From contig JAQWOT010000343.1 of NCBI GenBank assembly GCA_029245725.1, positions 1 through 58,144 on the forward strand: a stretch of DNA of 58,144 nt, written 5' to 3'. Positions 1 through 58,144 of this stretch are shown piece by piece. Origin of the DNA: SAR324 cluster bacterium. GTDB taxonomy: Bacteria; SAR324; NAC60-12. Position 1 is the stretch's first letter. Each line of letters begins with the position of its first letter. Under the pieces are notes generated by a model, which was not told the DNA's origin, did not search any database, and saw only the letters and a list, made by a program, of their open reading frames with translations. Both the position numbers and the translations under genes were made by a program.

Positions 1-646
1 GTGATCAACCAGCTGTTGCCTATGAATTCCACGGAGCTTGGGGAGACTAAGAATTCACCAGCACTATAAAATCTTGTTTTTTCACCCTCAGCCGCATAAA
101 AGCTGGAGTTATTCTTAATCTATCTTCCTTTCAGCTTGCACCAAATAGCCCTCAGTGTTTTCTCAATTAAATTTCTAAAACTAGAACTGAGACTTGAAAA
201 TCTAAATGCTCGTATATTGAATGGATTGTTCTGGATTCAGAATTGCTTAGAAATTGAGAAATAAAAGTGTCTTTCAAAGATTTCAGCGGGGGGCTAATTT
301 ATGGTTGTTTGGTTAATTCTACTTGGTGGAGCCTTCACCATTTTGATTTTATTCAGACAAAGAAGGGTGGAAAGCGAAGCTTTAGAGATTCCTTCCGCGA
401 TGATCATGCTCTTTCATCCAACGAAAGGGGAAGGAGACCTGACTCTCTGTGGGGCAGTGATTTTATATTCCTTTTCGAGGGTAGTTCTGGAATTGTTCGA
501 AATTGTGAGAAACGTATTCTAGTTGAGAGATTCTGCAGAAGACACCTCTGAAAACTTGATTAAAACCCTATCTATATTCCAGTCAAATATTTAGGCCAAT
601 AAAGTCTACCGTTCAGCAAGATTCTCCTGTTTCGCAAATTATTCAG
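1..646. other. Gene-poor stretch at the window edge
   Basis: No gene is convincing here. On the plus strand, frame 3 is open from the edge to a TAA at 48-50 and reads DQPAVAYEFHGAWGD, which could be the last residues of a gene entering from the left. Frame 1 is also open to 69, so this is weak. The rest is AT-rich with scattered stops, apart from one small hydrophobic ORF listed separately. I see no tRNA or repeat. Confidence 0.4.
301..522 (+). CDS. Possible small membrane protein, doubtful
   Basis: This 73-codon ORF starts with a hydrophobic segment (WLILLGGAFTILILF) followed by RQRR, the look of a single membrane anchor. A second semi-hydrophobic stretch lies near residues 48-65. A G-rich tract (about 289-294) sits upstream of the ATG and could act as a ribosome binding site. 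A longer overlapping ORF in another frame (267-551) makes chance a serious alternative. I recognise no family, and neighbouring genes give no support. Confidence 0.2.
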   Translation: MVVWLILLGGAFTILILFRQRRVESEALEIPSAMIMLFHPTKGEGDLTLCGAVILYSFSRVVLELFEIVRNVF

Positions 647-2314
647 CTATCCACTTGAACGAAGATCAGCAATAGTCTTCCTTGGGGTGATTGCCTCGAC
701 ACTGACAATTAATTCAAGCAGAGCACCAGTTTCTGACTCAGATGCCTTTTCGAAGGCCTCTGCAAAATCCTCCGTTTTTCTTACACAAAAACCCTTCATT
801 CCAAAAGCTTCAGCAACGGCAGCAAAATCGGGATTGTGCAGATTCGTTCCAGAAACTCTACCAGGATACTTCTTCTCCTGGTGCATCCGAATGGTGCCAT
901 AAGCTCCATTATTTAAGACTAAAATCACCATTCTAGCGCCATGCTGAACAGCTGTGCCGAGTTCAGCCAATCCCATTTGTAGATCTCCATCACCGGCAAA
1001 ACAAACAACCTGCCGATCAGGATAGGCCAGTGCCGCAGCGATTGCTGCTGGCAGCCCATAGCCCATAGCCCCACTTTGTGGAGCCAGCAACCTATGTCTT
1101 GGGCCAAAGCAAAAGTGTTTATTTGGCCAAAATGCGAAATTTCCTGCCCCGTTGGTCAAGATGGCATCCTTCTCCAGCCGATCTTGCAGGAACTTCATCA
1201 CTGCTGACATGTCCACAGGGCTGTTTTGTGGAGGAGCTATCAAGGATGAAAGATAGTCAGAATGGCCCTTAGCCATCCACGAGGTTCTCTGGTGAAGATT
1301 TTTACCGCTAATTTCCAAGCTCTCAAGAAACTGCGAAAGCTGGTTTGGGTTTGCATGAAAACTAATACGTGGTTGAAATATTTTGCCGATTTCTTTGTCC
1401 GAAGCGTGAACATGAATCAATTTTTGACGAGGATAGGGTACTTCCAAGAGCGACCAGGACTGAGTAGCGGCCTCACCCAGGCGGGCATTGATAGCCAATA
1501 TCACATCTGAATTTTTGATCATTTCAGCGAGATGGGCTGCCATCCCAACACCGGCGTCTCCAACGTACACAGGGCTATTGTTGTCAATGAGGTCGTGATA
1601 GCGAAAAATTGCTGAAACAGGAAAATTATGAAGCTCTGCAAACTTCTGCAAAGCGGCTTTGCCCACTCCCTTCCAGCCTCCTCCCCCGATGAGGATCAGA
1701 GGTCGCTCCGCCCCGTTCAGAATCCCTGTAAGCGCTTCAGCTTGAGAAAGATCAACCCCAGCCTCAGCTACTTCAAGTGGTTGACAAGGTTCGACAGAAG
1801 TTTGAGTGGTCAACATGTCTTCGGGTAATCCAATCACTACTGGTCCTGGCCGACCCGACAAGGCAAGTCGCCATGCACGGCTAACGAACTCTGGAATGCG
1901 CGCAGCGTTGTCAATCTCAGTAGCCCATTTGGCCAAAGGCCCAAAGAAAGCACGATAATCAACTTCCTGAAAAGCCTCTCGGTCTTTATGATCAACACCA
2001 ACCTGTCCTACGAAAAGAATCATCGGAGAGCTGTCTTGATGAGCAGAATGAACACCGATTGAGCCATTGGCCGCTCCAGGACCCCGAGTTACAAAACAGA
2101 TTCCTGGCATACCAGTCAGCTTACCCCATGCACATGCTGCAAAACTGGCGGCCCCTTCCTGTCGACAGAGGGTGAACTGAATGTCAGCATCATGAAGAGC
2201 ATCCAATACCGCCAGGTAGGATTCCCCCGGGACACCAAAGCTATTTTTTACACCAAGATTTTGTAGACACTGGACAAGGAGCTGAGCACCAGTAAGCCCT
2301 TCATTTTTCTCCAT
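647..2314 (-). CDS. Thiamine pyrophosphate enzyme, acetolactate synthase large-subunit-like
   Basis: A 555-residue protein with the three-domain layout of the IlvB/oxalyl-CoA decarboxylase/benzoylformate decarboxylase superfamily: an N-terminal Pyr domain, a central domain and a C-terminal PP domain. The glutamate that activates the thiazolium is present at E53 (CRQEGAAS). The ThDP/Mg site is GDGDLQM followed about 25 residues later by NN, near residues 435-465. E53 argues against glyoxylate carboligase, which lacks this glutamate. No IlvN-type small subunit or other branched-chain gene is nearby, so a catabolic decarboxylase or ligase role is as likely as acetolactate synthesis. The ATG follows GGTGAG. 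It is divergent from the glutathione S-transferase gene. The substrate cannot be read from sequence. Confidence 0.88.
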   Translation of the reverse strand: MEKNEGLTGAQLLVQCLQNLGVKNSFGVPGESYLAVLDALHDADIQFTLCRQEGAASFAACAWGKLTGMPGICFVTRGPGAANGSIGVHSAHQDSSPMILFVGQVGVDHKDREAFQEVDYRAFFGPLAKWATEIDNAARIPEFVSRAWRLALSGRPGPVVIGLPEDMLTTQTSVEPCQPLEVAEAGVDLSQAEALTGILNGAERPLILIGGGGWKGVGKAALQKFAELHNFPVSAIFRYHDLIDNNSPVYVGDAGVGMAAHLAEMIKNSDVILAINARLGEAATQSWSLLEVPYPRQKLIHVHASDKEIGKIFQPRISFHANPNQLSQFLESLEISGKNLHQRTSWMAKGHSDYLSSLIAPPQNSPVDMSAVMKFLQDRLEKDAILTNGAGNFAFWPNKHFCFGPRHRLLAPQSGAMGYGLPAAIAAALAYPDRQVVCFAGDGDLQMGLAELGTAVQHGARMVILVLNNGAYGTIRMHQEKKYPGRVSGTNLHNPDFAAVAEAFGMKGFCVRKTEDFAEAFEKASESETGALLELIVSVEAITPRKTIADLRSSG

Positions 2315-2553
2315 TACTCACCCAAAAGAAATACTGATTTTATTAATCTATTTATCTTTTTGATTTTCACTTAAACCAATCTTTTCATTCAGCAAAATTC
2401 TTTGCTTAGAAGATCTACCTTTGAACTGAGCTGAATCTTCCATAAATTCCTCAATCACTCTCTTGACGAATGAAAGGCGAAGAGTAATATCCATCCGGTG
2501 TTTCATCAAGTTTCGTCTCTCGATTACTTCATCATATTGGAAAGTTACATAGT
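2315..2553. promoter_or_regulatory. Divergent promoter region
   Basis: This 239-base AT-rich spacer separates the minus-strand TPP enzyme from the plus-strand glutathione S-transferase, so both promoters must lie here unless transcripts read in from elsewhere. I found no convincing operator palindrome or well-spaced -35/-10 pair by eye. Confidence 0.4.
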
Positions 2554-3219
2554 ATGCAGTTGAGATTTATTTATACAAACATGCCGTTTTGGAGAGCTGA
2601 AGTTGGCAGAATCAGCCTCTTTATTGGAGACGTGGAATTCGAGGATTTACGAATCGGTCGAGAAGAGTTCCTCCGGGCAAAGGAGTCCGGAAAATTAGAT
2701 GATGGCACTGTCATGCCTTTCCATCAGATGCCAGTTCTTGAAGTGGACGGAAAATCAATTGCCCAAACAGGTGGCATCGCAAGATTTTGTGGAAAATTAT
2801 CAGGACTTTACCCAACGGATGATCACCTCAAGGCCGCGCAAATCGATCAGTTTATCGATTTTGCTACTGATCTCAACACAATGGTTTCCAGTACGAACCA
2901 AATTAAGGATGAAGACCAAAAATTGGCTGCACGGTTAGAATTGGCAAACGGTCCCCTGAAAAGGAAATTAGGAATGTTAGAGCGTTTGATTCCAGAGGGA
3001 TCAGATTGGATTGTTCCTCCTTCGATCAGCACAGCCGATATTGCAATTTGGCGAGTTCTAGGATGGTTTACCTCTGGCTTATTGGATGGAATACCCAAAG
3101 ACCTACTTGCAGACTTTCCAAAAATCAGACGAGCCTGTTTAGCCGTCGATCAACACCCTAAAGTACAGGAATGGATCGGTCGAACCTACCCTGAAAATTA
3201 TGTAAGAGGCACTTACTGA
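2554..3219 (+). CDS. Glutathione S-transferase, sigma-like
   Basis: A 221-residue cytosolic GST. The N-terminal thioredoxin-like domain (about 1-80) carries the catalytic tyrosine position at Y7 (FIYTNMPFWRAE), the cis-proline motif in MPVLEVDG (about 59-66) and the glutathione gamma-glutamyl-binding segment AQTGGIARF. The C-terminal part is the all-helical domain with the usual DxA-type motif (STADIAIW). These features match sigma/alpha-type enzymes that conjugate or isomerise electrophiles with glutathione. GGAAAG lies 9 bases before the ATG. It is followed closely by a small ORF and the Gfo/Idh oxidoreductase on the same strand, so the three could be co-transcribed. The substrate is unknown. 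Confidence 0.88.
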   Translation: MQLRFIYTNMPFWRAEVGRISLFIGDVEFEDLRIGREEFLRAKESGKLDDGTVMPFHQMPVLEVDGKSIAQTGGIARFCGKLSGLYPTDDHLKAAQIDQFIDFATDLNTMVSSTNQIKDEDQKLAARLELANGPLKRKLGMLERLIPEGSDWIVPPSISTADIAIWRVLGWFTSGLLDGIPKDLLADFPKIRRACLAVDQHPKVQEWIGRTYPENYVRGTY

Positions 3220-3232
3220 CTAGGTGGAAGCA

Positions 3233-3364
3233 ATGATTGTTTCTCTTGAGCCACTGAATAAAGATCCTCGCTGGCAGGATGCTCCACCAAACACGATGCT
3301 TGTACTAGATTGTAGGAAGGCACCCATGCAGATTTCCATGAATATGGATGGAAGCCTGGAATGA
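3233..3364 (+). CDS. Possible 43-residue small protein
   Basis: A short ORF begins MIVSLEPLNKDPRWQDAPPN and ends DGSLE before a TGA. It lies wholly between the glutathione S-transferase stop and the oxidoreductase start. It has a good ribosome binding site (AGGTGGAAG at 3222-3230, just ahead of the ATG), which is the main reason to list it. The composition is hydrophilic with no membrane segment, and there is one Cys. I recognise no family. It might instead be a leader peptide or a remnant. Confidence 0.35.
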   Translation: MIVSLEPLNKDPRWQDAPPNTMLVLDCRKAPMQISMNMDGSLE

Positions 3365-3389
3365 CCAGAATAGTTCAAAGGAGTAAGCC

Positions 3390-4487
3390 ATGAGTTCAAA
3401 GATGATTCGAGTAGCCCTGATCGGGGTGGGTGGTGTCTGTGCACAAGTCCACTATCCTAGTTTTTCTCGGATCCCTGGAGTTAAAATTGTAGGGATTTGT
3501 GATCCAGATGCTTCGCTGCGAGAGAAACGGAGCAAGGAATGGAGAGTAGAGGCTTGCTTTAACGATGTTGATGACCTGCTAAGGGAAATACAACCGGAAG
3601 CAGTAGTGATCGCCACCCCAAACTGCACTCACAAATCGCTGATTTTGAAAGCTTTCGAAGCTGGGTCACATGTGCTTTGTGAGAAACCACTGGGAATGAA
3701 TCTTCAGGAGACCAAAGAAATTCTGGCCGCTGCCCAGAAAACAAAACTTTGGAACATGACAGCTTTCACCTATCGATTTGTTCCTGCGATGAACTACATC
3801 CGTTATTTGGTTCACACCGGAGCATTGGGAGAGATTCGTCATGCGAGGTTTCAACGTTTACAGGACTGGGGCGAACAAGCGATTGGCTGGCGCCAGTATT
3901 ATGACCAGGCTGGTTCCGGTGAATTGGGAGATATGGGCATTCACCGGATTGATTTTGCGGAAGATCTGCTGGGTCCCATCGCTTCCTTGTGCGCCCACAC
4001 AAAACAATGGGCAACTCGTGATCTCACGAAAAGTGGAGAGCCTTGTCCACCCCAGGATGTGGAGGATTGGGTTGCCTGGATCGCCCAATTTGAAAATGGC
4101 ACAACGGGTGTTTTTGAAATGGGAAAGCTCACCAAAGGCTTTGGTCCAAGAGGTGATCACGATCAGGCTGAGTTGAACGGTACAAAGGCATCTGCAGTTT
4201 ATCAGCTACATAATCCCTACCAAATCCTTTTCGGTAATCGTGGAAAATCCTACCAAATTCAACCAGTTCCAGCAGAATTTTTAAAGCGTTCTGATTCACC
4301 AAGAGATCCTAATGATGGGGATCCTCTGATTCGATTTAGATATGATCAAGCTTGGGAATTTATTAGTGCAATTCGAGAGGGTAGGGAGTGCACACCATCC
4401 TTCTATCACGGGATGCGTGCCCAGGCTGTGGCGGATGCCATCTTAGAAGCTGCAGAATCTAGAAAATGGATTGATGTTAAAGTTTAA
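3390..4487 (+). CDS. Gfo/Idh/MocA-family NAD(P)-dependent oxidoreductase
   Basis: A 365-residue two-domain dehydrogenase. The Rossmann motif GVGGVCAQVHYPSF lies at about residues 12-25, an acidic residue closing the second strand (CDPD, 37-40) suggests NAD preference, and the family signature EKP is at 98-100 with K99 the expected catalytic lysine. The motif GELGDMGIHRID (about 178-189) supplies the substrate-binding Asp/His pair. Members oxidise or reduce cyclic polyols and sugars such as inositol and glucose-fructose derivatives; nothing here fixes the substrate. The start is supported by AAAGGAG six bases upstream. It may be co-transcribed with the upstream GST. The gene is full length. 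Confidence 0.9.
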   Translation: MSSKMIRVALIGVGGVCAQVHYPSFSRIPGVKIVGICDPDASLREKRSKEWRVEACFNDVDDLLREIQPEAVVIATPNCTHKSLILKAFEAGSHVLCEKPLGMNLQETKEILAAAQKTKLWNMTAFTYRFVPAMNYIRYLVHTGALGEIRHARFQRLQDWGEQAIGWRQYYDQAGSGELGDMGIHRIDFAEDLLGPIASLCAHTKQWATRDLTKSGEPCPPQDVEDWVAWIAQFENGTTGVFEMGKLTKGFGPRGDHDQAELNGTKASAVYQLHNPYQILFGNRGKSYQIQPVPAEFLKRSDSPRDPNDGDPLIRFRYDQAWEFISAIREGRECTPSFYHGMRAQAVADAILEAAESRKWIDVKV

Positions 4488-4591
4488 ACAATTAAAATAA
4501 TTTAATTAATTTAATTTTATGATTTAATATATTATAAATGAATCATTCACTTTACCAGCAACCATTGTCTAGTCTTTTTTATCTCAGGCAC
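4488..4591. other. AT-rich convergent spacer
   Basis: This spacer between two convergent stops is nearly pure A/T around 4494-4540, with imperfect self-complementary runs such as AATTTAATTAATTTAATT. It may act as a weak two-way terminator. No GC-rich stem followed by a T-run is visible. Confidence 0.25.
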
Positions 4592-5482
4592 CTAACCAGG
4601 CATCTCTTCTAGCGACGAAGTAACCCCCTTGATGGTGGTGCGTCTCATATCACGTTCTTCTTTGTTGTCATAGCCCATCGCACGATGCATCGTGGCTTGG
4701 TTATCCCAAATCACCAGGTCATTGACTTTCCACTTATGTCGATAAACGAATTCTCGCTGGGTCGCATGCTCTGCCAATCGCTTGAGAAAGATCCGAGATT
4801 CGGGAACTGTCCAACCCTCGATCATGCCTGCATGTGCAGAAAGATATAGGGAAATGTTCTTGGTCCTAGGGTGCCTTCGAACGAGGGCCTGCCTGACTGG
4901 AACCATTGCTTCCTGCTGATCTTCCCGGAACTCTGTAAAACCCAGTTCACCTCTTGAATATAGCTGACTGTGGCGAGTTACCTGGCCAAGGCATTTCTGC
5001 TGAGTTTTTTCATCTAATGCATTCCAGGCAGCTCTCATGTCTGCAAACTCTGTATCCCCTTCAGTAGCCGGAATGATCTTGGCCGAAAGGATTGAATATT
5101 GTGCCGGAATCGCCTTAAAAGAACTGTCTGAATGCCAAAGCATATTTCCAAGGGAAAACAGCCTCTTTGGATCAGCAGCCTCCATTTTTCCACCAGTACG
5201 ATCTATATTGGAAATATCGTTTAATTCCATTTGCAATCGCCGGTCATCTTGCTTCATGTAATCGCCAGTAGCCAACTCCAAATCACCGAAGTATCGACTG
5301 AATCGAATGTGCTGCTCATCTGCCAAAACTTGATTTGGAAAAACTAGCACTGCAAACGTATCCAAAGCGTTTAAGAGAGCTTCGACGTTCTCAGAAGTCA
5401 GAGGTTTCGCCAATGAAACGCCTTCTACCTTGGCAACAAAATCTGATAATTTTGGATTGAGTGGTGTGACTTCCAGAGACAT
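4592..5482 (-). CDS. TauD/TfdA-family Fe(II)/2-oxoglutarate dioxygenase
   Basis: A 296-residue non-haem iron dioxygenase. The metal-binding facial triad is visible as H117 and D119 (MLWHSDSSF) and H266 (NQATMHRA), and the 2-oxoglutarate carboxylate arginine is R280 or R281 (DMRRTTIKG). Family members hydroxylate taurine, 2,4-D, sulfate esters or similar carboxylated or sulfonated compounds, releasing succinate and CO2. It starts 8 bases after the stop of the TRAP permease DctM, so it is the last gene of that operon and probably acts on the imported organic acid. The ribosome binding site is weak, consistent with coupling to dctM. The closest style is TfdA-like, but the substrate is inferred only by context. 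Confidence 0.9.
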   Translation of the reverse strand: MSLEVTPLNPKLSDFVAKVEGVSLAKPLTSENVEALLNALDTFAVLVFPNQVLADEQHIRFSRYFGDLELATGDYMKQDDRRLQMELNDISNIDRTGGKMEAADPKRLFSLGNMLWHSDSSFKAIPAQYSILSAKIIPATEGDTEFADMRAAWNALDEKTQQKCLGQVTRHSQLYSRGELGFTEFREDQQEAMVPVRQALVRRHPRTKNISLYLSAHAGMIEGWTVPESRIFLKRLAEHATQREFVYRHKWKVNDLVIWDNQATMHRAMGYDNKEERDMRRTTIKGVTSSLEEMPG

Positions 5483-5490
5483 TTTCTAAT

Positions 5491-6792
5491 TTACATAAAA
5501 CGAGGCATCAACAATCTGGGCAGATACAAGATGAGGTCAGGCAGTAGAATTATTACTAATAGAATTAGTAACATTGGGATCAAAATAAAACACACATGCT
5601 GTAAGGCGTCAATGATTTTGATCTCACCAATCGAGCAGGAAATCATCAGGCAAAGTCCGTAAGGAGGTGAGACCAAACCAAAAGCAAGAGAGACAACGCC
5701 AATGATAGCGAAGTGAATGTCATGGATTCCAGCGTATTGAGCTAAGGGGAGTAGAACGGTTCCAAGAATGATGATTGCTGGAATGGCGTCGATGAACATA
5801 CCAATGAACAGAAAAGCCCCCGCGATGATCAAACCAGTACTGAGCGGTCCCACACCAAAAGGTTTCAAGAATTCTACGATGGCCAAGGGCACTTTGTAAT
5901 ACGCTAGCAGCCAGCCAAATGCTGACGCAGTTCCTACGCAGAACAATGAAACTGCGGAGAAGCGGCCAGCTTCATAAAATGCTTTGACGACTTTGCTGAG
6001 GTTTAAAGTACGGTAGCCAATCACTCCTAGTAAAAGGGAATAAACGACAGCTACAGCCGAAGCTTCAGTAGGAGTAAAGATTCCGCCCACGATTCCTCCG
6101 ACGATGATAACAGGCGTCATCAATGGGGGAATTGCCTGGATTAGGGCGACAAAGAGTTCTTTGAGGTTTGATCGTTGGGTCGTCTCATAATTATTTGACT
6201 TGGCATAAATATATACAGCTAACATTTGTGAGGCAGCAATCAAAACTCCGGGAACCACCCCAGCCAGGAAGAGTCCTCCAATTGAAACTGACATCAATCC
6301 CCCCCAGACCACCATCATGATGCTAGGAGGAATGATCACACCCATCACCGACGAACAAGCTGTGATTGCCACTGAAAAGGAAGTGGAGAAACCCTGTTTT
6401 TTCATTTGTGGGATCAGTAGGGAACCGATCCCTGCAGCATCTGCTGTTGAAGAACCTGAGATACCCGCAAAGAGCATACTGACAACAACATTTACGTGTC
6501 CCAGACCGCCTGTCAAATGCCCCACGAGGGCTCTCGAAAAACGAATCAGGCGATCCGTGATCCCCGAGGCATTCATCAAGTTAGCAGCAAGTAAAAAGAA
6601 GGGGACCGCCAGCAAAATGAAAGCGTTATAGGATTTGAACATTTCGTTCATCAACACGATTGGCGTCAAGCGATCCGAAAGCAGCAACACTGGTGCACAC
6701 GCAAGCCCCAACGCAAAGGCCACTGGCACCCTCAATATGATGAGAACGATAAATGTGGGGAAAAGGATTGCTGAAACTTCTCCCGCAGTCAT
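5491..6792 (-). CDS. dctM: TRAP transporter large permease subunit
   Basis: A 433-residue, very hydrophobic protein with about 12 membrane segments and the DctM-type motifs GLACAPVLLLSDRL near the start, MNASGITDRLIRFSRALVG, and HVNVVVSMLFAGISGSSTADAAGIGS. It forms the cation-driven channel of the tripartite ATP-independent periplasmic transporter. Its start overlaps the end of dctQ by ATGA, showing translational coupling. Length is normal for the separate, non-fused DctM form. Downstream is the TauD-type dioxygenase. Confidence 0.95.
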   Translation of the reverse strand: MTAGEVSAILFPTFIVLIILRVPVAFALGLACAPVLLLSDRLTPIVLMNEMFKSYNAFILLAVPFFLLAANLMNASGITDRLIRFSRALVGHLTGGLGHVNVVVSMLFAGISGSSTADAAGIGSLLIPQMKKQGFSTSFSVAITACSSVMGVIIPPSIMMVVWGGLMSVSIGGLFLAGVVPGVLIAASQMLAVYIYAKSNNYETTQRSNLKELFVALIQAIPPLMTPVIIVGGIVGGIFTPTEASAVAVVYSLLLGVIGYRTLNLSKVVKAFYEAGRFSAVSLFCVGTASAFGWLLAYYKVPLAIVEFLKPFGVGPLSTGLIIAGAFLFIGMFIDAIPAIIILGTVLLPLAQYAGIHDIHFAIIGVVSLAFGLVSPPYGLCLMISCSIGEIKIIDALQHVCFILIPMLLILLVIILLPDLILYLPRLLMPRFM

Positions 6793-7262
6793 TTTGAACT
6801 TTTCAAGGTTTTCAGGTTATTGATGAATTTTTCGATCAAAAAGAAGAACCATGTTGCCCCTGCCAAAGGCCAGGCCCCGTAGATATAGATCATGGGTAAT
6901 CCAGACATCTCGGACTGTTGCATCAATCCAAACTGTACCAGTGGCCAACCCCAAATGATGAAGATGACAGCAACACAAGTCATCATGAAATCTGGTATCA
7001 ATTCCCAAATTACCTTACCGCGTTGTGTCTTCGGCTCAGCTATCAAATCTACGATAAAATGGGACTTGTCACGAACAGCGACCATGGAGCCAACGAGGAT
7101 GATCCAGATGAAACAGAATCGGGCCATCTCCTCAGTCCAGATGTACCTTGGAATCAAACCCGTGTAGCGGGAGAGCATCTGCATTGAAACTGGAAGTAAC
7201 AGCAGAAACATCAAGGCTGTGAGCAGGCCTCTGAGAAACCTGTGATAAAACTCAAAAATCAT
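6789..7262 (-). CDS. dctQ: TRAP transporter small permease subunit
   Basis: A 157-residue protein with four predicted membrane segments. It carries the family features YIWTEEMARFCFIWIILVGS and AVRDKSHFIVD in the first half. It partners DctM in the inner membrane. The gene sits between dctP and dctM in the canonical order and overlaps dctM by 4 bases. A stem-loop lies between dctP and this gene (see 7275-7308). Confidence 0.93.
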   Translation of the reverse strand: MIFEFYHRFLRGLLTALMFLLLLPVSMQMLSRYTGLIPRYIWTEEMARFCFIWIILVGSMVAVRDKSHFIVDLIAEPKTQRGKVIWELIPDFMMTCVAVIFIIWGWPLVQFGLMQQSEMSGLPMIYIYGAWPLAGATWFFFLIEKFINNLKTLKSSK

Positions 7263-7274
7263 GGTCTTGAGTCA

Positions 7275-7308
7275 TTTGAAGGGAGCCTATTCGGCCCCCT
7301 ATTTCAAA
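7275..7308 (-). promoter_or_regulatory. Stem-loop between dctP and dctQ
   Basis: The arms GGGAGCC (7281-7287) and GGCCCCC (7293-7299) pair over 7 bp with one G-U and a 5-base loop. Outer arms TTTGAA (7275-7280) and TTCAAA (7303-7308) extend the stem past a 3-base bulge. On the transcribed minus strand no U-run follows, so it is more likely an mRNA 3'-end stabiliser or partial terminator for dctP than a full terminator. Confidence 0.6.
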
Positions 7309-7314
7309 ATTAGG

Positions 7315-8349
7315 TTACTTTATGGCTTGGATAGCTTTGTAGAGATCAGCAGCATCATTATCTGCAAAGAACTCTTCAAGAACAGGCATCGCAGCATCAA
7401 TCAACTTCTGACGTTCGGTAAAGTTGACCGTCTTCAATTTGCCCTCAGACTCAAGCTTGGTCAAAATTCCTTGCCCCTCGGTCATTTCAACTACACGACC
7501 GTAGGCACCAGCATCTTTTCCAGCCTGAATGATTGCTGCCTGTAAATCTTCGGGAAGGCTTCGGAGAGTCTTGCCACTGACGGCCAGCGGTCGCACGGTA
7601 ATGGAGTGTGCTGTGAGGGAGATATTTGGTCCAACCTCGTAGAACTTCATCTGCTGAATCCCTGCGGCTTCATTCTCCGCGGCATCAATCACACCAGTCT
7701 GAATTGCATTGTAGACTTCAGAGTAAGCGATTACGGATGGAGCCATCCCAAAAGCATTGAACAATTGGGTTTGAATCGGAGCACCCATCACACGAATCGG
7801 CACATCACTGATCTCTGACATGTTACTAACTGGCTTGTTGACGATCAGGTGCCGAATTCCACCTCCACCATAGCCAATAATTTTGATGTCAGCGCGCTTG
7901 TAAATATCTTCTTCAATCGGTCCAAACACACCGCTTGTCAGTACCTTGCTCCAGTGAGCTGGATCTCTGAAAAGCATTGGTGGATCCATCAGAGTTGCCA
8001 TCTGGGAAAAGGTTGACATGTGGGAAGGAGAGGCGACAGCGTAGTCAACCGAGATTCCCTGGTTCATGTAGGCGACATAATCTTTCTCCAGTCCTAATTC
8101 ACTGTTCAGGTGCATCACAAATTCAAGCTCATCGGGGCCATTATAATACATTTTGGTGAGTTCCTCGAAGCGTCGCATCAAGCGAGTGTAGGAGTGTGTC
8201 TCATCAAACTGGCTGGCACCGTGCAGTGTGATTTTCTTAGCGTAGACCGTGGTGGTTGCCCCAACAAAAACCATGCTCGTGGCGAGTCCGATTCCAATCA
8301 TCTTTGACAGAATCGATTTGGCTGTTTTTGAAATCATCCACGTTTTCAT
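7315..8349 (-). CDS. dctP: TRAP transporter solute-binding protein
   Basis: A 344-residue periplasmic binding protein of the DctP family. The N-terminus has a basic stretch and a hydrophobic core ending near VYAKK, a Sec signal peptide. The mature part shows the family's central carboxylate-binding region (GGGIRHLIVNKPV and PIRVMGAPIQTQLFNAFG). I chose the ATG at 8349 rather than 8361 because GGAGAG lies directly ahead of it and would be inside the longer reading. It is the first TRAP gene, preceded by the dehydrogenase gene 8484-9380. The ligand is presumably an organic acid handled by the neighbouring dehydrogenase and dioxygenase. Confidence 0.93.
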   Translation of the reverse strand: MKTWMISKTAKSILSKMIGIGLATSMVFVGATTTVYAKKITLHGASQFDETHSYTRLMRRFEELTKMYYNGPDELEFVMHLNSELGLEKDYVAYMNQGISVDYAVASPSHMSTFSQMATLMDPPMLFRDPAHWSKVLTSGVFGPIEEDIYKRADIKIIGYGGGGIRHLIVNKPVSNMSEISDVPIRVMGAPIQTQLFNAFGMAPSVIAYSEVYNAIQTGVIDAAENEAAGIQQMKFYEVGPNISLTAHSITVRPLAVSGKTLRSLPEDLQAAIIQAGKDAGAYGRVVEMTEGQGILTKLESEGKLKTVNFTERQKLIDAAMPVLEEFFADNDAADLYKAIQAIK

Positions 8350-8483
8350 GTTTCTCTCCATAGCAAGTTGACATTGAGTATCTTCAATGATGCGAAGTAC
8401 GCGCGGAGAATATTCCTTTAAGAATTTGATAGCAAGGTATATTAAACTCTGCTTGCATTATTTTGCCGAACATTGCCTGATTG

Positions 8484-9380
8484 TTAGTTTTTGGGTCTTT
8501 GATGCAAATTCTCACTCAAGAAATCAACCATCTGTGGGACCATCTTCGCACCCTGACTCGTTCCCACAGCCTCTGCCAAGGTTGACTGAGCCCCAATTGC
8601 CATTCGAGAAGTCGTATTGAGATCCTCAGCCATTTGGACATAGTAGTTGATATCTTTCACCGCATTCTCTATAGAAAATGTGAGATCAATCTGCCCATCG
8701 ATGGCATAGTTCCTAATAAAATCCATCATACCTGAACGTAATGGTCCCGCTGACATGGCTTGATAAACTTTATCACGGGGAACCTCTGCAGCATCTGCCA
8801 TAGCGAAGACCTCTGCCATGGCACAGGCCGTTGTCATCGCAAAAAAGTTGTTCAGAAGTTTGATTTTGTTCCCAGTGCTTGACGAACCTAGATAAAAAAC
8901 ATTTTCCCCAAGGTCATTTAGCACTGGTTTTACCTGATTGAAAACCACCTCATCCCCAGCTCCCATGACATTCAGCTTGCCATCCTTTGCGTGTGCTGGA
9001 GTTCGCCCCAGGGGACAATCCAAATAGAATGCTCCCTTCGCAGCCAAATCCTGTGCAATCTTCAATGTCGAAGAGGGCAAAGAAGTGCCGAAGTCGATTA
9101 CAGTTGTACCAGCTTTAACTCCCAAAAGGACTCCTGCGTCACCGTAAATGTTAGATTCCACACTTTGGGAGTTATCCACACAGAACATCACAATCTCGAC
9201 TTGTTCTGCCATCTGCTTTGCTGAGGCTGACTCAACAGCTCCCCGAGATATTGCTTCCTCAATTTTCTGACGACTTCGATTGCCTTTGACTATCAATTCA
9301 TAGCCCAGCGATTGAAGTCTTTCTACCATGGCTGAGCCCATCAGTCCCAAGCCAATAAATCCAATTTTTGGTTTCTGCAT
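8484..9380 (-). CDS. Beta-hydroxyacid dehydrogenase (HIBADH / tartronate semialdehyde reductase family)
   Basis: A 298-residue NAD(P)-dependent dehydrogenase with the N-terminal nucleotide motif GFIGLGLMGSAM (7-18), a substrate-binding region LDCPLGRTPAHAKDGKL (about residues 123-139) and the catalytic lysine in NKIKLLNNFF (about residue 170). Family members interconvert 3-hydroxyacids and their semialdehydes, for example 3-hydroxyisobutyrate or glycerate/tartronate semialdehyde. It is upstream of and co-directional with the TRAP operon, 134 bases before dctP. An AGGA site precedes the ATG. Which hydroxyacid it uses cannot be decided; no glyoxylate carboligase is visible nearby. Confidence 0.88.
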   Translation of the reverse strand: MQKPKIGFIGLGLMGSAMVERLQSLGYELIVKGNRSRQKIEEAISRGAVESASAKQMAEQVEIVMFCVDNSQSVESNIYGDAGVLLGVKAGTTVIDFGTSLPSSTLKIAQDLAAKGAFYLDCPLGRTPAHAKDGKLNVMGAGDEVVFNQVKPVLNDLGENVFYLGSSSTGNKIKLLNNFFAMTTACAMAEVFAMADAAEVPRDKVYQAMSAGPLRSGMMDFIRNYAIDGQIDLTFSIENAVKDINYYVQMAEDLNTTSRMAIGAQSTLAEAVGTSQGAKMVPQMVDFLSENLHQRPKN

Positions 9381-9657
9381 ATCTATCCTGGATAATTGAT
9401 ATTGAAATATTTAAATTCGTTAGTATCTGGAATCATAATGATTTCCTTTTAGAATAAGGCAAATAATTATCAGAGACATAAGTCAATTTATCAGGAAAAA
9501 GACAAATGAATTTTGCTAAATGGTGGCTGAATTTTCAAAAATCGCTCGACTAAATTCCCTAAATTCATATTTTTGGTCGGATAACAAATATACCTTGCTT
9601 GAAGGTTGGGCAGCAAAATCTCGCATTTTCAAATAAATAATTTGTAGAAGGATCCAG
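9381..9657. promoter_or_regulatory. Divergent promoter region with a near-palindrome
   Basis: This spacer lies between the minus-strand dehydrogenase/TRAP operon and the plus-strand amidohydrolase. An imperfect inverted repeat, GGAATCATAATGATTTCC at 9429-9446, lies 49 bases ahead of the dehydrogenase start and could be an operator. No regulator gene is adjacent. The rest is AT-rich. Confidence 0.35.
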
Positions 9658-10794
9658 ATGATCATCAGAAAAGTCACCCCTTTGAACAGTCCAAATACCA
9701 CATCACAACCAATTGATCTTGAAATCGAAGACGGTAAGATCATCCGCCTTGGACCTCAGTTGGACAACCCAAAGGGTTTTAAAGAGTATGCATTTGAAAA
9801 TGCCCTGATGTCGAAAGGTTGGGTGGATCTGCACGTACACGTCTATTTTGGGGCGACCGACATCTCCATCCGGCCTGAACAGGCTGGACTTGAAACTGGA
9901 GTGACTACTTTAGTTGATTGTGGCTCTGCAGGGGAAGCCAACTTTGTGGGATTTTCAGAATTCATTGCTAAACAGGCCAAAGAGAGGCTCTTTGCTTTCT
10001 TGAACATCGGAAGCATCGGACTTGTCGCCTGCAATCGAATCAGTGAACTTTCTCTTGGGTTTCGCTCGGTGAATGTAGAACGAACTTTAAAAACCATTGA
10101 GAATTATCCTGACCTAATTCGGGGGATCAAGTGCAGGGCTAGTCAGGTCATCACTGGAGACTTAGGTGCTGAAGCAGTACGAGTAGCGAGGAAGGTAGCC
10201 CGTGTCGCAGGATTGCCGCTGATCGTCCATGTTGGGGAACCACCACCCTTGATGGAAGACGTGCTTGATCTTCTCGAGGAAGGGGATGTGGTCACCCATG
10301 CCTTTCATGGGAAACCCGGGGGTAATCTGATGGAGGATCCGAGGTCACTTGCCGCTGTTCACGAAGCGAGAATTCGGGGGGTTTTACTGGACGTGGGGCA
10401 TGGTGCAGCCTCTTTTTCCTTCAAGGTGATGCGCTTTGCGAGAGAGCAGGGAATCGAAACAGATTTGATTAGCACCGACCTGCACCGCAACAGCATCAAG
10501 GGGCCTGCCTACGACCTGCCTACAACCCTTTCAAAACTTTTGAATCTGGGAATGCCGCTGGAACAAGTCATTGCAGCAGGATCAACAAGACCCTCTTCCT
10601 TTTTAGACCCCACGGAGGGGGAAGATTGGTTGAAAGTTGGAAAGAAAGCAGACCTAACAGTATTCCGGGTAGATCAAGCGAACACTTCAGTCGAAGACAG
10701 CCTGGGTGATAATCTCACTTTAACTCAGTTGATTCATCCACTACTCGCCATTCAGGGTGTAAATCATGCTGAGTGCGGTCTACGATTCCAGTAA
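9658..10794 (+). CDS. Amidohydrolase/deacetylase-family metallohydrolase (EF0837-like)
   Basis: A 378-residue amidohydrolase-superfamily enzyme. The metal site is readable: DLHVH gives H59 and H61, K158 (GIKCRA) is the likely carbamylated lysine bridging two metals, H191 (IVHVGEP) and H214/H217 (VTHAFHG) follow, and the catalytic aspartate is in LISTDLHRNS. This matches the group annotated as amidohydrolase/deacetylase or dihydroorotase-like, which is commonly encoded beside SelA/DgaE-like PLP enzymes (EF0837-EF0838 type). Such a PLP enzyme lies at 12707-13813 on the opposite strand of this locus. AAGGA precedes the ATG. It converges with the esterase operon, with only 21 bases between stops. 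Confidence 0.85.
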   Translation: MIIRKVTPLNSPNTTSQPIDLEIEDGKIIRLGPQLDNPKGFKEYAFENALMSKGWVDLHVHVYFGATDISIRPEQAGLETGVTTLVDCGSAGEANFVGFSEFIAKQAKERLFAFLNIGSIGLVACNRISELSLGFRSVNVERTLKTIENYPDLIRGIKCRASQVITGDLGAEAVRVARKVARVAGLPLIVHVGEPPPLMEDVLDLLEEGDVVTHAFHGKPGGNLMEDPRSLAAVHEARIRGVLLDVGHGAASFSFKVMRFAREQGIETDLISTDLHRNSIKGPAYDLPTTLSKLLNLGMPLEQVIAAGSTRPSSFLDPTEGEDWLKVGKKADLTVFRVDQANTSVEDSLGDNLTLTQLIHPLLAIQGVNHAECGLRFQ

Positions 10795-10815
10795 AATTTT
10801 GTTTGAGCACAAAAA

Positions 10816-11682
10816 CTAGCACCAATGGGCTGGGAGGATCGGCCGGCCATTATCAAGCTTATCTGCAATCCAGTTTGCTTGTCGAACCCCATCTCGATAA
10901 CTCGAGTGCTGCAAAGGTACTCTATCAACAGGCCCCGTAAAAGCCTCAACCAAAGCATCACAGAACCCCACAGAGTCTTCAACTAACATGGTGGGTATTT
11001 GAACATGGGGAGCGTGATGAACTGGTTCAAAATAAGACAGAGTTTTCTCTACGGACATTTGAGCGGATGCTGAGCCTCGCAAGTGATCGTTGAATTCTTC
11101 GAGGGGATAGTTGCTAGCCTGTGATGCCCTCTTAAGGGAGTTGTAATGGAGCGCAGGGGTATAGTGGAGGGCGGCTGCCTCAGATCTACGGGCTGCTGTC
11201 CAAAGCGCTAATTCACCACCAAGTAAGCAAATTCTTTGACCGTCCACTTCTTCACGACTTTTCAAAAAGTCCATGACAGATAGACAATCTCCAGCAATAT
11301 CACGGTAAATGTAGGATTCTGCAGCTTCAATCCCCAAGGTCAATAATCCTGGATATGCTGCCGCAAAAGGCTCATCAGAGAGTCGTTGGCCTCGATGACA
11401 CAACGCTACGCAGATATATTTACAACGCTCTTCGAAAGGTGGGATGTGAACAACGCTCCCATAGTTTGGGAGATGGTAGATGACTGGGAAGGGCCCTTCA
11501 CCTCTTGGCACACTGTAGTAAGCAAAGATTCGATAACCTTTCACACTTGAAAGCTGTAAGCCGTACAGAGTGAATTGAGGTTTGCTGCGAATGGACAGTG
11601 CCTTCAATTCAGGCTCTGGAACCACTGAATTCAAGTCGCTTTCAATACCAGCCCAGAATTGATCAAAGTCCTTTGGTTTCAT
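10816..11682 (-). CDS. Acetyl-xylan-esterase-like protein lacking the catalytic serine
   Basis: A 288-residue paralogue of the adjacent AXE1-family esterase, aligning over its length (KPKDFDQFW matches KPHDFDQFW; AYPGLLTLGI matches GYPGLLTHNI). At the nucleophile elbow the neighbour reads QGSSQGGAL, but this protein reads LGGELALW, so the serine is replaced by glutamate and the second glycine by alanine. Possible Asp (VEDSVG) and His (LQHSSY) equivalents remain. It is therefore probably not a serine esterase; it may be a pseudoenzyme, a partner subunit, or may have changed activity. The ATG at 11682 has AAGGAATC ahead of it. A TTG at 11715 overlapping the upstream stop as TTGA is the alternative start. 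Confidence 0.8.
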   Translation of the reverse strand: MKPKDFDQFWAGIESDLNSVVPEPELKALSIRSKPQFTLYGLQLSSVKGYRIFAYYSVPRGEGPFPVIYHLPNYGSVVHIPPFEERCKYICVALCHRGQRLSDEPFAAAYPGLLTLGIEAAESYIYRDIAGDCLSVMDFLKSREEVDGQRICLLGGELALWTAARRSEAAALHYTPALHYNSLKRASQASNYPLEEFNDHLRGSASAQMSVEKTLSYFEPVHHAPHVQIPTMLVEDSVGFCDALVEAFTGPVDRVPLQHSSYRDGVRQANWIADKLDNGRPILPAHWC

Positions 11683-11711
11683 GATTCCTTGTATTTTCAG
11701 AGCTTGGTGAC

Positions 11712-12647
11712 TCAAGATCCAGCTTGTTTCAATTGGTTGTCGAAAAAAGCATCCACCACATGATCATGCTCATGATGATTGGCGTCATGACCATGCCCTT
11801 CGTATTCGTAGAGCTTTTTATTAGACGTACCAATCCTTTCCATCAATGGATAGGCAGTCTCTGGAGGACAAACATCGTCTTGCAGGCCAATGTACACGAT
11901 GATGGGACATTGAATCCGCTCTGCAAAGTTGAAGCAGTCATAATAATTCCAAGTATCCACTATCGCTGACCTATGTTCTGGGTGTATTCCCAGATAATCG
12001 TTGATTTCCTCATACGGATAAGTACGCGTCAATTTAAAGGCGTCCACGACGCCCGCAAGATAAGGTGCTCCAGCTGAAGCGGCTCTGACTTGTTGACGGA
12101 GCGCGGAGACAACAAGAGTCAATGCACCTCCCTGGCTACTCCCTTGGATTCCAATCCGATCAGAGTCTACCTCTGGTTGCTCAAGTAGAAAATCAATCAC
12201 CCTCACTGCATCGATGTAAAATCCCTTGTAACCGTAATGGTCTCGATCATTGATGTTGTGGGTTAACAAACCAGGATATCCGGGGTTGAATGCGCCATTG
12301 CTCCGTAATTTGCCCCGTGGAGCAGCACCAAAGGTAGCATAACCTTGGGCAGCATGTGATTTTGGCAAGGTTGGCTCACTGATGTAGCCTGGATAGAAAA
12401 CGCGGGCGGGAAGGGTCTTGGTTCTTTCTCTGGGCAGACAATACCAGCCAGCGATTCGCAAACCATCAAGGCTGTCATATTTGACATCAAACACCTCTAC
12501 TTCCTCACTGGAACGCAAAGGATTCAACTCAATCGAGGCATTCAATGGGATTGAGTCAACTTCCTCCATGATTTCCTGCCAAAACTGGTCAAAGTCATGC
12601 GGTTTGACAACTTCCGTAGGATGAGCAGATAAATTTGGTTTGGGCAC
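11712..12647 (-). CDS. Acetyl xylan esterase / cephalosporin-C deacetylase family hydrolase
   Basis: A 311-residue alpha/beta hydrolase of the AXE1 family. The nucleophile is S171 in GSSQGG, the acid is in GLQDDVCPP, and the histidine is in EYEGHGHDANHH. An N-terminal HDFDQFW motif is typical of the family. Members remove acetyl groups from sugars or beta-lactam side chains and are usually cytosolic hexamers; no signal peptide is present. It begins with GTG after a strong AAAGGAG site and is followed at once by its serine-less paralogue. In this operon it probably deacetylates an imported acetylated carbohydrate, which is an inference from the ABC importer upstream. Confidence 0.9.
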   Translation of the reverse strand: MPKPNLSAHPTEVVKPHDFDQFWQEIMEEVDSIPLNASIELNPLRSSEEVEVFDVKYDSLDGLRIAGWYCLPRERTKTLPARVFYPGYISEPTLPKSHAAQGYATFGAAPRGKLRSNGAFNPGYPGLLTHNINDRDHYGYKGFYIDAVRVIDFLLEQPEVDSDRIGIQGSSQGGALTLVVSALRQQVRAASAGAPYLAGVVDAFKLTRTYPYEEINDYLGIHPEHRSAIVDTWNYYDCFNFAERIQCPIIVYIGLQDDVCPPETAYPLMERIGTSNKKLYEYEGHGHDANHHEHDHVVDAFFDNQLKQAGS

Positions 12648-12706
12648 GAAACTCCTTTATTTCAAGAACATCGTTGATTCAGAGCGATAGCAAAAGGGAG
12701 AGTAAT

Positions 12707-13813
12707 TTAATGGATTACCTTGAGAATCTGCTCCAACACAATCTGCGTCTCTTTATCACTAACCGTCATTGGATTGAGAAGGATGGCGTTCAGTTTCTCA
12801 GAGGGAGCAACAGATACTGCAGGTTCGCCCACCATCAATTGGTCCACAAGTTGATCCTTTGACCAATTGTCTGGAAGCTGAACAATAGCTCTTGGGACTG
12901 GTTGTCCTGCTTCATTGGGATAATCTCTTTTGGCTGAGAGTCCACCTTTTCCATTCAAGCCCTGGATCCAGATCTGAACACGCTGCTCGTAGACTTCCAG
13001 CAACTGTTCGTGATCTAAGCTCACGTAGCGCTCTACTGCTGCCAAGAGGCCCATCATTTCCTCCTTGCCGACCTTCATCGGTCTTCCCACACCATGATTG
13101 GGAGCACCCAATATCCTTATCCGCTCAATCCATTCTGACTTTCCAACTACTAGTCCCGATGCTTGTGGGCCTGACAAGTCTTTGCCACCGCTGAAAATTG
13201 CCAGATCTGCCCCTAATTGAGTGAAGTTCCAAAGATTGCTAGCAGGTGGCAACTGGGCAGCTCCATCCACAATGATAGGTACACCCTGCTTTTTGGCGGA
13301 TTGAATGACATCTTCCAAAGAGAGTTCACTCGGCTGATTCATCACACCCTGAAACCAGAAAACAGCAACAGTCGAAGCGCTGTAAGCGTTTTCCAAATCC
13401 TCTAGGGAAGTTCCATCAATTGTTCCAATTTCCACCAAAGTAGCACCTGCTTGCCGCACAGCATAGTCGTAAGGATTCCGGTGCATCCTTTGGACAATGA
13501 CCTCATTCTGAGTTCCGAGTGAATTGGGGAAGCTCTCAAAGGTTGCTCCTGAAACTTTTTGGATGCATGCAGCCGTAGCCAGCAGCAACCCTGTCGCAGC
13601 ACCACAACTTACGAAGGCAGCTTCATTCTGTGTGATTTCTGCCAAGCGAGCCCCAACTTTCTGCTGAAGATCATGCATGTCAACGAATGATTGAGCAGCA
13701 TGCTGCATCGCTTGGCGAATCTCTGCAGGCATCAGCGAACCACCGAGTTTCGTGAGGGTAGCATTCGCATTGATAACAGGCCGAATCCCAAGCGATTTGT
13801 AATTCGAAGTCAT
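12707..13813 (-). CDS. SelA/DgaE-like pyridoxal-phosphate enzyme
   Basis: A 368-residue fold-type I PLP enzyme related to L-seryl-tRNA(Sec) selenium transferase and to D-glucosaminate-6-phosphate ammonia-lyase (DgaE). The Schiff-base lysine is K211 in FSGGKDLSGPQASG, the pyridine-nitrogen aspartate is D183 in VDGAAQLPP, and a glycine-rich phosphate-binding segment SCGAATGLLL is at 69-78. It lacks the N-terminal extension of true SelA, and no selenocysteine gene is near, so an ammonia-lyase or aldolase-type role on an amino sugar acid is more likely. It lies in the operon with the sugar importer and the esterases. Confidence 0.85.
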   Translation of the reverse strand: MTSNYKSLGIRPVINANATLTKLGGSLMPAEIRQAMQHAAQSFVDMHDLQQKVGARLAEITQNEAAFVSCGAATGLLLATAACIQKVSGATFESFPNSLGTQNEVIVQRMHRNPYDYAVRQAGATLVEIGTIDGTSLEDLENAYSASTVAVFWFQGVMNQPSELSLEDVIQSAKKQGVPIIVDGAAQLPPASNLWNFTQLGADLAIFSGGKDLSGPQASGLVVGKSEWIERIRILGAPNHGVGRPMKVGKEEMMGLLAAVERYVSLDHEQLLEVYEQRVQIWIQGLNGKGGLSAKRDYPNEAGQPVPRAIVQLPDNWSKDQLVDQLMVGEPAVSVAPSEKLNAILLNPMTVSDKETQIVLEQILKVIH

Positions 13814-13885
13814 GGATTCCTTTCGGGGAACAGATGTTTTAGCAGTGATGAATCTTCATTACGTTAGGTTCTGTCTCTCTGAATC

Positions 13886-14407
13886 TCATCCACCATGATC
13901 TTGCTGCAACAGACCTACACCATAGAATTCGTAGGAAGCAGCTTCGTCCGGGAAGTCGACAACATGGACGGTAAAACGAGCTGGAACTCCATTTTGTGGG
14001 CATTTCTCTTTGAAGAAATTGCGGTAAGCCTTTGCATATTCTGCACGTACTCTTTCCTGCTCTTTGCGATAACCTGCTGGATCAGAGAGCGGGCTGGGAG
14101 ACTTTGGTTGGGCTCCAAATGCGTGAATTTCGATGAAGTCTATTTCTGCGATCGACTGACAGATTCCAGCCTCTTGTAACCAGTATTCCCAGCAACGAAA
14201 GACCAATGGAACTTCAATAGCAGGTTCCATGCTTGTGACTGAATCCAACTGAAGAACCTTTGTTGCAGAGTGCCCTCCAGTAAGCCCTGAGAAGTGAATT
14301 CGTAGGTCTCCATCAGGTTGTTTTTCTACCACCATTGCTGATAAAACAGGATCTTCACCCTCGTAGTAGTAGGTTAACTTTCCACGTTTCTTTACCAAAA
14401 AGGCCAT
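13886..14407 (-). CDS. Protein of unknown function, in the sugar-importer operon
   Basis: A 173-residue soluble protein with no signal peptide or membrane segment. I do not recognise it. The first half is strand-rich (MAFLVKKRGKLTYYYEGEDP), there is an acidic FIEIHAFGAQPKS stretch near the middle, a charged helix around YRKEQERVRAEYAKAYRNFF, and a C-terminal VHVVDFPDEAASYEFYG segment. The ATG at 14407 is preferred over the TTG two codons upstream because AAGAGGA lies 7 bases before it. It sits between the SelA-like enzyme and the epimerase in the same direction, so a role in the same carbohydrate pathway is likely but unspecified. Confidence 0.7.
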   Translation of the reverse strand: MAFLVKKRGKLTYYYEGEDPVLSAMVVEKQPDGDLRIHFSGLTGGHSATKVLQLDSVTSMEPAIEVPLVFRCWEYWLQEAGICQSIAEIDFIEIHAFGAQPKSPSPLSDPAGYRKEQERVRAEYAKAYRNFFKEKCPQNGVPARFTVHVVDFPDEAASYEFYGVGLLQQDHGG

Positions 14408-14496
14408 TTTCAATCCTCTTAGATTGTTAGGTTTGATCAGCAGACTCAGGATTTTGATGAAGCAGATCTAATGAAATGTAACTTGCCAAATAGGCT

Positions 14497-15204
14497 TTAT
14501 GTGGCTGGTCTAGCCTTTGGAGTCCAATCCAACATTCGTTCAGCCTTGGCCATGCACATAATTTTTTGTTCATAGTCTCCACTGAGCATGAAAGCCTGAA
14601 AACCTGCCTTCAGTTCGAGGGCTGCAAGCATTGCAGAGGCAATATCTTCATCAGTTGTCGCTATTGTAGTAACTCCTTGTTGGGTCTCGCTCAGCCACTT
14701 TTCTTTCAGGGTAGGATGACATAGACGCAGAGCATTCGTATGCATTCCCCATCTTCGCCAGGCATTGCGACAAATTTCCTCACCCAGCCACTTCGTGAAA
14801 CCATAAAGCGCTGTTTCATCTGGTGGGATTTCCTCATCTTGAAAGTAGCGCTTCCGGAGATCCGCATAGACCGACATACTGCTACAGTAGACAGCCTGTT
14901 GGATCCCTGCTGCCTGCGCACTCCTCAATAAGAAATGTAGACCCTTGACATTCACATCGTAAGCAGAGTCAACCCCTTTCCAGGTGTCCCAGTCTTCGCT
15001 ACCCATTGCCAGATAGATCAAAGCATCCATACCCTTAACGGCTTTTTCTAAACCAACAGGATCTGTTAGTTCTCCTTGAAGAAATTCCAGTGACTGATCC
15101 ACCGGGGGATTTCGATCATAGACTCGTAGTTGATGCTGCTTTTTGAGAAAGGGGATAACTAGGGTTGCTACCCGACCACTACCCCCCGCAAGAAGAACTT
15201 TCAT
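14497..15204 (-). CDS. NAD(P)-dependent epimerase/dehydratase-family protein
   Basis: A 235-residue short-chain-dehydrogenase-type (extended) protein. The nucleotide motif is GGSGRVATLV at the N-terminus, an acidic residue follows (VYDRN), the catalytic serine region is VYCSSMSVY, and the YxxxK pair is YGFTKWLGEE. It is shorter than most sugar-nucleotide epimerases, close to uronate-dehydrogenase-like proteins, so oxidation of a sugar acid is possible. The ATG at 15204 (MKVLLAGG) is chosen over an upstream TTG at 15222. It follows the permease gene in the same direction. Confidence 0.8.
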   Translation of the reverse strand: MKVLLAGGSGRVATLVIPFLKKQHQLRVYDRNPPVDQSLEFLQGELTDPVGLEKAVKGMDALIYLAMGSEDWDTWKGVDSAYDVNVKGLHFLLRSAQAAGIQQAVYCSSMSVYADLRKRYFQDEEIPPDETALYGFTKWLGEEICRNAWRRWGMHTNALRLCHPTLKEKWLSETQQGVTTIATTDEDIASAMLAALELKAGFQAFMLSGDYEQKIMCMAKAERMLDWTPKARPAT

Positions 15205-15237
15205 TCGATTTCCATAAAGCAAGTAAAATTAATAACT

Positions 15238-16074
15238 TCAACCCTTTAAAGCACCAGTCGTGATACCATCCTGAATCTGCTTTTGAAACGTTATATACAC
15301 AATTAATGTGGGCACCATAATGATTGTTAACGCTGCAAATAGAGCACTCCAGTCATTCTCATAGAATTGCTTGAACAGCATGAAAGCCAGACCTTGGGAG
15401 AGCATGTATTTACTCTCATCACTGATCAACACGAGGGGTAAAACATATTGGTTCCACATCCCCAAAAAGTTGAAAATGCCCATGCTGATCAATCCAGGTG
15501 ACGCCATTGGTAGCATGACCTTGAAGAACACCTGATAGGGGTTAGCACCATCCATAATCGCTGATTCTTCTATTTCAGTCGGGAGAGTCTTGAAGAAGCC
15601 TGTCAGAAAGAAAATGGTGAAGGGAAGAGAATAGGCAATGTAGACTAGAATCAATCCATGGAAGGTGTTGAGCATCTTTAATTGATTCACCAAGTTAAAG
15701 AGTGGCACTAGGGCAAGAAACACAGGGAAGAGCATTCCAGAAAGAAACATGTAGAAGAGGAAACGCCGACCAACAAATTCAAAACGTGCCAAGACATAAG
15801 CTGCCATCGCAGAGATGATTAACGTTAGCAGCAGAGCAGGAACAACAACAATCAGAGTATTTAGGAGATATTCTCCCACATGAGCTTTGGTCCAGGCTCT
15901 CGCGAAGTTATCCCACTGCAGTTCCACTGGTGGGGCCCAAGGGCTGAAGAACAATTCCTGATCGGTCTTGAAGGAACTGTAGATCATCCAGATCATTGGA
16001 AAAATCACTGTCACTGCCCAACCGATCAGAACCGTTTGCGTGGAAACGGCCGACCAGCGGCTTACTTGGTACAT
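15238..16074 (-). CDS. Carbohydrate ABC transporter permease, MalG/UgpE-like
   Basis: A 278-residue inner-membrane protein with six predicted membrane segments. The EAA loop that docks on the ATPase reads EIEESAIMDGANPYQVFFKVMLP, matching the CUT1-family consensus. The C-terminus ends in a typical short tail (GITTGALKG). AGGAG precedes the ATG. It pairs with the MalF-like permease 8 bases upstream. No ATPase gene lies in this operon, so an MsmK/UgpC-like ATPase encoded elsewhere would have to serve it. Confidence 0.92.
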   Translation of the reverse strand: MYQVSRWSAVSTQTVLIGWAVTVIFPMIWMIYSSFKTDQELFFSPWAPPVELQWDNFARAWTKAHVGEYLLNTLIVVVPALLLTLIISAMAAYVLARFEFVGRRFLFYMFLSGMLFPVFLALVPLFNLVNQLKMLNTFHGLILVYIAYSLPFTIFFLTGFFKTLPTEIEESAIMDGANPYQVFFKVMLPMASPGLISMGIFNFLGMWNQYVLPLVLISDESKYMLSQGLAFMLFKQFYENDWSALFAALTIIMVPTLIVYITFQKQIQDGITTGALKG

Positions 16075-16082
16075 TCGAACTC

Positions 16083-16958
16083 CTAGAATTCAATCGTCTC
16101 TCGACGCGTCACACGGAAAATCAGTAATGTCAGAACGATGACAATGACGAAGTAAACCATCGCGATACTGGTGGCATACCCAAAACGACTATGTAAGAAA
16201 GCGTGCTCGTATAAGAGGGTAGCCAATACATCTGTGGAGCGGTCCGGACCGCCCTGAGTCATCGTGAAGGTAATGCCAAACATGTCCATCGCTATGACAG
16301 TGATGAAAACGAGTGAGGACCTAGTGTTTTCCCAAAGCAAGGGAAATGTGATTCGAAAAAAGGTTGATCCTCTACCAGCCCCATCCAGTGCTGCAGCTTC
16401 ATAAAGTGATTTTGGGATGGAGAGCATACCCGCCATGAAAATCACCATAAAGAATCCTGCAGACTGCCAGACCGTCACAGCCACAATCGACCAGAGAGCT
16501 GTATCAGGATCCCCCAGCCAAATTGGTGGATTCTCAATTCCAACTGCCTTGAGAAGTGAACTAAAGATGCCGATGGTTGGATGATAAACAAAACTCCAGA
16601 GAATCCCGATCGCCACCACAGACATCACTTGTGGAAAGAAGAAAGTAACCCGATAGAAATTACTAAAGCGGACCTTCTGAGAAATCATGAAGGCCATGAA
16701 CAGCGCAAATCCGAGAGTAATGATTGGTAAAAAAACGAGATAAATCAGATTGTTGGAGAGTGCATTCCAAAATTTATCATCACCAAGCATTTTTTCAAAG
16801 TTGTCGAGACCCACAAATCTCGGAGACTTTCGGAGGCCTTTCCATTTTGTAAAGGCCACATACATTGCCTGTGCGTATGGATAAATTACGAATAGACTGT
16901 AGAGAATCAGAGCAGGAGCTAGGAAGGGAAGGATGATCCCGTACTTGTTACGATGCAT
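16083..16958 (-). CDS. Carbohydrate ABC transporter permease, MalF/UgpA-like
   Basis: A 291-residue permease with six membrane segments. It has the CUT1 N-terminal pattern (FLAPALILYSLFVIYPYAQAM) and an EAA loop, SLYEAAALDGAGRGSTFFRITFP. It forms the translocation pore with the following MalG-like subunit. A structured 166-base spacer containing a 12-bp stem-loop separates it from the binding-protein gene upstream. Confidence 0.92.
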   Translation of the reverse strand: MHRNKYGIILPFLAPALILYSLFVIYPYAQAMYVAFTKWKGLRKSPRFVGLDNFEKMLGDDKFWNALSNNLIYLVFLPIITLGFALFMAFMISQKVRFSNFYRVTFFFPQVMSVVAIGILWSFVYHPTIGIFSSLLKAVGIENPPIWLGDPDTALWSIVAVTVWQSAGFFMVIFMAGMLSIPKSLYEAAALDGAGRGSTFFRITFPLLWENTRSSLVFITVIAMDMFGITFTMTQGGPDRSTDVLATLLYEHAFLHSRFGYATSIAMVYFVIVIVLTLLIFRVTRRETIEF

Positions 16959-17124
16959 AACGGAGTCTATTCAATCATGAGGATCAAAGGTTTCCTCATC
17001 AGAGGAAGGAAGGTTGGCAGCTGGAATCAGCGGTTCTTTCCAACTGCCATCTGAACTATCTTGTCAACTCATACAAAGTTAGAGGAATTCGTGAGAAACC
17101 TTTTTGAGAAAATTTTCTCAATCG
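16959..17124 (-). promoter_or_regulatory. Structured spacer with a 12-bp stem-loop and a palindrome
   Basis: The arms TGGCAGCTGGAA (17015-17026) and TTCCAACTGCCA (17038-17049) pair over 12 bp with one G-U wobble across an 11-base loop. Just after the binding-protein stop lies a perfect 18-base palindrome, TTGAGAAAATTTTCTCAA (17104-17121). Both lie in the transcript between the binding protein and its permeases. They likely protect or partly terminate the upstream message. Confidence 0.6.
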
Positions 17125-18522
17125 TTAGGATCTCTTGAACTTAACAATGTCTTCATCTTCACGGACTTCATCAGAGGCACCCTGAACTCGCTCGATGAAT
17201 TCCTCCGCACTTGCACGACCTGTCAGAAGAGCACCCATGCTATCTTTGACTTCGCTGTAGATGTCAGAGTACCAGCCCGGGAAGGATGGTCTGTCTAGGA
17301 TGTTCGGCCCTGCATTTTCTACTGCGGTGAGTGCAGAAGTCATCGCAGAGCTCAACTCCACACCCTCTGCTCCACCTACCACTGGCATAATTGAACCCAC
17401 ATTCTGGGCAAACCACTTTGCCGACTCCTTGCTCAGCAAGCAGCGTAAAAACTCCATACCTGCAACTGGATTTTTCCCGTTAGAAAAGACCATGAAAGGT
17501 TCACCGGAACTCGCATCAATCCAGCTTAATTTGGACGCATCGTCAGAAGGTACTGACTTGATGACCATGTCAAATCCACCAGGGGTAATGCTGCGCATTT
17601 CATTTTCCAGCCACGTTCCACATGGAATGAATGCCGCTTTCTTCTGCAACCACTCAGCCTGGGATTCTGTATGGGTCAGTCCAGGCGTACCCTCCATGAT
17701 GTAGCCGTTGTCATGCAAGGCCTTCATCATATTCAGTGCTTGTAGCATCGCAGGATGCTCCCAGGCACCAGGAACCAAATTGTCAACATCTTTCCAAATC
17801 TGTGTCCCACCAATTTTGGAAACCATTGGCTCTAAGAGACCAAAGAGCATGTATTGAGGATACTTTCCTTGGTAGGTCCAAGGCGCAATGCCCGAAGACT
17901 TGATGGTGTCGCAAAGCGAAAGCATTCCATCCCAAGTGGTCGGGTAATTCCAACCCTTTTCATCGAAGAGTGACTTGCTATGCCACACTCCAAAGACTGT
18001 AAAAGCAATGTTCACGTAGCGCTGTACGCCGTCAAAAAGACCAGAATTTTGTGACCCAGGAAACAAGGTTTCACCAAATGTTTTGCCTGGAGTATCAATA
18101 GCTGGTGCTGACATCAGTGGCCCAAGATCCAGTATTTCTCCTTCACCAACCAGGGCCCCTGTGTCGAGATTTCCAGCGCCACTGTTGTCCATTACGTCTG
18201 GTGGATTCCCTGCGATGATTCTGGGGCGTAAGCGTTCACCAACTCTTTGTATTCCCTCCACAGACATGCTGCTGCCAGGGTGGACTTCTGCAAAAATTTC
18301 TGCTGCATACTCAATGTAAGCATGCCCAAATCCACCGCTGAAAAACACACCCTCAGCCTGAGTATTTGCTGCCAATCCCAATGGATTTGTGGCGCCTGAA
18401 GCTACCTTAATGCCTGTTTTGGCAAGCAAAATCTGAGGCAATACTGAACTGAGACCAATACCCAGACCAGCTGCGCCCGTGTATTCAATAAAGCGTCTTC
18501 GTGAAATTCCCGATTTTTTCAT
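17125..18522 (-). CDS. Carbohydrate ABC transporter substrate-binding protein, Tat-exported
   Basis: A 465-residue extracellular solute-binding protein of family 1 (UgpB/MalE-like). The N-terminus MKKSGISRRRFIEYTGAAGL has a twin-arginine signal (SRRRF) followed by a hydrophobic stretch. The mature protein has the family pattern (TTWDGMLSLCDTIKSSGIAP and WLQKKAAFIPCGTWLENEM). The start at 18522 is supported by GGAG 7 bases upstream; the longer ORF from 18561 would place the Tat motif too far in. First gene of the operon, followed by two permeases. The ligand is probably an oligosaccharide or amino-sugar derivative, judging by the esterase, epimerase and PLP enzyme downstream. Confidence 0.9.
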   Translation of the reverse strand: MKKSGISRRRFIEYTGAAGLGIGLSSVLPQILLAKTGIKVASGATNPLGLAANTQAEGVFFSGGFGHAYIEYAAEIFAEVHPGSSMSVEGIQRVGERLRPRIIAGNPPDVMDNSGAGNLDTGALVGEGEILDLGPLMSAPAIDTPGKTFGETLFPGSQNSGLFDGVQRYVNIAFTVFGVWHSKSLFDEKGWNYPTTWDGMLSLCDTIKSSGIAPWTYQGKYPQYMLFGLLEPMVSKIGGTQIWKDVDNLVPGAWEHPAMLQALNMMKALHDNGYIMEGTPGLTHTESQAEWLQKKAAFIPCGTWLENEMRSITPGGFDMVIKSVPSDDASKLSWIDASSGEPFMVFSNGKNPVAGMEFLRCLLSKESAKWFAQNVGSIMPVVGGAEGVELSSAMTSALTAVENAGPNILDRPSFPGWYSDIYSEVKDSMGALLTGRASAEEFIERVQGASDEVREDEDIVKFKRS

Positions 18523-18802
18523 GTGAGCTCCAATGAATAGATGAGGCGAAAAACCCCTCATCGAAATCGTATTTGCTCAAAGACCCTGATTGTGCCCTTG
18601 AGAACCTCAATCGCAGGCGCGAAATTACAACAACTCGATTCATCAGACAACTTTTTTTTGAAGGGCCGGAAGTTGCTACGAATATTTTATGTTTTCTTGT
18701 TTTAAATGTCTGTGGCTTCCGCTCAATCAAAGGAATGCCTATCTAAATGTTTTCAAAAATTCTCAAACCAGCTCACTACACTCATATTTGAGTTCCCAAT
18801 TC

Positions 18803-19774
18803 ATGGATAAAAAACCCGTACTTCCCATTATTTTTGGAATCCCAGGCTTGGAGATTGAAAAAGAATGGGCTGATTTTTTTCAGAGAGTCTCCCCCTTTGG
18901 CTTTATTCTATTTGCAAGAAATCTGAAGGAACCAAAGCAAATCAAGCGGTTGGTTCAACAATTTCACGAAGTTTGTAATCGTGATGATCTTGCCATCTTG
19001 ATTGATGAAGAAGGAGGGCGTGTTCAGAGATTGCCGCAGCCCAATTGGAAGCGTTATCCCTCCGCAAGATCACTCGTGGAAGATGGAGGGAGTGAGGAGA
19101 AAATCCAACAAAGGATTCACCAAAATTATTGGGAACTTGGCAAAGGACTCAAAGAGTTGGGCATTACTGTGGATGCTGCTCCTGTAGCTGATCTACTAAT
19201 ACCCGATGCCCATGACGTAATTGGAGATCGCGCTTTTGCTTCAGATCCGAAGAATGTCGCTGAGTTTGCAAGAGCCTGCGCTAATGGACTAGGTGAGGTG
19301 GGAGTCATTCCAACAGTCAAGCATCTGCCAGGCTATGGACGAGCGGCTGTAGATCCTCACGAAGAACTGCCGATTGTTCGGGAGACCGAGGATTTCTTGA
19401 AAAAATCAGATTTTCTTCCTTTTCAGATGCTAGCTGACCTTCCATGGGGTATGAGCAGTCACTTGCTATTCCCTGAACTGGATGAAAAATGGCCGGCCAC
19501 ACTCTCTAAAAAAATCATCAGTGACATCATTCGAGATTGGATTGGTTTTAAAGGAGTGCTGGTCACAGATTGTTTGTTCATGAAGGCACTTTCCGGAACG
19601 ATGCCCGAGAGAATTCAACGCTGCCTTGAGGTGGGATGTGATCTTGCCCTTCATAGTCACGGAGAACTAGCGGACTTAGAAAAAGCAGTGGTGGGAATGC
19701 AGCCAATCTCAGCTCTTTCTTTGGAACGTTGGGAGAAATCTTTAGATTGGGTTAAAGAAAAAGCACACTTTTGA
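18803..19774 (+). CDS. nagZ: Beta-N-acetylhexosaminidase, glycoside hydrolase family 3
   Basis: A 323-residue GH3 enzyme of NagZ type. It shows DEEGGRVQRLPQP (family DQEGGRVQRL), KHLPGYGRAAVDPHEELP (family KHFPGHG...DSH...LP, keeping the catalytic His after the DP) and the nucleophile motif VTDCLFMKAL. NagZ removes GlcNAc from anhydromuropeptides in the cytosol during peptidoglycan recycling. The substitutions PGHG to PGYG and DDL to DCL are mild departures from the canonical enzyme. The ATG at 18803 gives the normal length; the ORF is open 38 codons further upstream without family similarity. No signal peptide. Convergent with the next gene. Confidence 0.87.
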   Translation: MDKKPVLPIIFGIPGLEIEKEWADFFQRVSPFGFILFARNLKEPKQIKRLVQQFHEVCNRDDLAILIDEEGGRVQRLPQPNWKRYPSARSLVEDGGSEEKIQQRIHQNYWELGKGLKELGITVDAAPVADLLIPDAHDVIGDRAFASDPKNVAEFARACANGLGEVGVIPTVKHLPGYGRAAVDPHEELPIVRETEDFLKKSDFLPFQMLADLPWGMSSHLLFPELDEKWPATLSKKIISDIIRDWIGFKGVLVTDCLFMKALSGTMPERIQRCLEVGCDLALHSHGELADLEKAVVGMQPISALSLERWEKSLDWVKEKAHF

Positions 19775-19801
19775 GTCATTTTTCAAAAAATTGTTTTTAA
19801 A

Positions 19802-20860
19802 TTAACCATTCTTGTGTTGATAAGCTTGGTTAAGTCGACTTCGCAGATCAGAGATGAATCCGTCACTGATGCTCACATCGTGAGCAATGGAATGCCAGAG
19901 GCCAACTTCGTTTACATAGCTACGTAAAAGCTTGAGTCCCTCCACCAATTGATCCCAGGTCAGCCCCATTGCTTCTGGCCTGATGTCCAATCCAATACTT
20001 GAGATAGTATCCAACATTTCCTCAGATCCATCCTCATGAAGCATTGAACCAACTATCACCCCCAGGCCAACAGGCTGTCCATGCAAGAACTTCTTTCCGG
20101 TTAGTTTTTCAAGGGTGTAAAAAAGGAAGTGATCAGTCCCTTCGATGTGTCGAGGACACCAACCAGCACCATGATAACTGGTCCCCCATTTTAAACCATC
20201 AACGAGAGCCTCAATTCCACGATCATTCATGGCTCGAATATTATCAACGTTCTCAACAATTCCTCGAACTTTCCTCATTGACTGTTGAGCCAAACCTTCA
20301 TCATAACGCCATTTCTCTTCAATCTTCCCCTCTCGCTCTGCGTATTTCCAGTCCAGCACTCCAGTATGAAAACAGAGGATATCACCAATCCCTGACCAAT
20401 TCAGATGAGGTGGGCAATTAGCTAGCACGTCATAATCAATATACACTGTCTCTGGAACTGCCCACCCACGGTAAACGACTTTTCCATCAATTCTAATTCC
20501 GGAGCGCTGGCCATAGACCGCATTCACAGAAAGGGCTGTGGGAGCCTGGAATAGGGGAAGATTTTTGCGCCAGCTGAAGTATTTTGCCACATCTAAGGCC
20601 TGTCCACCTCCAAGACCCACAATCGCCCGAACTTCTCCAAGATTTTCAGCGTCTTTGTTGAGATCATCCTGCTCAATCGATCTACAAAAGTAAGTTTGGC
20701 ACTCTGCTCCCTCAAAATGATGTCCAAACATCGGCCATAAATCTTCCATTGTAACGACAAGGAAAGGTGGATTGACGAAATTCTTGAATTCATCCAAAAG
20801 TCCCCGGCCAAAGATCGTTGTGAAGCCATATGGAATTTCCTTGCTGTGTTTGTGTTGCAT
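19802..20860 (-). CDS. sn-glycerol-1-phosphate dehydrogenase-like (iron-containing alcohol dehydrogenase superfamily)
   Basis: A 352-residue enzyme with the NAD-binding motif VGLGGGQALDVAKYFSW and the divalent-metal site suggested by SGIGDIL, RHIEGTDHFLFY and FLHGQPVGLG. This arrangement matches the glycerol-1-phosphate dehydrogenase/AraM branch rather than class III alcohol dehydrogenases. Bacterial AraM-like enzymes reduce dihydroxyacetone phosphate to glycerol-1-phosphate. The ATG at 20860 has GAGGAATATC ahead of it and is preferred to the TTG at 20872. It appears monocistronic, between nagZ (convergent) and the Tct transporter (divergent). Function in lipid or polyol metabolism is not settled by context. 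Confidence 0.82.
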   Translation of the reverse strand: MQHKHSKEIPYGFTTIFGRGLLDEFKNFVNPPFLVVTMEDLWPMFGHHFEGAECQTYFCRSIEQDDLNKDAENLGEVRAIVGLGGGQALDVAKYFSWRKNLPLFQAPTALSVNAVYGQRSGIRIDGKVVYRGWAVPETVYIDYDVLANCPPHLNWSGIGDILCFHTGVLDWKYAEREGKIEEKWRYDEGLAQQSMRKVRGIVENVDNIRAMNDRGIEALVDGLKWGTSYHGAGWCPRHIEGTDHFLFYTLEKLTGKKFLHGQPVGLGVIVGSMLHEDGSEEMLDTISSIGLDIRPEAMGLTWDQLVEGLKLLRSYVNEVGLWHSIAHDVSISDGFISDLRSRLNQAYQHKNG

Positions 20861-20981
20861 GATATTCCTCAATTTTATGTAAAACCCTAAAAAGACATTT
20901 CGATTATGGCCAGAGGCTTTTAACTGAAAAACTATTGTCGTTCAAGGAAGATTTTTTGGTGAACATTTTTTACTCGACAAA

Positions 20982-20997
20982 ATTTGGAATACCAAAT
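20982..20997. promoter_or_regulatory. Candidate operator upstream of the Tct transporter
   Basis: A perfect inverted repeat ATTTGG-AATA-CCAAAT lies 38 bases before the tctC start codon. Its position suits a repressor site, and the GntR/FCD regulator at the end of the same operon is the natural candidate. No second copy was found. Confidence 0.4.
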
Positions 20998-21035
20998 ACC
21001 TTTCAGCGCTCTTTCTCAATCTCTAAGGAGGAATC

Positions 21036-21986
21036 ATGAAGAAACTATTCGCAACGTCGTTGGCAGCTGTGATGCTGCTCGGCGGCACCTTGGTCAGTGC
21101 CAGTGACTATCCAAACAAAACTGTGGAGGTAATCACTCATGCTGGAGCAGGGGGTGGAACTGACGTAACCGCTCGAATGATGATGCTACGCGCACGCCGA
21201 GTGTTGGGCGAAGACATGGTGGTTGTCAACAAGCGCGGTGGGGGTGGCTCCGTGGCTATGGATTACTATATTGAGCAACCAGCTGATGGCTATTCTATTT
21301 TGACCTTCACTATTGGTCATGCTGCTGAGTTAGCGAAAAATAAAACTAAGATGACCTTGGATGACGTCCGCCCAATTGCGAGAGGTACGGATGACCCGCA
21401 AATCTTGATGGTGCGCTGTGGAGTCTATGACAGTGCACAGAGCTTCGTGAATGCACAAAAAGATAAACCTTTGGCTTACGGTACCACCCACTTGGGGAAC
21501 ATTGATGACGTATCGGCATTCATGTTTACAAAGCGCGGAAACCTAGCAACCCCAAAAATTGTACCCTTTGATGGTGGTGGGGAATTAGCTACCCAATTGG
21601 TGGCTGGTGCTGTGGATGTCGGGGTTTTGAACCTAGCAGAAGCTGGAGCCCAAATCGAAGCAGGAGATATTTGCCCGATCGTTGTTCTTGCTGATGAAAG
21701 AATGTCTGCTATCTCAGATGTCTCAACTGCGAAAGAGTTGGGTATCCCTGTCAGTTTTTCAACCGTCAGGGGTTTTGTCGTCCATAAAGATGTCCCAGAT
21801 GAAGTTGCTAAAAAGATTGAAGATTCCCTTATCAAAGCCATGAAACACGGTGTTTATCAGGGCTTCTTGACCTCTGTGGGCCTGGACTCGACATCAGTAG
21901 CAGAATCTGAAGTATGGGGTAACCAACTGCAAACCATGGTTACTGACATGAAAGATGCCCTTACTGAATTGGGTTTTATTCAATAA
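21036..21986 (+). CDS. tctC: Tripartite tricarboxylate transporter binding protein
   Basis: A 316-residue periplasmic protein of the TctC/Bug family. A Sec signal peptide occupies about residues 1-22 (cleavage near VSASDYP). The mature start YPNKTVEVITHAGAGGGTD is the hallmark Bug motif contacting the ligand carboxylate through water and glycine-rich loops. AAGGAGG sits an ideal distance before the ATG. First gene of a TctC-TctB-TctA operon. A stem-loop follows the stop. The ligand is probably a carboxylic acid; the PdxA-like enzyme downstream suggests a hydroxylated C4 acid or its precursor, as an inference. Confidence 0.93.
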   Translation: MKKLFATSLAAVMLLGGTLVSASDYPNKTVEVITHAGAGGGTDVTARMMMLRARRVLGEDMVVVNKRGGGGSVAMDYYIEQPADGYSILTFTIGHAAELAKNKTKMTLDDVRPIARGTDDPQILMVRCGVYDSAQSFVNAQKDKPLAYGTTHLGNIDDVSAFMFTKRGNLATPKIVPFDGGGELATQLVAGAVDVGVLNLAEAGAQIEAGDICPIVVLADERMSAISDVSTAKELGIPVSFSTVRGFVVHKDVPDEVAKKIEDSLIKAMKHGVYQGFLTSVGLDSTSVAESEVWGNQLQTMVTDMKDALTELGFIQ

Positions 21987-21996
21987 TTTCTTTTTT

Positions 21997-22020
21997 TGTG
22001 CCCCATTCCTGTGGGGTACA
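21997..22020 (+). promoter_or_regulatory. Stem-loop between tctC and tctB
   Basis: TGTGCCCCA (21997-22005) pairs with TGGGGTACA (22012-22020) over 9 bp with one G-U and a 6-base loop, just after the tctC stop. The T-run precedes rather than follows the stem, so it is not a standard terminator in the reading direction. It probably stabilises the tctC message. The GTG at 21998 lies inside the stem and is an unlikely start for tctB. Confidence 0.6.
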
Positions 22021-22042
22021 TACTCTCTCTTTTCATCCTACA

Positions 22043-22525
22043 ATGGCTGTCCAATCCAACGGCTCAGGCTCTAACTCACTCAATAGCAGTCGCTGGGTGA
22101 TCCCCGGATTGATCATCTTGTTTTGTGTAGTCGCTTTTTATTTTACTACTCAATTTGACCGGGTCCCAGAGATCCTTAAGCGTGGGATCCAACCCTCTGA
22201 TTTTCCACAGTTAATTCTCCTATTGTTGATAGGACTGGCATGCCTACTTCCCTTTGAGAAGATTCAACACAACCGACCAGCTATTCAGCCTTCAGTTTTC
22301 ATTTCCCTCTTACTCATCATCATTTTTGTTCTATTAACCAATCTAGATTTCTTTATTGCTCTAGGATGCTTTGGTGGTTTGCTCTCCTTTAGTTGGGGGG
22401 AACGCCGATTGGGAGCTTTATTCTTGGTTACGCTGTTTTTTCCAACTTTTGTTTTCTTTCTTTTCGATCTCGTCTTTGAAGTCCGCTTCCCGCGCGGTTT
22501 GTTGACGAATCTTTGGTACGGATAA
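22043..22525 (+). CDS. tctB: Tripartite tricarboxylate transporter small membrane subunit
   Basis: A 160-residue protein with four predicted membrane segments (for example WVIPGLIILFCVVAFYF). It matches the poorly conserved TctB family by size, topology and gene order. The ATG at 22043 is chosen because the alternative GTG at 21998 lies within an mRNA stem. No strong ribosome binding site is visible, which fits low expression relative to tctC. Its end overlaps the tctA start. Confidence 0.85.
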   Translation: MAVQSNGSGSNSLNSSRWVIPGLIILFCVVAFYFTTQFDRVPEILKRGIQPSDFPQLILLLLIGLACLLPFEKIQHNRPAIQPSVFISLLLIIIFVLLTNLDFFIALGCFGGLLSFSWGERRLGALFLVTLFFPTFVFFLFDLVFEVRFPRGLLTNLWYG

Positions 22526-24018
22526 AATTGGAAGCCATCTTCTCCGGTTTATGGGCCTTAGCTGACCCAATGCTATTGCTATTGATTGTGCTGGCCACAT
22601 TGGGGGGTATTCTTGTCGGAGCTCTCCCAGGCCTAAATGCTACAAATGGGGTTGCTCTATTACTACCATTTACCATCACAATGGAGCCCATTGCTGCGAT
22701 CGCAGTTCTCACAACGATTTATTGCGCTGCAACCTTTGCAGGAGCTGTGACCGCAATTTTGATCAATACTCCGGGTACTTCTGCGAGTGCTACCACGTGC
22801 CTTGATGGCTATCCCCTTGCGCAGCGGGGTGAAGCAGGTCGCGCGCTCGGAATGGCAGCTGTTTCTTCAACAATTGGCGGAATCATAAGCGTACTTTGCC
22901 TGATGGCAGCAGCTCCATTGCTTGCAGGTGCGGCTTACAAATTTGCTCCTCCAGAATATTTTGCTCTGACAGTCTTCGGCCTCTCAATGCTGGCTTCCAT
23001 TGGTGAAGAGTCATCCATTAAAAGCATCATGTCTGGAGCATTCGGCGTTTTGTTGGCAACAGTCGGCATTGACCTGCTTACAACCGTTGAACGTTTTACC
23101 TTTGGTATGAATGAATTAACCGAGGGAATTGGCTTTGTGCCAGTCATGATTGGAGTGTTTGGAATAGCAGAACTCTTGGCTCAGGCTGGTCAACTTGGAA
23201 TCGTCCGCGAGAGAATCACTCTTCGAGCGATCCAATTGCCCAGCAAAGCGGATTATCAGAAAACCTGGAAAGCAATTCTACGATCGTCAGGAATTGGCAC
23301 TTTTATCGGAATTTTACCCGCTGAAGGAGCGACCATCGCTTCGATGATCGGTTACAACGAGGCTAAGCGTTGGTCTAAGACACCTGAGGAATTTGGGAAG
23401 GGTTCCATTGAAGGGATAGCCGGTAGCGAGGCCGCCAATAATTCCGCTACTGGGGGCGCTATGGTTCCCACTTTAGCCCTTGGAATCCCTGGCAGTCCCA
23501 CTGCAGCTGTAATTCTCGCCGGATTGATGGTACACGGCCTGCGTCCTGGACCAACCATGTTCACTGAGCAATCGACATTCGTCTTTGCTATTTTCTGGTC
23601 AATGCTGTTGGTCAATGTCCTGTTTTTCTTCGTTGGCTTGTACGGAGCACGAATTTTTGCTCGCGCAACTTTGATTCCGTTAACCATCCTTTGGCCCATG
23701 GTTTTCCTTTTTTCCATCGTAGGTGCTTACGCCCTGGATCAATCAATGATTGACGTTTGGATTGCGCTGATTTTTGGGGTGATCGGGTATCTCATGCGAA
23801 GGTATGGATTTTCAGTGGTATCTCTCGCGATAGGTTTGATTCTGGGAGGGATGCTAGAAAAGCGGCTAGGACAGAGCATGGTGATGTTGGACGAACAATG
23901 GTGGTTGATCGCAACGAGACCACTTTCTTTGTTTTTCCTTGTTTTGACGGTTTTGGCGCTGGCTGGACCATCTTTGCTAAAAAAACTGAAGACCTTGAAA
24001 TCATGGAAGTCTACATAG
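22513..24018 (+). CDS. tctA: Tripartite tricarboxylate transporter large permease
   Basis: A 501-residue protein with about 12 membrane segments and the TctA signatures GALPGLNATNGVALLLPF near the N-terminus and INTPGTSASATTCLDGYPLA around residues 85-105. The second half repeats the pattern (LPAEGATIASMIGYNEAKRW and GIPGSPTAAVILAGLMVHG). It is the transport channel. The start is a TTG at 22513, or another TTG at 22528, overlapping tctB by about a dozen bases and implying coupling. Confidence 0.93.
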   Translation: MVRIKLEAIFSGLWALADPMLLLLIVLATLGGILVGALPGLNATNGVALLLPFTITMEPIAAIAVLTTIYCAATFAGAVTAILINTPGTSASATTCLDGYPLAQRGEAGRALGMAAVSSTIGGIISVLCLMAAAPLLAGAAYKFAPPEYFALTVFGLSMLASIGEESSIKSIMSGAFGVLLATVGIDLLTTVERFTFGMNELTEGIGFVPVMIGVFGIAELLAQAGQLGIVRERITLRAIQLPSKADYQKTWKAILRSSGIGTFIGILPAEGATIASMIGYNEAKRWSKTPEEFGKGSIEGIAGSEAANNSATGGAMVPTLALGIPGSPTAAVILAGLMVHGLRPGPTMFTEQSTFVFAIFWSMLLVNVLFFFVGLYGARIFARATLIPLTILWPMVFLFSIVGAYALDQSMIDVWIALIFGVIGYLMRRYGFSVVSLAIGLILGGMLEKRLGQSMVMLDEQWWLIATRPLSLFFLVLTVLALAGPSLLKKLKTLKSWKST

Positions 24019-24134
24019 ACCAAATGCATTTCTCTTTTTGATTGATAATCAAGTATCTGAAAATTTTTACTTCTAAAGAGTTATCTTTTGATTTTTAGAT
24101 TTTAGATACTTTAATTCATATCTAATTAGAGTTG

Positions 24135-24854
24135 ATGGAATCACTCGATGAATTGAAGAACTCGGGGCAGCCTTTGCTCAGACCCAGGAGATCGCTCGCT
24201 GAGGAGGCAGCAGAAGCACTTAGAGAGCTAATCCTGCTTGAAAAGCTTAAAGCAGGCATCCCCATTCCAGAACGAGATCTCGCCTCAGTGCTTGGGATCA
24301 GCAGAACTCCTCTTCGAGAAGCACTAAAGATTTTGGAGCTTGAAGGCCTGGTAGAGTACAGTTTGACTCGCCGCCCTTTCGTCGCAAATCCATCACTCCT
24401 AGAGTTGGCAGATGTGATCAAAGTGATTGGAGCCTTGGAGTCTCTTGCAGGTGAACTGGCTTGTGAACGGGCCAATCAGGACGAGATCAATTCCATTTCA
24501 AGCCTTGCAGAAGAAATGTTAGACAAATCCGATCGAATTGAACCACTTGATTTCTTCAAGATTGATATGGAATTTCATCGACAGTTGGTCGCTTCCAGTA
24601 GAAACCCAGCCCTGATAGAAACTCATCGGCAATACAATGCAAGGCTATGGAGGGCTCGTTTCGTATCTTCTCGAAGATTAGCAAGACGAACGATGACCCT
24701 GGATCAGCATGATCAAATCGCTGATTCACTTAGAAAACGGGACACCAGGCAGATATCGATAGCCTTACGAAATCACTTGGATACAACGATTAATAACATC
24801 TCTGAAGATCAAGAGGAGAATCCTTCACAACCACATGAGGAATACCCCTTATGA
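24135..24854 (+). CDS. GntR-family transcriptional regulator, FCD (FadR) type
   Basis: A 239-residue regulator. The winged helix occupies about 20-85, with the recognition region SVLGISRTPLREALKILELEGLVEY. The C-terminal FCD ligand domain includes DMEFHRQLVASSRNP, whose histidine usually binds a metal used to hold organic acids. The ATG at 24135 is one codon after a TTG. Its stop overlaps the next gene as ATGA. It follows the Tct genes and probably senses their substrate; the palindrome at 20982-20997 is a candidate target. Confidence 0.9.
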   Translation: MESLDELKNSGQPLLRPRRSLAEEAAEALRELILLEKLKAGIPIPERDLASVLGISRTPLREALKILELEGLVEYSLTRRPFVANPSLLELADVIKVIGALESLAGELACERANQDEINSISSLAEEMLDKSDRIEPLDFFKIDMEFHRQLVASSRNPALIETHRQYNARLWRARFVSSRRLARRTMTLDQHDQIADSLRKRDTRQISIALRNHLDTTINNISEDQEENPSQPHEEYPL

Positions 24855-25852
24855 AACCTAGAATTGCTTTGATACCTGGAGATCCAAGTGGAATAGGACC
24901 CGAACTTGTTGCGAAGCTACTGGCGGAACCAGGGATCTCTGAGGAAGCAGACGTCTTGGTTATCGGAGATAGGCATGTGCTAGAGATGGGTCAACACCAG
25001 GCAGGGATGCAAAACACCTTTAAACCAATAGATCCCTTAAAAATTGATTGGTCATCAGCAGATTCAGGCAGTTTTGCATTCCATCCCACCCAGACAATTT
25101 CAAGAGATGAGGTCAGGATTTCAGAGGCCACTCAAAGTTCTGGAGCTTCAGTCCTCAACACGTTGAATGTCGCCTTGGATTTTGCAAAAGACGGGATCGT
25201 TGATGCAGTGGTCTTTGCCCCTTTCAACAAGCAAGCGATGCATTTTGCTGGGTTGGGGCATGATGATGAGCTTCATTACATGGCCACCCGCCTGAAAGTT
25301 CACAACTATATCAGTGAGTTGAACACATTTGATGGAATGTGGACCAGTCGGGTCACAAGCCACATCGCCTTGAAAGATGTCGCTGAGCGAATCAACGAAC
25401 ACAGTATTGGTGAAGCTGTCCGGTTGATTCACGGCGTACTTTGTAATTCGGGAATTGCTTCACCAAAAATCTCCGTTGCAGCTCTAAACCCTCATGCAGG
25501 CGACGGGGGTAACTTTGGACGTGAGGAAATCGATGTGATTTTCCCAGCTGTCCAATCTCTTCAATCAGAAGGGCTTCCAGTAGATGGTCCCTGGCCTTCT
25601 GACACAGTATTCCTCAAAGCTATCACCAAAGAAATAGATGCTGTGGTCACGATGTATCATGACCAGGGGCAAATCGCTCTCAAGATGTTGGGCTTCAGTC
25701 GTGGCGTAACGGTGCAGGGTGGAATTCCTTTTCCAGTAACCACACCAGCTCACGGTACGGCCTTCGATATTGCAGGTCAGGGAAAAGCAAATCTCGGGGC
25801 AACTCGAGCAGCCTTTGACCTAGCTTGCAAGATGGTCAGTCACTGGAATTAA
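24851..25852 (+). CDS. 4-hydroxythreonine-4-phosphate dehydrogenase-family protein (PdxA/PdxA2-like)
   Basis: A 333-residue PdxA-family enzyme. It has GDPSGIGPE (9-17), FAPFNKQAMH near residue 123, NPHAGDGG, and the metal and substrate region MYHDQGQIALKMLGF followed by GGIPFPVTTPAHGTAFDIAGQG. In B6 synthesis PdxA oxidises 4-phosphohydroxy-threonine. Homologues in catabolic operons (PdxA2) oxidise D-threonate or D-erythronate 4-phosphate to dihydroxyacetone phosphate and CO2. The regulator and transporter context favours the catabolic role. The usual partner kinase (DUF1537) is not in the window. The gene is coupled to the regulator by ATGA. Confidence 0.87.
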   Translation: MKPRIALIPGDPSGIGPELVAKLLAEPGISEEADVLVIGDRHVLEMGQHQAGMQNTFKPIDPLKIDWSSADSGSFAFHPTQTISRDEVRISEATQSSGASVLNTLNVALDFAKDGIVDAVVFAPFNKQAMHFAGLGHDDELHYMATRLKVHNYISELNTFDGMWTSRVTSHIALKDVAERINEHSIGEAVRLIHGVLCNSGIASPKISVAALNPHAGDGGNFGREEIDVIFPAVQSLQSEGLPVDGPWPSDTVFLKAITKEIDAVVTMYHDQGQIALKMLGFSRGVTVQGGIPFPVTTPAHGTAFDIAGQGKANLGATRAAFDLACKMVSHWN

Positions 25853-25860
25853 CCCTCGAT

Positions 25861-27348
25861 TCATCGTGCAATGACATCTAATGGATAGACAGGTCGACGA
25901 ACGTTTTGGAAAGGCAAGGTAGAGCGCCTAGGGCGGGCCAAAGCACCTGAGTCACAAACGATGACTTTTGCTGCTAAGGGCTCATAGGCCGCGCGGAAGT
26001 GTTGCATGGACTTTAGAGCAACTACTTTTAGCTTTTCTGGGTGAATTCCAAAGGAAGCAAATTGCATTCGATCCAGAATCTGCAAGTTGTGGGTTGTAAC
26101 CAAAATATCAATTCCTTCCACCCGAAAAACCACTGTGGGACCGAAACTTTTCGTCAATCCAGCGTACATAGGTCCCTCTGATGAATAATTCCCATCGTAA
26201 ATTCCGAGTATTTCTCCGGTCAACCTCAGTGGGCCTCCTCCCAAATCGGGATCATTCTTTCCGCCCAAGTCTAAGGTGATTTTTTCACCAAATCTTCTCT
26301 GGCAAAGTATTTGGGCAGCCTCGGGATCACACACTGCACCAAAAGAGGCCTCTTCAACACCAGCTTCCAGAAGAGCCTTCAACAAGTTAGTAGCATCACC
26401 ATAACTCCCTGCGCCAGGATTGTCTGAGTAATCAGCAATGACCAAGGGTTTGCTCTCTCCAGTAAAATGTTTAGCTAGTTGGGCTGCTTGTTCCGGTGTC
26501 AGGTAATCATTGTTGACCCGATCTCGTGATTGCCAAATCGCTTCTTCCAGTTCATTTGCGATTTCTATAGCTCGCTGCTCAGTCTTTTCTTCATAACTAA
26601 CGGTTACCGATGGGCCTACGAAAGGAACGTCAGCCAAAGCAAATCCAGCATTCAAACTAACTGAAAAAATACCATCTTCAGCTTCCATTTCCTTGAGTCT
26701 TGGAGTCAAGTTGGTCATTGGTTCAACGTCTGTCCTACCACCATCAAGCCCTTCAATCTGGGACGGTTGTCGGATGATCGTCTTAATTTTGACCTTGTTT
26801 TTCATTGCGAACTCCAGAGCTTGCCCAGCGTGAACCGCGGCATCACGCATATCCACATGTGGATAGGTTTTGTAGGAAACAATAATGTTCGCATGGCGAC
26901 ACATCTTCTCGGTAACGTTCGCATGTAGGTCCAGCGTTATGGCAATGGGCACTTCAGATCCAACAATCGCATGAAGTTCCCCAAGTAAATGCCCTTCAGC
27001 ATCGAATATTCCCTCAGCAACCATGGCTCCGTGCAGTGAGAGGGCAATGCCATCCCATCTCCTTGACCTGGCCTGCTTTAAGATTGCACCCGCATAGCGT
27101 TCAAACGCCTCCTTAGTAACCATCCCCCCGGGGGTTGCGGTTGCTACAACAGTGGGGACTAGTTCCCAGCCAAACTGGTCTGCACAGTCGATAAAACCCG
27201 CTTGTTCATGGTTTACGTTTCTAAATTTGGTGAAGATCTGCGCACCAAAGATCGCATAGTACGCTTCAAACTCTGCAATCCCTGTCGGATTCTTACTAAA
27301 TGTGTTGGTTTCATGATTTAACGCTCCGGTCAGAACAACTTTATCCAT
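25861..27348 (-). CDS. M81-family metallopeptidase-like protein (MlrC family)
   Basis: A 495-residue protein of the MlrC/M81 family, named after the microcystinase-pathway peptidase. It shows the family opening ALNHETNTFSKNPTG, a metal-binding segment LDLHANVTEKM near residues 138-148, SYKTYPHVDMRDAA, and DYSDNPGAGSYGDATNLL (about residues 308-325). Most relatives are found in marine bacteria without microcystin pathways and act on unknown small amides or peptides. The ATG has AGAGGTGG ahead. It converges with the PdxA-like gene (8 bases between stops) and may be unrelated to it. Full length. Confidence 0.87.
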   Translation of the reverse strand: MDKVVLTGALNHETNTFSKNPTGIAEFEAYYAIFGAQIFTKFRNVNHEQAGFIDCADQFGWELVPTVVATATPGGMVTKEAFERYAGAILKQARSRRWDGIALSLHGAMVAEGIFDAEGHLLGELHAIVGSEVPIAITLDLHANVTEKMCRHANIIVSYKTYPHVDMRDAAVHAGQALEFAMKNKVKIKTIIRQPSQIEGLDGGRTDVEPMTNLTPRLKEMEAEDGIFSVSLNAGFALADVPFVGPSVTVSYEEKTEQRAIEIANELEEAIWQSRDRVNNDYLTPEQAAQLAKHFTGESKPLVIADYSDNPGAGSYGDATNLLKALLEAGVEEASFGAVCDPEAAQILCQRRFGEKITLDLGGKNDPDLGGGPLRLTGEILGIYDGNYSSEGPMYAGLTKSFGPTVVFRVEGIDILVTTHNLQILDRMQFASFGIHPEKLKVVALKSMQHFRAAYEPLAAKVIVCDSGALARPRRSTLPFQNVRRPVYPLDVIAR

Positions 27349-27570
27349 ACCACCTCTAATTTATAAGCATCTGAAAACATTTTGGGAAAAGTCAAATAAT
27401 CGACAAGCTAGTGAGTATGTGTGAGATCAATTTCATTCAACCTAGAGAGATAAAGGAAGGCACCTTTAGGAAAGTCTCATTTAATTGGGGAGGCTATAAA
27501 AGCAGGATCTGAAAAAAAATTAAGGATTATGAGGAAGAGTGAGGAAGGAAAAATTTAATTATCTATTTTT

Positions 27571-28254
27571 TCAACACTGAACATAAGCTGTTGGAACACA
27601 GTCAGTGAAGCCCAATTTTGTTCCGATGAACATCATATTGGAATGCATATGATTCAGATTACCAACAGTATCTCCAAACTCTAAATAGAGTCGGTTCTGA
27701 TAATATGCTGTCTTCCAACCGATTACCCAATAGTTGTTCAAATCCATAAAAACTGTCATCTGGTAACCAGTCAATAAATCAAAACCAAACTTTTCACTGA
27801 ATTTCAGGTTTTGTCCTGATGCAAGAGTGTAATCTTTCTTAAAAACGATAATCCCAAAGCCACCAATCAAATCCACTGTGCCTCCGAGATGTAATTTGTT
27901 GTTCATCTCATAGGCTCTACCATAACCAAACGAAAAATAGCTGTGAAAAACCCGAGTATTCACATGATGATAATTGCCATCAGTATCCTCAAAACTTTTC
28001 TCGAAGCGTGTATCCATGAGGGCTTGACCGAAGGCTGTTCCATCATCAAAAATCTTATGAGCCATCATGATCTCGTTTGCTAATCCTTTGACAGAATGTG
28101 TTTTATCTAAGTCATTTTCACCATAATCACCGTAGGAGTTCCCAAAACCGATCCAGCGGCGCGTCTCCGCTGGTTCTTGGGCAACTGCTGAGGTAACAAG
28201 CACCAGACTGAGAATTAGGGTGATCGCACAAAAAATAAATTGATTCATTGACAT
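27571..28254 (-). CDS. Exported protein of unknown family, paralogue B
   Basis: A 227-residue protein with a clear Sec signal peptide (hydrophobic core FCAITLILSLVLVTSAVA, cleavage before QEPAETR). The mature part is rich in aromatic and glycine residues in alternating patterns (VFHSYFSFGYGRAYEMN), suggesting a beta-rich, perhaps barrel-like, periplasmic or outer-membrane protein. It ends in DCVPTAYVQC, giving two cysteines that could form a disulfide. It is paralogous to the next gene upstream (28359-29054), with roughly half of aligned positions the same by eye. I recognise no family. It lacks the terminal aromatic residue typical of outer-membrane barrels. Confidence 0.8.
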   Translation of the reverse strand: MSMNQFIFCAITLILSLVLVTSAVAQEPAETRRWIGFGNSYGDYGENDLDKTHSVKGLANEIMMAHKIFDDGTAFGQALMDTRFEKSFEDTDGNYHHVNTRVFHSYFSFGYGRAYEMNNKLHLGGTVDLIGGFGIIVFKKDYTLASGQNLKFSEKFGFDLLTGYQMTVFMDLNNYWVIGWKTAYYQNRLYLEFGDTVGNLNHMHSNMMFIGTKLGFTDCVPTAYVQC

Positions 28255-28358
28255 TTGAGATCAAAGAAAAATGTATTGTTTCAATAAAATGTGACACACA
28301 ACAATTATAATTTTCAGAAATCTATGTCTTCAGTTTACCTGCACATCCTAAAATAGAG

Positions 28359-29054
28359 TTAACACTGGACATATGCTGTCGGAACACAGTCCACATAACC
28401 TTTTTTGATGCCAATGAATAGCATGTTTGAGTGAATGTGATTGACATGTGCATCCACACCCCCAAATTCAACATATAATCTATTACGATAAACTGAAGAT
28501 TTCATACCTACTGACCAGTAATTATTGAAATCCATAAAAATCGCCCATTGATATCCAACAAGAAAATCACCACCAAATTTTGGATCAAAGTTGATTTCCT
28601 GGCCTGATGCTGTCTTATAGTATTTGTTGAATATTGCCAAACCAAGTCCTCCGACTAATTCTGCTGTAGCACCCACCTGAAACTTGTTATGTAATTCTAA
28701 GGATTTTCCAAATCCAAAAGAGTAATAACCGTGAAAGACCCTTGCGTTGATTTGATGATAATTTCCATAACTGTCTTCAAATCCATGCTCGAATCTGGTG
28801 TCCATAAATGCTTTGCCAAGCGCCATTGAATCATCAAAAATTCTGTGCGAAAGCATGATTTCAAGGGTAATGCCCTCTAAATCTTCTGATTTGTCAACAT
28901 CGCTTTGGCCATAGGTACCAAATGCGTCTCCTCCTCCGATCCATTTCCTAGTCTCAGCAGGTTCTTGAGCAAACAATGACTCCGTAATCCAACTGAGGCA
29001 TACTCCACAGAATAGTACTAACCACCAAATTTTGAGAATCTTCCAATGACTCAT
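28359..29054 (-). CDS. Exported protein of unknown family, paralogue A
   Basis: A 231-residue protein with a signal peptide (IWWLVLFCGVCLSWITESLFA, cleavage before QEPAETR). It shares with its downstream paralogue the mature start QEPAETRxWIG, the MDTRFE..FED..GNYH block in the middle, the FMD.NNYW block and the identical last ten residues DCVPTAYVQC. The aromatic/glycine alternation suggests a beta-rich fold. The pair is separated by 104 bases and oriented the same way, so it looks like a tandem duplication that has since diverged. No function is inferred. Confidence 0.8.
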   Translation of the reverse strand: MSHWKILKIWWLVLFCGVCLSWITESLFAQEPAETRKWIGGGDAFGTYGQSDVDKSEDLEGITLEIMLSHRIFDDSMALGKAFMDTRFEHGFEDSYGNYHQINARVFHGYYSFGFGKSLELHNKFQVGATAELVGGLGLAIFNKYYKTASGQEINFDPKFGGDFLVGYQWAIFMDFNNYWSVGMKSSVYRNRLYVEFGGVDAHVNHIHSNMLFIGIKKGYVDCVPTAYVQC

Positions 29055-29463
29055 TTAATTTGAATAGGGAAATTTGAAGTTTTCTACGGATTAGGAAAGG
29101 TTTTTGTAACACACATGCAATATTAAAGGGCTATCTCTTTGTAAAATGTCCTCAACCAACCCTGAAATTTTATGGGACGAGGTGTCTTTTTCCCAGTCAT
29201 TACTCTTTCTGAGAAGCCAACAACATCCCTGTGGTTGAGCTTTGTTTCAGAAATCAACTGATTGATTTTACATATTTTTCTAACTCAGTTTATTTTCCCG
29301 TTACTGTTGAATCGTCTCAAAGATTCGAACTGTTGATCAGGAAACCAACTTTCGGATAAAAATTTTGACTGATTCGATGCCTGCTCTATGCCATAATTTA
29401 CTGTAATTTGGTTCTATTCAACTGGTAGACATCTAATCCAACTCACTCCAATGGGATCATAAA
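29055..29463. other. Intergenic region between the paralogue pair and msrP
   Basis: This 409-base AT-rich region separates divergent genes and must hold their promoters. The only ORF I noticed is about 30 codons (from 29147, MSSTNPEILWDEVSF) without a good ribosome binding site. I see no tRNA, repeat or strong palindrome. Confidence 0.4.
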
Positions 29464-30423
29464 ATGATACTTACACACCCAAGAAAACCCTGGGAGATTC
29501 CTGAATCACTTGCCATAGATGAAGCTGATTTCTGGAATAGGAGAACTTTCCTGAAAAGTGCAGGATTGCTCGGCACATCCTTGCTTCTTAATCAATCCCT
29601 GCTGTCTGCTGCAACAGCAGGTTTTCCAACACAGAGAAATCCAAGGTACAATCTCATCAAAGCTGAAAAAATCACCGAAGAGAAGTATGTGACTGGATAT
29701 AACAATTTTTACGAGTTCAGCTTTGATAAGGAAGATGTAAAGGACAAAGCCAAACACTGGAAGACCGAACCGTGGAGCATTGAAATTTCAGGGATGGTGC
29801 CAAAACCATTGACACTTGACGTCAATGAACTGATCAGTGAGTTTGGAATTGAACAGCGAGTTTATCGATTTCGTTGTGTAGAAGCATGGTCTATGGTTGT
29901 CCCATGGGATGGATTTCCCTTGAGAAAGCTAATTGAAAAAGTACAACCGCTGTCCTCTGCAAAGTTCGTTAAGTTCATATCATTTGATGATCCCGAAGAA
30001 GCTCCAGGTATGAAAAATCGATCCTACCCTTGGCCATACACAGAGGGCCTTAGGATGGATGAGGCTTTGCACGAACTAACCCTGATGGTAACTGGTGTTT
30101 TTGGTAGACCACTTCCTAATCAAAATGGAGCACCAGTTCGGCTGATGGTCCCATGGAAGTATGGATTCAAGAGCATCAAATCAATTCAAAAAATTGAATT
30201 CACGGATCAGCAGCCTAGGAGTTTATGGAACGAATTAGCCCCACAAGAGTATGGTTTTTACGCAAATGTCAATCCTGAGGTTGATCATCCTCGCTGGTCC
30301 CAAGCCAAGGAGCGACCAATTGGGAGTTGGTTTTTTCAAAAGATCCCTACCCAACCCTTCAACGGCTATGCAGAAGAAGTAGCTAGCCTGTACAAAGGAA
30401 TGGATCTCAAAAAAAATTACTGA
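29464..30423 (+). CDS. msrP: Protein-methionine-sulfoxide reductase catalytic subunit
   Basis: A 319-residue molybdoenzyme of the YedY/MsrP family. The N-terminus has a twin-arginine signal (FWNRRTFLKSAGLLGTS), so the folded protein is exported with its molybdopterin cofactor. The molybdenum-ligating cysteine lies in YRFRCVEAWSMVVPWDG (about residue 140). The sequence ends in the family-typical LYKGMDLKKNY. It repairs oxidised methionines of periplasmic proteins. The usual membrane haem partner MsrQ (YedZ) is not encoded next to it, so electrons must come from an MsrQ elsewhere or another donor. Confidence 0.92.
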   Translation: MILTHPRKPWEIPESLAIDEADFWNRRTFLKSAGLLGTSLLLNQSLLSAATAGFPTQRNPRYNLIKAEKITEEKYVTGYNNFYEFSFDKEDVKDKAKHWKTEPWSIEISGMVPKPLTLDVNELISEFGIEQRVYRFRCVEAWSMVVPWDGFPLRKLIEKVQPLSSAKFVKFISFDDPEEAPGMKNRSYPWPYTEGLRMDEALHELTLMVTGVFGRPLPNQNGAPVRLMVPWKYGFKSIKSIQKIEFTDQQPRSLWNELAPQEYGFYANVNPEVDHPRWSQAKERPIGSWFFQKIPTQPFNGYAEEVASLYKGMDLKKNY

Positions 30424-30424
30424 G

Positions 30425-30718
30425 TTGACTTGGTATCAATTTGATAAGGTTGACTTTCATATTTTTGTCTGGGTGCAACCGACTGTTTAAAGTAACAGAA
30501 TGGGCAGAAACTCATGGAGATCGAATCAGGTAAAAGTAAGTGCCTCACCGCAAAACAATGCAGCAAACGAAGCCTGCCAAAAATTCTTAGCTGAATTTTT
30601 CGAGGTGCCAAAATCTAGTATCAAACTGATTAGTGGAGACAAGTCCCGTGTTAAACACTTTTTTATTAAGCGACCAAACAGAGAACTAGTACTTAACTTG
30701 ATTGAATCATTGGCTTAA
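30425..30718 (+). pseudogene. YggU/DUF167 gene interrupted by an in-frame TAA
   Basis: Read from the TTG at 30425, the frame gives LTWYQFDKVDFHIFVWVQPTV, then TAA at 30488-30490, then SNRMGRNSWRSNQVKVSASP and onward to SGDKSRVKHFFIKRP. The two halves together match the full DUF167 pattern: a WYxFD start, a VQPxxS element, VKVxAxP, VPKSxxxxxSGxxSRxK. The stop replaces the position that is usually Ser or Lys after QP (TCA or AAA to TAA). An ATG at 30500 could give a truncated 72-residue product lacking the first strand. Either the gene is dead, the stop is read through, or the base is wrong. Confidence 0.75.
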
Positions 30719-30721
30719 GCA

Positions 30722-31506
30722 GTGGCTGCGCTAGAACTTCATCACGAACAATTTGGAGAAGGACCAGATCTGGTAATACTTCATGGTCTCTTCGGATCAG
30801 GCAACAATTGGAGAAGCTTTGCTAAAAAGCTTTCAAAAGATTTCCGAATTTCTCTTGTAGATTTAAGGAATCATGGAAAATCCCCCCATTCCTTGGAGAT
30901 GGATTATGTTGTGATGCTGGAAGACGTCCTAGTTTTTCTGGAAAAAAAAACTGCAGGTAGTGTTTCTATTCTTGGACACTCTATGGGAGGAAAGACTGCA
31001 ATGCAGTTGGCACTTCGACATCCACAAAAAATTCAAAAACTTATCGTCGGAGATATCTCACCTGTCGTCTATACTCATGGGAGTGACCACCGAAGCTACA
31101 TTCGAGCGTTGAATAATATTCACTGAAGCAGGGACTGACTCGGACTGAAATTGATAATTTATTGCGCAATTCTATTCCAGAGAGGGCAATTAGGACATTT
31201 TTACTGACTAATCTTGAAATCCGATCTAATCAATCGAGTTGGAAGATCAATTTGAAGGCACTCGAAGAACACTTGAGTAATTTAATCGATTTTCCGATTG
31301 ATCCGAAGATGCTACCTTTTGAGGGGAATTGTTTATTTGTTGCTGGAAGCAATTCAAATTACATCCAAACCGAACATCAATCTATTTTAAAGAGTTGGTT
31401 TCCAAAACATCGATTAGTGCGGCTAAAAAATTGCGGTCATTGGATTCATATTGACCAACCTGAAGCGCTGATGAAGACGCTAAAATACTTCCTTTCTGAA
31501 ATCTGA
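30722..31506 (+). pseudogene. YbfF-like alpha/beta hydrolase gene with a frameshift
   Basis: The first part (GTG at 30722) carries the oxyanion motif LHGLFGSGNNW, DLRNHGKSPHS and the nucleophile elbow LGHSMGGKTAM, then stops at 31124-31126 after ALNNIH. The rest continues in the frame one base back (SLKQGLTRTEIDNLLRNSIP, open from 31117) through TFLLTNL to the catalytic histidine segment NCGHWIHIDQPE and TGA at 31504-31506. The two pieces join as one esterase of normal YbfF length with the shift between 31117 and 31123. No canonical slippery heptamer is present, so a lost base, or a sequence error, is more likely than programmed shifting. Confidence 0.8.
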
Positions 31507-31516
31507 GCTAAGACCT

Positions 31517-32392
31517 TTGGTCACGAGTAAGACCCCATTTCGCGAAATTGATATTCGGCTTCCGTACTTACGATTTGCAGCTCGCTGCTGGGGTCCAGAG
31601 AATGGAATCCCATTTCTTGGGATGCATGGATGGCTGGACAATGCTGCGACCTATGATCACATTGCCCCTCTGCTACCGGAACTGCGTTTGGTATCATTGG
31701 ACTTACATGGACATGGTTTTTCAGATCACCTACCTCCTGGCATAGCATATCATTTTGTAGATTCGGTTGATTTGATGTTCGGTGTTGCAGATCAACTCGG
31801 TTGGGAGAAGTTCAATTTAATTGGACACAGCATGGGTGCGGCTGTGGGAGCTTTGATGGCTGGAGTGATTCCAGAAAGAGTTCAAAACATGATCTTAATT
31901 GAGGGATTGGGACCTTTCTCAAGGCGAGACAGCTTTGGCCCTAGGGCGCTCAGACACTCAATAGAAGGCATGAAAAGTATAGAACGGAAGAGCATGCCCT
32001 TGTATCCAGATCTGGAGGCTGCAGTTCAAGCACGTTACAAGGTTGGGGGGATGAAGTTAGACTCTGTGAGAACTCTGGTCCAACGGGGTGTCAGGATGCT
32101 AGAAAATGGCGTGACTTGGGCGTCAGATTCTAGACTTCGTGTAGGTTCTAGAACTTATTTTTCAGAGGAGCAGATCCTTGAGTTTTTGAAGCAAATTCGC
32201 TGCCCCACCCTACTGATTCATGGAGATTTTTACTTCCAGGAGAACCCAGACTGGCAGCAGAGAATGCGGGCGCGATGCGAGTACGTGCCTGATTTGCAGG
32301 ATGTCCTCCTCCCTGGAGGACATCATCTTCACCTAGACAATCCAAAGCCTGTTGCACAGGCAATTCGTTTTTTCCTCAAAAACAGAATCTGA
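31517..32392 (+). CDS. Alpha/beta hydrolase, serine-hydrolase-like
   Basis: A 291-residue intact alpha/beta hydrolase. The oxyanion segment is GMHGWLDNAATYD, the nucleophile is in LIGHSMGAAVGALMAG, the acid is probably in LLIHGDFYFQ, and the histidine is in PGGHHLHLDNP near the C-terminus. It resembles the SERHL-like hydrolase group; the substrate is unknown. The probable start is the TTG at 31517, 10 bases after the broken YbfF-like gene, from which it clearly differs in sequence. Near its 3' end the coding sequence contains a perfect 10-bp inverted repeat (32300-32324). Convergent with the BMP-protein gene, 8 bases between stops. Confidence 0.85.
   Translation: MVTSKTPFREIDIRLPYLRFAARCWGPENGIPFLGMHGWLDNAATYDHIAPLLPELRLVSLDLHGHGFSDHLPPGIAYHFVDSVDLMFGVADQLGWEKFNLIGHSMGAAVGALMAGVIPERVQNMILIEGLGPFSRRDSFGPRALRHSIEGMKSIERKSMPLYPDLEAAVQARYKVGGMKLDSVRTLVQRGVRMLENGVTWASDSRLRVGSRTYFSEEQILEFLKQIRCPTLLIHGDFYFQENPDWQQRMRARCEYVPDLQDVLLPGGHHLHLDNPKPVAQAIRFFLKNRI
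32300..32324. terminator. Perfect inverted repeat inside the hydrolase 3' end
   Basis: GATGTCCTCC (32300-32309) and GGAGGACATC (32315-32324) pair over 10 bp with a 5-base loop. No T-run follows on either strand. It lies 77 bases beyond the stop of the last minus-strand purine-cluster gene, so it may form the 3' end of that long transcript. Confidence 0.3.
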
Positions 32393-32400
32393 TCGTCTAA

Positions 32401-33456
32401 TTATTGAGGGATATCTCCCACCACACCCTCAACATAATACATCATGCTGAGTAGATCTTGATCTGATGGAACTGCACCTGCCGCAATTGCTGTGGAGCCA
32501 TCCTGTCCTTTGATAGGACCTTTGAAGACAACAAACTCACCACTGGCAATCTCAGCTTTCTTGGCCATAACCATATCTTGAACGTTCTTTGGGACCATTT
32601 TACCAAATGGGGCCAAGTCGACCGCTCCTGTCTCAATTCCCCACCAATCACTGGAAGGCTTCCAAGTCCCATTTTTCACGTGGTTATAAATGTGCTCATA
32701 ATAAATTCCCCAATTGAAGATATTAGCTGTTAAGTGAGCTTCTGGGCCGTAAAGAGTCATGTCTGAATCATTACCAATCGAATAAAGCCCTCTCTTTGCA
32801 GCTGTTTGTGTCGCTGCAGCTGAATCTGTAGTGATGGTGATGATATCAGCTCCGTTGTCCATCAAGCTATTTGCAGCGGCACCTTCTTTGGCGGGGTCAA
32901 ACCAGGAGTTCACCCAGACAACCTGAGTAGAAGCTTTTGGATTTACTGATCGAACCCCCAGGGTGAATGCATTGATATGCCGAATGATTTCTGGAATGGG
33001 ATGAGAACCGATGATCCCAATCTTATCACTCTTGGTCATCATTCCTGCAACCATTCCCACTAGATATCGAGCTTGGTACATGCGAGCAAAGTAGTTACCC
33101 ATATTATCATGGGTCCTAAAACCACTGGCGTGCATGAAGATCGTGTCGGGGAATTGCTTGGCAACATTTAAGGTAGGATCCATATATCCAAAACTCGTGG
33201 TGAAGATAATATCGTATCCTCGACGAGCTAGGTTTCTTAATACTCGTTCAGAATCTGTCTCTGGGACGCTTTCGACGTAGGTGGTTTCCACTCCCATTTT
33301 CTCAAGATGCCGACGACCCAAATCGTGTGCGTAAGTCCAGCCACCATCTCCCACAGGTCCAACATAGATGAAAGCCACTTTGGGATCAGCGGCAGAGGCG
33401 AAATTCGGGACCCATAGCATGAGGGCAACCAATATGGTCAATAAATGCTTGATCAT
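32401..33456 (-). CDS. BMP-family ABC transporter substrate-binding protein
   Basis: A 351-residue periplasmic protein of the basic membrane protein/PnrA family, which binds nucleosides, purines or related heterocycles. The signal peptide is at the N-terminus (HLLTILVALMLWVPNFASA, cleavage before ADPKVAF). The mature protein shows VAFIYVGPVGDGGWTYAHDLG and the second-domain motif IGIIGSHPIPEIIRHINAF. The ATG at 33456 has GGAG ahead. It is the last gene of the purine cluster, directly after its two permeases. The cluster makes a purine base or nucleoside the likely ligand. Confidence 0.92.
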   Translation of the reverse strand: MIKHLLTILVALMLWVPNFASAADPKVAFIYVGPVGDGGWTYAHDLGRRHLEKMGVETTYVESVPETDSERVLRNLARRGYDIIFTTSFGYMDPTLNVAKQFPDTIFMHASGFRTHDNMGNYFARMYQARYLVGMVAGMMTKSDKIGIIGSHPIPEIIRHINAFTLGVRSVNPKASTQVVWVNSWFDPAKEGAAANSLMDNGADIITITTDSAAATQTAAKRGLYSIGNDSDMTLYGPEAHLTANIFNWGIYYEHIYNHVKNGTWKPSSDWWGIETGAVDLAPFGKMVPKNVQDMVMAKKAEIASGEFVVFKGPIKGQDGSTAIAAGAVPSDQDLLSMMYYVEGVVGDIPQ

Positions 33457-33494
33457 GAGGCACTTCTCCATTGCACAATGTTGAATGACGAAAG

Positions 33495-34433
33495 CTAGTG
33501 CTTATCGCCACGAAAGAAGGGCAATCCCAGTGCCGCTGGCATAAGGGTCTGCCCCGCCCGGCGATTGCGCACAGTGACCACCGTCAACACAACGATGGTC
33601 AACAAATAAGGAAACATTTCCAAGATATAAGATGGAATCTTCAAACCCATGACTTGGGCCTGGAGTTGGAAAGCGATTGCAGCCCCAAAAAGATAAGCTC
33701 CCCACAAGGCCTTCCCCGGATGCCAGAATGCAAAGATCACCAGTGCCACTGCAATCCAGCCACGACCAGCCGTAAGATCATCTACCCAAAACGAAGTAAG
33801 CACCATCGGGAAATAAGCCCCACCAAGACCAATCAGCATTCCACCAAAAATCACACAAAGGTAGCGGATTTTTGTTACTGACAAACCGAGTGCATCACAT
33901 ACGATAGGAGCTTCACCAACGGAGCGAATCTGCAATCCCCAGTTTGTGTGAAAAAGCACAAACCATAGTCCAGCTACCAAAAAATAAGACAGGTAGACCA
34001 TCCAATCCTGATTAAAAAAGGCACTTCCAAATATTGGTATCAACTCCAATCCTGGAATTGGAATTCTATTTAATGAGGTGACTGTACTTCCAATCAGAGC
34101 ATCTCCAAAAAGTCCACTGAGGCCTGTTCCGAAAAGGGCTAGAGCCAATCCGGAAGCTATTTGATTCCCTCTGAGGCTGATGCAGACAAAACCATGCAGA
34201 CCTGATAGTGCTCCAGCGGCCATCATTGCTCCTATCAAGGCCAAAACTTTTGAACCTGTCTGTAGATCCACTACAAAAGTGACCAAGGCACTGACAAGCA
34301 TTATGCCTTCCATGCCAAGGTGGATCACCCCTGCTCTCTCACTGAGTACACCACCTAATGTTGCAAATAACAAAGGGGTTCCCATGGTAACTGCGGTGGT
34401 CAGAATGATGGTCAATAACTCTGGAGTTGTCAC
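33495..34433 (-). CDS. ABC transporter permease, nucleoside/BMP type (second subunit)
   Basis: A 312-residue hydrophobic permease of the BPD_transp_2 (branched-chain amino acid/ribose-like) family with about 9-10 membrane segments. The N-terminal part TPLLFATLGGVLSERAGVIHLGMEGIML is the hallmark of the YufQ/NupC-type subunit. The loop GEAPIVCDALGLSVTKIRY corresponds to the ATPase-contact region. The start overlaps the preceding permease by 4 bases. Confidence 0.92.
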   Translation of the reverse strand: MTTPELLTIILTTAVTMGTPLLFATLGGVLSERAGVIHLGMEGIMLVSALVTFVVDLQTGSKVLALIGAMMAAGALSGLHGFVCISLRGNQIASGLALALFGTGLSGLFGDALIGSTVTSLNRIPIPGLELIPIFGSAFFNQDWMVYLSYFLVAGLWFVLFHTNWGLQIRSVGEAPIVCDALGLSVTKIRYLCVIFGGMLIGLGGAYFPMVLTSFWVDDLTAGRGWIAVALVIFAFWHPGKALWGAYLFGAAIAFQLQAQVMGLKIPSYILEMFPYLLTIVVLTVVTVRNRRAGQTLMPAALGLPFFRGDKH

Positions 34434-35491
34434 ACGGCAACTCTTCTACGAAGTCGGTAGCTCAAAAAAAGTTCTGAACCAATCACGGTGAAGAGTAATA
34501 ATCCCTCAAAAAGATAGACCACAGCAATTGGGAGTTGATACTCAACTTGAAGTAACTCTCCTCCAACAAAGATTACTGCCAGCAGAAATGCGGTTCCAAT
34601 GATTCCGATTGGATGATTTCTCGCCAGACGGGAGACAATTATGCCTGTGTAGCCATAGTTGATAGAGAAATTCTGCTGCAGCCTATGGTGAATCCCTGCC
34701 ACCTCAGTCATGCCCGCTAGAGCCGCAACAGAACCGCTTAAAACAAGGACTATGAACAGAAGATTCTTTGTATTGAAACCAGAATAATCTGCAGCAGATA
34801 AATTGTCTCCAGCTACCCTGATTTGGAAGCCGATTGTGGTGGACCTGAGTAGGATCCAAGTTAAAACTGCGAGAAAAATTCCAAGGGGCAAACCCCAATG
34901 AACAGATGTGGAACCAATCATTGGTAAGAAGGAAGACTCCCCAAAAGATCTTGTCATTGGGAAATTAAATGTACTGGGATCTCGCCATGCTCCGTACAAG
35001 AGGTAATCAGCAAGGCTGATGGCCACATAATTTAATAACAGGGTTGTGATGATTTCATTCACCCCAAACCATGACCGCAAACCGGCTGGAATGGCAGCCC
35101 ACATTCCTCCAGCAACGAAGGTCCCAATCAGGAGTATTGGCAACATGAATTGGGCATCAAGTGCTTCACTGAACTCCAGTGCTAGCCAAGTAGTGGCGAT
35201 GGCTCCCAGATAAAGCTGCCCCTCCGCTCCGATGTTCCACAGATTTAGTTGAGCTGCAATGGCGACCCCTAATCCTGTCAAGAGTAAAGGGGTCATTTTG
35301 AGAAACAGATCCTGCCAACCCCATTGATCAAAGAACATCAGGGCACCCACACTTGGATAGGCCTCCAAGGGGTTTATCCCTACCATCGCAAGTAGAATGC
35401 TACCCAATATCAAGGCGAGCACAATCGAGCTAACTGTGACCGCAACTTGAACGCTCAGTGGCGTCTCCAGCCTACGTTCAAGTTCAAACAC
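34430..35491 (-). CDS. ABC transporter permease, nucleoside/BMP type (first subunit)
   Basis: A 353-residue permease of the same family (YufP/NupB-like), with NLWNIGAEGQLYLGAI and GVNEIITTLLLNYVAI as recognisable motifs. It forms the pore with the following subunit. It starts 6 bases after the ATPase stop and ends overlapping the next permease, so the ATPase, permease, permease and binding protein form a tight block. Confidence 0.92.
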   Translation of the reverse strand: MFELERRLETPLSVQVAVTVSSIVLALILGSILLAMVGINPLEAYPSVGALMFFDQWGWQDLFLKMTPLLLTGLGVAIAAQLNLWNIGAEGQLYLGAIATTWLALEFSEALDAQFMLPILLIGTFVAGGMWAAIPAGLRSWFGVNEIITTLLLNYVAISLADYLLYGAWRDPSTFNFPMTRSFGESSFLPMIGSTSVHWGLPLGIFLAVLTWILLRSTTIGFQIRVAGDNLSAADYSGFNTKNLLFIVLVLSGSVAALAGMTEVAGIHHRLQQNFSINYGYTGIIVSRLARNHPIGIIGTAFLLAVIFVGGELLQVEYQLPIAVVYLFEGLLLFTVIGSELFLSYRLRRRVAV

Positions 35492-35497
35492 TATCGA

Positions 35498-37024
35498 TTA
35501 GGCCCTTTCACCTGTCATGAGCAGACCAATTTCTTCAATCTCAGCTTCTTCTTTAGATATTTCACCAACAATACTCCCTCGGCAAATCACATAGAGGTAA
35601 TCACTCATTAACAGTAATTCTTCAAGATCCTCTGAAATAAGCAAAATAGCCAATCCATCTGCACGCGCTTGAAGCAATTGATTCTGCAGAAAAGCGGTTG
35701 CATGAATATCGAGTCCACGTACGGGTTGAGCGGCCAGCAAAAATTTCAAAGGCCTGGAAGTTTCACGGGCTAAAATGACTTTTTGCATGTTCCCACCAGA
35801 TAGCTGGCCAATGGGAGTTTTTTCAGACGCAGCTCTGACATCAAAAGCTCTCATACGCTCTCGGCCAAAAGCAGTGATCTTGTCTCGCTGTAACCATCCC
35901 CCACTTTGAAATCGGTGGTTGTGCAAATCCCTCAAAAGAAAATTTTCTGCTACTTCAAGATGGGGAGCAATACCATAACGTTTACGGTCCTCTGGGATAT
36001 AGCCAACACCTTTATGAATCAGTTCTGAAACCGATGCGTCTTTTTGCTCCTCGCCAGCAAACTGGTATTTTCCAGTATCCAAGCCTCTCAGGCCAACAAG
36101 AACTTCTGCGAGAGGAGCCTGTCCACTTCCAGCTACTCCAGCCAAACCTACAATTTGTCCAGCACGGACTTCCAAATTGATATTTTGTAGCAACCAATGA
36201 CCAAGCTCATGACGCAATCCAGCGTTTTTCAACCTGACGATAGTTTTATTTTGAGATTGGTCTGTTGAGACTTTTGAAGTTTTTGTTTTGATCTCAGCCG
36301 TTTGAATTGTGCTTTCTCCCATCATCAAACGGGCTAATTCTGAAGGATTGGTCTCGCCTCTAATACGAGTAGCTTTAACCTTCCCATGACGCAGAACCGT
36401 GATGCGATCGGAGAGTTCGATGACCTCCCTCATCTTGTGTGAGATAAAAAGAATGGAGTGTCCATCCTTTCTCATTTGGTGCAGAATTTTGTAGAGAGCC
36501 TCGGATTCTTGGGGAGTCAGTACAGCAGTTGGTTCATCGAGGATCAGAATTTTGGCTCCCCTAAACAGAACCTTGAAGATTTCAACTTTTTGTTGTTCCC
36601 CCACTGAAAGGTCTTGAACGCGCAGATCTGGGTTCAATTCCAGACCATAACGTCTTCCCAATTCCTCAATCTGTTGTCTAACTTTTGATTTCTGTAAGCG
36701 AAACGCTTGAGGAGTCCCTAGAATAATATTTTCAGAGACACTGTGATTTGGAATCAGCATAAAATGCTGATGTACCATCCCAACACCTTTTGCGATGGCT
36801 TGGGCTGGATTTTTAAGGTAGAGGGGTTTTCCATCAAGGAAAATGGAACCAGAATCTGGAATGTAAAGACCGCTGATAATGTTCATCAGCGTTGATTTTC
36901 CAGCACCATTTTCACCTAGAATCGTGTGTATTTCGCCACGATTTAAAGTAAGGTCGATCTGATCGTTTGCAACTATTCCCGGAAATTCTTTGTGGATTTT
37001 CTGAAGTTCCAGAACAGGGTTCAC
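35498..37024 (-). CDS. ABC transporter ATP-binding protein with two ATPase domains, nucleoside/BMP type
   Basis: A 508-residue protein with tandem ABC domains. The first has Walker A GENGAGKST, signature LSVGEQQKVEI and Walker B ILILDEPTAVL. The second has the divergent Walker A GLAGVAGSGQAPL, signature LSGGNMQKVILARET and a Walker B of LLAAQPVRGLD without the glutamate, as is normal for RbsA/YufO-type proteins. So only the first site is canonical. It energises import by the BMP-type system. Its start overlaps the deaminase stop by ATGA. Confidence 0.93.
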   Translation of the reverse strand: MNPVLELQKIHKEFPGIVANDQIDLTLNRGEIHTILGENGAGKSTLMNIISGLYIPDSGSIFLDGKPLYLKNPAQAIAKGVGMVHQHFMLIPNHSVSENIILGTPQAFRLQKSKVRQQIEELGRRYGLELNPDLRVQDLSVGEQQKVEIFKVLFRGAKILILDEPTAVLTPQESEALYKILHQMRKDGHSILFISHKMREVIELSDRITVLRHGKVKATRIRGETNPSELARLMMGESTIQTAEIKTKTSKVSTDQSQNKTIVRLKNAGLRHELGHWLLQNINLEVRAGQIVGLAGVAGSGQAPLAEVLVGLRGLDTGKYQFAGEEQKDASVSELIHKGVGYIPEDRKRYGIAPHLEVAENFLLRDLHNHRFQSGGWLQRDKITAFGRERMRAFDVRAASEKTPIGQLSGGNMQKVILARETSRPLKFLLAAQPVRGLDIHATAFLQNQLLQARADGLAILLISEDLEELLLMSDYLYVICRGSIVGEISKEEAEIEEIGLLMTGERA

Positions 37025-37617
37025 TTGTGAGTTCTGGTTGCGTTGTAAACTAATCCACCAGTGGTCACATATTTTTCAAGCAGGCGTTTACTCTCCTCCA
37101 CCATAATTCCTTCTTTCAAACAAATACCTCGTTGCCTCAGTACACCTTCAATATTGCTTGGCAAGGGACCTTCGTCAAAGCCTGTTATTTGTTCAACCTC
37201 CTGACTTGTAGCTGCATAACAAACTTCTTTCACTCCTGACCAAATCACAGCTCCCAAGCACATTGCACACATCTGAGCATTGACCACAATTTGGAATTGT
37301 GGAAGTCCCTCAGCTCCCAAATCATGAGTGCCAACTGCTTTCTGTGCAAGGCTCAGAGCCATCACCTCAGCATGCGCCGTCGAACAACCTGTGACCACGA
37401 CTCGATTGACTCCAACAGAAATCAACCTCCCTGATTCTAACTCAAAAACTGCAGCTCCAAATGGTCCTCCAGTCCCCTCCTCAATTTGTCGATCAGTCAG
37501 ACTGAGAACCAATTTCATGCGTTCTTCGGAACTCATGAAAAAATCCGGTTGATCCTTCAAAAAGTCTGGAATCCATTCTGGTAGATACAACTCAATTTGG
37601 TGAGGAAGCAGATTCAT
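37021..37617 (-). CDS. Nucleoside/guanine deaminase-like zinc hydrolase
   Basis: A 198-residue member of the cytidine/deoxycytidylate deaminase superfamily. H82 and E84 (TAHAEVMAL) give the first zinc ligand and the proton shuttle; C117 and C120 (QMCAMCLGAVIW) are the other ligands. The proline normally before the first cysteine (PCxxC) is replaced by Met, which is unusual. In this cluster it most likely converts guanine to xanthine, feeding xanthine dehydrogenase; other purine or pterin substrates are possible. The gene is coupled by overlap to the downstream ATPase and is preceded closely by allA. Confidence 0.82.
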   Translation of the reverse strand: MNLLPHQIELYLPEWIPDFLKDQPDFFMSSEERMKLVLSLTDRQIEEGTGGPFGAAVFELESGRLISVGVNRVVVTGCSTAHAEVMALSLAQKAVGTHDLGAEGLPQFQIVVNAQMCAMCLGAVIWSGVKEVCYAATSQEVEQITGFDEGPLPSNIEGVLRQRGICLKEGIMVEESKRLLEKYVTTGGLVYNATRTHK

Positions 37618-37631
37618 AAAGGGTTGCTACT

Positions 37632-38117
37632 TCAAATGTTTGAAATCAGGATGCGTACTCCTTCATCCCAGTGGACTTCCTCTAAATTTTTTCCTGGGCC
37701 TTCTCGATCAACAATGAGAAAATCTTGCTTGGAAACCAAAGGAAGTAATGGATGGTGCCAAACACCTTTTGAGTACTGCACCCCTTGATTACCTTGGGCT
37801 AAAAAACATCTCACTGCCTCGGGCTTGGGCTCAGTTGCCACAACCACCAGCCAGGGTTCGGCCTGTAAGGGAACAAATGCCTGAGATCCCAATGGGTGTC
37901 TTTCAACTAACTTTAGTTCCAGCGGACGGGGCCGAGAACGTCCTCTAAAAATAGACAAAATTGCCGAGCCTTCATCTAACTCTACCTTGGATAGAGCATG
38001 GTGTCTTTCTGTAGTCCCCTCATTGATAATGAAGGATTTTTTATTGTTCGGTTCGATCACCTGGCCGAAAGGAGCAAAACTTTCTTCTGTCAATGGTTCT
38101 GGTTTAACCTCAATCAC
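37632..38117 (-). CDS. allA: Ureidoglycolate lyase
   Basis: A 161-residue cupin-fold enzyme matching AllA in length and motifs: FAPFGQVIEP at the N-terminus, ILSIFRGRSRP, VERHPLGSQAFVPL (a metal or substrate loop) and QGVQYSKGVWHHPLLPL. It splits ureidoglycolate, the product of allantoicase, into glyoxylate and urea. The start overlaps the allantoicase stop by 4 bases. No urease or glyoxylate-using enzyme is in the cluster. Confidence 0.93.
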   Translation of the reverse strand: MIEVKPEPLTEESFAPFGQVIEPNNKKSFIINEGTTERHHALSKVELDEGSAILSIFRGRSRPRPLELKLVERHPLGSQAFVPLQAEPWLVVVATEPKPEAVRCFLAQGNQGVQYSKGVWHHPLLPLVSKQDFLIVDREGPGKNLEEVHWDEGVRILISNI

Positions 38118-39127
38118 AGTTTACTCCCAAAAACCCGAAATCGAGAAACACCTCCATCCGGAAAAATGTTTAGTTTGACATGGCTGATAGGTCCTATTTT
38201 TTCGAGATCCTTCGATTCAAATTGATGGATTGTATCTGAAGTTAAATCCTTGGGAGTCATCAGTTCCAGCCAAAACATGGATTGGGTAATCAAAGATTGA
38301 TCAGTACCCCATTCAACGTTCTGCCCCTGGACCGAACATTTTGCAGGTGAATTTCCTTTATAAAAAGATGTATCGACTTCGATTTTATTTACCTCTCCAG
38401 GAGCACCCAAAGCAATCAGTAACCAATCAAACCCTGGTTCACGACGACGCCGAGTTTCCCAGCCATCTCCCATGTTGATGCCTTTGCCAGAATCCAAGAC
38501 AGCCTGCACATTCCCATAATGAGCGTCATTGTATGCTACAATTCTTCCTCCGTTTTTGAGACCAGACAACTCAATATCTGACTTAAAACTAGACCAATCA
38601 GGGAGAACATTTCCATACGCTCGGAATCGTGCAATCCCCCCATCAGGGTAAATGTTCAATCTCAACCAACGCCACGGGCCAGGCTTTTGGCAATCGAAAA
38701 AATGTCGTTTCGATGGACCAAGGCTGATAGATCCCAGAATTTCCTCCCAGCTTTCTGATGCATCTCCGGGATCATTCACTTCTTTAGAACCCCAAACTGA
38801 AGCTGCGGGAGGATAATTACCAGTAAAGTGGGTTGTGTCCAATTCAAGGCCGACCAGATCTCCTGGAACTCCCAAACGAATCACACACCAGTCATGTCCT
38901 CCATATCGTCGACGTTTACTTTCCCAACCGTCCATCCATTTTCCGAAATCATCGTAAACGTCTGGTTTGAAAACAGGATCTGTCTCCGCCAGCATCCGCT
39001 CCCGAGACGCAAAGCTGTCATCACTGCAACGCAAGGAAACTGTTCCAAGTCTTGGAGAACAGAGATTTGTCGTTGAACCAACAAAATCAGGAATTTGAAT
39101 AGTATGTTGAATTACCGTTTCCGTCAT
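38114..39127 (-). CDS. alc: Allantoicase
   Basis: A 337-residue allantoate amidinohydrolase made of two homologous beta-sandwich repeats of about 160 residues. Each repeat ends with the same type of motif: LRLNIYPDGGIARFRAYG in the first and VKLNIFPDGGVSRFRVFG in the second. Each also has a GWE[ST][KR]RRR element (DGWESKRRRYGGHDW; DGWETRRRREPGFDW). It hydrolyses allantoate to ureidoglycolate and urea. It lies between the HIU hydrolase gene and allA. Confidence 0.95.
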   Translation of the reverse strand: MTETVIQHTIQIPDFVGSTTNLCSPRLGTVSLRCSDDSFASRERMLAETDPVFKPDVYDDFGKWMDGWESKRRRYGGHDWCVIRLGVPGDLVGLELDTTHFTGNYPPAASVWGSKEVNDPGDASESWEEILGSISLGPSKRHFFDCQKPGPWRWLRLNIYPDGGIARFRAYGNVLPDWSSFKSDIELSGLKNGGRIVAYNDAHYGNVQAVLDSGKGINMGDGWETRRRREPGFDWLLIALGAPGEVNKIEVDTSFYKGNSPAKCSVQGQNVEWGTDQSLITQSMFWLELMTPKDLTSDTIHQFESKDLEKIGPISHVKLNIFPDGGVSRFRVFGSKL

Positions 39128-39156
39128 GTATGCCTAAAAAATGACGTTAGTTTCTC

Positions 39157-39498
39157 TTAACTGCCTCTGTAGGTCGAATAACCGAAGGGGCTTAACAATA
39201 GCGGGACATGAAAGTGCTGCTCTGGGTTCAGAATTTCGAACTCAATCCTAACCACAGGATAGAAGAAGCTTTGGATATTTTGTGAACTGAAATATTTCTC
39301 CACGTCAAAACTTATTCGATAATTACCTTTAGCCAATGAACTTGGTTCTAGTAGGTTCGTTAACCTCCCATCGGCATTAGTCGACCCACGTCCGAGCAGT
39401 TGCCATTCAGAGTTGATCCAAGATTCCAACTGGATTGGAACATTCTCAGCCGGACTACCTTTGGCAGTGTCAAGTACGTGAGTAGTGATTGGGCTCAT
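39157..39498 (-). CDS. pucM: 5-hydroxyisourate hydrolase (transthyretin-related)
   Basis: A 113-residue protein of typical HIU hydrolase size. It has THVLDTAKGSPAENV at the N-terminus (catalytic His) and ends in the diagnostic tetrapeptide YRGS. The central HFHVPLLLSPFGYSTYRGS carries the second catalytic histidine. It opens the ring of 5-hydroxyisourate formed by PuuD to give OHCU. No signal peptide, so it acts in the cytosol. It follows uraD with 8 bases between. Confidence 0.95.
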   Translation of the reverse strand: MSPITTHVLDTAKGSPAENVPIQLESWINSEWQLLGRGSTNADGRLTNLLEPSSLAKGNYRISFDVEKYFSSQNIQSFFYPVVRIEFEILNPEQHFHVPLLLSPFGYSTYRGS

Positions 39499-39506
39499 TT
39501 TTTGGA

Positions 39507-40010
39507 TTATTTGAACATCTTATGAAGGCGTAGAAACATGATTTTTTGTTGCTCTTGTTGAGCTATTAGAAGTTCTTCTTCGGGAGAGTTATTGATTCGT
39601 GCTTCAAGCAAATTCAGCATTTCAAGTGCTGACTTACCCGTAGCACAAACCAAAAAGACGTATCCAAAGCGCTGAGAATATTTTTCATTGCCTGAGGCAA
39701 GTCTATCAAGAATATCTTCTTCAGCCACTTCTACCCCAGCCTGTTCGTTAACAGACCAATCTCTAGTGCTGGCAAAACGAGCAGCCAGCGCCTGCCGATC
39801 TCCAATTCTTGGATGATGCTCAAAAGCTTCTAACCAATCTTGAGCTTGCAAATCTTCCCAAATCTGGGCTGCCTTGTTCTGCATCGCTTCCAGTGATCCA
39901 AATGGTCTTGATTGGGCCATTTTATTTGCCCAATTCTGTGAGCCACAACAACGCAAAAGTGCTTCCTCAGCCTGCTCTTTAGGTAAAATCTGGAAGTCTG
40001 AGAAGTTCAT
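39507..40010 (-). CDS. uraD: OHCU decarboxylase
   Basis: A 167-residue protein of the UraD family. The catalytic histidine is H66 in EHHPRIGD, and a second conserved region is GYVFLVCATGKSALEMLNLLEARINN. It decarboxylates 2-oxo-4-hydroxy-4-carboxy-5-ureidoimidazoline to (S)-allantoin. The start overlaps the puuE stop (ATGA), and pucM follows, so the three consecutive ring-opening steps are adjacent. Confidence 0.94.
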   Translation of the reverse strand: MNFSDFQILPKEQAEEALLRCCGSQNWANKMAQSRPFGSLEAMQNKAAQIWEDLQAQDWLEAFEHHPRIGDRQALAARFASTRDWSVNEQAGVEVAEEDILDRLASGNEKYSQRFGYVFLVCATGKSALEMLNLLEARINNSPEEELLIAQQEQQKIMFLRLHKMFK

Positions 40011-40948
40011 TCACCATTTCCTAAACCAAACCACTTCTCAGCTGGATGAACTTTTTGCCAATGTTCAGCGATATCCACCCTTCTTGTGACCCAAACTCGT
40101 TCATGCTGTTGAATATGCTCTATAAATCTGCGTAATCCCTCAAAGCGGCCTGGGCGTCCAATCAAACGGCAATGTAGCCCGACTGACATCATCTTGGGAG
40201 ATGTCTCACCCTCTTTGTAGAGCGTATCGAAAGCGGCTCTTGCATAACTGAAAAAATCCTCTCCGGTATTGAATCCTTGGGCTGTCCCAAACTTCATGTC
40301 ATTCACGTCCAGGGTATAGGGAATCAGCAGCAGAGATCTTTCACCGTGTAATTCCCAGTAGGGGAGATCGTCATTATAAACATCGGAGTTGTAAAGAAAT
40401 CCACCCTCCTCCGCAACGATCCTACGAGTATTTGGACTGATTCGCCCAATGTAGCAACCAAGCGGTCGGATACCCGTAAGTTGTTGCTGTATTTCAATAG
40501 CTTTTTGCAGATGGGCTCTTTCAGTTTCTTCACCAACATACTGGTAATCGATCCATCGATAACCATGAGTGGCGATTTCATGACCATCAGCGAGCATTCT
40601 TGCTGCAACCGTTGGATTTCTTTCAAGGGCCATTCCAACAGCATAAACTGTTAGAGGCAATCCATGCTCACGAAAAAGCCCCAGAATACGCCAAACCCCA
40701 GAGCGGCTACCGTACTCATAGATCGACTCAATATTCATGTTTCGAACACCAGCCAAACTGGGCGCACCAACTATTTCCCAAAGGTAGCTCTCAGAGTGGG
40801 GATCACCATAGAGCACGCAATTTTCGCCACCTTCTTCGTAGTTGAGCACAAATTGAACAGCTACTTTTGCTTGATTTGGCCACTGTGGATCTGGCGGTTC
40901 AGGTCCGTAACCCAACAAATCCCTAGGACATGAATGATTTGATCCCAT
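40007..40948 (-). CDS. puuE: Allantoinase, polysaccharide-deacetylase-like (PuuE)
   Basis: A 313-residue member of carbohydrate esterase family 4 re-used as a cofactor-simple allantoinase. The start region DLLGYGPEPPDPQWPNQAKV and the VQFVLNYEEGGENCVLYGD block are characteristic of PuuE, not of the amidohydrolase-type AllB. The metal/histidine region is GHEIATHGYRW. The ATG at 40948 has GGGAA ahead and is preferred to the TTG at 40969. It converts allantoin to allantoate. Confidence 0.93.
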   Translation of the reverse strand: MGSNHSCPRDLLGYGPEPPDPQWPNQAKVAVQFVLNYEEGGENCVLYGDPHSESYLWEIVGAPSLAGVRNMNIESIYEYGSRSGVWRILGLFREHGLPLTVYAVGMALERNPTVAARMLADGHEIATHGYRWIDYQYVGEETERAHLQKAIEIQQQLTGIRPLGCYIGRISPNTRRIVAEEGGFLYNSDVYNDDLPYWELHGERSLLLIPYTLDVNDMKFGTAQGFNTGEDFFSYARAAFDTLYKEGETSPKMMSVGLHCRLIGRPGRFEGLRRFIEHIQQHERVWVTRRVDIAEHWQKVHPAEKWFGLGNGE

Positions 40949-40981
40949 TAAATTCCCAAATTGAGGCAAAGACTAACATAT

Positions 40982-41719
40982 TCAGCCACTGGGTTGATCA
41001 CTTTGGAATCGACCCAAGTAAGTTTTCGCTCGAGGAAATGCATAACCATTTCGTTTACTTGTTTGCAGGCCAAGAGAAACGAGGCTTTCTACCAACTTTA
41101 CTGCAGAGGCGACCCCATCAATCACAGGAACTTGAAATTCTTCAGAGAGGTCTCTTGCTAAATCGACCATCCCAGCGCAACCCAGCACAATTGCCTCACT
41201 TCGATCTTCTAATAAAGCTAGGGCCACTTCGTCTCTGATTTTTTTTCTCCCTCCAGAATTCGCATCCTCCAAATCCAAAACGGGAACTTCTGAAGCTCTA
41301 ACTTTTCGGCAATGTCGTTCCATACCATATTTCAAAACAAGGCCTTCCAGGGCTGGCACAGAACGATTGAGTGTGGTGACGATGCTAAAGGAGTTTGACA
41401 CCATCGATGCCATATGAACTGCAGCTTCGCAGATTCCCAAAACTGGACCAGCAACCTGACAACGTGCAGCATCAAGACCAGTGTCATCAAAACAGGCTAT
41501 GATCGTTCCTTGACAACCAGCAACAGCGCCCTTACGAATTTCTTTCAACAGTCCAGGAATACTAAAAACTTCGTCGTAGTAACCCTCGATGCTCACTGGC
41601 CCATCTGAGGGATTGGAAGCTAGAATTTCTGTACCTGTGCTAGCCACAGAGCGAGCTGCAATCGCAGCTTTCTCTGTCATGGATGCAGTTGTGTTTGGGT
41701 TAACCAACAAGAGTTTCAT
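40982..41719 (-). CDS. hpxA: Allantoin racemase-like (Asp/Glu/hydantoin racemase family)
   Basis: A 245-residue two-cysteine racemase. The opening MKLLLVNPNTTASMTEKAA is typical of the family; the two catalytic cysteines are in GTIIACFDDTGLDAA and AIVLGCAGMVDLA. In purine clusters this protein interconverts (R)- and (S)-allantoin, so that the next enzyme can use the whole pool. Its ATG overlaps the upstream permease stop by one base (TGATG), and puuE follows. Confidence 0.9.
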   Translation of the reverse strand: MKLLLVNPNTTASMTEKAAIAARSVASTGTEILASNPSDGPVSIEGYYDEVFSIPGLLKEIRKGAVAGCQGTIIACFDDTGLDAARCQVAGPVLGICEAAVHMASMVSNSFSIVTTLNRSVPALEGLVLKYGMERHCRKVRASEVPVLDLEDANSGGRKKIRDEVALALLEDRSEAIVLGCAGMVDLARDLSEEFQVPVIDGVASAVKLVESLVSLGLQTSKRNGYAFPRAKTYLGRFQSDQPSG

Positions 41720-42561
41720 CAGACCCCTTTCCCTGCATCAGAACCGTGGCTTTCTTGCCGTCTTCTTAGGTAAAACAAAACTCCCATCGCAGTAAGAATC
41801 ATGAAAAGAGAAAAGAAAGTAGTAAGTGTGCCAAGGGCGTAGAGGGTTGGGGTGGTCACATTTGTTGTCATCCCAAAGATTTCTAGAGGTAGGGTGTTCT
41901 TGACTCCCGATGTCATCAGAGTTCGAGCGAATTCATCGTAAGATAGAGTAAACCCGAAGAGGGCAACCCCAATCAAACTTGGTCCAATGATCGGTAAGAC
42001 AACATGGCGGATTGTCTGCCAGCTGGAAGCACCCAAGTCCCTGGCCGCTTCCTCGTAAGACTTATCGAATCTATTGAAAACAGCGATCATGATCAAAAAA
42101 CCAAATGGGAGTGTCCACGTAAGGTGTGCACCTAAACCGGAAGTAGTCCATGACACCTCCCAACCCATGATATTGAAGATTAAACCGATTCCTAGGCTAA
42201 CCAGAATGGAGGGTACTATCAGGCTCGCGACTGTAGTGTAGAATAGCAGGTTTGAGCCAAAGAATTTTTTACGGAAGGCAAGACCAGTAACTAGTGAAAT
42301 GACCACAGTCAGTGCCATCACAACAAGGCCTAATTGCAGTGATCTTAAGAATGAAGTCTCAAAGTCACCAACTAACTGCTCACCGAATAAGGCAAAAAAC
42401 CAATGGATTGAAAATCCGTTCATTGGAAAGGTCAGCCCACCATTTGGCCCCTGGAAAGATAAAATCACGATTGCCGAGATGGGGCCGTACAAGAACATCA
42501 CAAACAGTCCAAAGAAGGCGGCCAACCAGTAGAAGCTTGCGGGACGTTTTTTATGCATCAA
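41719..42561 (-). CDS. ABC transporter permease, PotC-like
   Basis: A 280-residue permease with six membrane segments and the EAA loop SYEEAARDLGASSWQTIRHVVLP. It belongs to the spermidine/putrescine/Fe/sulfate-type permease group. It overlaps the preceding PotB-like gene by 4 bases and the racemase by one. Given the surrounding genes the import substrate is probably a purine-ring product such as urate, allantoin or allantoate rather than a polyamine; this is inference. Confidence 0.92.
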   Translation of the reverse strand: MMHKKRPASFYWLAAFFGLFVMFLYGPISAIVILSFQGPNGGLTFPMNGFSIHWFFALFGEQLVGDFETSFLRSLQLGLVVMALTVVISLVTGLAFRKKFFGSNLLFYTTVASLIVPSILVSLGIGLIFNIMGWEVSWTTSGLGAHLTWTLPFGFLIMIAVFNRFDKSYEEAARDLGASSWQTIRHVVLPIIGPSLIGVALFGFTLSYDEFARTLMTSGVKNTLPLEIFGMTTNVTTPTLYALGTLTTFFSLFMILTAMGVLFYLRRRQESHGSDAGKGV

Positions 42562-43421
42562 AGTTCCTTCTTCAAATCAACAACCCGCATCATCAGGCTA
42601 ACCATAATTAGGACGACTGCCAATAGAACAACTGCATGAGCAGCTGCAGCTGGGTACAATAGAAGTGAGATCTCATTCCACATCATCACCCCAACAGAAG
42701 CTCGTTGTCCTCCACCCATCAAGCGAACTGTAATGTAGTCGCCCATGACCAAGGTGACCACAAAGATAGAACCGATAGCAATACCTGGTTTACAAAGGGG
42801 AATTACAACATTGGTGAGCGTCTGCCAGCCATTCGCACCACCATCGATGGCAGCTTCAATAAAGGAACGATCGATTCGCATCATGCTGTTGAAGATCGGC
42901 ACCACCATGAATAAGGCGTAAAGATGAACAAACGCCAAAACGATTGAAAAATCGGAAAAAAGAAGAAATTCCAATGGCTCATCTATCAAACCAATGGACT
43001 GCAGCATCGTATTAAAAACACCATTGCGACCCAAAAAAGGAATCCAGGAAATCATGCGAATGATGTTTGAAGTCCAAAATGGAATTGTACAAATTAGGAA
43101 TAAAACGATTTGCCAACGTGTTGTGTGAATATGAAAAGCTAGAAAATAAGCTACTGTGAAGCCAATGATGAATGTAAAAAACCAAGTCAGACCAGCGTAC
43201 CAGAGGGTGTTTAAGTAGGTTTTGTAGGTGACGTTTGACCCAAGCGCATCCGAGTAGTTTGTCCAAACAAAGTCAGGAAAAAATGAGAAATCGTTATAGT
43301 CCCAAAAACTAACGATGAGAATTGTTCCAATCGGTAAAACCAGAAAAAATCCCAGAATTAAGCTGATTGGTGAAATTTGGAGCAGAGTTGATAGAGGAGA
43401 TTGACGATCCACGGTATCCAA
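42558..43421 (-). CDS. ABC transporter permease, PotB-like
   Basis: A 287-residue permease with six membrane segments and the EAA loop SFIEAAIDGGANGWQTLTNVVIP. The apparent start is TTG at 43421 or GTG at 43412; neither has a strong ribosome binding site. A G+C-rich stem-loop lies just upstream, between it and the binding-protein gene. It pairs with the PotC-like permease. Confidence 0.9.
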   Translation of the reverse strand: MDTVDRQSPLSTLLQISPISLILGFFLVLPIGTILIVSFWDYNDFSFFPDFVWTNYSDALGSNVTYKTYLNTLWYAGLTWFFTFIIGFTVAYFLAFHIHTTRWQIVLFLICTIPFWTSNIIRMISWIPFLGRNGVFNTMLQSIGLIDEPLEFLLFSDFSIVLAFVHLYALFMVVPIFNSMMRIDRSFIEAAIDGGANGWQTLTNVVIPLCKPGIAIGSIFVVTLVMGDYITVRLMGGGQRASVGVMMWNEISLLLYPAAAAHAVVLLAVVLIMVSLMMRVVDLKKEL

Positions 43422-43428
43422 AACTTGT

Positions 43429-43450
43429 GGGGGCTGAGGCCCCCTTTTTT
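43429..43450 (-). promoter_or_regulatory. Stem-loop between the PotD-like and PotB-like genes
   Basis: GGGGGC (43429-43434) and GCCCCC (43439-43444) enclose a TGAG loop. A run of six T lies after it on the plus strand, so in the transcribed minus strand the A-run precedes the stem and no U-run follows. It is thus not a regular terminator for this operon; it probably stabilises the upstream binding-protein message. Confidence 0.65.
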
Positions 43451-43455
43451 ATTGA

Positions 43456-44751
43456 TTAAGCAGCGATGAACTCATTCCACTTGCGCACCATGTGACGGTT
43501 CTCATCCATCACTGAATTCCAACACTCAACGCGTCCCATTCGTTCCTCGAAGGAACCACCATCACGCTTAGCACCTTTTGGTTCCAGCTTATTGCCAAAT
43601 GGATCCATGATATCGTTTTGAGCAGCTTTCCCTTCAAACCAGAAGCCCCACTCATCTGCTGACATGTGTAGCTTGGAAGTCTCTGGAGCTGCCGAGTAAT
43701 AGCCCTGACGCATCAGCAGACCCCCAACCCAACCAGAAAGATACCAGTTGATATATTCGTAGGCCGCATCTAACTCTAGGCCAGAAAGGTTTCTGGATAA
43801 ACCAAGTCCCCCGCCCCAAGAGCGATAGCCCTCTTTCAATGGCTGGTAGATGCATGGCAGCCCCATTGAGCGGACTTTGGTGATCGCAGGTGACCACATT
43901 GACTGAATGACAACCTCACCCGATGCCATCAAGTTGACTGACTCGTCAAAGGTCTGCCAGAAAGCACGGAACTGTCCAGCCTTCTTGGCTTCAGTGAAGA
44001 TCGCCATGGTCTTGTCGATCTCTTCCTTGGTCATGTTTCCTTTATCACCGTACTGAACTTCGCCCATTGCTTCGCAGACCATCGCAGCATCCATGATGCC
44101 GATAGAGGCAATATTCAGGATAGACGCCTTTCCCTTAAATTCTGGATTCAATAGTTCTGTCCAGCTGTTGATTGGTCGACCAATCAGATCAGGTCGAATA
44201 CCCAAAGTGTCCGCATTGTAAATTGTCGGAACCATGGTGTACCAGTTGGTCATTGACTTCGAAAAGCTCTTCGAATTTGGGCCATCTGTGAAGCTAACAG
44301 TATGGGGTGCGGTACCTTGGGCAATCTTTGAAGAAGGGGTAAGACGTCCATCTTTAAAGATTCCAACAATCTTGTCGAAGTACTTAAGCTTGCTGATGTC
44401 CATAGGCTGCATGTTTCCACTAGGCCATACTTTCTTCAAAGTAAAGTACTCGATATCTGCGATGTCAAAGCTCTTTGGTTGGGTAACAACTCGCTGAGCC
44501 GTTGCATCTGTATTTAGAGCGGTCATTTCCAGTGTGATGCCCAAATCTTCCTTTGCCTTCTTGGCAATTTCATTGATGTTGGAAACTCCAGTTCCAAACT
44601 GCCGTAAAGTTACATTCTTGATGTTCTGGGCCCAGATCGTTGGGAAACCTGTGATGGCCTGAGATCCAACGGCAGCACCAAGTGCGACCGCGCTTCCACG
44701 TTTGAGAAGATCACGTCGTGAAAGAGAGGTTAGGGTGGTGGAATTTTTCAT
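43456..44751 (-). CDS. ABC transporter substrate-binding protein, PotD-like, Tat-exported
   Basis: A 431-residue extracellular solute-binding protein. The N-terminus has a twin-arginine signal SRRDLLKRGSAVALGAAVG, with cleavage near IWAQN. The mature protein resembles the PotD/spermidine-putrescine-binding group (LLNPEFKGKASILNIASIG and FRAFWQTFDESVNLMASGEV). It lies between its ATPase gene and its permeases inside the purine cluster. The ligand is likely a purine breakdown product, not proven. Confidence 0.9.
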   Translation of the reverse strand: MKNSTTLTSLSRRDLLKRGSAVALGAAVGSQAITGFPTIWAQNIKNVTLRQFGTGVSNINEIAKKAKEDLGITLEMTALNTDATAQRVVTQPKSFDIADIEYFTLKKVWPSGNMQPMDISKLKYFDKIVGIFKDGRLTPSSKIAQGTAPHTVSFTDGPNSKSFSKSMTNWYTMVPTIYNADTLGIRPDLIGRPINSWTELLNPEFKGKASILNIASIGIMDAAMVCEAMGEVQYGDKGNMTKEEIDKTMAIFTEAKKAGQFRAFWQTFDESVNLMASGEVVIQSMWSPAITKVRSMGLPCIYQPLKEGYRSWGGGLGLSRNLSGLELDAAYEYINWYLSGWVGGLLMRQGYYSAAPETSKLHMSADEWGFWFEGKAAQNDIMDPFGNKLEPKGAKRDGGSFEERMGRVECWNSVMDENRHMVRKWNEFIAA

Positions 44752-44778
44752 AGTGTCTCTCCGGAAGAAAGGGATAAT

Positions 44779-45891
44779 TTAATTTAGCAGACATAAATCC
44801 TGCGGTTTCCAGCTTGCGGCAAGCTGTTTACCATAGGAAACATCCAACTGCCCAAGCAGTTGTTCAGGTAGTGTGACTTCAAGTTCCTGCTCCCCGTCGA
44901 GTTGGAGTGTCACACTCAAACTGGTTCCCTTGTACTCAACTGCCGTAACAGTACCACGCACCTCGTTTGGAGGTGGGGTCTCCTCCGAGGGCTGATCCAG
45001 CCGGATACAGTCCTGACGAAGTGAAAATGTTACTGGACCTGACGGGGTGTCCAGTGCAGTCCAAGGAACCAGATAGCTAAAGCCCTCCTGGCTGCTCAAG
45101 AGAACTTCTGATTCTGAATATTTTTTTTCAAATTTTGCTTTGATTAGGTTATGTCCTCCCACAAATTTAGCAACAAATTCACTCTTTGGTTGATTGAAAA
45201 CTTCTCTGGGTGATCCTGCTTGCTCGATGTTCCCTTGGTTCATCACGACGACCTGATCAGCAAGAGCAAGTGCCTCAACCTGGCTATGAGTCACGTGAAT
45301 AAAGGATATCCCCAATTCCACCTGTAAGCGCTTTAGTTCTGCTCGCATCTTCACTCTTAAAAAAGGATCCAATGCGGAAAGGGGTTCATCTAACAAAAGC
45401 ACAGAAGGATGCGTCACTAAGGCCCTTGCCAAAGCAATACGCTGCTGTTGTCCTCCAGAGAGTTGAGCTGGGATTCTCTCTGCAAAAGAAGACATGTGGA
45501 CCAGTTCCAGATATTCATCAGCAACTCTTTGCCTCTCATTTTTTTCAACTCCTCGCATTTTCAAACTGAAGGCAACGTTATCCCGGCAATTCAGATGAGG
45601 AAAGAGCGCGTAATTCTGGAACATCATGGCTGTCTCTCTCTTTGCCGGAGGTACTTCGTTGATCTCCTTGTTTCCCAATAGGATTGAACCCTCACTGACA
45701 TCTTCATGACCAGCAATCATTCTCAGGGTAGATGTTTTTCCACAACCACTTGGTCCAACCAAACAGCAATAACTTCCGGCTGGAATCTTCAGGCTAATTC
45801 CGTTGACAGCTGTGGTTTGACCGTATTTTTTATAAAGTTGGTCCAGTTCCACATCTCGCGCTTCTCTGGTCAGTGATCTTTTCTCAGGCAA
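44779..45891 (-). CDS. ABC transporter ATP-binding protein, PotA-like
   Basis: A 370-residue ATPase. Walker A is GPSGCGKTST, the signature is LSGGQQQRIALARAL, Walker B is VLLLDEPLSALD, and the H-loop is in FIHVTHSQ. A C-terminal TOBE-like regulatory region follows (about 290-370, including VRGTVTAVEYKGTSLSVTL). It energises the PotBCD-like system. It follows xdhB by 29 bases. Confidence 0.93.
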   Translation of the reverse strand: MPEKRSLTREARDVELDQLYKKYGQTTAVNGISLKIPAGSYCCLVGPSGCGKTSTLRMIAGHEDVSEGSILLGNKEINEVPPAKRETAMMFQNYALFPHLNCRDNVAFSLKMRGVEKNERQRVADEYLELVHMSSFAERIPAQLSGGQQQRIALARALVTHPSVLLLDEPLSALDPFLRVKMRAELKRLQVELGISFIHVTHSQVEALALADQVVVMNQGNIEQAGSPREVFNQPKSEFVAKFVGGHNLIKAKFEKKYSESEVLLSSQEGFSYLVPWTALDTPSGPVTFSLRQDCIRLDQPSEETPPPNEVRGTVTAVEYKGTSLSVTLQLDGEQELEVTLPEQLLGQLDVSYGKQLAASWKPQDLCLLN

Positions 45892-45920
45892 ACGTTTCTC
45901 CCCAAATTATTAAGGTTTAG

Positions 45921-48314
45921 CTAGGCTACTTTTTCAGCCTTATTTGTGATGGACTGCCCTGGCTTAGAAATCAGAGGAATTTCTGAATTAGTTAGACCCC
46001 ACGCTGCCTCAGGATTTCCCAACCAAGTCATGCATCTCAGGACTTCTTCAGAGGTCGCTGGAATAGCCAAGGGAACTATTTTGCCAGGCGAAATATGTTC
46101 AAGTGCCTGTTTGACTGCTGTAAATGCGGCAAGTGCAAGCATCAAGGGGGGTTCCCCCACAGCTTTGCTTTTCCGAATACTTCCATTCGGTGCTGGATTC
46201 TCGTAGAGTTCGATCCTTAGATCTTTTGGGAGATCTCCAAAATTAGGAATTTTATATGAAGTTGGTGAACACGATAGTAATTTCCCATCTTCCTGGTAGC
46301 GGAGTTCTTCCATACTCACCCAACCTAAACCTTGCACAAAACCCCCTACTATCTGTCCTCTGTCGATACCTGGGTTGATTGAATGACCGATATCTAACAA
46401 CAAATCGGCTCTTTCTAACTTCCATTGGCCTGTGAAGCGATCAATCTCTACTTCAGCAACGCATGCCCCTGTAGTGTAGTAGTGGAATGGGCTACCTTTT
46501 CCTGTGAATTGATTGAATCCAACCCCCGGAGTCCTATAAAATCCTCTCTCACCGAGATTCACGCGGTTTCTGTAGGCTTGCAGTGCAAGTTCACCAAAAG
46601 TTACCTGTTTCTCAGGGCACCTTCGATCCCAAACTTTGCCTTCAGAGAATTCAATAGCCTCTGGAGATTTAGAAAGTCCAACTTGGGTATCTGCGAAAAG
46701 TTCAGCGGCAAACTGAGCAAGACGAGATCGTATGGCTTGGCAAGCATTGGCTGCTGCCATTCCATTGAGATCTGTACCAGCAGAGGCAGCTGTAGGAGAA
46801 GTATTATGATTCTTCTCCGTCGAGGTCGTCATGTACTTGACTTGCTCTGAGGGCACTCCCAATTCCTCTGCTACGATCTGACGGATTTTAACCGTTAGAC
46901 CCTGTCCCATCTCGGTTCCACCAGTTGAAACCTGTACACTGCCATCCTTTAGGATATTGATGAGTGCATTCGCCTGATTGAGAAAAGTAGCTGTGAAGGA
47001 TATCCCAAACTTCATGGGCGTTAGCGAAATTCCCCGAAGATGAGTCAGAGATTTCTCATTAAACTGCCTGATCTTTTCAAGTCTTGTCTTATAATCAGAG
47101 CTTTCATGGATTTGATTTAGAATTTGAGGCAGCCGGCTTTCTACCCTCTGACCGTAAGGGGTAAAATCTCTTGGAGAATTTCCATAGCAGTTCTGACTAC
47201 GAATTTCATAAGGATCGCGCCTTAATTTTGCTGCGATATCCTCCATCAAGTTTTCAACCACAGCCATTCCTTGGGGTCCTCCAAATCCTCTAAAAGCTGT
47301 ATTTGGTGGCAGGTGAGTTTTACAGACTTGACCCCTAAGAGTTATATTCTGTATGAAATAAGCGTTGTCAACATGTAGCAGAGCTCGCTCCATAATGGCT
47401 AATGAAAGATCCGTGTAAGCTCCGCCATTGGAATACAACTCCACTTTCAGGCCCAAAAGATTCCCTTCCTTACCAACTGCAGCCTGATATTCACTTCTGA
47501 AAGGATGTCGTTTCCCAGTAACGTGCATATCCGTGTCTTTGTCGTAAGCAATGCGTCCTGATCTTCCTGTTTTCTTGGTGACTAATGCAGCCATTAATGC
47601 CGGCAGGGCCGCTTGCGTCTCTTTTCCTCCGAAGGCTCCTCCCATTCTACGGCAGGTACAGATCACCTCATTGAAACCAATTCCCAGCATGTGAGCTACA
47701 ACCTCCTGAAGCTCTGTTGGATTTTGTGTCGATGCCTGAATCAAGATCTCATTGCCTTCACCAGGATGTGCTATGACCGCTTGGGACTCTAGATAGAATT
47801 GCTCTTGGCCGTTGCTGTAAAATACACCCTCAATTTGATGTTCGGCTTTACGCCACGCTCCTTCAAAGTCTCCACGCTTGATCTCTCGAAGATTACCCAA
47901 GAAAGAATTTTGTCTGAGCGACTGAGAAATTGTCAGCCATGGCGTTTTTTCCTCAACTTCGATCTGAACCTGTAGGCGTGCTTTCCTGAGCGCACTGGAA
48001 TTTTCAGCAGCTAAGACCACAATTGGCTGTCCAACATACTCACACACATCTTTTACCAAGAACGGTTCATCAGCAATCACAGGCCCAAACAAGTTCGCTC
48101 CAGGTATATCTTGCCAAGTGAAGGCCCCCACAAAGCCAGGAATCAGATAAAGGCTACTCAAATCTATTCGCTTCAACAACCCATGAGCAACTGGACTTCC
48201 AACAAAGCCCACTACTAACTCGCCAGCATTTGCTACGCTGTCATCTGTGTATAGTGCAGCCCCCGTGACATGCATTTCAGCAGAGTCGTGGGCAAGGCTT
48301 TTACCTGTTTCCAT
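45921..48314 (-). CDS. xdhB: Xanthine dehydrogenase, molybdopterin-binding subunit
   Basis: A 797-residue molybdenum hydroxylase large subunit. It has RRMGGAFGGKETQ (molybdopterin contact), NTAFRGFGGPQGM, STGGTEMGQGLTVKI and the catalytic glutamate in AVGEPPLMLALAAF near the C-terminus. It hydroxylates hypoxanthine and xanthine to urate. The small Fe-S/FAD subunit is encoded directly upstream. The insertion chaperone XdhC, usually the third gene, is not in the window. Confidence 0.95.
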   Translation of the reverse strand: METGKSLAHDSAEMHVTGAALYTDDSVANAGELVVGFVGSPVAHGLLKRIDLSSLYLIPGFVGAFTWQDIPGANLFGPVIADEPFLVKDVCEYVGQPIVVLAAENSSALRKARLQVQIEVEEKTPWLTISQSLRQNSFLGNLREIKRGDFEGAWRKAEHQIEGVFYSNGQEQFYLESQAVIAHPGEGNEILIQASTQNPTELQEVVAHMLGIGFNEVICTCRRMGGAFGGKETQAALPALMAALVTKKTGRSGRIAYDKDTDMHVTGKRHPFRSEYQAAVGKEGNLLGLKVELYSNGGAYTDLSLAIMERALLHVDNAYFIQNITLRGQVCKTHLPPNTAFRGFGGPQGMAVVENLMEDIAAKLRRDPYEIRSQNCYGNSPRDFTPYGQRVESRLPQILNQIHESSDYKTRLEKIRQFNEKSLTHLRGISLTPMKFGISFTATFLNQANALINILKDGSVQVSTGGTEMGQGLTVKIRQIVAEELGVPSEQVKYMTTSTEKNHNTSPTAASAGTDLNGMAAANACQAIRSRLAQFAAELFADTQVGLSKSPEAIEFSEGKVWDRRCPEKQVTFGELALQAYRNRVNLGERGFYRTPGVGFNQFTGKGSPFHYYTTGACVAEVEIDRFTGQWKLERADLLLDIGHSINPGIDRGQIVGGFVQGLGWVSMEELRYQEDGKLLSCSPTSYKIPNFGDLPKDLRIELYENPAPNGSIRKSKAVGEPPLMLALAAFTAVKQALEHISPGKIVPLAIPATSEEVLRCMTWLGNPEAAWGLTNSEIPLISKPGQSITNKAEKVA

Positions 48315-48343
48315 GCCTTTTCATATAGTCTTTAAATGTTTCA

Positions 48344-49801
48344 TTATGCCACCATCGAAATTTCTTCATGAAAGAATTTTTTGAGAACCGTCTCTGCCAA
48401 ACAATTTCGGTAGTGAATAGATGAACGTACATCTGAAATAGGACTGATTTCAGACACAGCTATTTTACCAGCTTGTTCAATCAAGTCTTGCGTGCATTGG
48501 TTACCTTGGAGGACTTTTTCGGTTTTGTGAAGACGAATAACGGTTGGCCCCACCCCCCCATACGCCAATCTAATTTGTTTGAATCGACCTTCAACTATTT
48601 GCCATTGAATGGCCGCTGTGAATGTGGAAATATCCAAATCTCTCCTCTTGGAAACCTTAAACAAGCGCTGTGACAAACTCTGATGAGATTTTTGAATCCT
48701 AATAGCCCCAATCAATTCACTTTGTCGAAGATCTAGTAACTTGTAGCCTTTATAAAACTTTTCGATTGGAATCCAACGCCATTTCTCCCCATCACAAGCC
48801 CCAATTTCTGCCTCACTAACGTATAGCCAAGGCAAACTGTCCGCTACCGGTGAGGCATTGGCCAGATTACCCGCAATGGTCCCACGATTTCGGATTTGAG
48901 GGGATGCAAACAGATCCAACATGTCTTTTACATTAGGCCAATTTACTAGAGCCCACTCTTCCAATTCCCTCCAACTGACATTTCCACCAAAAATCAGGTG
49001 GTTCCCTTCCTCTCTGATCCCACACAATTCAGAAATTTCGCTTGTCGCAATCAATTCTTTGGGATCGATTCTCTCTTTATTGATCTGGACACATAGGTCA
49101 GTTCCCCCAGCCAACCATCGAGCTTCTAGGTGCTTGCGTTTAATTTCTACGGCGTCCTTTAGCGTTCTGGGCCTCCAACACTTTCTTGGTATTTCCTGCT
49201 CTAGTGATGGATCAACTTCTTGCAATGCAAAAGGGATCTTTGTCTCTTCTTTGAGTTGTTTTACGATTGCACCAGGAGGATATTGTTCAGCAAGTTTCCA
49301 AGAATTAATTTTTTTTGAGGCTTCCGCAGAATCAATGATCGCTTCATAGCCCGTGCACCTACAGAGATTACCGATCAATGCTTCTTTCGCAGTTAATTTT
49401 TTCCTCGTGGATTCTGAATCTACCAGAGCATTTGCGGCAAGTGCCATCACGATTCCAGGAGTGCAATAGCCACATTGTGAACCAAACCCATCTCGCATTG
49501 CCTGCTGAACTGGATGCAGCCGATCTCCCCAGGCTAAACCTTCGATTGTGATAACGTGAAGTCCATCCAATTGGTGGACGTTCAAAATACAGCTATTAAC
49601 AGCTTCGTATTTAATTTTTTCTGAACTCGTATACCCCAACAAAACCGTACAAGCCCCACAGTCCCCTTCTGCACAAACGACCTTTGTTCCAGTTAATTGT
49701 CTTTCTTTTCGGAGCCATGTTGACAGAGTCTGCAAGACTGCCAAGCCTTTCACCCGAATTGGTTGACCGTTACAAAAGAAAAATACGTAATCGCGTTTCA
49801 T
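48344..49801 (-). CDS. xdhA: Xanthine dehydrogenase, iron-sulfur/FAD subunit
   Basis: A 485-residue protein combining two 2Fe-2S clusters and an FAD domain. The plant-type cluster uses C43, C48, C51 and C71; the second uses C110, C113, C147 and C149 (QCGYC and LCRC). The FAD domain from about 200 shows LAGGTDLCVQINKE and RNRGTIAGNLANASPVADSL. It passes electrons from the molybdenum site to NAD. The ATG at 49801 gives the family's usual N-terminus; a GTG at 49849 inside the puuD 3' end is an alternative but adds an unrelated leader. Confidence 0.95.
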   Translation of the reverse strand: MKRDYVFFFCNGQPIRVKGLAVLQTLSTWLRKERQLTGTKVVCAEGDCGACTVLLGYTSSEKIKYEAVNSCILNVHQLDGLHVITIEGLAWGDRLHPVQQAMRDGFGSQCGYCTPGIVMALAANALVDSESTRKKLTAKEALIGNLCRCTGYEAIIDSAEASKKINSWKLAEQYPPGAIVKQLKEETKIPFALQEVDPSLEQEIPRKCWRPRTLKDAVEIKRKHLEARWLAGGTDLCVQINKERIDPKELIATSEISELCGIREEGNHLIFGGNVSWRELEEWALVNWPNVKDMLDLFASPQIRNRGTIAGNLANASPVADSLPWLYVSEAEIGACDGEKWRWIPIEKFYKGYKLLDLRQSELIGAIRIQKSHQSLSQRLFKVSKRRDLDISTFTAAIQWQIVEGRFKQIRLAYGGVGPTVIRLHKTEKVLQGNQCTQDLIEQAGKIAVSEISPISDVRSSIHYRNCLAETVLKKFFHEEISMVA

Positions 49802-49823
49802 TTCAAATATTTGAATTTTAAAC

Positions 49824-51005
49824 TCATAAATGCTGTTGAAGCCATCCACCCAGTTGATTTCGTTCCTCCTGGGTCATTCCAGTCAGGTTTGCAAGTGGCA
49901 TTGTATGCGAGGTAACTGCCTGAGACTGTACCTGAGCAGCATATTTTCGAAGATGAGCGACAGTCTCCAAAATAACACCCTTTGGTGGAGCACTGAAACC
50001 TGGTTGGGTTGGCATGGCTGCGTGACAAGAAGTGCATCGACGCTGTAAAATGTTGACCGCTTGATTGTCACTAACCATTTGGGTGGTCACTGTTGTTTCT
50101 CTCATCCAAGGGCCAGAGAGAATCACAACGGCAACGGTTGCTAAAGCCGCGCTTGGCAAAAGCCAATTTGGATGTTTCCCCTGGTGGCGTAAATTGAAAT
50201 AGTGCTTGACGACAATTCCAATCACTGACAGCGAGCCTAAAATCAACCAGTGGTAGGAATGGCCAAAGGTCGTTGGGAAATGATTACTGATCATGATCAG
50301 CAAAACAGGAAGTGTCAGGTAGTTGTTGTGTCTGGAGCGCTGAAGACCCTGCTTTCCCATTTTACCATCAGGGGGCTCTCCAGCTAGCATTGCCCCTACC
50401 ATCTTCTTTTGTACAGGGATGATGACAAAGAAGACGTTTCCTACCATCATGGAACCAATCATTCCTCCTACGGTAATGTAGGTGGCCCTGCCACTCAAAA
50501 ATTGACCCAATCCCCAAGCAACAATTGGTAATGCAATGATAAACAAGTAAAGCATCCAATCGTTGTGCTGTCCAAAAGGAGACCGACAGAGCTGATCATA
50601 AATCAGACAGCCTAAGAGCATAGCACTCAGATTAATCGCAATCGCTTGCCAGCCAGACAAATCAGCGACCGAAGGATCTACCATATAGGATTCAGCCTGC
50701 CAGAAATAAACGATGATCAGCAGCGCCATCCCACTGACCCAGGTCATGTAAGCTTCCCACTTGAACCAATGAAGCTTCTCTGGAAGCTTTTCTGGTGCTA
50801 CCTGGTATTTCTGTGAATGGTAGAATCCACCTCCATGAACCGCCCACAAATCCCCTGCAATACCAGGTGGATTAGGCCCTTTTCGATTCAGTTGCCCCTC
50901 AACCCAATTGAAGTAGAATGAAGCCCCTATCCAAGCAATCCCCGTGATCATGTGGATCCAGCGAACCACAAGATTTAACCATTCATGAATATGTGCTTCA
51001 ATCAC
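49824..51005 (-). CDS. puuD: Membrane urate oxidase with C-terminal cytochrome c domain
   Basis: A 393-residue PuuD-type protein. The N-terminal region has about eight membrane segments (LVVRWIHMITGIAWIGASFYF is the family opening) and the C-terminus carries a c-type haem motif CTSCH at 324-328 with a likely Met ligand in SHTMPLANLTGMT. It oxidises urate to 5-hydroxyisourate and passes electrons to the respiratory chain instead of making hydrogen peroxide. The GTG start at 51005 overlaps the permease stop as GTGA and has GGAG upstream. A TTG at 51026 is less likely. Confidence 0.95.
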   Translation of the reverse strand: MIEAHIHEWLNLVVRWIHMITGIAWIGASFYFNWVEGQLNRKGPNPPGIAGDLWAVHGGGFYHSQKYQVAPEKLPEKLHWFKWEAYMTWVSGMALLIIVYFWQAESYMVDPSVADLSGWQAIAINLSAMLLGCLIYDQLCRSPFGQHNDWMLYLFIIALPIVAWGLGQFLSGRATYITVGGMIGSMMVGNVFFVIIPVQKKMVGAMLAGEPPDGKMGKQGLQRSRHNNYLTLPVLLIMISNHFPTTFGHSYHWLILGSLSVIGIVVKHYFNLRHQGKHPNWLLPSAALATVAVVILSGPWMRETTVTTQMVSDNQAVNILQRRCTSCHAAMPTQPGFSAPPKGVILETVAHLRKYAAQVQSQAVTSHTMPLANLTGMTQEERNQLGGWLQQHL

Positions 51006-51772
51006 TGGTGGCTCCGATAGGCCCAATGAGCGGTACGCTTCTCAATCGCTGCGAAAATGGCATACATTACTATACCCTCGAAAGCTAAGACCAGTAAGCC
51101 TGCAAAGACCAAGGGAACTTCAAAATTTGCTTGGGCTGAGAGCATTAGATGTCCAACACCATGATTCGAGGCAACAGTTTCAGACACGACTGCCCCAACA
51201 AACGCCAAAGTGATGGCAACCTTGAGAGATCCAAAAAAAAATGGCATCGCTCCTGGAATTCCTACTTTCAACATAATATCCAGCTTGCTGGCCCCCAATG
51301 ACCGTAAGACATCTTCTAACTCTGGCTCAGTCGTAGCTAGACCGGTGGCTACATTTACTACGATAGGGAAAAAAGAAATCAGAAAAGCCGTAAGCACAGC
51401 TGGCACGGTACCTATTCCAAACCACAATACGAGGATTGGAACAACAGCCACCTTCGGAACGCTGTTGAAGCCAACCATCACTGGATAAAGCCCCAGATAA
51501 ATCGTTTTAGACCAGCCAATCAACAATCCGAGCAATAACCCAAAAACAACGGCAATCCCAAACCCCAGAGAAGTAGAAAGCAAAGTATAAAGGGAGTCTT
51601 CGATGAGTGCCTCATGAAAAGTAAGCATCGCATCAAAGATAACAGTTGGAGCTGGTAGGAAATATTCAGGAATCCCCCCCAATTGACAGATAATTTCCCA
51701 TATAAGAAACATTGAGACTGTTACGAACCATGGTGCCAATCTTTCTAAGTTACGCTTTTGCATCAACTCCAT
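51002..51772 (-). CDS. ABC transporter permease, SsuC/ThiX-like
   Basis: A 256-residue permease with about six membrane segments and the family's EAA-like loop ELEDVLRSLGASKLDIMLKVGIP. It belongs to the SsuC/TauC/NrtB group. It follows the ATPase by 3 bases and is translationally coupled to puuD. The substrate is probably a purine or pyrimidine-like ring compound, as relatives near purine genes are, but this is not proved by sequence. Confidence 0.92.
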   Translation of the reverse strand: MELMQKRNLERLAPWFVTVSMFLIWEIICQLGGIPEYFLPAPTVIFDAMLTFHEALIEDSLYTLLSTSLGFGIAVVFGLLLGLLIGWSKTIYLGLYPVMVGFNSVPKVAVVPILVLWFGIGTVPAVLTAFLISFFPIVVNVATGLATTEPELEDVLRSLGASKLDIMLKVGIPGAMPFFFGSLKVAITLAFVGAVVSETVASNHGVGHLMLSAQANFEVPLVFAGLLVLAFEGIVMYAIFAAIEKRTAHWAYRSHQ

Positions 51773-51775
51773 AGA

Positions 51776-52558
51776 TTAGGCTGCTCTTGCGGTCCGAATT
51801 TGGTCACGCAGCTGGTGAACAATGTCAACAAATTCCTTTTCAAAACGAATGTCCAGATCTCGGGGTCTTTCAAAGGGGATCTCTAGCTCCATTATTATAC
51901 GGCCAGGTCGATTACTCATCACCATGACTCTATCAGCCAAAAAAGCCGATTCAATCAAGTCATGAGTAACTAGTAAGACAGTAAACTTTCTCTCCTGCCA
52001 GAGGTCACGCAGCACACACCAGAGCTCTTCACGAGTAAAGGCATCAAGAGCTCCGAAAGGCTCATCAAGCATTAAAACTTCTGGTTCGTGGATAAGTGCT
52101 CTACATAGTGAAGCTCTTTGGCGCATACCACCTGAAAGCTCCCACGGGTATTTTTCAGCGACATCTTCCAACCCAACGGAACTCAGTAACTCTATCGCTT
52201 TATTGGCGTGAGCTTCCCGTTTCTGACGGAAAGTTTCTCGATGGGGTCTTACAATCTCTAAGGGTAATAGTAGGTTGTTGAGGGTCGTTCGCCAGGGAAG
52301 CATCACTGAATTCTGAAATGCCATCCCGACATTTCCCAAGGGACGAGTAACTTCTTGATTCGCAACTACGACAGATCCCTGATCTGCCCGAAGCAAGCCA
52401 GACATCAGCTTCATAAATGTTGACTTGCCACAGCCACTAGGTCCGACAAGAGCGACAAATTCCCCCTTGGACATCTGAAGCGAAGCCCCCTCCAACACAG
52501 GTGGTTCGGCCAAGGTGTACGATACTGAAACCTCGTCAATATCGACAAAATGAGTCAC
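51776..52558 (-). CDS. ABC transporter ATP-binding protein, SsuB-like
   Basis: A 260-residue ATPase. Walker A is GPSGCGKST, the signature is LSGGMRQRASLCRAL, Walker B is VLMLDEPFGALDAF and the H-loop is LLVTHDLIES. The GTG start lies one base after the binding-protein stop, so the two are translated together. It drives the SsuC-like permease. Confidence 0.94.
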   Translation of the reverse strand: MTHFVDIDEVSVSYTLAEPPVLEGASLQMSKGEFVALVGPSGCGKSTFMKLMSGLLRADQGSVVVANQEVTRPLGNVGMAFQNSVMLPWRTTLNNLLLPLEIVRPHRETFRQKREAHANKAIELLSSVGLEDVAEKYPWELSGGMRQRASLCRALIHEPEVLMLDEPFGALDAFTREELWCVLRDLWQERKFTVLLVTHDLIESAFLADRVMVMSNRPGRIIMELEIPFERPRDLDIRFEKEFVDIVHQLRDQIRTARAA

Positions 52559-52559
52559 T

Positions 52560-53561
52560 TCAGTTGACCTTCCTTTGACTCATTGCGGGCAGAAACTCAC
52601 TTGTAAAGACCGAAGCTGCCGTTGGCTTATTTGAAAAGTCATAGGTTATACCAACTTGGTTAATGGATTCAGACAGTCGCTGACCTTCCACATCACCAAA
52701 GCCTCGTTCTTTCACTTCAGCTGTAATCACGTTATCACGAATAGCCATCTCTAAACGCTCCAGCTCAACGTTTCGTCGAGCGATTTTGTTCCGTTTCATC
52801 AGATAATCAATTGCTGAATTGGGATCCGCAATCGTATCCATCCAGCCACGAATAATTGCTCTGACAAATCCTTTTACCAGTTGTGGATTTTCAGCTGCAA
52901 AATTTGGATTCACAATCACTGTGTTACCATATAGCTTCAGCCCATAATCCGACATCAACATCACATTGATATCTTCTTCCTTCACTCCTTTTGATTTCAA
53001 ATTCAAAAAGGATGAGAATGAAAAACCTGTGATCGCATCCACCTCACCAGCAGCAAGCATCGGCTCCCGAACTGGGAATCCGACGTTCTCAATGGTCACC
53101 TCTGTCGACCTGATGTTGTTTGCCGCTACAAAGGCTTCCCATTGCGCATAAGCACCGTCAGAAGCGGGAGCGCCGAGGATTCTTCCTTCCAGATCTTTAG
53201 GCTTCATCACTCCACTTTTCTTAAGTGAAATAATTGCAAATGGTGGGTTGTTGTAGACCATCAAAATTCCTTTGAGACCAATGGTTGGATTTTTGTCTCG
53301 AAATTTGATGAGTGAATTAATGTCAGCAAAACCAAATTCGTAAGCTCCCCCAGTGACTCTAGGAATGGCTTCGAGGGAACCCCTGCCTGTGTCAATGGTA
53401 ACATCCATTCCCTCTGCTTCAAAATATCCTTTATCCAGGGCAACAAAGTACGGTGCAGCGGGACCTTCAAATTTCCAATCCAAAGAAAATTTGATAGGAG
53501 TCAACGCAAAAGCGGATGTCACATAGAGGATCGTTGCTAAGAGGATTGTTAGAAATCGCAT
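52560..53561 (-). CDS. ABC transporter substrate-binding protein, NMT1/SsuA-like
   Basis: A 333-residue periplasmic protein of the NMT1/THI5-like family. The signal peptide is MRFLTILLATILYVTSAFA. The mature start TPIKFSLDWKFEGPAAPYF and ALDKGYFEAEGMDVTIDTG are typical of the family, which binds pyrimidine precursors, sulfonates and similar rings. AAGGA precedes the ATG. It is the first gene of the 21-kb minus-strand purine block, so the promoter for at least the leading part lies upstream of 53561. Confidence 0.92.
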   Translation of the reverse strand: MRFLTILLATILYVTSAFALTPIKFSLDWKFEGPAAPYFVALDKGYFEAEGMDVTIDTGRGSLEAIPRVTGGAYEFGFADINSLIKFRDKNPTIGLKGILMVYNNPPFAIISLKKSGVMKPKDLEGRILGAPASDGAYAQWEAFVAANNIRSTEVTIENVGFPVREPMLAAGEVDAITGFSFSSFLNLKSKGVKEEDINVMLMSDYGLKLYGNTVIVNPNFAAENPQLVKGFVRAIIRGWMDTIADPNSAIDYLMKRNKIARRNVELERLEMAIRDNVITAEVKERGFGDVEGQRLSESINQVGITYDFSNKPTAASVFTSEFLPAMSQRKVN

Positions 53562-53606
53562 GGTGTATTCCTTAATTTATGGAATTAAATAGCTTTCATT
53601 CAGAGT

Positions 53607-53631
53607 TTGGGATGAAAGAATCAGTTCCCAA
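53607..53631. promoter_or_regulatory. Candidate operator ahead of the purine block
   Basis: TTGGGA (53607-53612) and TCCCAA (53626-53631) form a perfect inverted repeat with a 13-base spacer, starting 46 bases upstream of the first start codon of the purine block. The position suits a regulator or promoter element. The regulator is not encoded in the window. Confidence 0.35.
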
Positions 53632-54114
53632 CAACAAATTCCAGACCATCTTAAGAATCGGCTCGAATCGTCAATGATTCAAGGTGTTGGGTGGTTACTC
53701 GAAATCTTGGGGCCGAATAAACATAGATGAGTTTATAATCAGTTGCCCAAGAATTTGACAGTGGGGTGGGGTTACGAGATTTGAATTTTACTAGGTCAAG
53801 AATATCTATTCGTTACTTATTCTTTCTGTAAAGGCGAACAAACCTTAAAATCATGACTGCTGCGAAAATAAGAACCGCATGTGTAGATATAGACTAAAAT
53901 GGGTGCCAAAACGAATTCATGAGTTCTTTTTGATGCGAATGCAGACTCACAGATAAAGAATGGAACTTGGAGCGCACAGGAGCAGTCCCAGCAATAAATT
54001 TTTCAAAGCATTCTACGGGTTGGTTCATCGGAAAATGAGCGGAACTATATCAGCAGTTAGAGCTTGGGACAACAAGCAATTTTTTCAAAAATGTAATTTA
54101 TAAATAAATCAATT
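53632..54114. other. Intergenic region between glpK and the purine block
   Basis: About 480 bases without a convincing gene. On the minus strand, 53920-53813 reads a 35-codon frame with a hydrophobic segment (THAVLIFAAVMILRFVRLYR) but is cut by a TAG after eight codons, so it may be a remnant or chance. No tRNA or repeat is visible. It likely holds the promoter for the leftward transcript. Confidence 0.4.
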
Positions 54115-55602
54115 TTACTGAAGCCATTTTTTAGATCGCTCTTCAGCACGTAACCAACCTGTTATACGAACATTTCTATCGTCTTCTGAAATAGTGCCTT
54201 CAAATTTTTGATCTTCCTGCCAACAACTTTTTAGAGACTCAATGCTTGGCCAAACTCCAACTGCCAATCCAGCCAGAAAAGCGGCTCCAAGAGCGGTACT
54301 CTCTGCATTTTTAGGACGTCTTACGGTCCTACCCAAGAGATCAGCTTGATCTTGAGCAAGGAAATTATTTGCTGAGGCTCCCCCATCAATTTTTAATTCT
54401 TGAAGGGGGTAACCAAGGTCTGCCTCCATGCATTGGAGAACTTCAGCTGACTGATAAGCGATCGCTTCCAGTGCCGCTCTTACGATATGAGCTTTGCTGG
54501 TGTTACGAGTAAGCCCAATGATTAATCCGCGGGCATACGCATCCCAATGGGGTGCTCCCAAGCCTACGAAAGCGGGCACCACGTAACAACCATCTGAATT
54601 ATCAACGCTCAAGGCCATCTTCTCTGTTTCTGAGGCATTCTGAAAGAATTCCATTTTGTCCCGAAGCCACTGAATCAGTGATCCAGCTACGAAAACAGCC
54701 CCCTCAAGGGCATAGGTACGTTCCTCACCAATTTGCCAAGCAATTGTCGAGAGTAGTTGATGTTGTGACTCAACAGGCTTTGGGCCAGCATTGAGCATCA
54801 AAAAACAGCCTGTACCATATGTGTTTTTTGCCTGCCCCACATCAAAACAGGCTTGGCCAAATAATGCTGATTGCTGGTCACCTGCAATTCCAGCAATGGG
54901 TAAAGATTTACCGAGGATCGAATTTTCAATTTCAGCGAGTTTTCCACTCGAAGGTACAATTTCAGGCAATGCTGATTGCTCAATCCCAAATATTGCCAGC
55001 AACTCCTCATCCCAGGATGCAGATTTAAGATTACAAAGCATGGTTCTGGAAGCATTGGTCACATCTGTTTTGAAAACTTTCCCTGCGGTCAGGTTGCAGA
55101 TCAGCCAAGAATCAACTGTTCCAAAACAAATTTCACGAGCTTTCATTCTTTCAGATAGTCCAGGTACCTCATTGAGTAACCAACGCATCTTGCTAGCTGA
55201 GAAATAAGGATCCAAAACCAATCCAGTTTTTTTACGAATCAATGATTCCTTGCCCTGCGCTTTCAGTTGCTCACAGATTGCCGTGGAACGTCTACATTGC
55301 CAAACAATTGCTGGAGCAAGTGGTTTTCCAGTTTCTTTTTCCCAGACAACCGTAGTTTCACGCTGATTAGTGATCCCCAACCCAACAACGTCTTCAATAC
55401 TTACATTCGTCTTTTGCATCACATCCAGCATGGTCTTTTGTTGGGTTTCCCAAATCTGAAGCGGATCCTGCTCTACCCACCCAGTTTGTGGATAGTGGCA
55501 ATCTAAAGGGGCGCTGGATTGACCGATAATTTCTCCCTTAGCATTCACGAGTACAGTTCGAGAACTTGTTGTGCCCTGGTCCAAAGCCATAATAAGTGTC
55601 AT
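54115..55602 (-). CDS. glpK: Glycerol kinase
   Basis: A 495-residue FGGY-family kinase of exact glycerol-kinase size. The N-terminus ALDQGTTSSRTVLV is the phosphate-binding motif; WQCRRSTAICEQLK, GTVDSWLICNLTAG, GIAGDQQSALFGQACF and the FGGY signature region LKIDGGASANNFLAQDQADLL are all present. It phosphorylates glycerol to sn-glycerol-3-phosphate. Neither glpF nor glpD is adjacent, so it appears to be transcribed alone. Confidence 0.95.
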   Translation of the reverse strand: MTLIMALDQGTTSSRTVLVNAKGEIIGQSSAPLDCHYPQTGWVEQDPLQIWETQQKTMLDVMQKTNVSIEDVVGLGITNQRETTVVWEKETGKPLAPAIVWQCRRSTAICEQLKAQGKESLIRKKTGLVLDPYFSASKMRWLLNEVPGLSERMKAREICFGTVDSWLICNLTAGKVFKTDVTNASRTMLCNLKSASWDEELLAIFGIEQSALPEIVPSSGKLAEIENSILGKSLPIAGIAGDQQSALFGQACFDVGQAKNTYGTGCFLMLNAGPKPVESQHQLLSTIAWQIGEERTYALEGAVFVAGSLIQWLRDKMEFFQNASETEKMALSVDNSDGCYVVPAFVGLGAPHWDAYARGLIIGLTRNTSKAHIVRAALEAIAYQSAEVLQCMEADLGYPLQELKIDGGASANNFLAQDQADLLGRTVRRPKNAESTALGAAFLAGLAVGVWPSIESLKSCWQEDQKFEGTISEDDRNVRITGWLRAEERSKKWLQ

Positions 55603-55792
55603 AGGTTTTCTCTTTAATTCGACTGATCTGTTTTTTTATTGATTATCACGATAGGAATTCGGGCTATCTATTCGGCATTTATTGGAGCCATTATAACTTT
55701 GTGTGAAAGTTCGATCAAAAACTTATAAATTTTTCTCGATGCATCTATGAGAATTTGTGGTAGCAAATCCTCCAAACCTTTGTTCTTTAAAT

Positions 55793-56368
55793 TTACAATT
55801 CAGTTTCCATGAGAGGTAAAGAGAGTTGATCATGCGATTCATCTTCCATGTCCAATTCAGCTAGCGTGGGCAAGTCTTTCAAAGACTGTAGACTGAAAAC
55901 CTCCAAAAAGGTCTTGGTGGTCGAATAGAGTGTTGGTCTTCCTGGTAGTTCAGCTCGACCACTGATTCGGACTAATCTTCGCTGGAGCAATGTTCTCAAG
56001 GTACTGGAAGAATCGACACCTCGCAGAAATTCAATCTGCGCGCGCGTGACCGGTTGCTTGTAGGCAACGATGGAGAGAGTTTCCAGATTCGCTGGGGTCA
56101 GTCGAAATGGCTTGATGGAATCCACCTTTCGAATCCATTCTCGGACCTTTGGTACCGTCCTCATTTGGAATCCCCCTGCAACATCTTCAATCCTAAAAAC
56201 TCGCCCTGTAAGCTCGTATTCTGTGTTAAGTTGTAAAACCGCCTGACGCAATTCTTTTGTTGAGGGCTCTGTTCCCACCAAGTCTTTGAGTTGCTGAATT
56301 GTCAACGAACGAGGAGTAACAAACAGGAGAGTTTCAATGACTTCAGTCAGCTTTTTTTCCTCGACCAT
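55793..56368 (-). CDS. scpB: Segregation and condensation protein B
   Basis: A 191-residue ScpB with two winged-helix domains. Motifs include LTEVIETLLFVTPRSLTIQQL at the N-terminus, ETLSIVAYKQPVTRAQIEFLRGVDSSSTL in the middle and GRAELPGRPTLYSTTKTFLEVF. It partners ScpA and SMC in chromosome condensation. ScpA, usually the gene before it, is absent here; instead the tail of a broken CheR-PAS gene overlaps its start by 26 bases. The ATG is preceded by GAGAAGCTTGG, a modest site. Confidence 0.93.
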   Translation of the reverse strand: MVEEKKLTEVIETLLFVTPRSLTIQQLKDLVGTEPSTKELRQAVLQLNTEYELTGRVFRIEDVAGGFQMRTVPKVREWIRKVDSIKPFRLTPANLETLSIVAYKQPVTRAQIEFLRGVDSSSTLRTLLQRRLVRISGRAELPGRPTLYSTTKTFLEVFSLQSLKDLPTLAELDMEDESHDQLSLPLMETEL

Positions 56369-58144
56369 CCAAGCTTCTCAATTTTTCATTTCGGAGTGGA
56401 ACCAGAATAAACTCAACAAGATCACTACCCGTCCATTTCATTTTTTGGAGAATTTTCTGGAGCACGTCCTGTTCTAAATTCACGATTGCTCCCGTAATCA
56501 CCCTAGGGGAACCTTTCTCGTTACGTTGCGTGACAAAGCCCTGGTCATGGAAGTAGCGATAGCTGCCTGATTTTGTTCACAATCTATAATGAATATCATA
56601 GGCCTCAGAGTCACCAGTTAGCAAATTACGCATACTGTTCATGGCACTTTCATAGTCCTCAGGATGAATCAATTGAATGAAGCCTTCGACAGTCTTTAAT
56701 TCATTTGTTGTGAAGCCGAGCCATCGGGCCTTGTTGGGGTGATAAACCATTTCCTTTTTGTCATAATTCCACTCCCACCAAGCCGCTTTTCCTACTTCGT
56801 TGGCTAGAGTCATTCGCTTGTTATTAAGTTTAACTTCCTCCATCAATTCTTCTTGTTTTCGCCGATATCTTCGAATTTCTGTAATATCCAGCAAAACCAA
56901 CACAGCCCCCTCAATGTGATTCTCAATTGTCTGATAGGGCTTTACCTCTAACTGACACCAGCGATCCCCTTTAAGTTGTACTTCCCTTTTAACCGGGACA
57001 AGAACCTTGAGAACTTTTTCGAGATCTTCCATTAAATTTGGATAATTAAAGCTTCCGGCTAGGTGGGCGATTGGTCGACCAACATCCTGGTTTAAGAGGG
57101 GGAAATACTCTTGTGTAACTGGAGTAAAATTGCGAATGCAAAGCTGTCGATCCAGAAAGACGATCCCTATATTTGTGGTCAAATACAGGTTGTTTAGATC
57201 ATTATTGGCATTGGTCAATGCCTCTATTTTTTTCTGGTATTCTTCATTCAATGTGTAGAGTTCTTCGTTGACAGAGTGAAGTTCCTTGTTCGTGCTCTGC
57301 AATTCCTCATTGGCAGACATCAATTCTTCATTCGTACTCTGCAATTCCTCATTAGTTGTCTCTAACTCTTCTATAGTTGCCTGCAGACTCTCCCAGGTGT
57401 GTTGAAGTTCCTGGTCCATATCTCTAAGTTGCTCTCTGGCTTCTTCGCTGAAATTAACCGTTGATTCTTTGACCCTTTTATCCTCGTCGTTCAATTCATT
57501 CAAACTATTGAAAGTAACGATGAAGAAATCCTGTGTGAATGGCCTACGTCGATAAAGAGTGACCGAAAGCCTCATCAGTTTTGGTCCTTCATCAGTATCG
57601 ATCTGGACATCCTTGAACATGATCTCGCCACCGTTCTTTTGCACGGTGCGAATCGCATTACTGACAATGATACCAACCTTTTGATCCAGCAATCTCAACA
57701 GATTATAGGTCAAATTCCCCTTGGGGATTCGGACAAACCCGTTGATATTTCCCCATACGTGAGGAATATTCAGTTCCAGATCAATAACTACAGACGATGG
57801 AACATACGGATCCATCAAATGTTCATAGATTCCCTCGATCAGCTTTTCTGTTTTCGGCTGCCCCCCCCTAACTCCTGCCTTGAGACCAATCCTTAAGTCC
57901 ATCCTGACTTCCATTTGACTGGACTCGACAGCTTGGAATTCTGGGAAATAGACATCTCCTTTATTCCTAAAAATTCGAGCATGGCTATCCACGGTTCAGA
58001 AGAGATCCGGTGCTTCTCCAAGGGCCTCACTCCCTCCAAGGAACATGAATCCATTTTGGTTCAAGGCAAAGCTGAACATTGAAAGTATACGTTTCTGCAC
58101 TCTTGACTGGACATAGATCAGCATATTTCTGCAAGAAATCAGGT
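56343..58144 (-). pseudogene. CheR-PAS signalling gene with two in-frame TGA codons, 5' end outside the window
   Basis: Read in one frame from the window edge, this gives the end of a CheR methyltransferase domain (LISCRNMLIYVQSRVQKRIL and FMFLGGSEALGEAPDLF), TGA at 57998-57996, then TVDSHARIFRNK, a linker, a long coiled coil of repeated EELxxxNEEL heptads (about 57450-57220), a PAS/PAC domain, and a second PAS whose PAC part is cut by TGA at 56579-56577 (DIHYRL, stop, TKSGSYRYFHDQG). The frame stays open to TGA at 56343-56345. Both stops fall where relatives usually have Arg or another residue, so they interrupt otherwise conserved domains. Related intact genes are CheB-CheR-PAS receptor-like regulators. 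Fragments starting at 57992 (GTG) could still be translated. Confidence 0.8.

Follow-up and report, generated by a model that had tools for sequence, protein, structure and literature searches.

A conserved serine-less paralogue paired with a canonical CE7 esterase in SAR324 bacteria, and its possible role as a non-catalytic partner

The DNA analysed here is a stretch of 58,144 nucleotides from a SAR324 cluster bacterium (contig JAQWOT010000343.1; hereafter the window), in which two neighbouring genes of the reverse strand encode proteins of the AXE1/CE7 esterase family. One of them, called A in what follows, is a canonical AXE1/CE7 esterase of 311 residues (11712–12647, reverse strand; PF05448, E-value 4e-59), and the other, called D, is a paralogue of 288 residues that lacks the nucleophile serine (10816–11682, reverse strand; PF05448, E-value 1.7e-22, with the start codon taken from a comparison of eight copies and the fold from a structural model). 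Both pass the family cut-off of 21 bits (A with 200.4 and D with 80.1 bits), and they are 28% identical across 239 residues (BLAST). The cephalosporin C deacetylase of Bacillus subtilis (1l7a) can be aligned to most of A (8.7e-48, phmmer), and the same CE7 structures cover only residues 13–254 of the longer frame that can be read for D.

The length of D depends on which start codon is accepted. The ATG at 11682, preceded in the window by AAGGA, is common to seven of the eight aligned copies, and the remaining one (L029) has its ATG one codon earlier. A TTG start at 11715, by which D would overlap A, is unlikely, given that the longer frame is not conserved: it is closed by a stop codon in three of six copies of the same genus (G001, G002 and G003), and the breaks seen upstream of the ATG are an inserted base in L023 and L024 and a TAA in L026. 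Since the ATG is the conserved start, D has 288 residues and begins 29 nucleotides past the stop codon of A, with no overlap of the two genes. An initial reading of this DNA, made from the letters alone (the sequence-only reading), had described D as a full-length protein. This is roughly correct (288 against 311 residues), except that the first 13 residues of A have no counterpart in D (hhalign) and the C-terminal part of D is shorter.

Protein A presents a complete Ser-Asp-His triad, matched by alignment to 1l7a and other relatives. Its nucleophile elbow, the GSSQGG noted in the sequence-only reading, lies at 12126–12143 on the reverse strand and carries Ser171; the catalytic Asp257 is found in the motif IGLQDD (11877–11879, reverse strand). 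The catalytic histidine is one of the two in GHGHD (11787–11795, reverse strand), and the alignments disagree as to which: His285 according to phmmer against 1l7a, His287 according to MAFFT and hmmalign against other relatives. A is best read as a working CE7-type deacetylase of carbohydrates or small esters.

In D, the corresponding elbow is shortened to L-G-G-E-L-A (11206–11223, reverse strand). The sequence-only reading had placed this motif opposite the elbow of A and noted the loss of the serine; the serine is indeed absent, although the loss is not a point change, because all alignments made leave D short by four residues, either at the elbow or just behind it. BLAST, MAFFT, hhalign and hmmalign (eight of eight D rows) let the serine fall inside this gap, whereas phmmer against 1l7a sets Glu157 of D on the catalytic serine and opens the gap directly after it; the limits of the helices in the models of A and D fit the former placement somewhat better. 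Whether the gap lies in the elbow or after it, D has no serine there. The motif GG[E/D]LA is present in nine of nine orthologues, as GGELA in the genus of the window and as GGDLA in the other two genera, and among the eight complete copies the acidic residue is Glu in five and Asp in three, so that it is not an invariant Asp.

The remaining places of the triad are harder to assign. The column of the catalytic Asp holds Gly in one alignment and, in that made with MAFFT, Asp in six copies, Glu in one and Asn in one; hmmalign places an Asp in two of the eight copies and leaves the other six unaligned, and the place of this residue in D must be considered unsure. His259 (10906–10908, reverse strand) is invariant in all eight complete copies and sits just past the last predicted strand, the usual position of the catalytic histidine in this fold, which is why the base may have remained in D. 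This residue is not aligned with the histidine of A by MAFFT or hmmalign, and it lies in a region of the model with low confidence. Glu235 is also invariant in the eight complete copies. The loss of serine-esterase chemistry in D is nearly certain.

The distribution of D in the phylum was examined by a profile search, which located it in 9 of 52 genomes; a tenth genome gave a weak match that keeps the serine. A search of 58 relatives gave matches in 11, nine of them with D. The nine D-bearing genomes, that of the window included, span three genera, and in each of the nine A adjoins D on the same strand. When the genome collection was scanned with D, eight loci came up (five labelled Deltaproteobacteria bacterium, two uncultured proteobacterium and one SAR324 cluster bacterium), the window's own record possibly being omitted. 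Genes of the A clade (at least 74% identity) occur only in the same nine among 383 genomes. Across these 383, the profile of D has matches in 31, of which 22 are outside the phylum; every outside match was read, and all have a normal elbow, including the best (G316, 3.8e-25, GISQGG), so that no serine-less elbow was found there. The elbow serine is likewise kept by 47 of 47 other AXE1-like relatives that were read (26, L083 and a further 20). These relatives are search matches and do not sample the family at random, and in the last 20 the serine was identified by its motif within the matched range and not by an aligned column (L116 and L118 being distant matches). The weak places of the A search in G361, G148, G098, G234:C94, G127, G162 and G352 were left unread. 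Outside the phylum, one contig (G316:C34) bears two AXE1 matches (L099 and L062) about 1.5 kb apart on one strand, both with a serine elbow.

In the plasmid collection no D-like protein was found (seven records matched, the best at 26.6%); of the 44 plasmid records from another search, 2 were read. Five regions around plasmid matches of A or of the neighbouring PLP enzyme were inspected: the four annotated ones contain no such cassette, and the fifth is deposited without gene annotation. The patterns used found nothing like D or A in the viral collection.

The sequence-only reading had asked for other genomes with the same pair and for a clade in which the serine-less form is conserved, and had regarded serine-bearing orthologues of D, the mark of a lone mutation, as contrary to its proposal. 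Both the pair and the clade exist, A standing beside D and D carrying GG[E/D]LA in nine of nine genomes, and orthologues with serine were looked for and not found among the nine. A phylogeny of 43 proteins resolves D and A as one clade each (support 100/100 for both), with the D clade on a long stem of 2.07. Joining the two clades as sisters costs 3.07 log units relative to the best tree and is not rejected (p-AU 0.278). Since long branches meet at the node that would join them, a duplication of A as the origin of D is likely but not proven; D is best read as an anciently diverged CE7 paralogue, probably a tandem duplicate of A. The clades of A and of D are alike in that a copy from genus g7 (L007) groups with one copy from genus g3 (L008) and not with the other (L009); both clades make this pairing, and A and D therefore share one history, possibly with transfer. 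As an observation apart, the pair of G024, a genome of genus g7 (L027 5064–6892, L028 7037–8864), is nearer, in A as well as in D, to one of the two g3 copies than these are to one another, and its placement hints at a transfer of the whole cassette or at a binning error.

All eight complete copies of D have an uninterrupted frame from the ATG. The ratio of nonsynonymous to synonymous changes (Nei-Gojobori) is 0.086–0.202 for D, where dS could be measured in 11 of 28 pairs, the other 17 being saturated, and 0.055–0.093 for A, also in 11 of 28 pairs, and the copies of D from other genera are 55–62% identical to that of the window. The ninth copy (G005/L030, at L030 2652–3703) is broken by a run of N with duplicated flanks, which resembles an artefact of scaffolding; the tree, the conservation profile and the dN/dS set exclude this copy, of which only the GGELA piece was read. 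As for the remaining sets, L038 duplicates L012 and was removed, alignments A2 and A3 and the dN/dS set do not include the A copy of L024 (L004, the copy from the same contig, is included in the motif reading and the tree), and alignment A3 consists of eight A rows and five of the eight D rows. Taken together, the conservation of the clade, the dN/dS values and the fact that none of the 47 other relatives lacks the serine argue that the loss of this residue in D is not due to chance. The proposal that an intact frame is being kept by selection in spite of the lost nucleophile is supported by purifying selection on the clade, which always stands beside the active paralogue.

What has been conserved in D is not distributed as in A. 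Its best 24-residue segment (residues 63–86) is 96% identical between genera, and none of 2,000 permutations of the columns reached as high a value, whereas the best block of A (97%) is located at the Asp loop. The most conserved block of D, FPVIYHLPNYGSVVHIPPFEER (11425–11490, reverse strand), comprises strand β4 and the loop that follows it, where the pocket residues of CE7 enzymes are found. Conservation of A between genera reaches 1.00 in the loop after β4, 0.97 in the Asp loop, 0.92 in each of GSSQGG, YPGLLT and YPYEEIN, and 0.81 in the His segment; in D (mean 0.59) the loop after β4 has 1.00 and the first part of the interface stretch 0.86, its highest values, and the segment of YPGLLT stands at 0.72, that of the elbow at 0.58 and those near the Asp loop at 0.46 and 0.37. 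D retains Tyr74 (invariant and aligned to Tyr88 of A), an RG pair and YPGLLT. The last motif belongs to the segment of D that matches the β-interface loop of CE7 enzymes (11305–11391, reverse strand; by alignment, with the interface as described in PMC6209228), and it is common to A; similar versions, YPGFMT and FPGLMT, are found in other relatives. Forty-six residues are invariant in both A and D, and ten of these are rare (at most 20%) in 26 other relatives, two leucines of the interface loop among them. The identity between D and A is 0.386 in the interface loop, 0.454 in the following helix and 0.444 in segment 206–225, so that the likeness of the loop, raised but not unique, is suggestive only.

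The fold of D was modelled with AlphaFold2 from 16 sequences, with a mean pLDDT of 71 and a pTM of 0.79 (the model of A is better, with a mean pLDDT of 81.9). Values below 50 are found at residues 75–77, 100–112, 180–182, 189–193, 257–266 and 281–288, and they touch the conserved block (75–77), the interface stretch (100–112) and the region of the histidine (257–266). When the model was compared with known structures, the first 21 rows were CE7 enzymes (Z 22.1–27.1), the next fold appearing at 17.7, and the best match was 3fyt_L (Z 27.1, rmsd 2.7, 265 residues aligned); with Foldseek the first 48 rows were CE7. The earlier claim that D keeps the fold is consequently borne out by a model of moderate confidence whose top matches are all of this family.

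CE7 enzymes are described as donut-shaped homo-hexamers, trimers of dimers, with six active sites that face a narrow tunnel; the dimers are joined through the loop between β5 and α4, and the N-terminus acts as a gatekeeper at the tunnel entrance (PMC6209228). The published dimer loop was placed on D by alignment and not by superposition. In the Thermotoga enzyme, deletion of this loop is reported to have lowered thermal stability (PMC6209228), an effect that does not by itself make the loop indispensable for assembly.

The pair is embedded in what appears to be a catabolic cassette. Upstream of A lies a SelA/DgaE-like PLP enzyme (12707–13813, reverse strand; PF03841, 1.1e-13, with TIGR01437 below the cut-off), whose counterpart adjoins A in five of five longer loci that were read. 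It is preceded by a protein of 175 residues (13886–14413, reverse strand; KKRGKLTYYYEGEDPVLSAMVVE near its start) that matches no Pfam family in the window copy, even at an E-value of 5, and no NCBIfam model; each of the five longer loci has a similar frame at this place. A member of the NAD-dependent epimerase/dehydratase family (14497–15222, reverse strand; PF01370) belongs to the same cassette and is present in three of the five (L023, L025 and L028), and transporter genes are located upstream. On the other side, a metallohydrolase of the amidohydrolase/deacetylase family (9658–10794, forward strand; NF006689, 372.3 bits with a cut-off of 371) converges on D, and the window, L023, L025 and L028 all have an amidohydrolase gene close to the pair. 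In L029 and L027 its place is taken by another gene that follows D (L029 4714–5508 and L027 6955–7773, with similar starts), and that of L029 matches the RraA-like aldolase family. The cassette looks like one that breaks down an acylated sugar or amino-sugar acid, A being the deacylase; the identity of the substrate is a guess.

The best reading of these observations is that D is a selected, non-catalytic CE7 subunit, that is, a pseudoenzyme paralogue, and that it probably acts as a non-enzymatic partner of A. The least credible of the other accounts, a lone mutation or a sequencing error of this assembly, has a negligible probability: the loss of the serine is common to nine genome assemblies, nothing was found that speaks for it, and the orthologues refute it. 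That D is a decaying pseudogene whose frame has not yet been broken is very unlikely. Its dN/dS is somewhat above that of A and its stem branch is long, as such an account would have it, but the ratios themselves (0.09–0.20) disfavour it, as do the eight whole frames and the persistence of the gene across three genera. A different matter is whether D has acquired new chemistry. Some α/β hydrolases, such as haloalkane dehalogenases and epoxide hydrolases, use an Asp as the nucleophile, and the acidic residue of the elbow (Glu in the genus of the window, Asp in the other two) could act together with His259 in the same manner. The phmmer placement of Glu157 agrees with this proposal, and so do the Asp found in six of eight copies in the MAFFT column of the acid and the position of the invariant His259 and Glu235, in or just past the predicted strands that precede the base and the acid. 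If the gap follows the elbow, moreover, G-G-[E/D]-L-A in the eight complete copies is near G-x-Nuc-x-G, the nucleophile-elbow pattern (PMC7034887). Against it, an exchange of Glu and Asp is not expected of a nucleophile, the segments of the acid loop are among the least conserved of D and that of the elbow is only average, and four methods set the serine in the gap, the placement that the helix limits of the models fit somewhat better. We consider this chemistry improbable, and a shade less credible still the fuller version in which D, re-armed with the acidic elbow residue, His259 and a nearby acid, would have become a new hydrolase or lyase, A and D working one after the other on the same pathway intermediate.

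Two further possibilities preserve the non-catalytic character of D and do without A. D may form a homo-oligomer of its own, or it may be a stand-alone pseudoenzyme, ligand-binding or chaperone-like, whose pocket binds a compound of the pathway with no complex with A being formed. The latter would suit the fact that the best-kept block is precisely the strand and loop with the CE7 pocket residues, including the invariant Tyr74; the strict pairing with A in nine of nine genomes and the conservation of the interface stretch weigh against it, and we regard it as rather unlikely. It is this co-occurrence, together with the conserved stretch aligned to the CE7 dimer loop, that favours a regulatory role in a hetero-oligomer, which the sequence-only reading had suggested, and strict pairing combined with the loss of the serine makes a mixed A-D ring the simplest account.

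According to the preferred reading, to which we give about an even chance, D lost the serine and part of the elbow and has since been retained as a non-catalytic subunit of a mixed CE7 ring in which it alters the sites of A. D would co-assemble with A through the conserved β-interface, and its remaining pocket, as well as the absence of the N-terminal 13 residues, would change substrate access, stability or the response to ligands at the sites of A. Within such a ring D would lend structure, widen the entrance or add a site that responds to ligands. We infer the physical association of A and D, the composition of the ring and the effect on A from the sequences. Conserved and paired with its partner, the serine-less paralogue is a candidate member of a naturally mixed CE7 ring, of which no example was found in the literature searched, and the pair lends itself to testing how the ring and the β-interface contribute apart from catalysis. 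The pair also has a consequence for annotation: if genes were named by family match only, A and D would both be called acetyl xylan esterases, and only A has the nucleophile for that chemistry. The literature search returned no match that links SAR324 with an acetyl xylan esterase and no publication on a CE7 pseudoenzyme, subscription papers being covered only in part; what it gave for acetyl xylan esterases and pseudoenzymes together was a review of bifunctional lignocellulose enzymes, and the titles listed for pseudoenzymes more widely include none on a CE7 or bacterial esterase. As far as these searches show, D is ordinary in kind, as a pseudoenzyme paralogue, and unusual for the CE7 family.

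How D relates to known systems can be considered at three levels. At the level of the cassette, the clusters with DgaE/SelA-like enzymes and EF_0837-like amidohydrolases, which serve catabolism of the D-glucosaminate type, resemble the locus in that a similar PLP-enzyme gene lies by the pair and the window also has an amidohydrolase that broadly belongs to their group; the matches of the DgaE and EF_0837 models here are, however, below their cut-offs, and an AXE1 pair is not known as a part of such systems. At the level of the fold, proteins of the NDRG family are not known to have catalytic activity. They have a hydrolase fold (PMC7022630), and, like D, they combine it with the lack of a working triad, as do neuroligins and the C-terminal domain of thyroglobulin. 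Non-catalytic proteins with the α/β-hydrolase fold serve other roles, for example in protein partnership (PMC5943944). These proteins are eukaryotic and belong to other subfamilies, whereas D comes from bacteria, belongs to CE7 and stands next to its active paralogue in an apparent catabolic cluster. Finally, within the family itself, A and D are like the characterized CE7/AXE1 esterases (PF05448; 1l7a, 1ods, 3fvr, 1vlq and 6agq) in family, fold, β-interface region and pocket Tyr. The whole triad of these enzymes is like that of A and not like that of D, which differs from them in having no elbow serine, in being four residues short at that place, in its unsure catalytic Asp, in its shorter C-terminal part and in lacking the 13 N-terminal residues of A.
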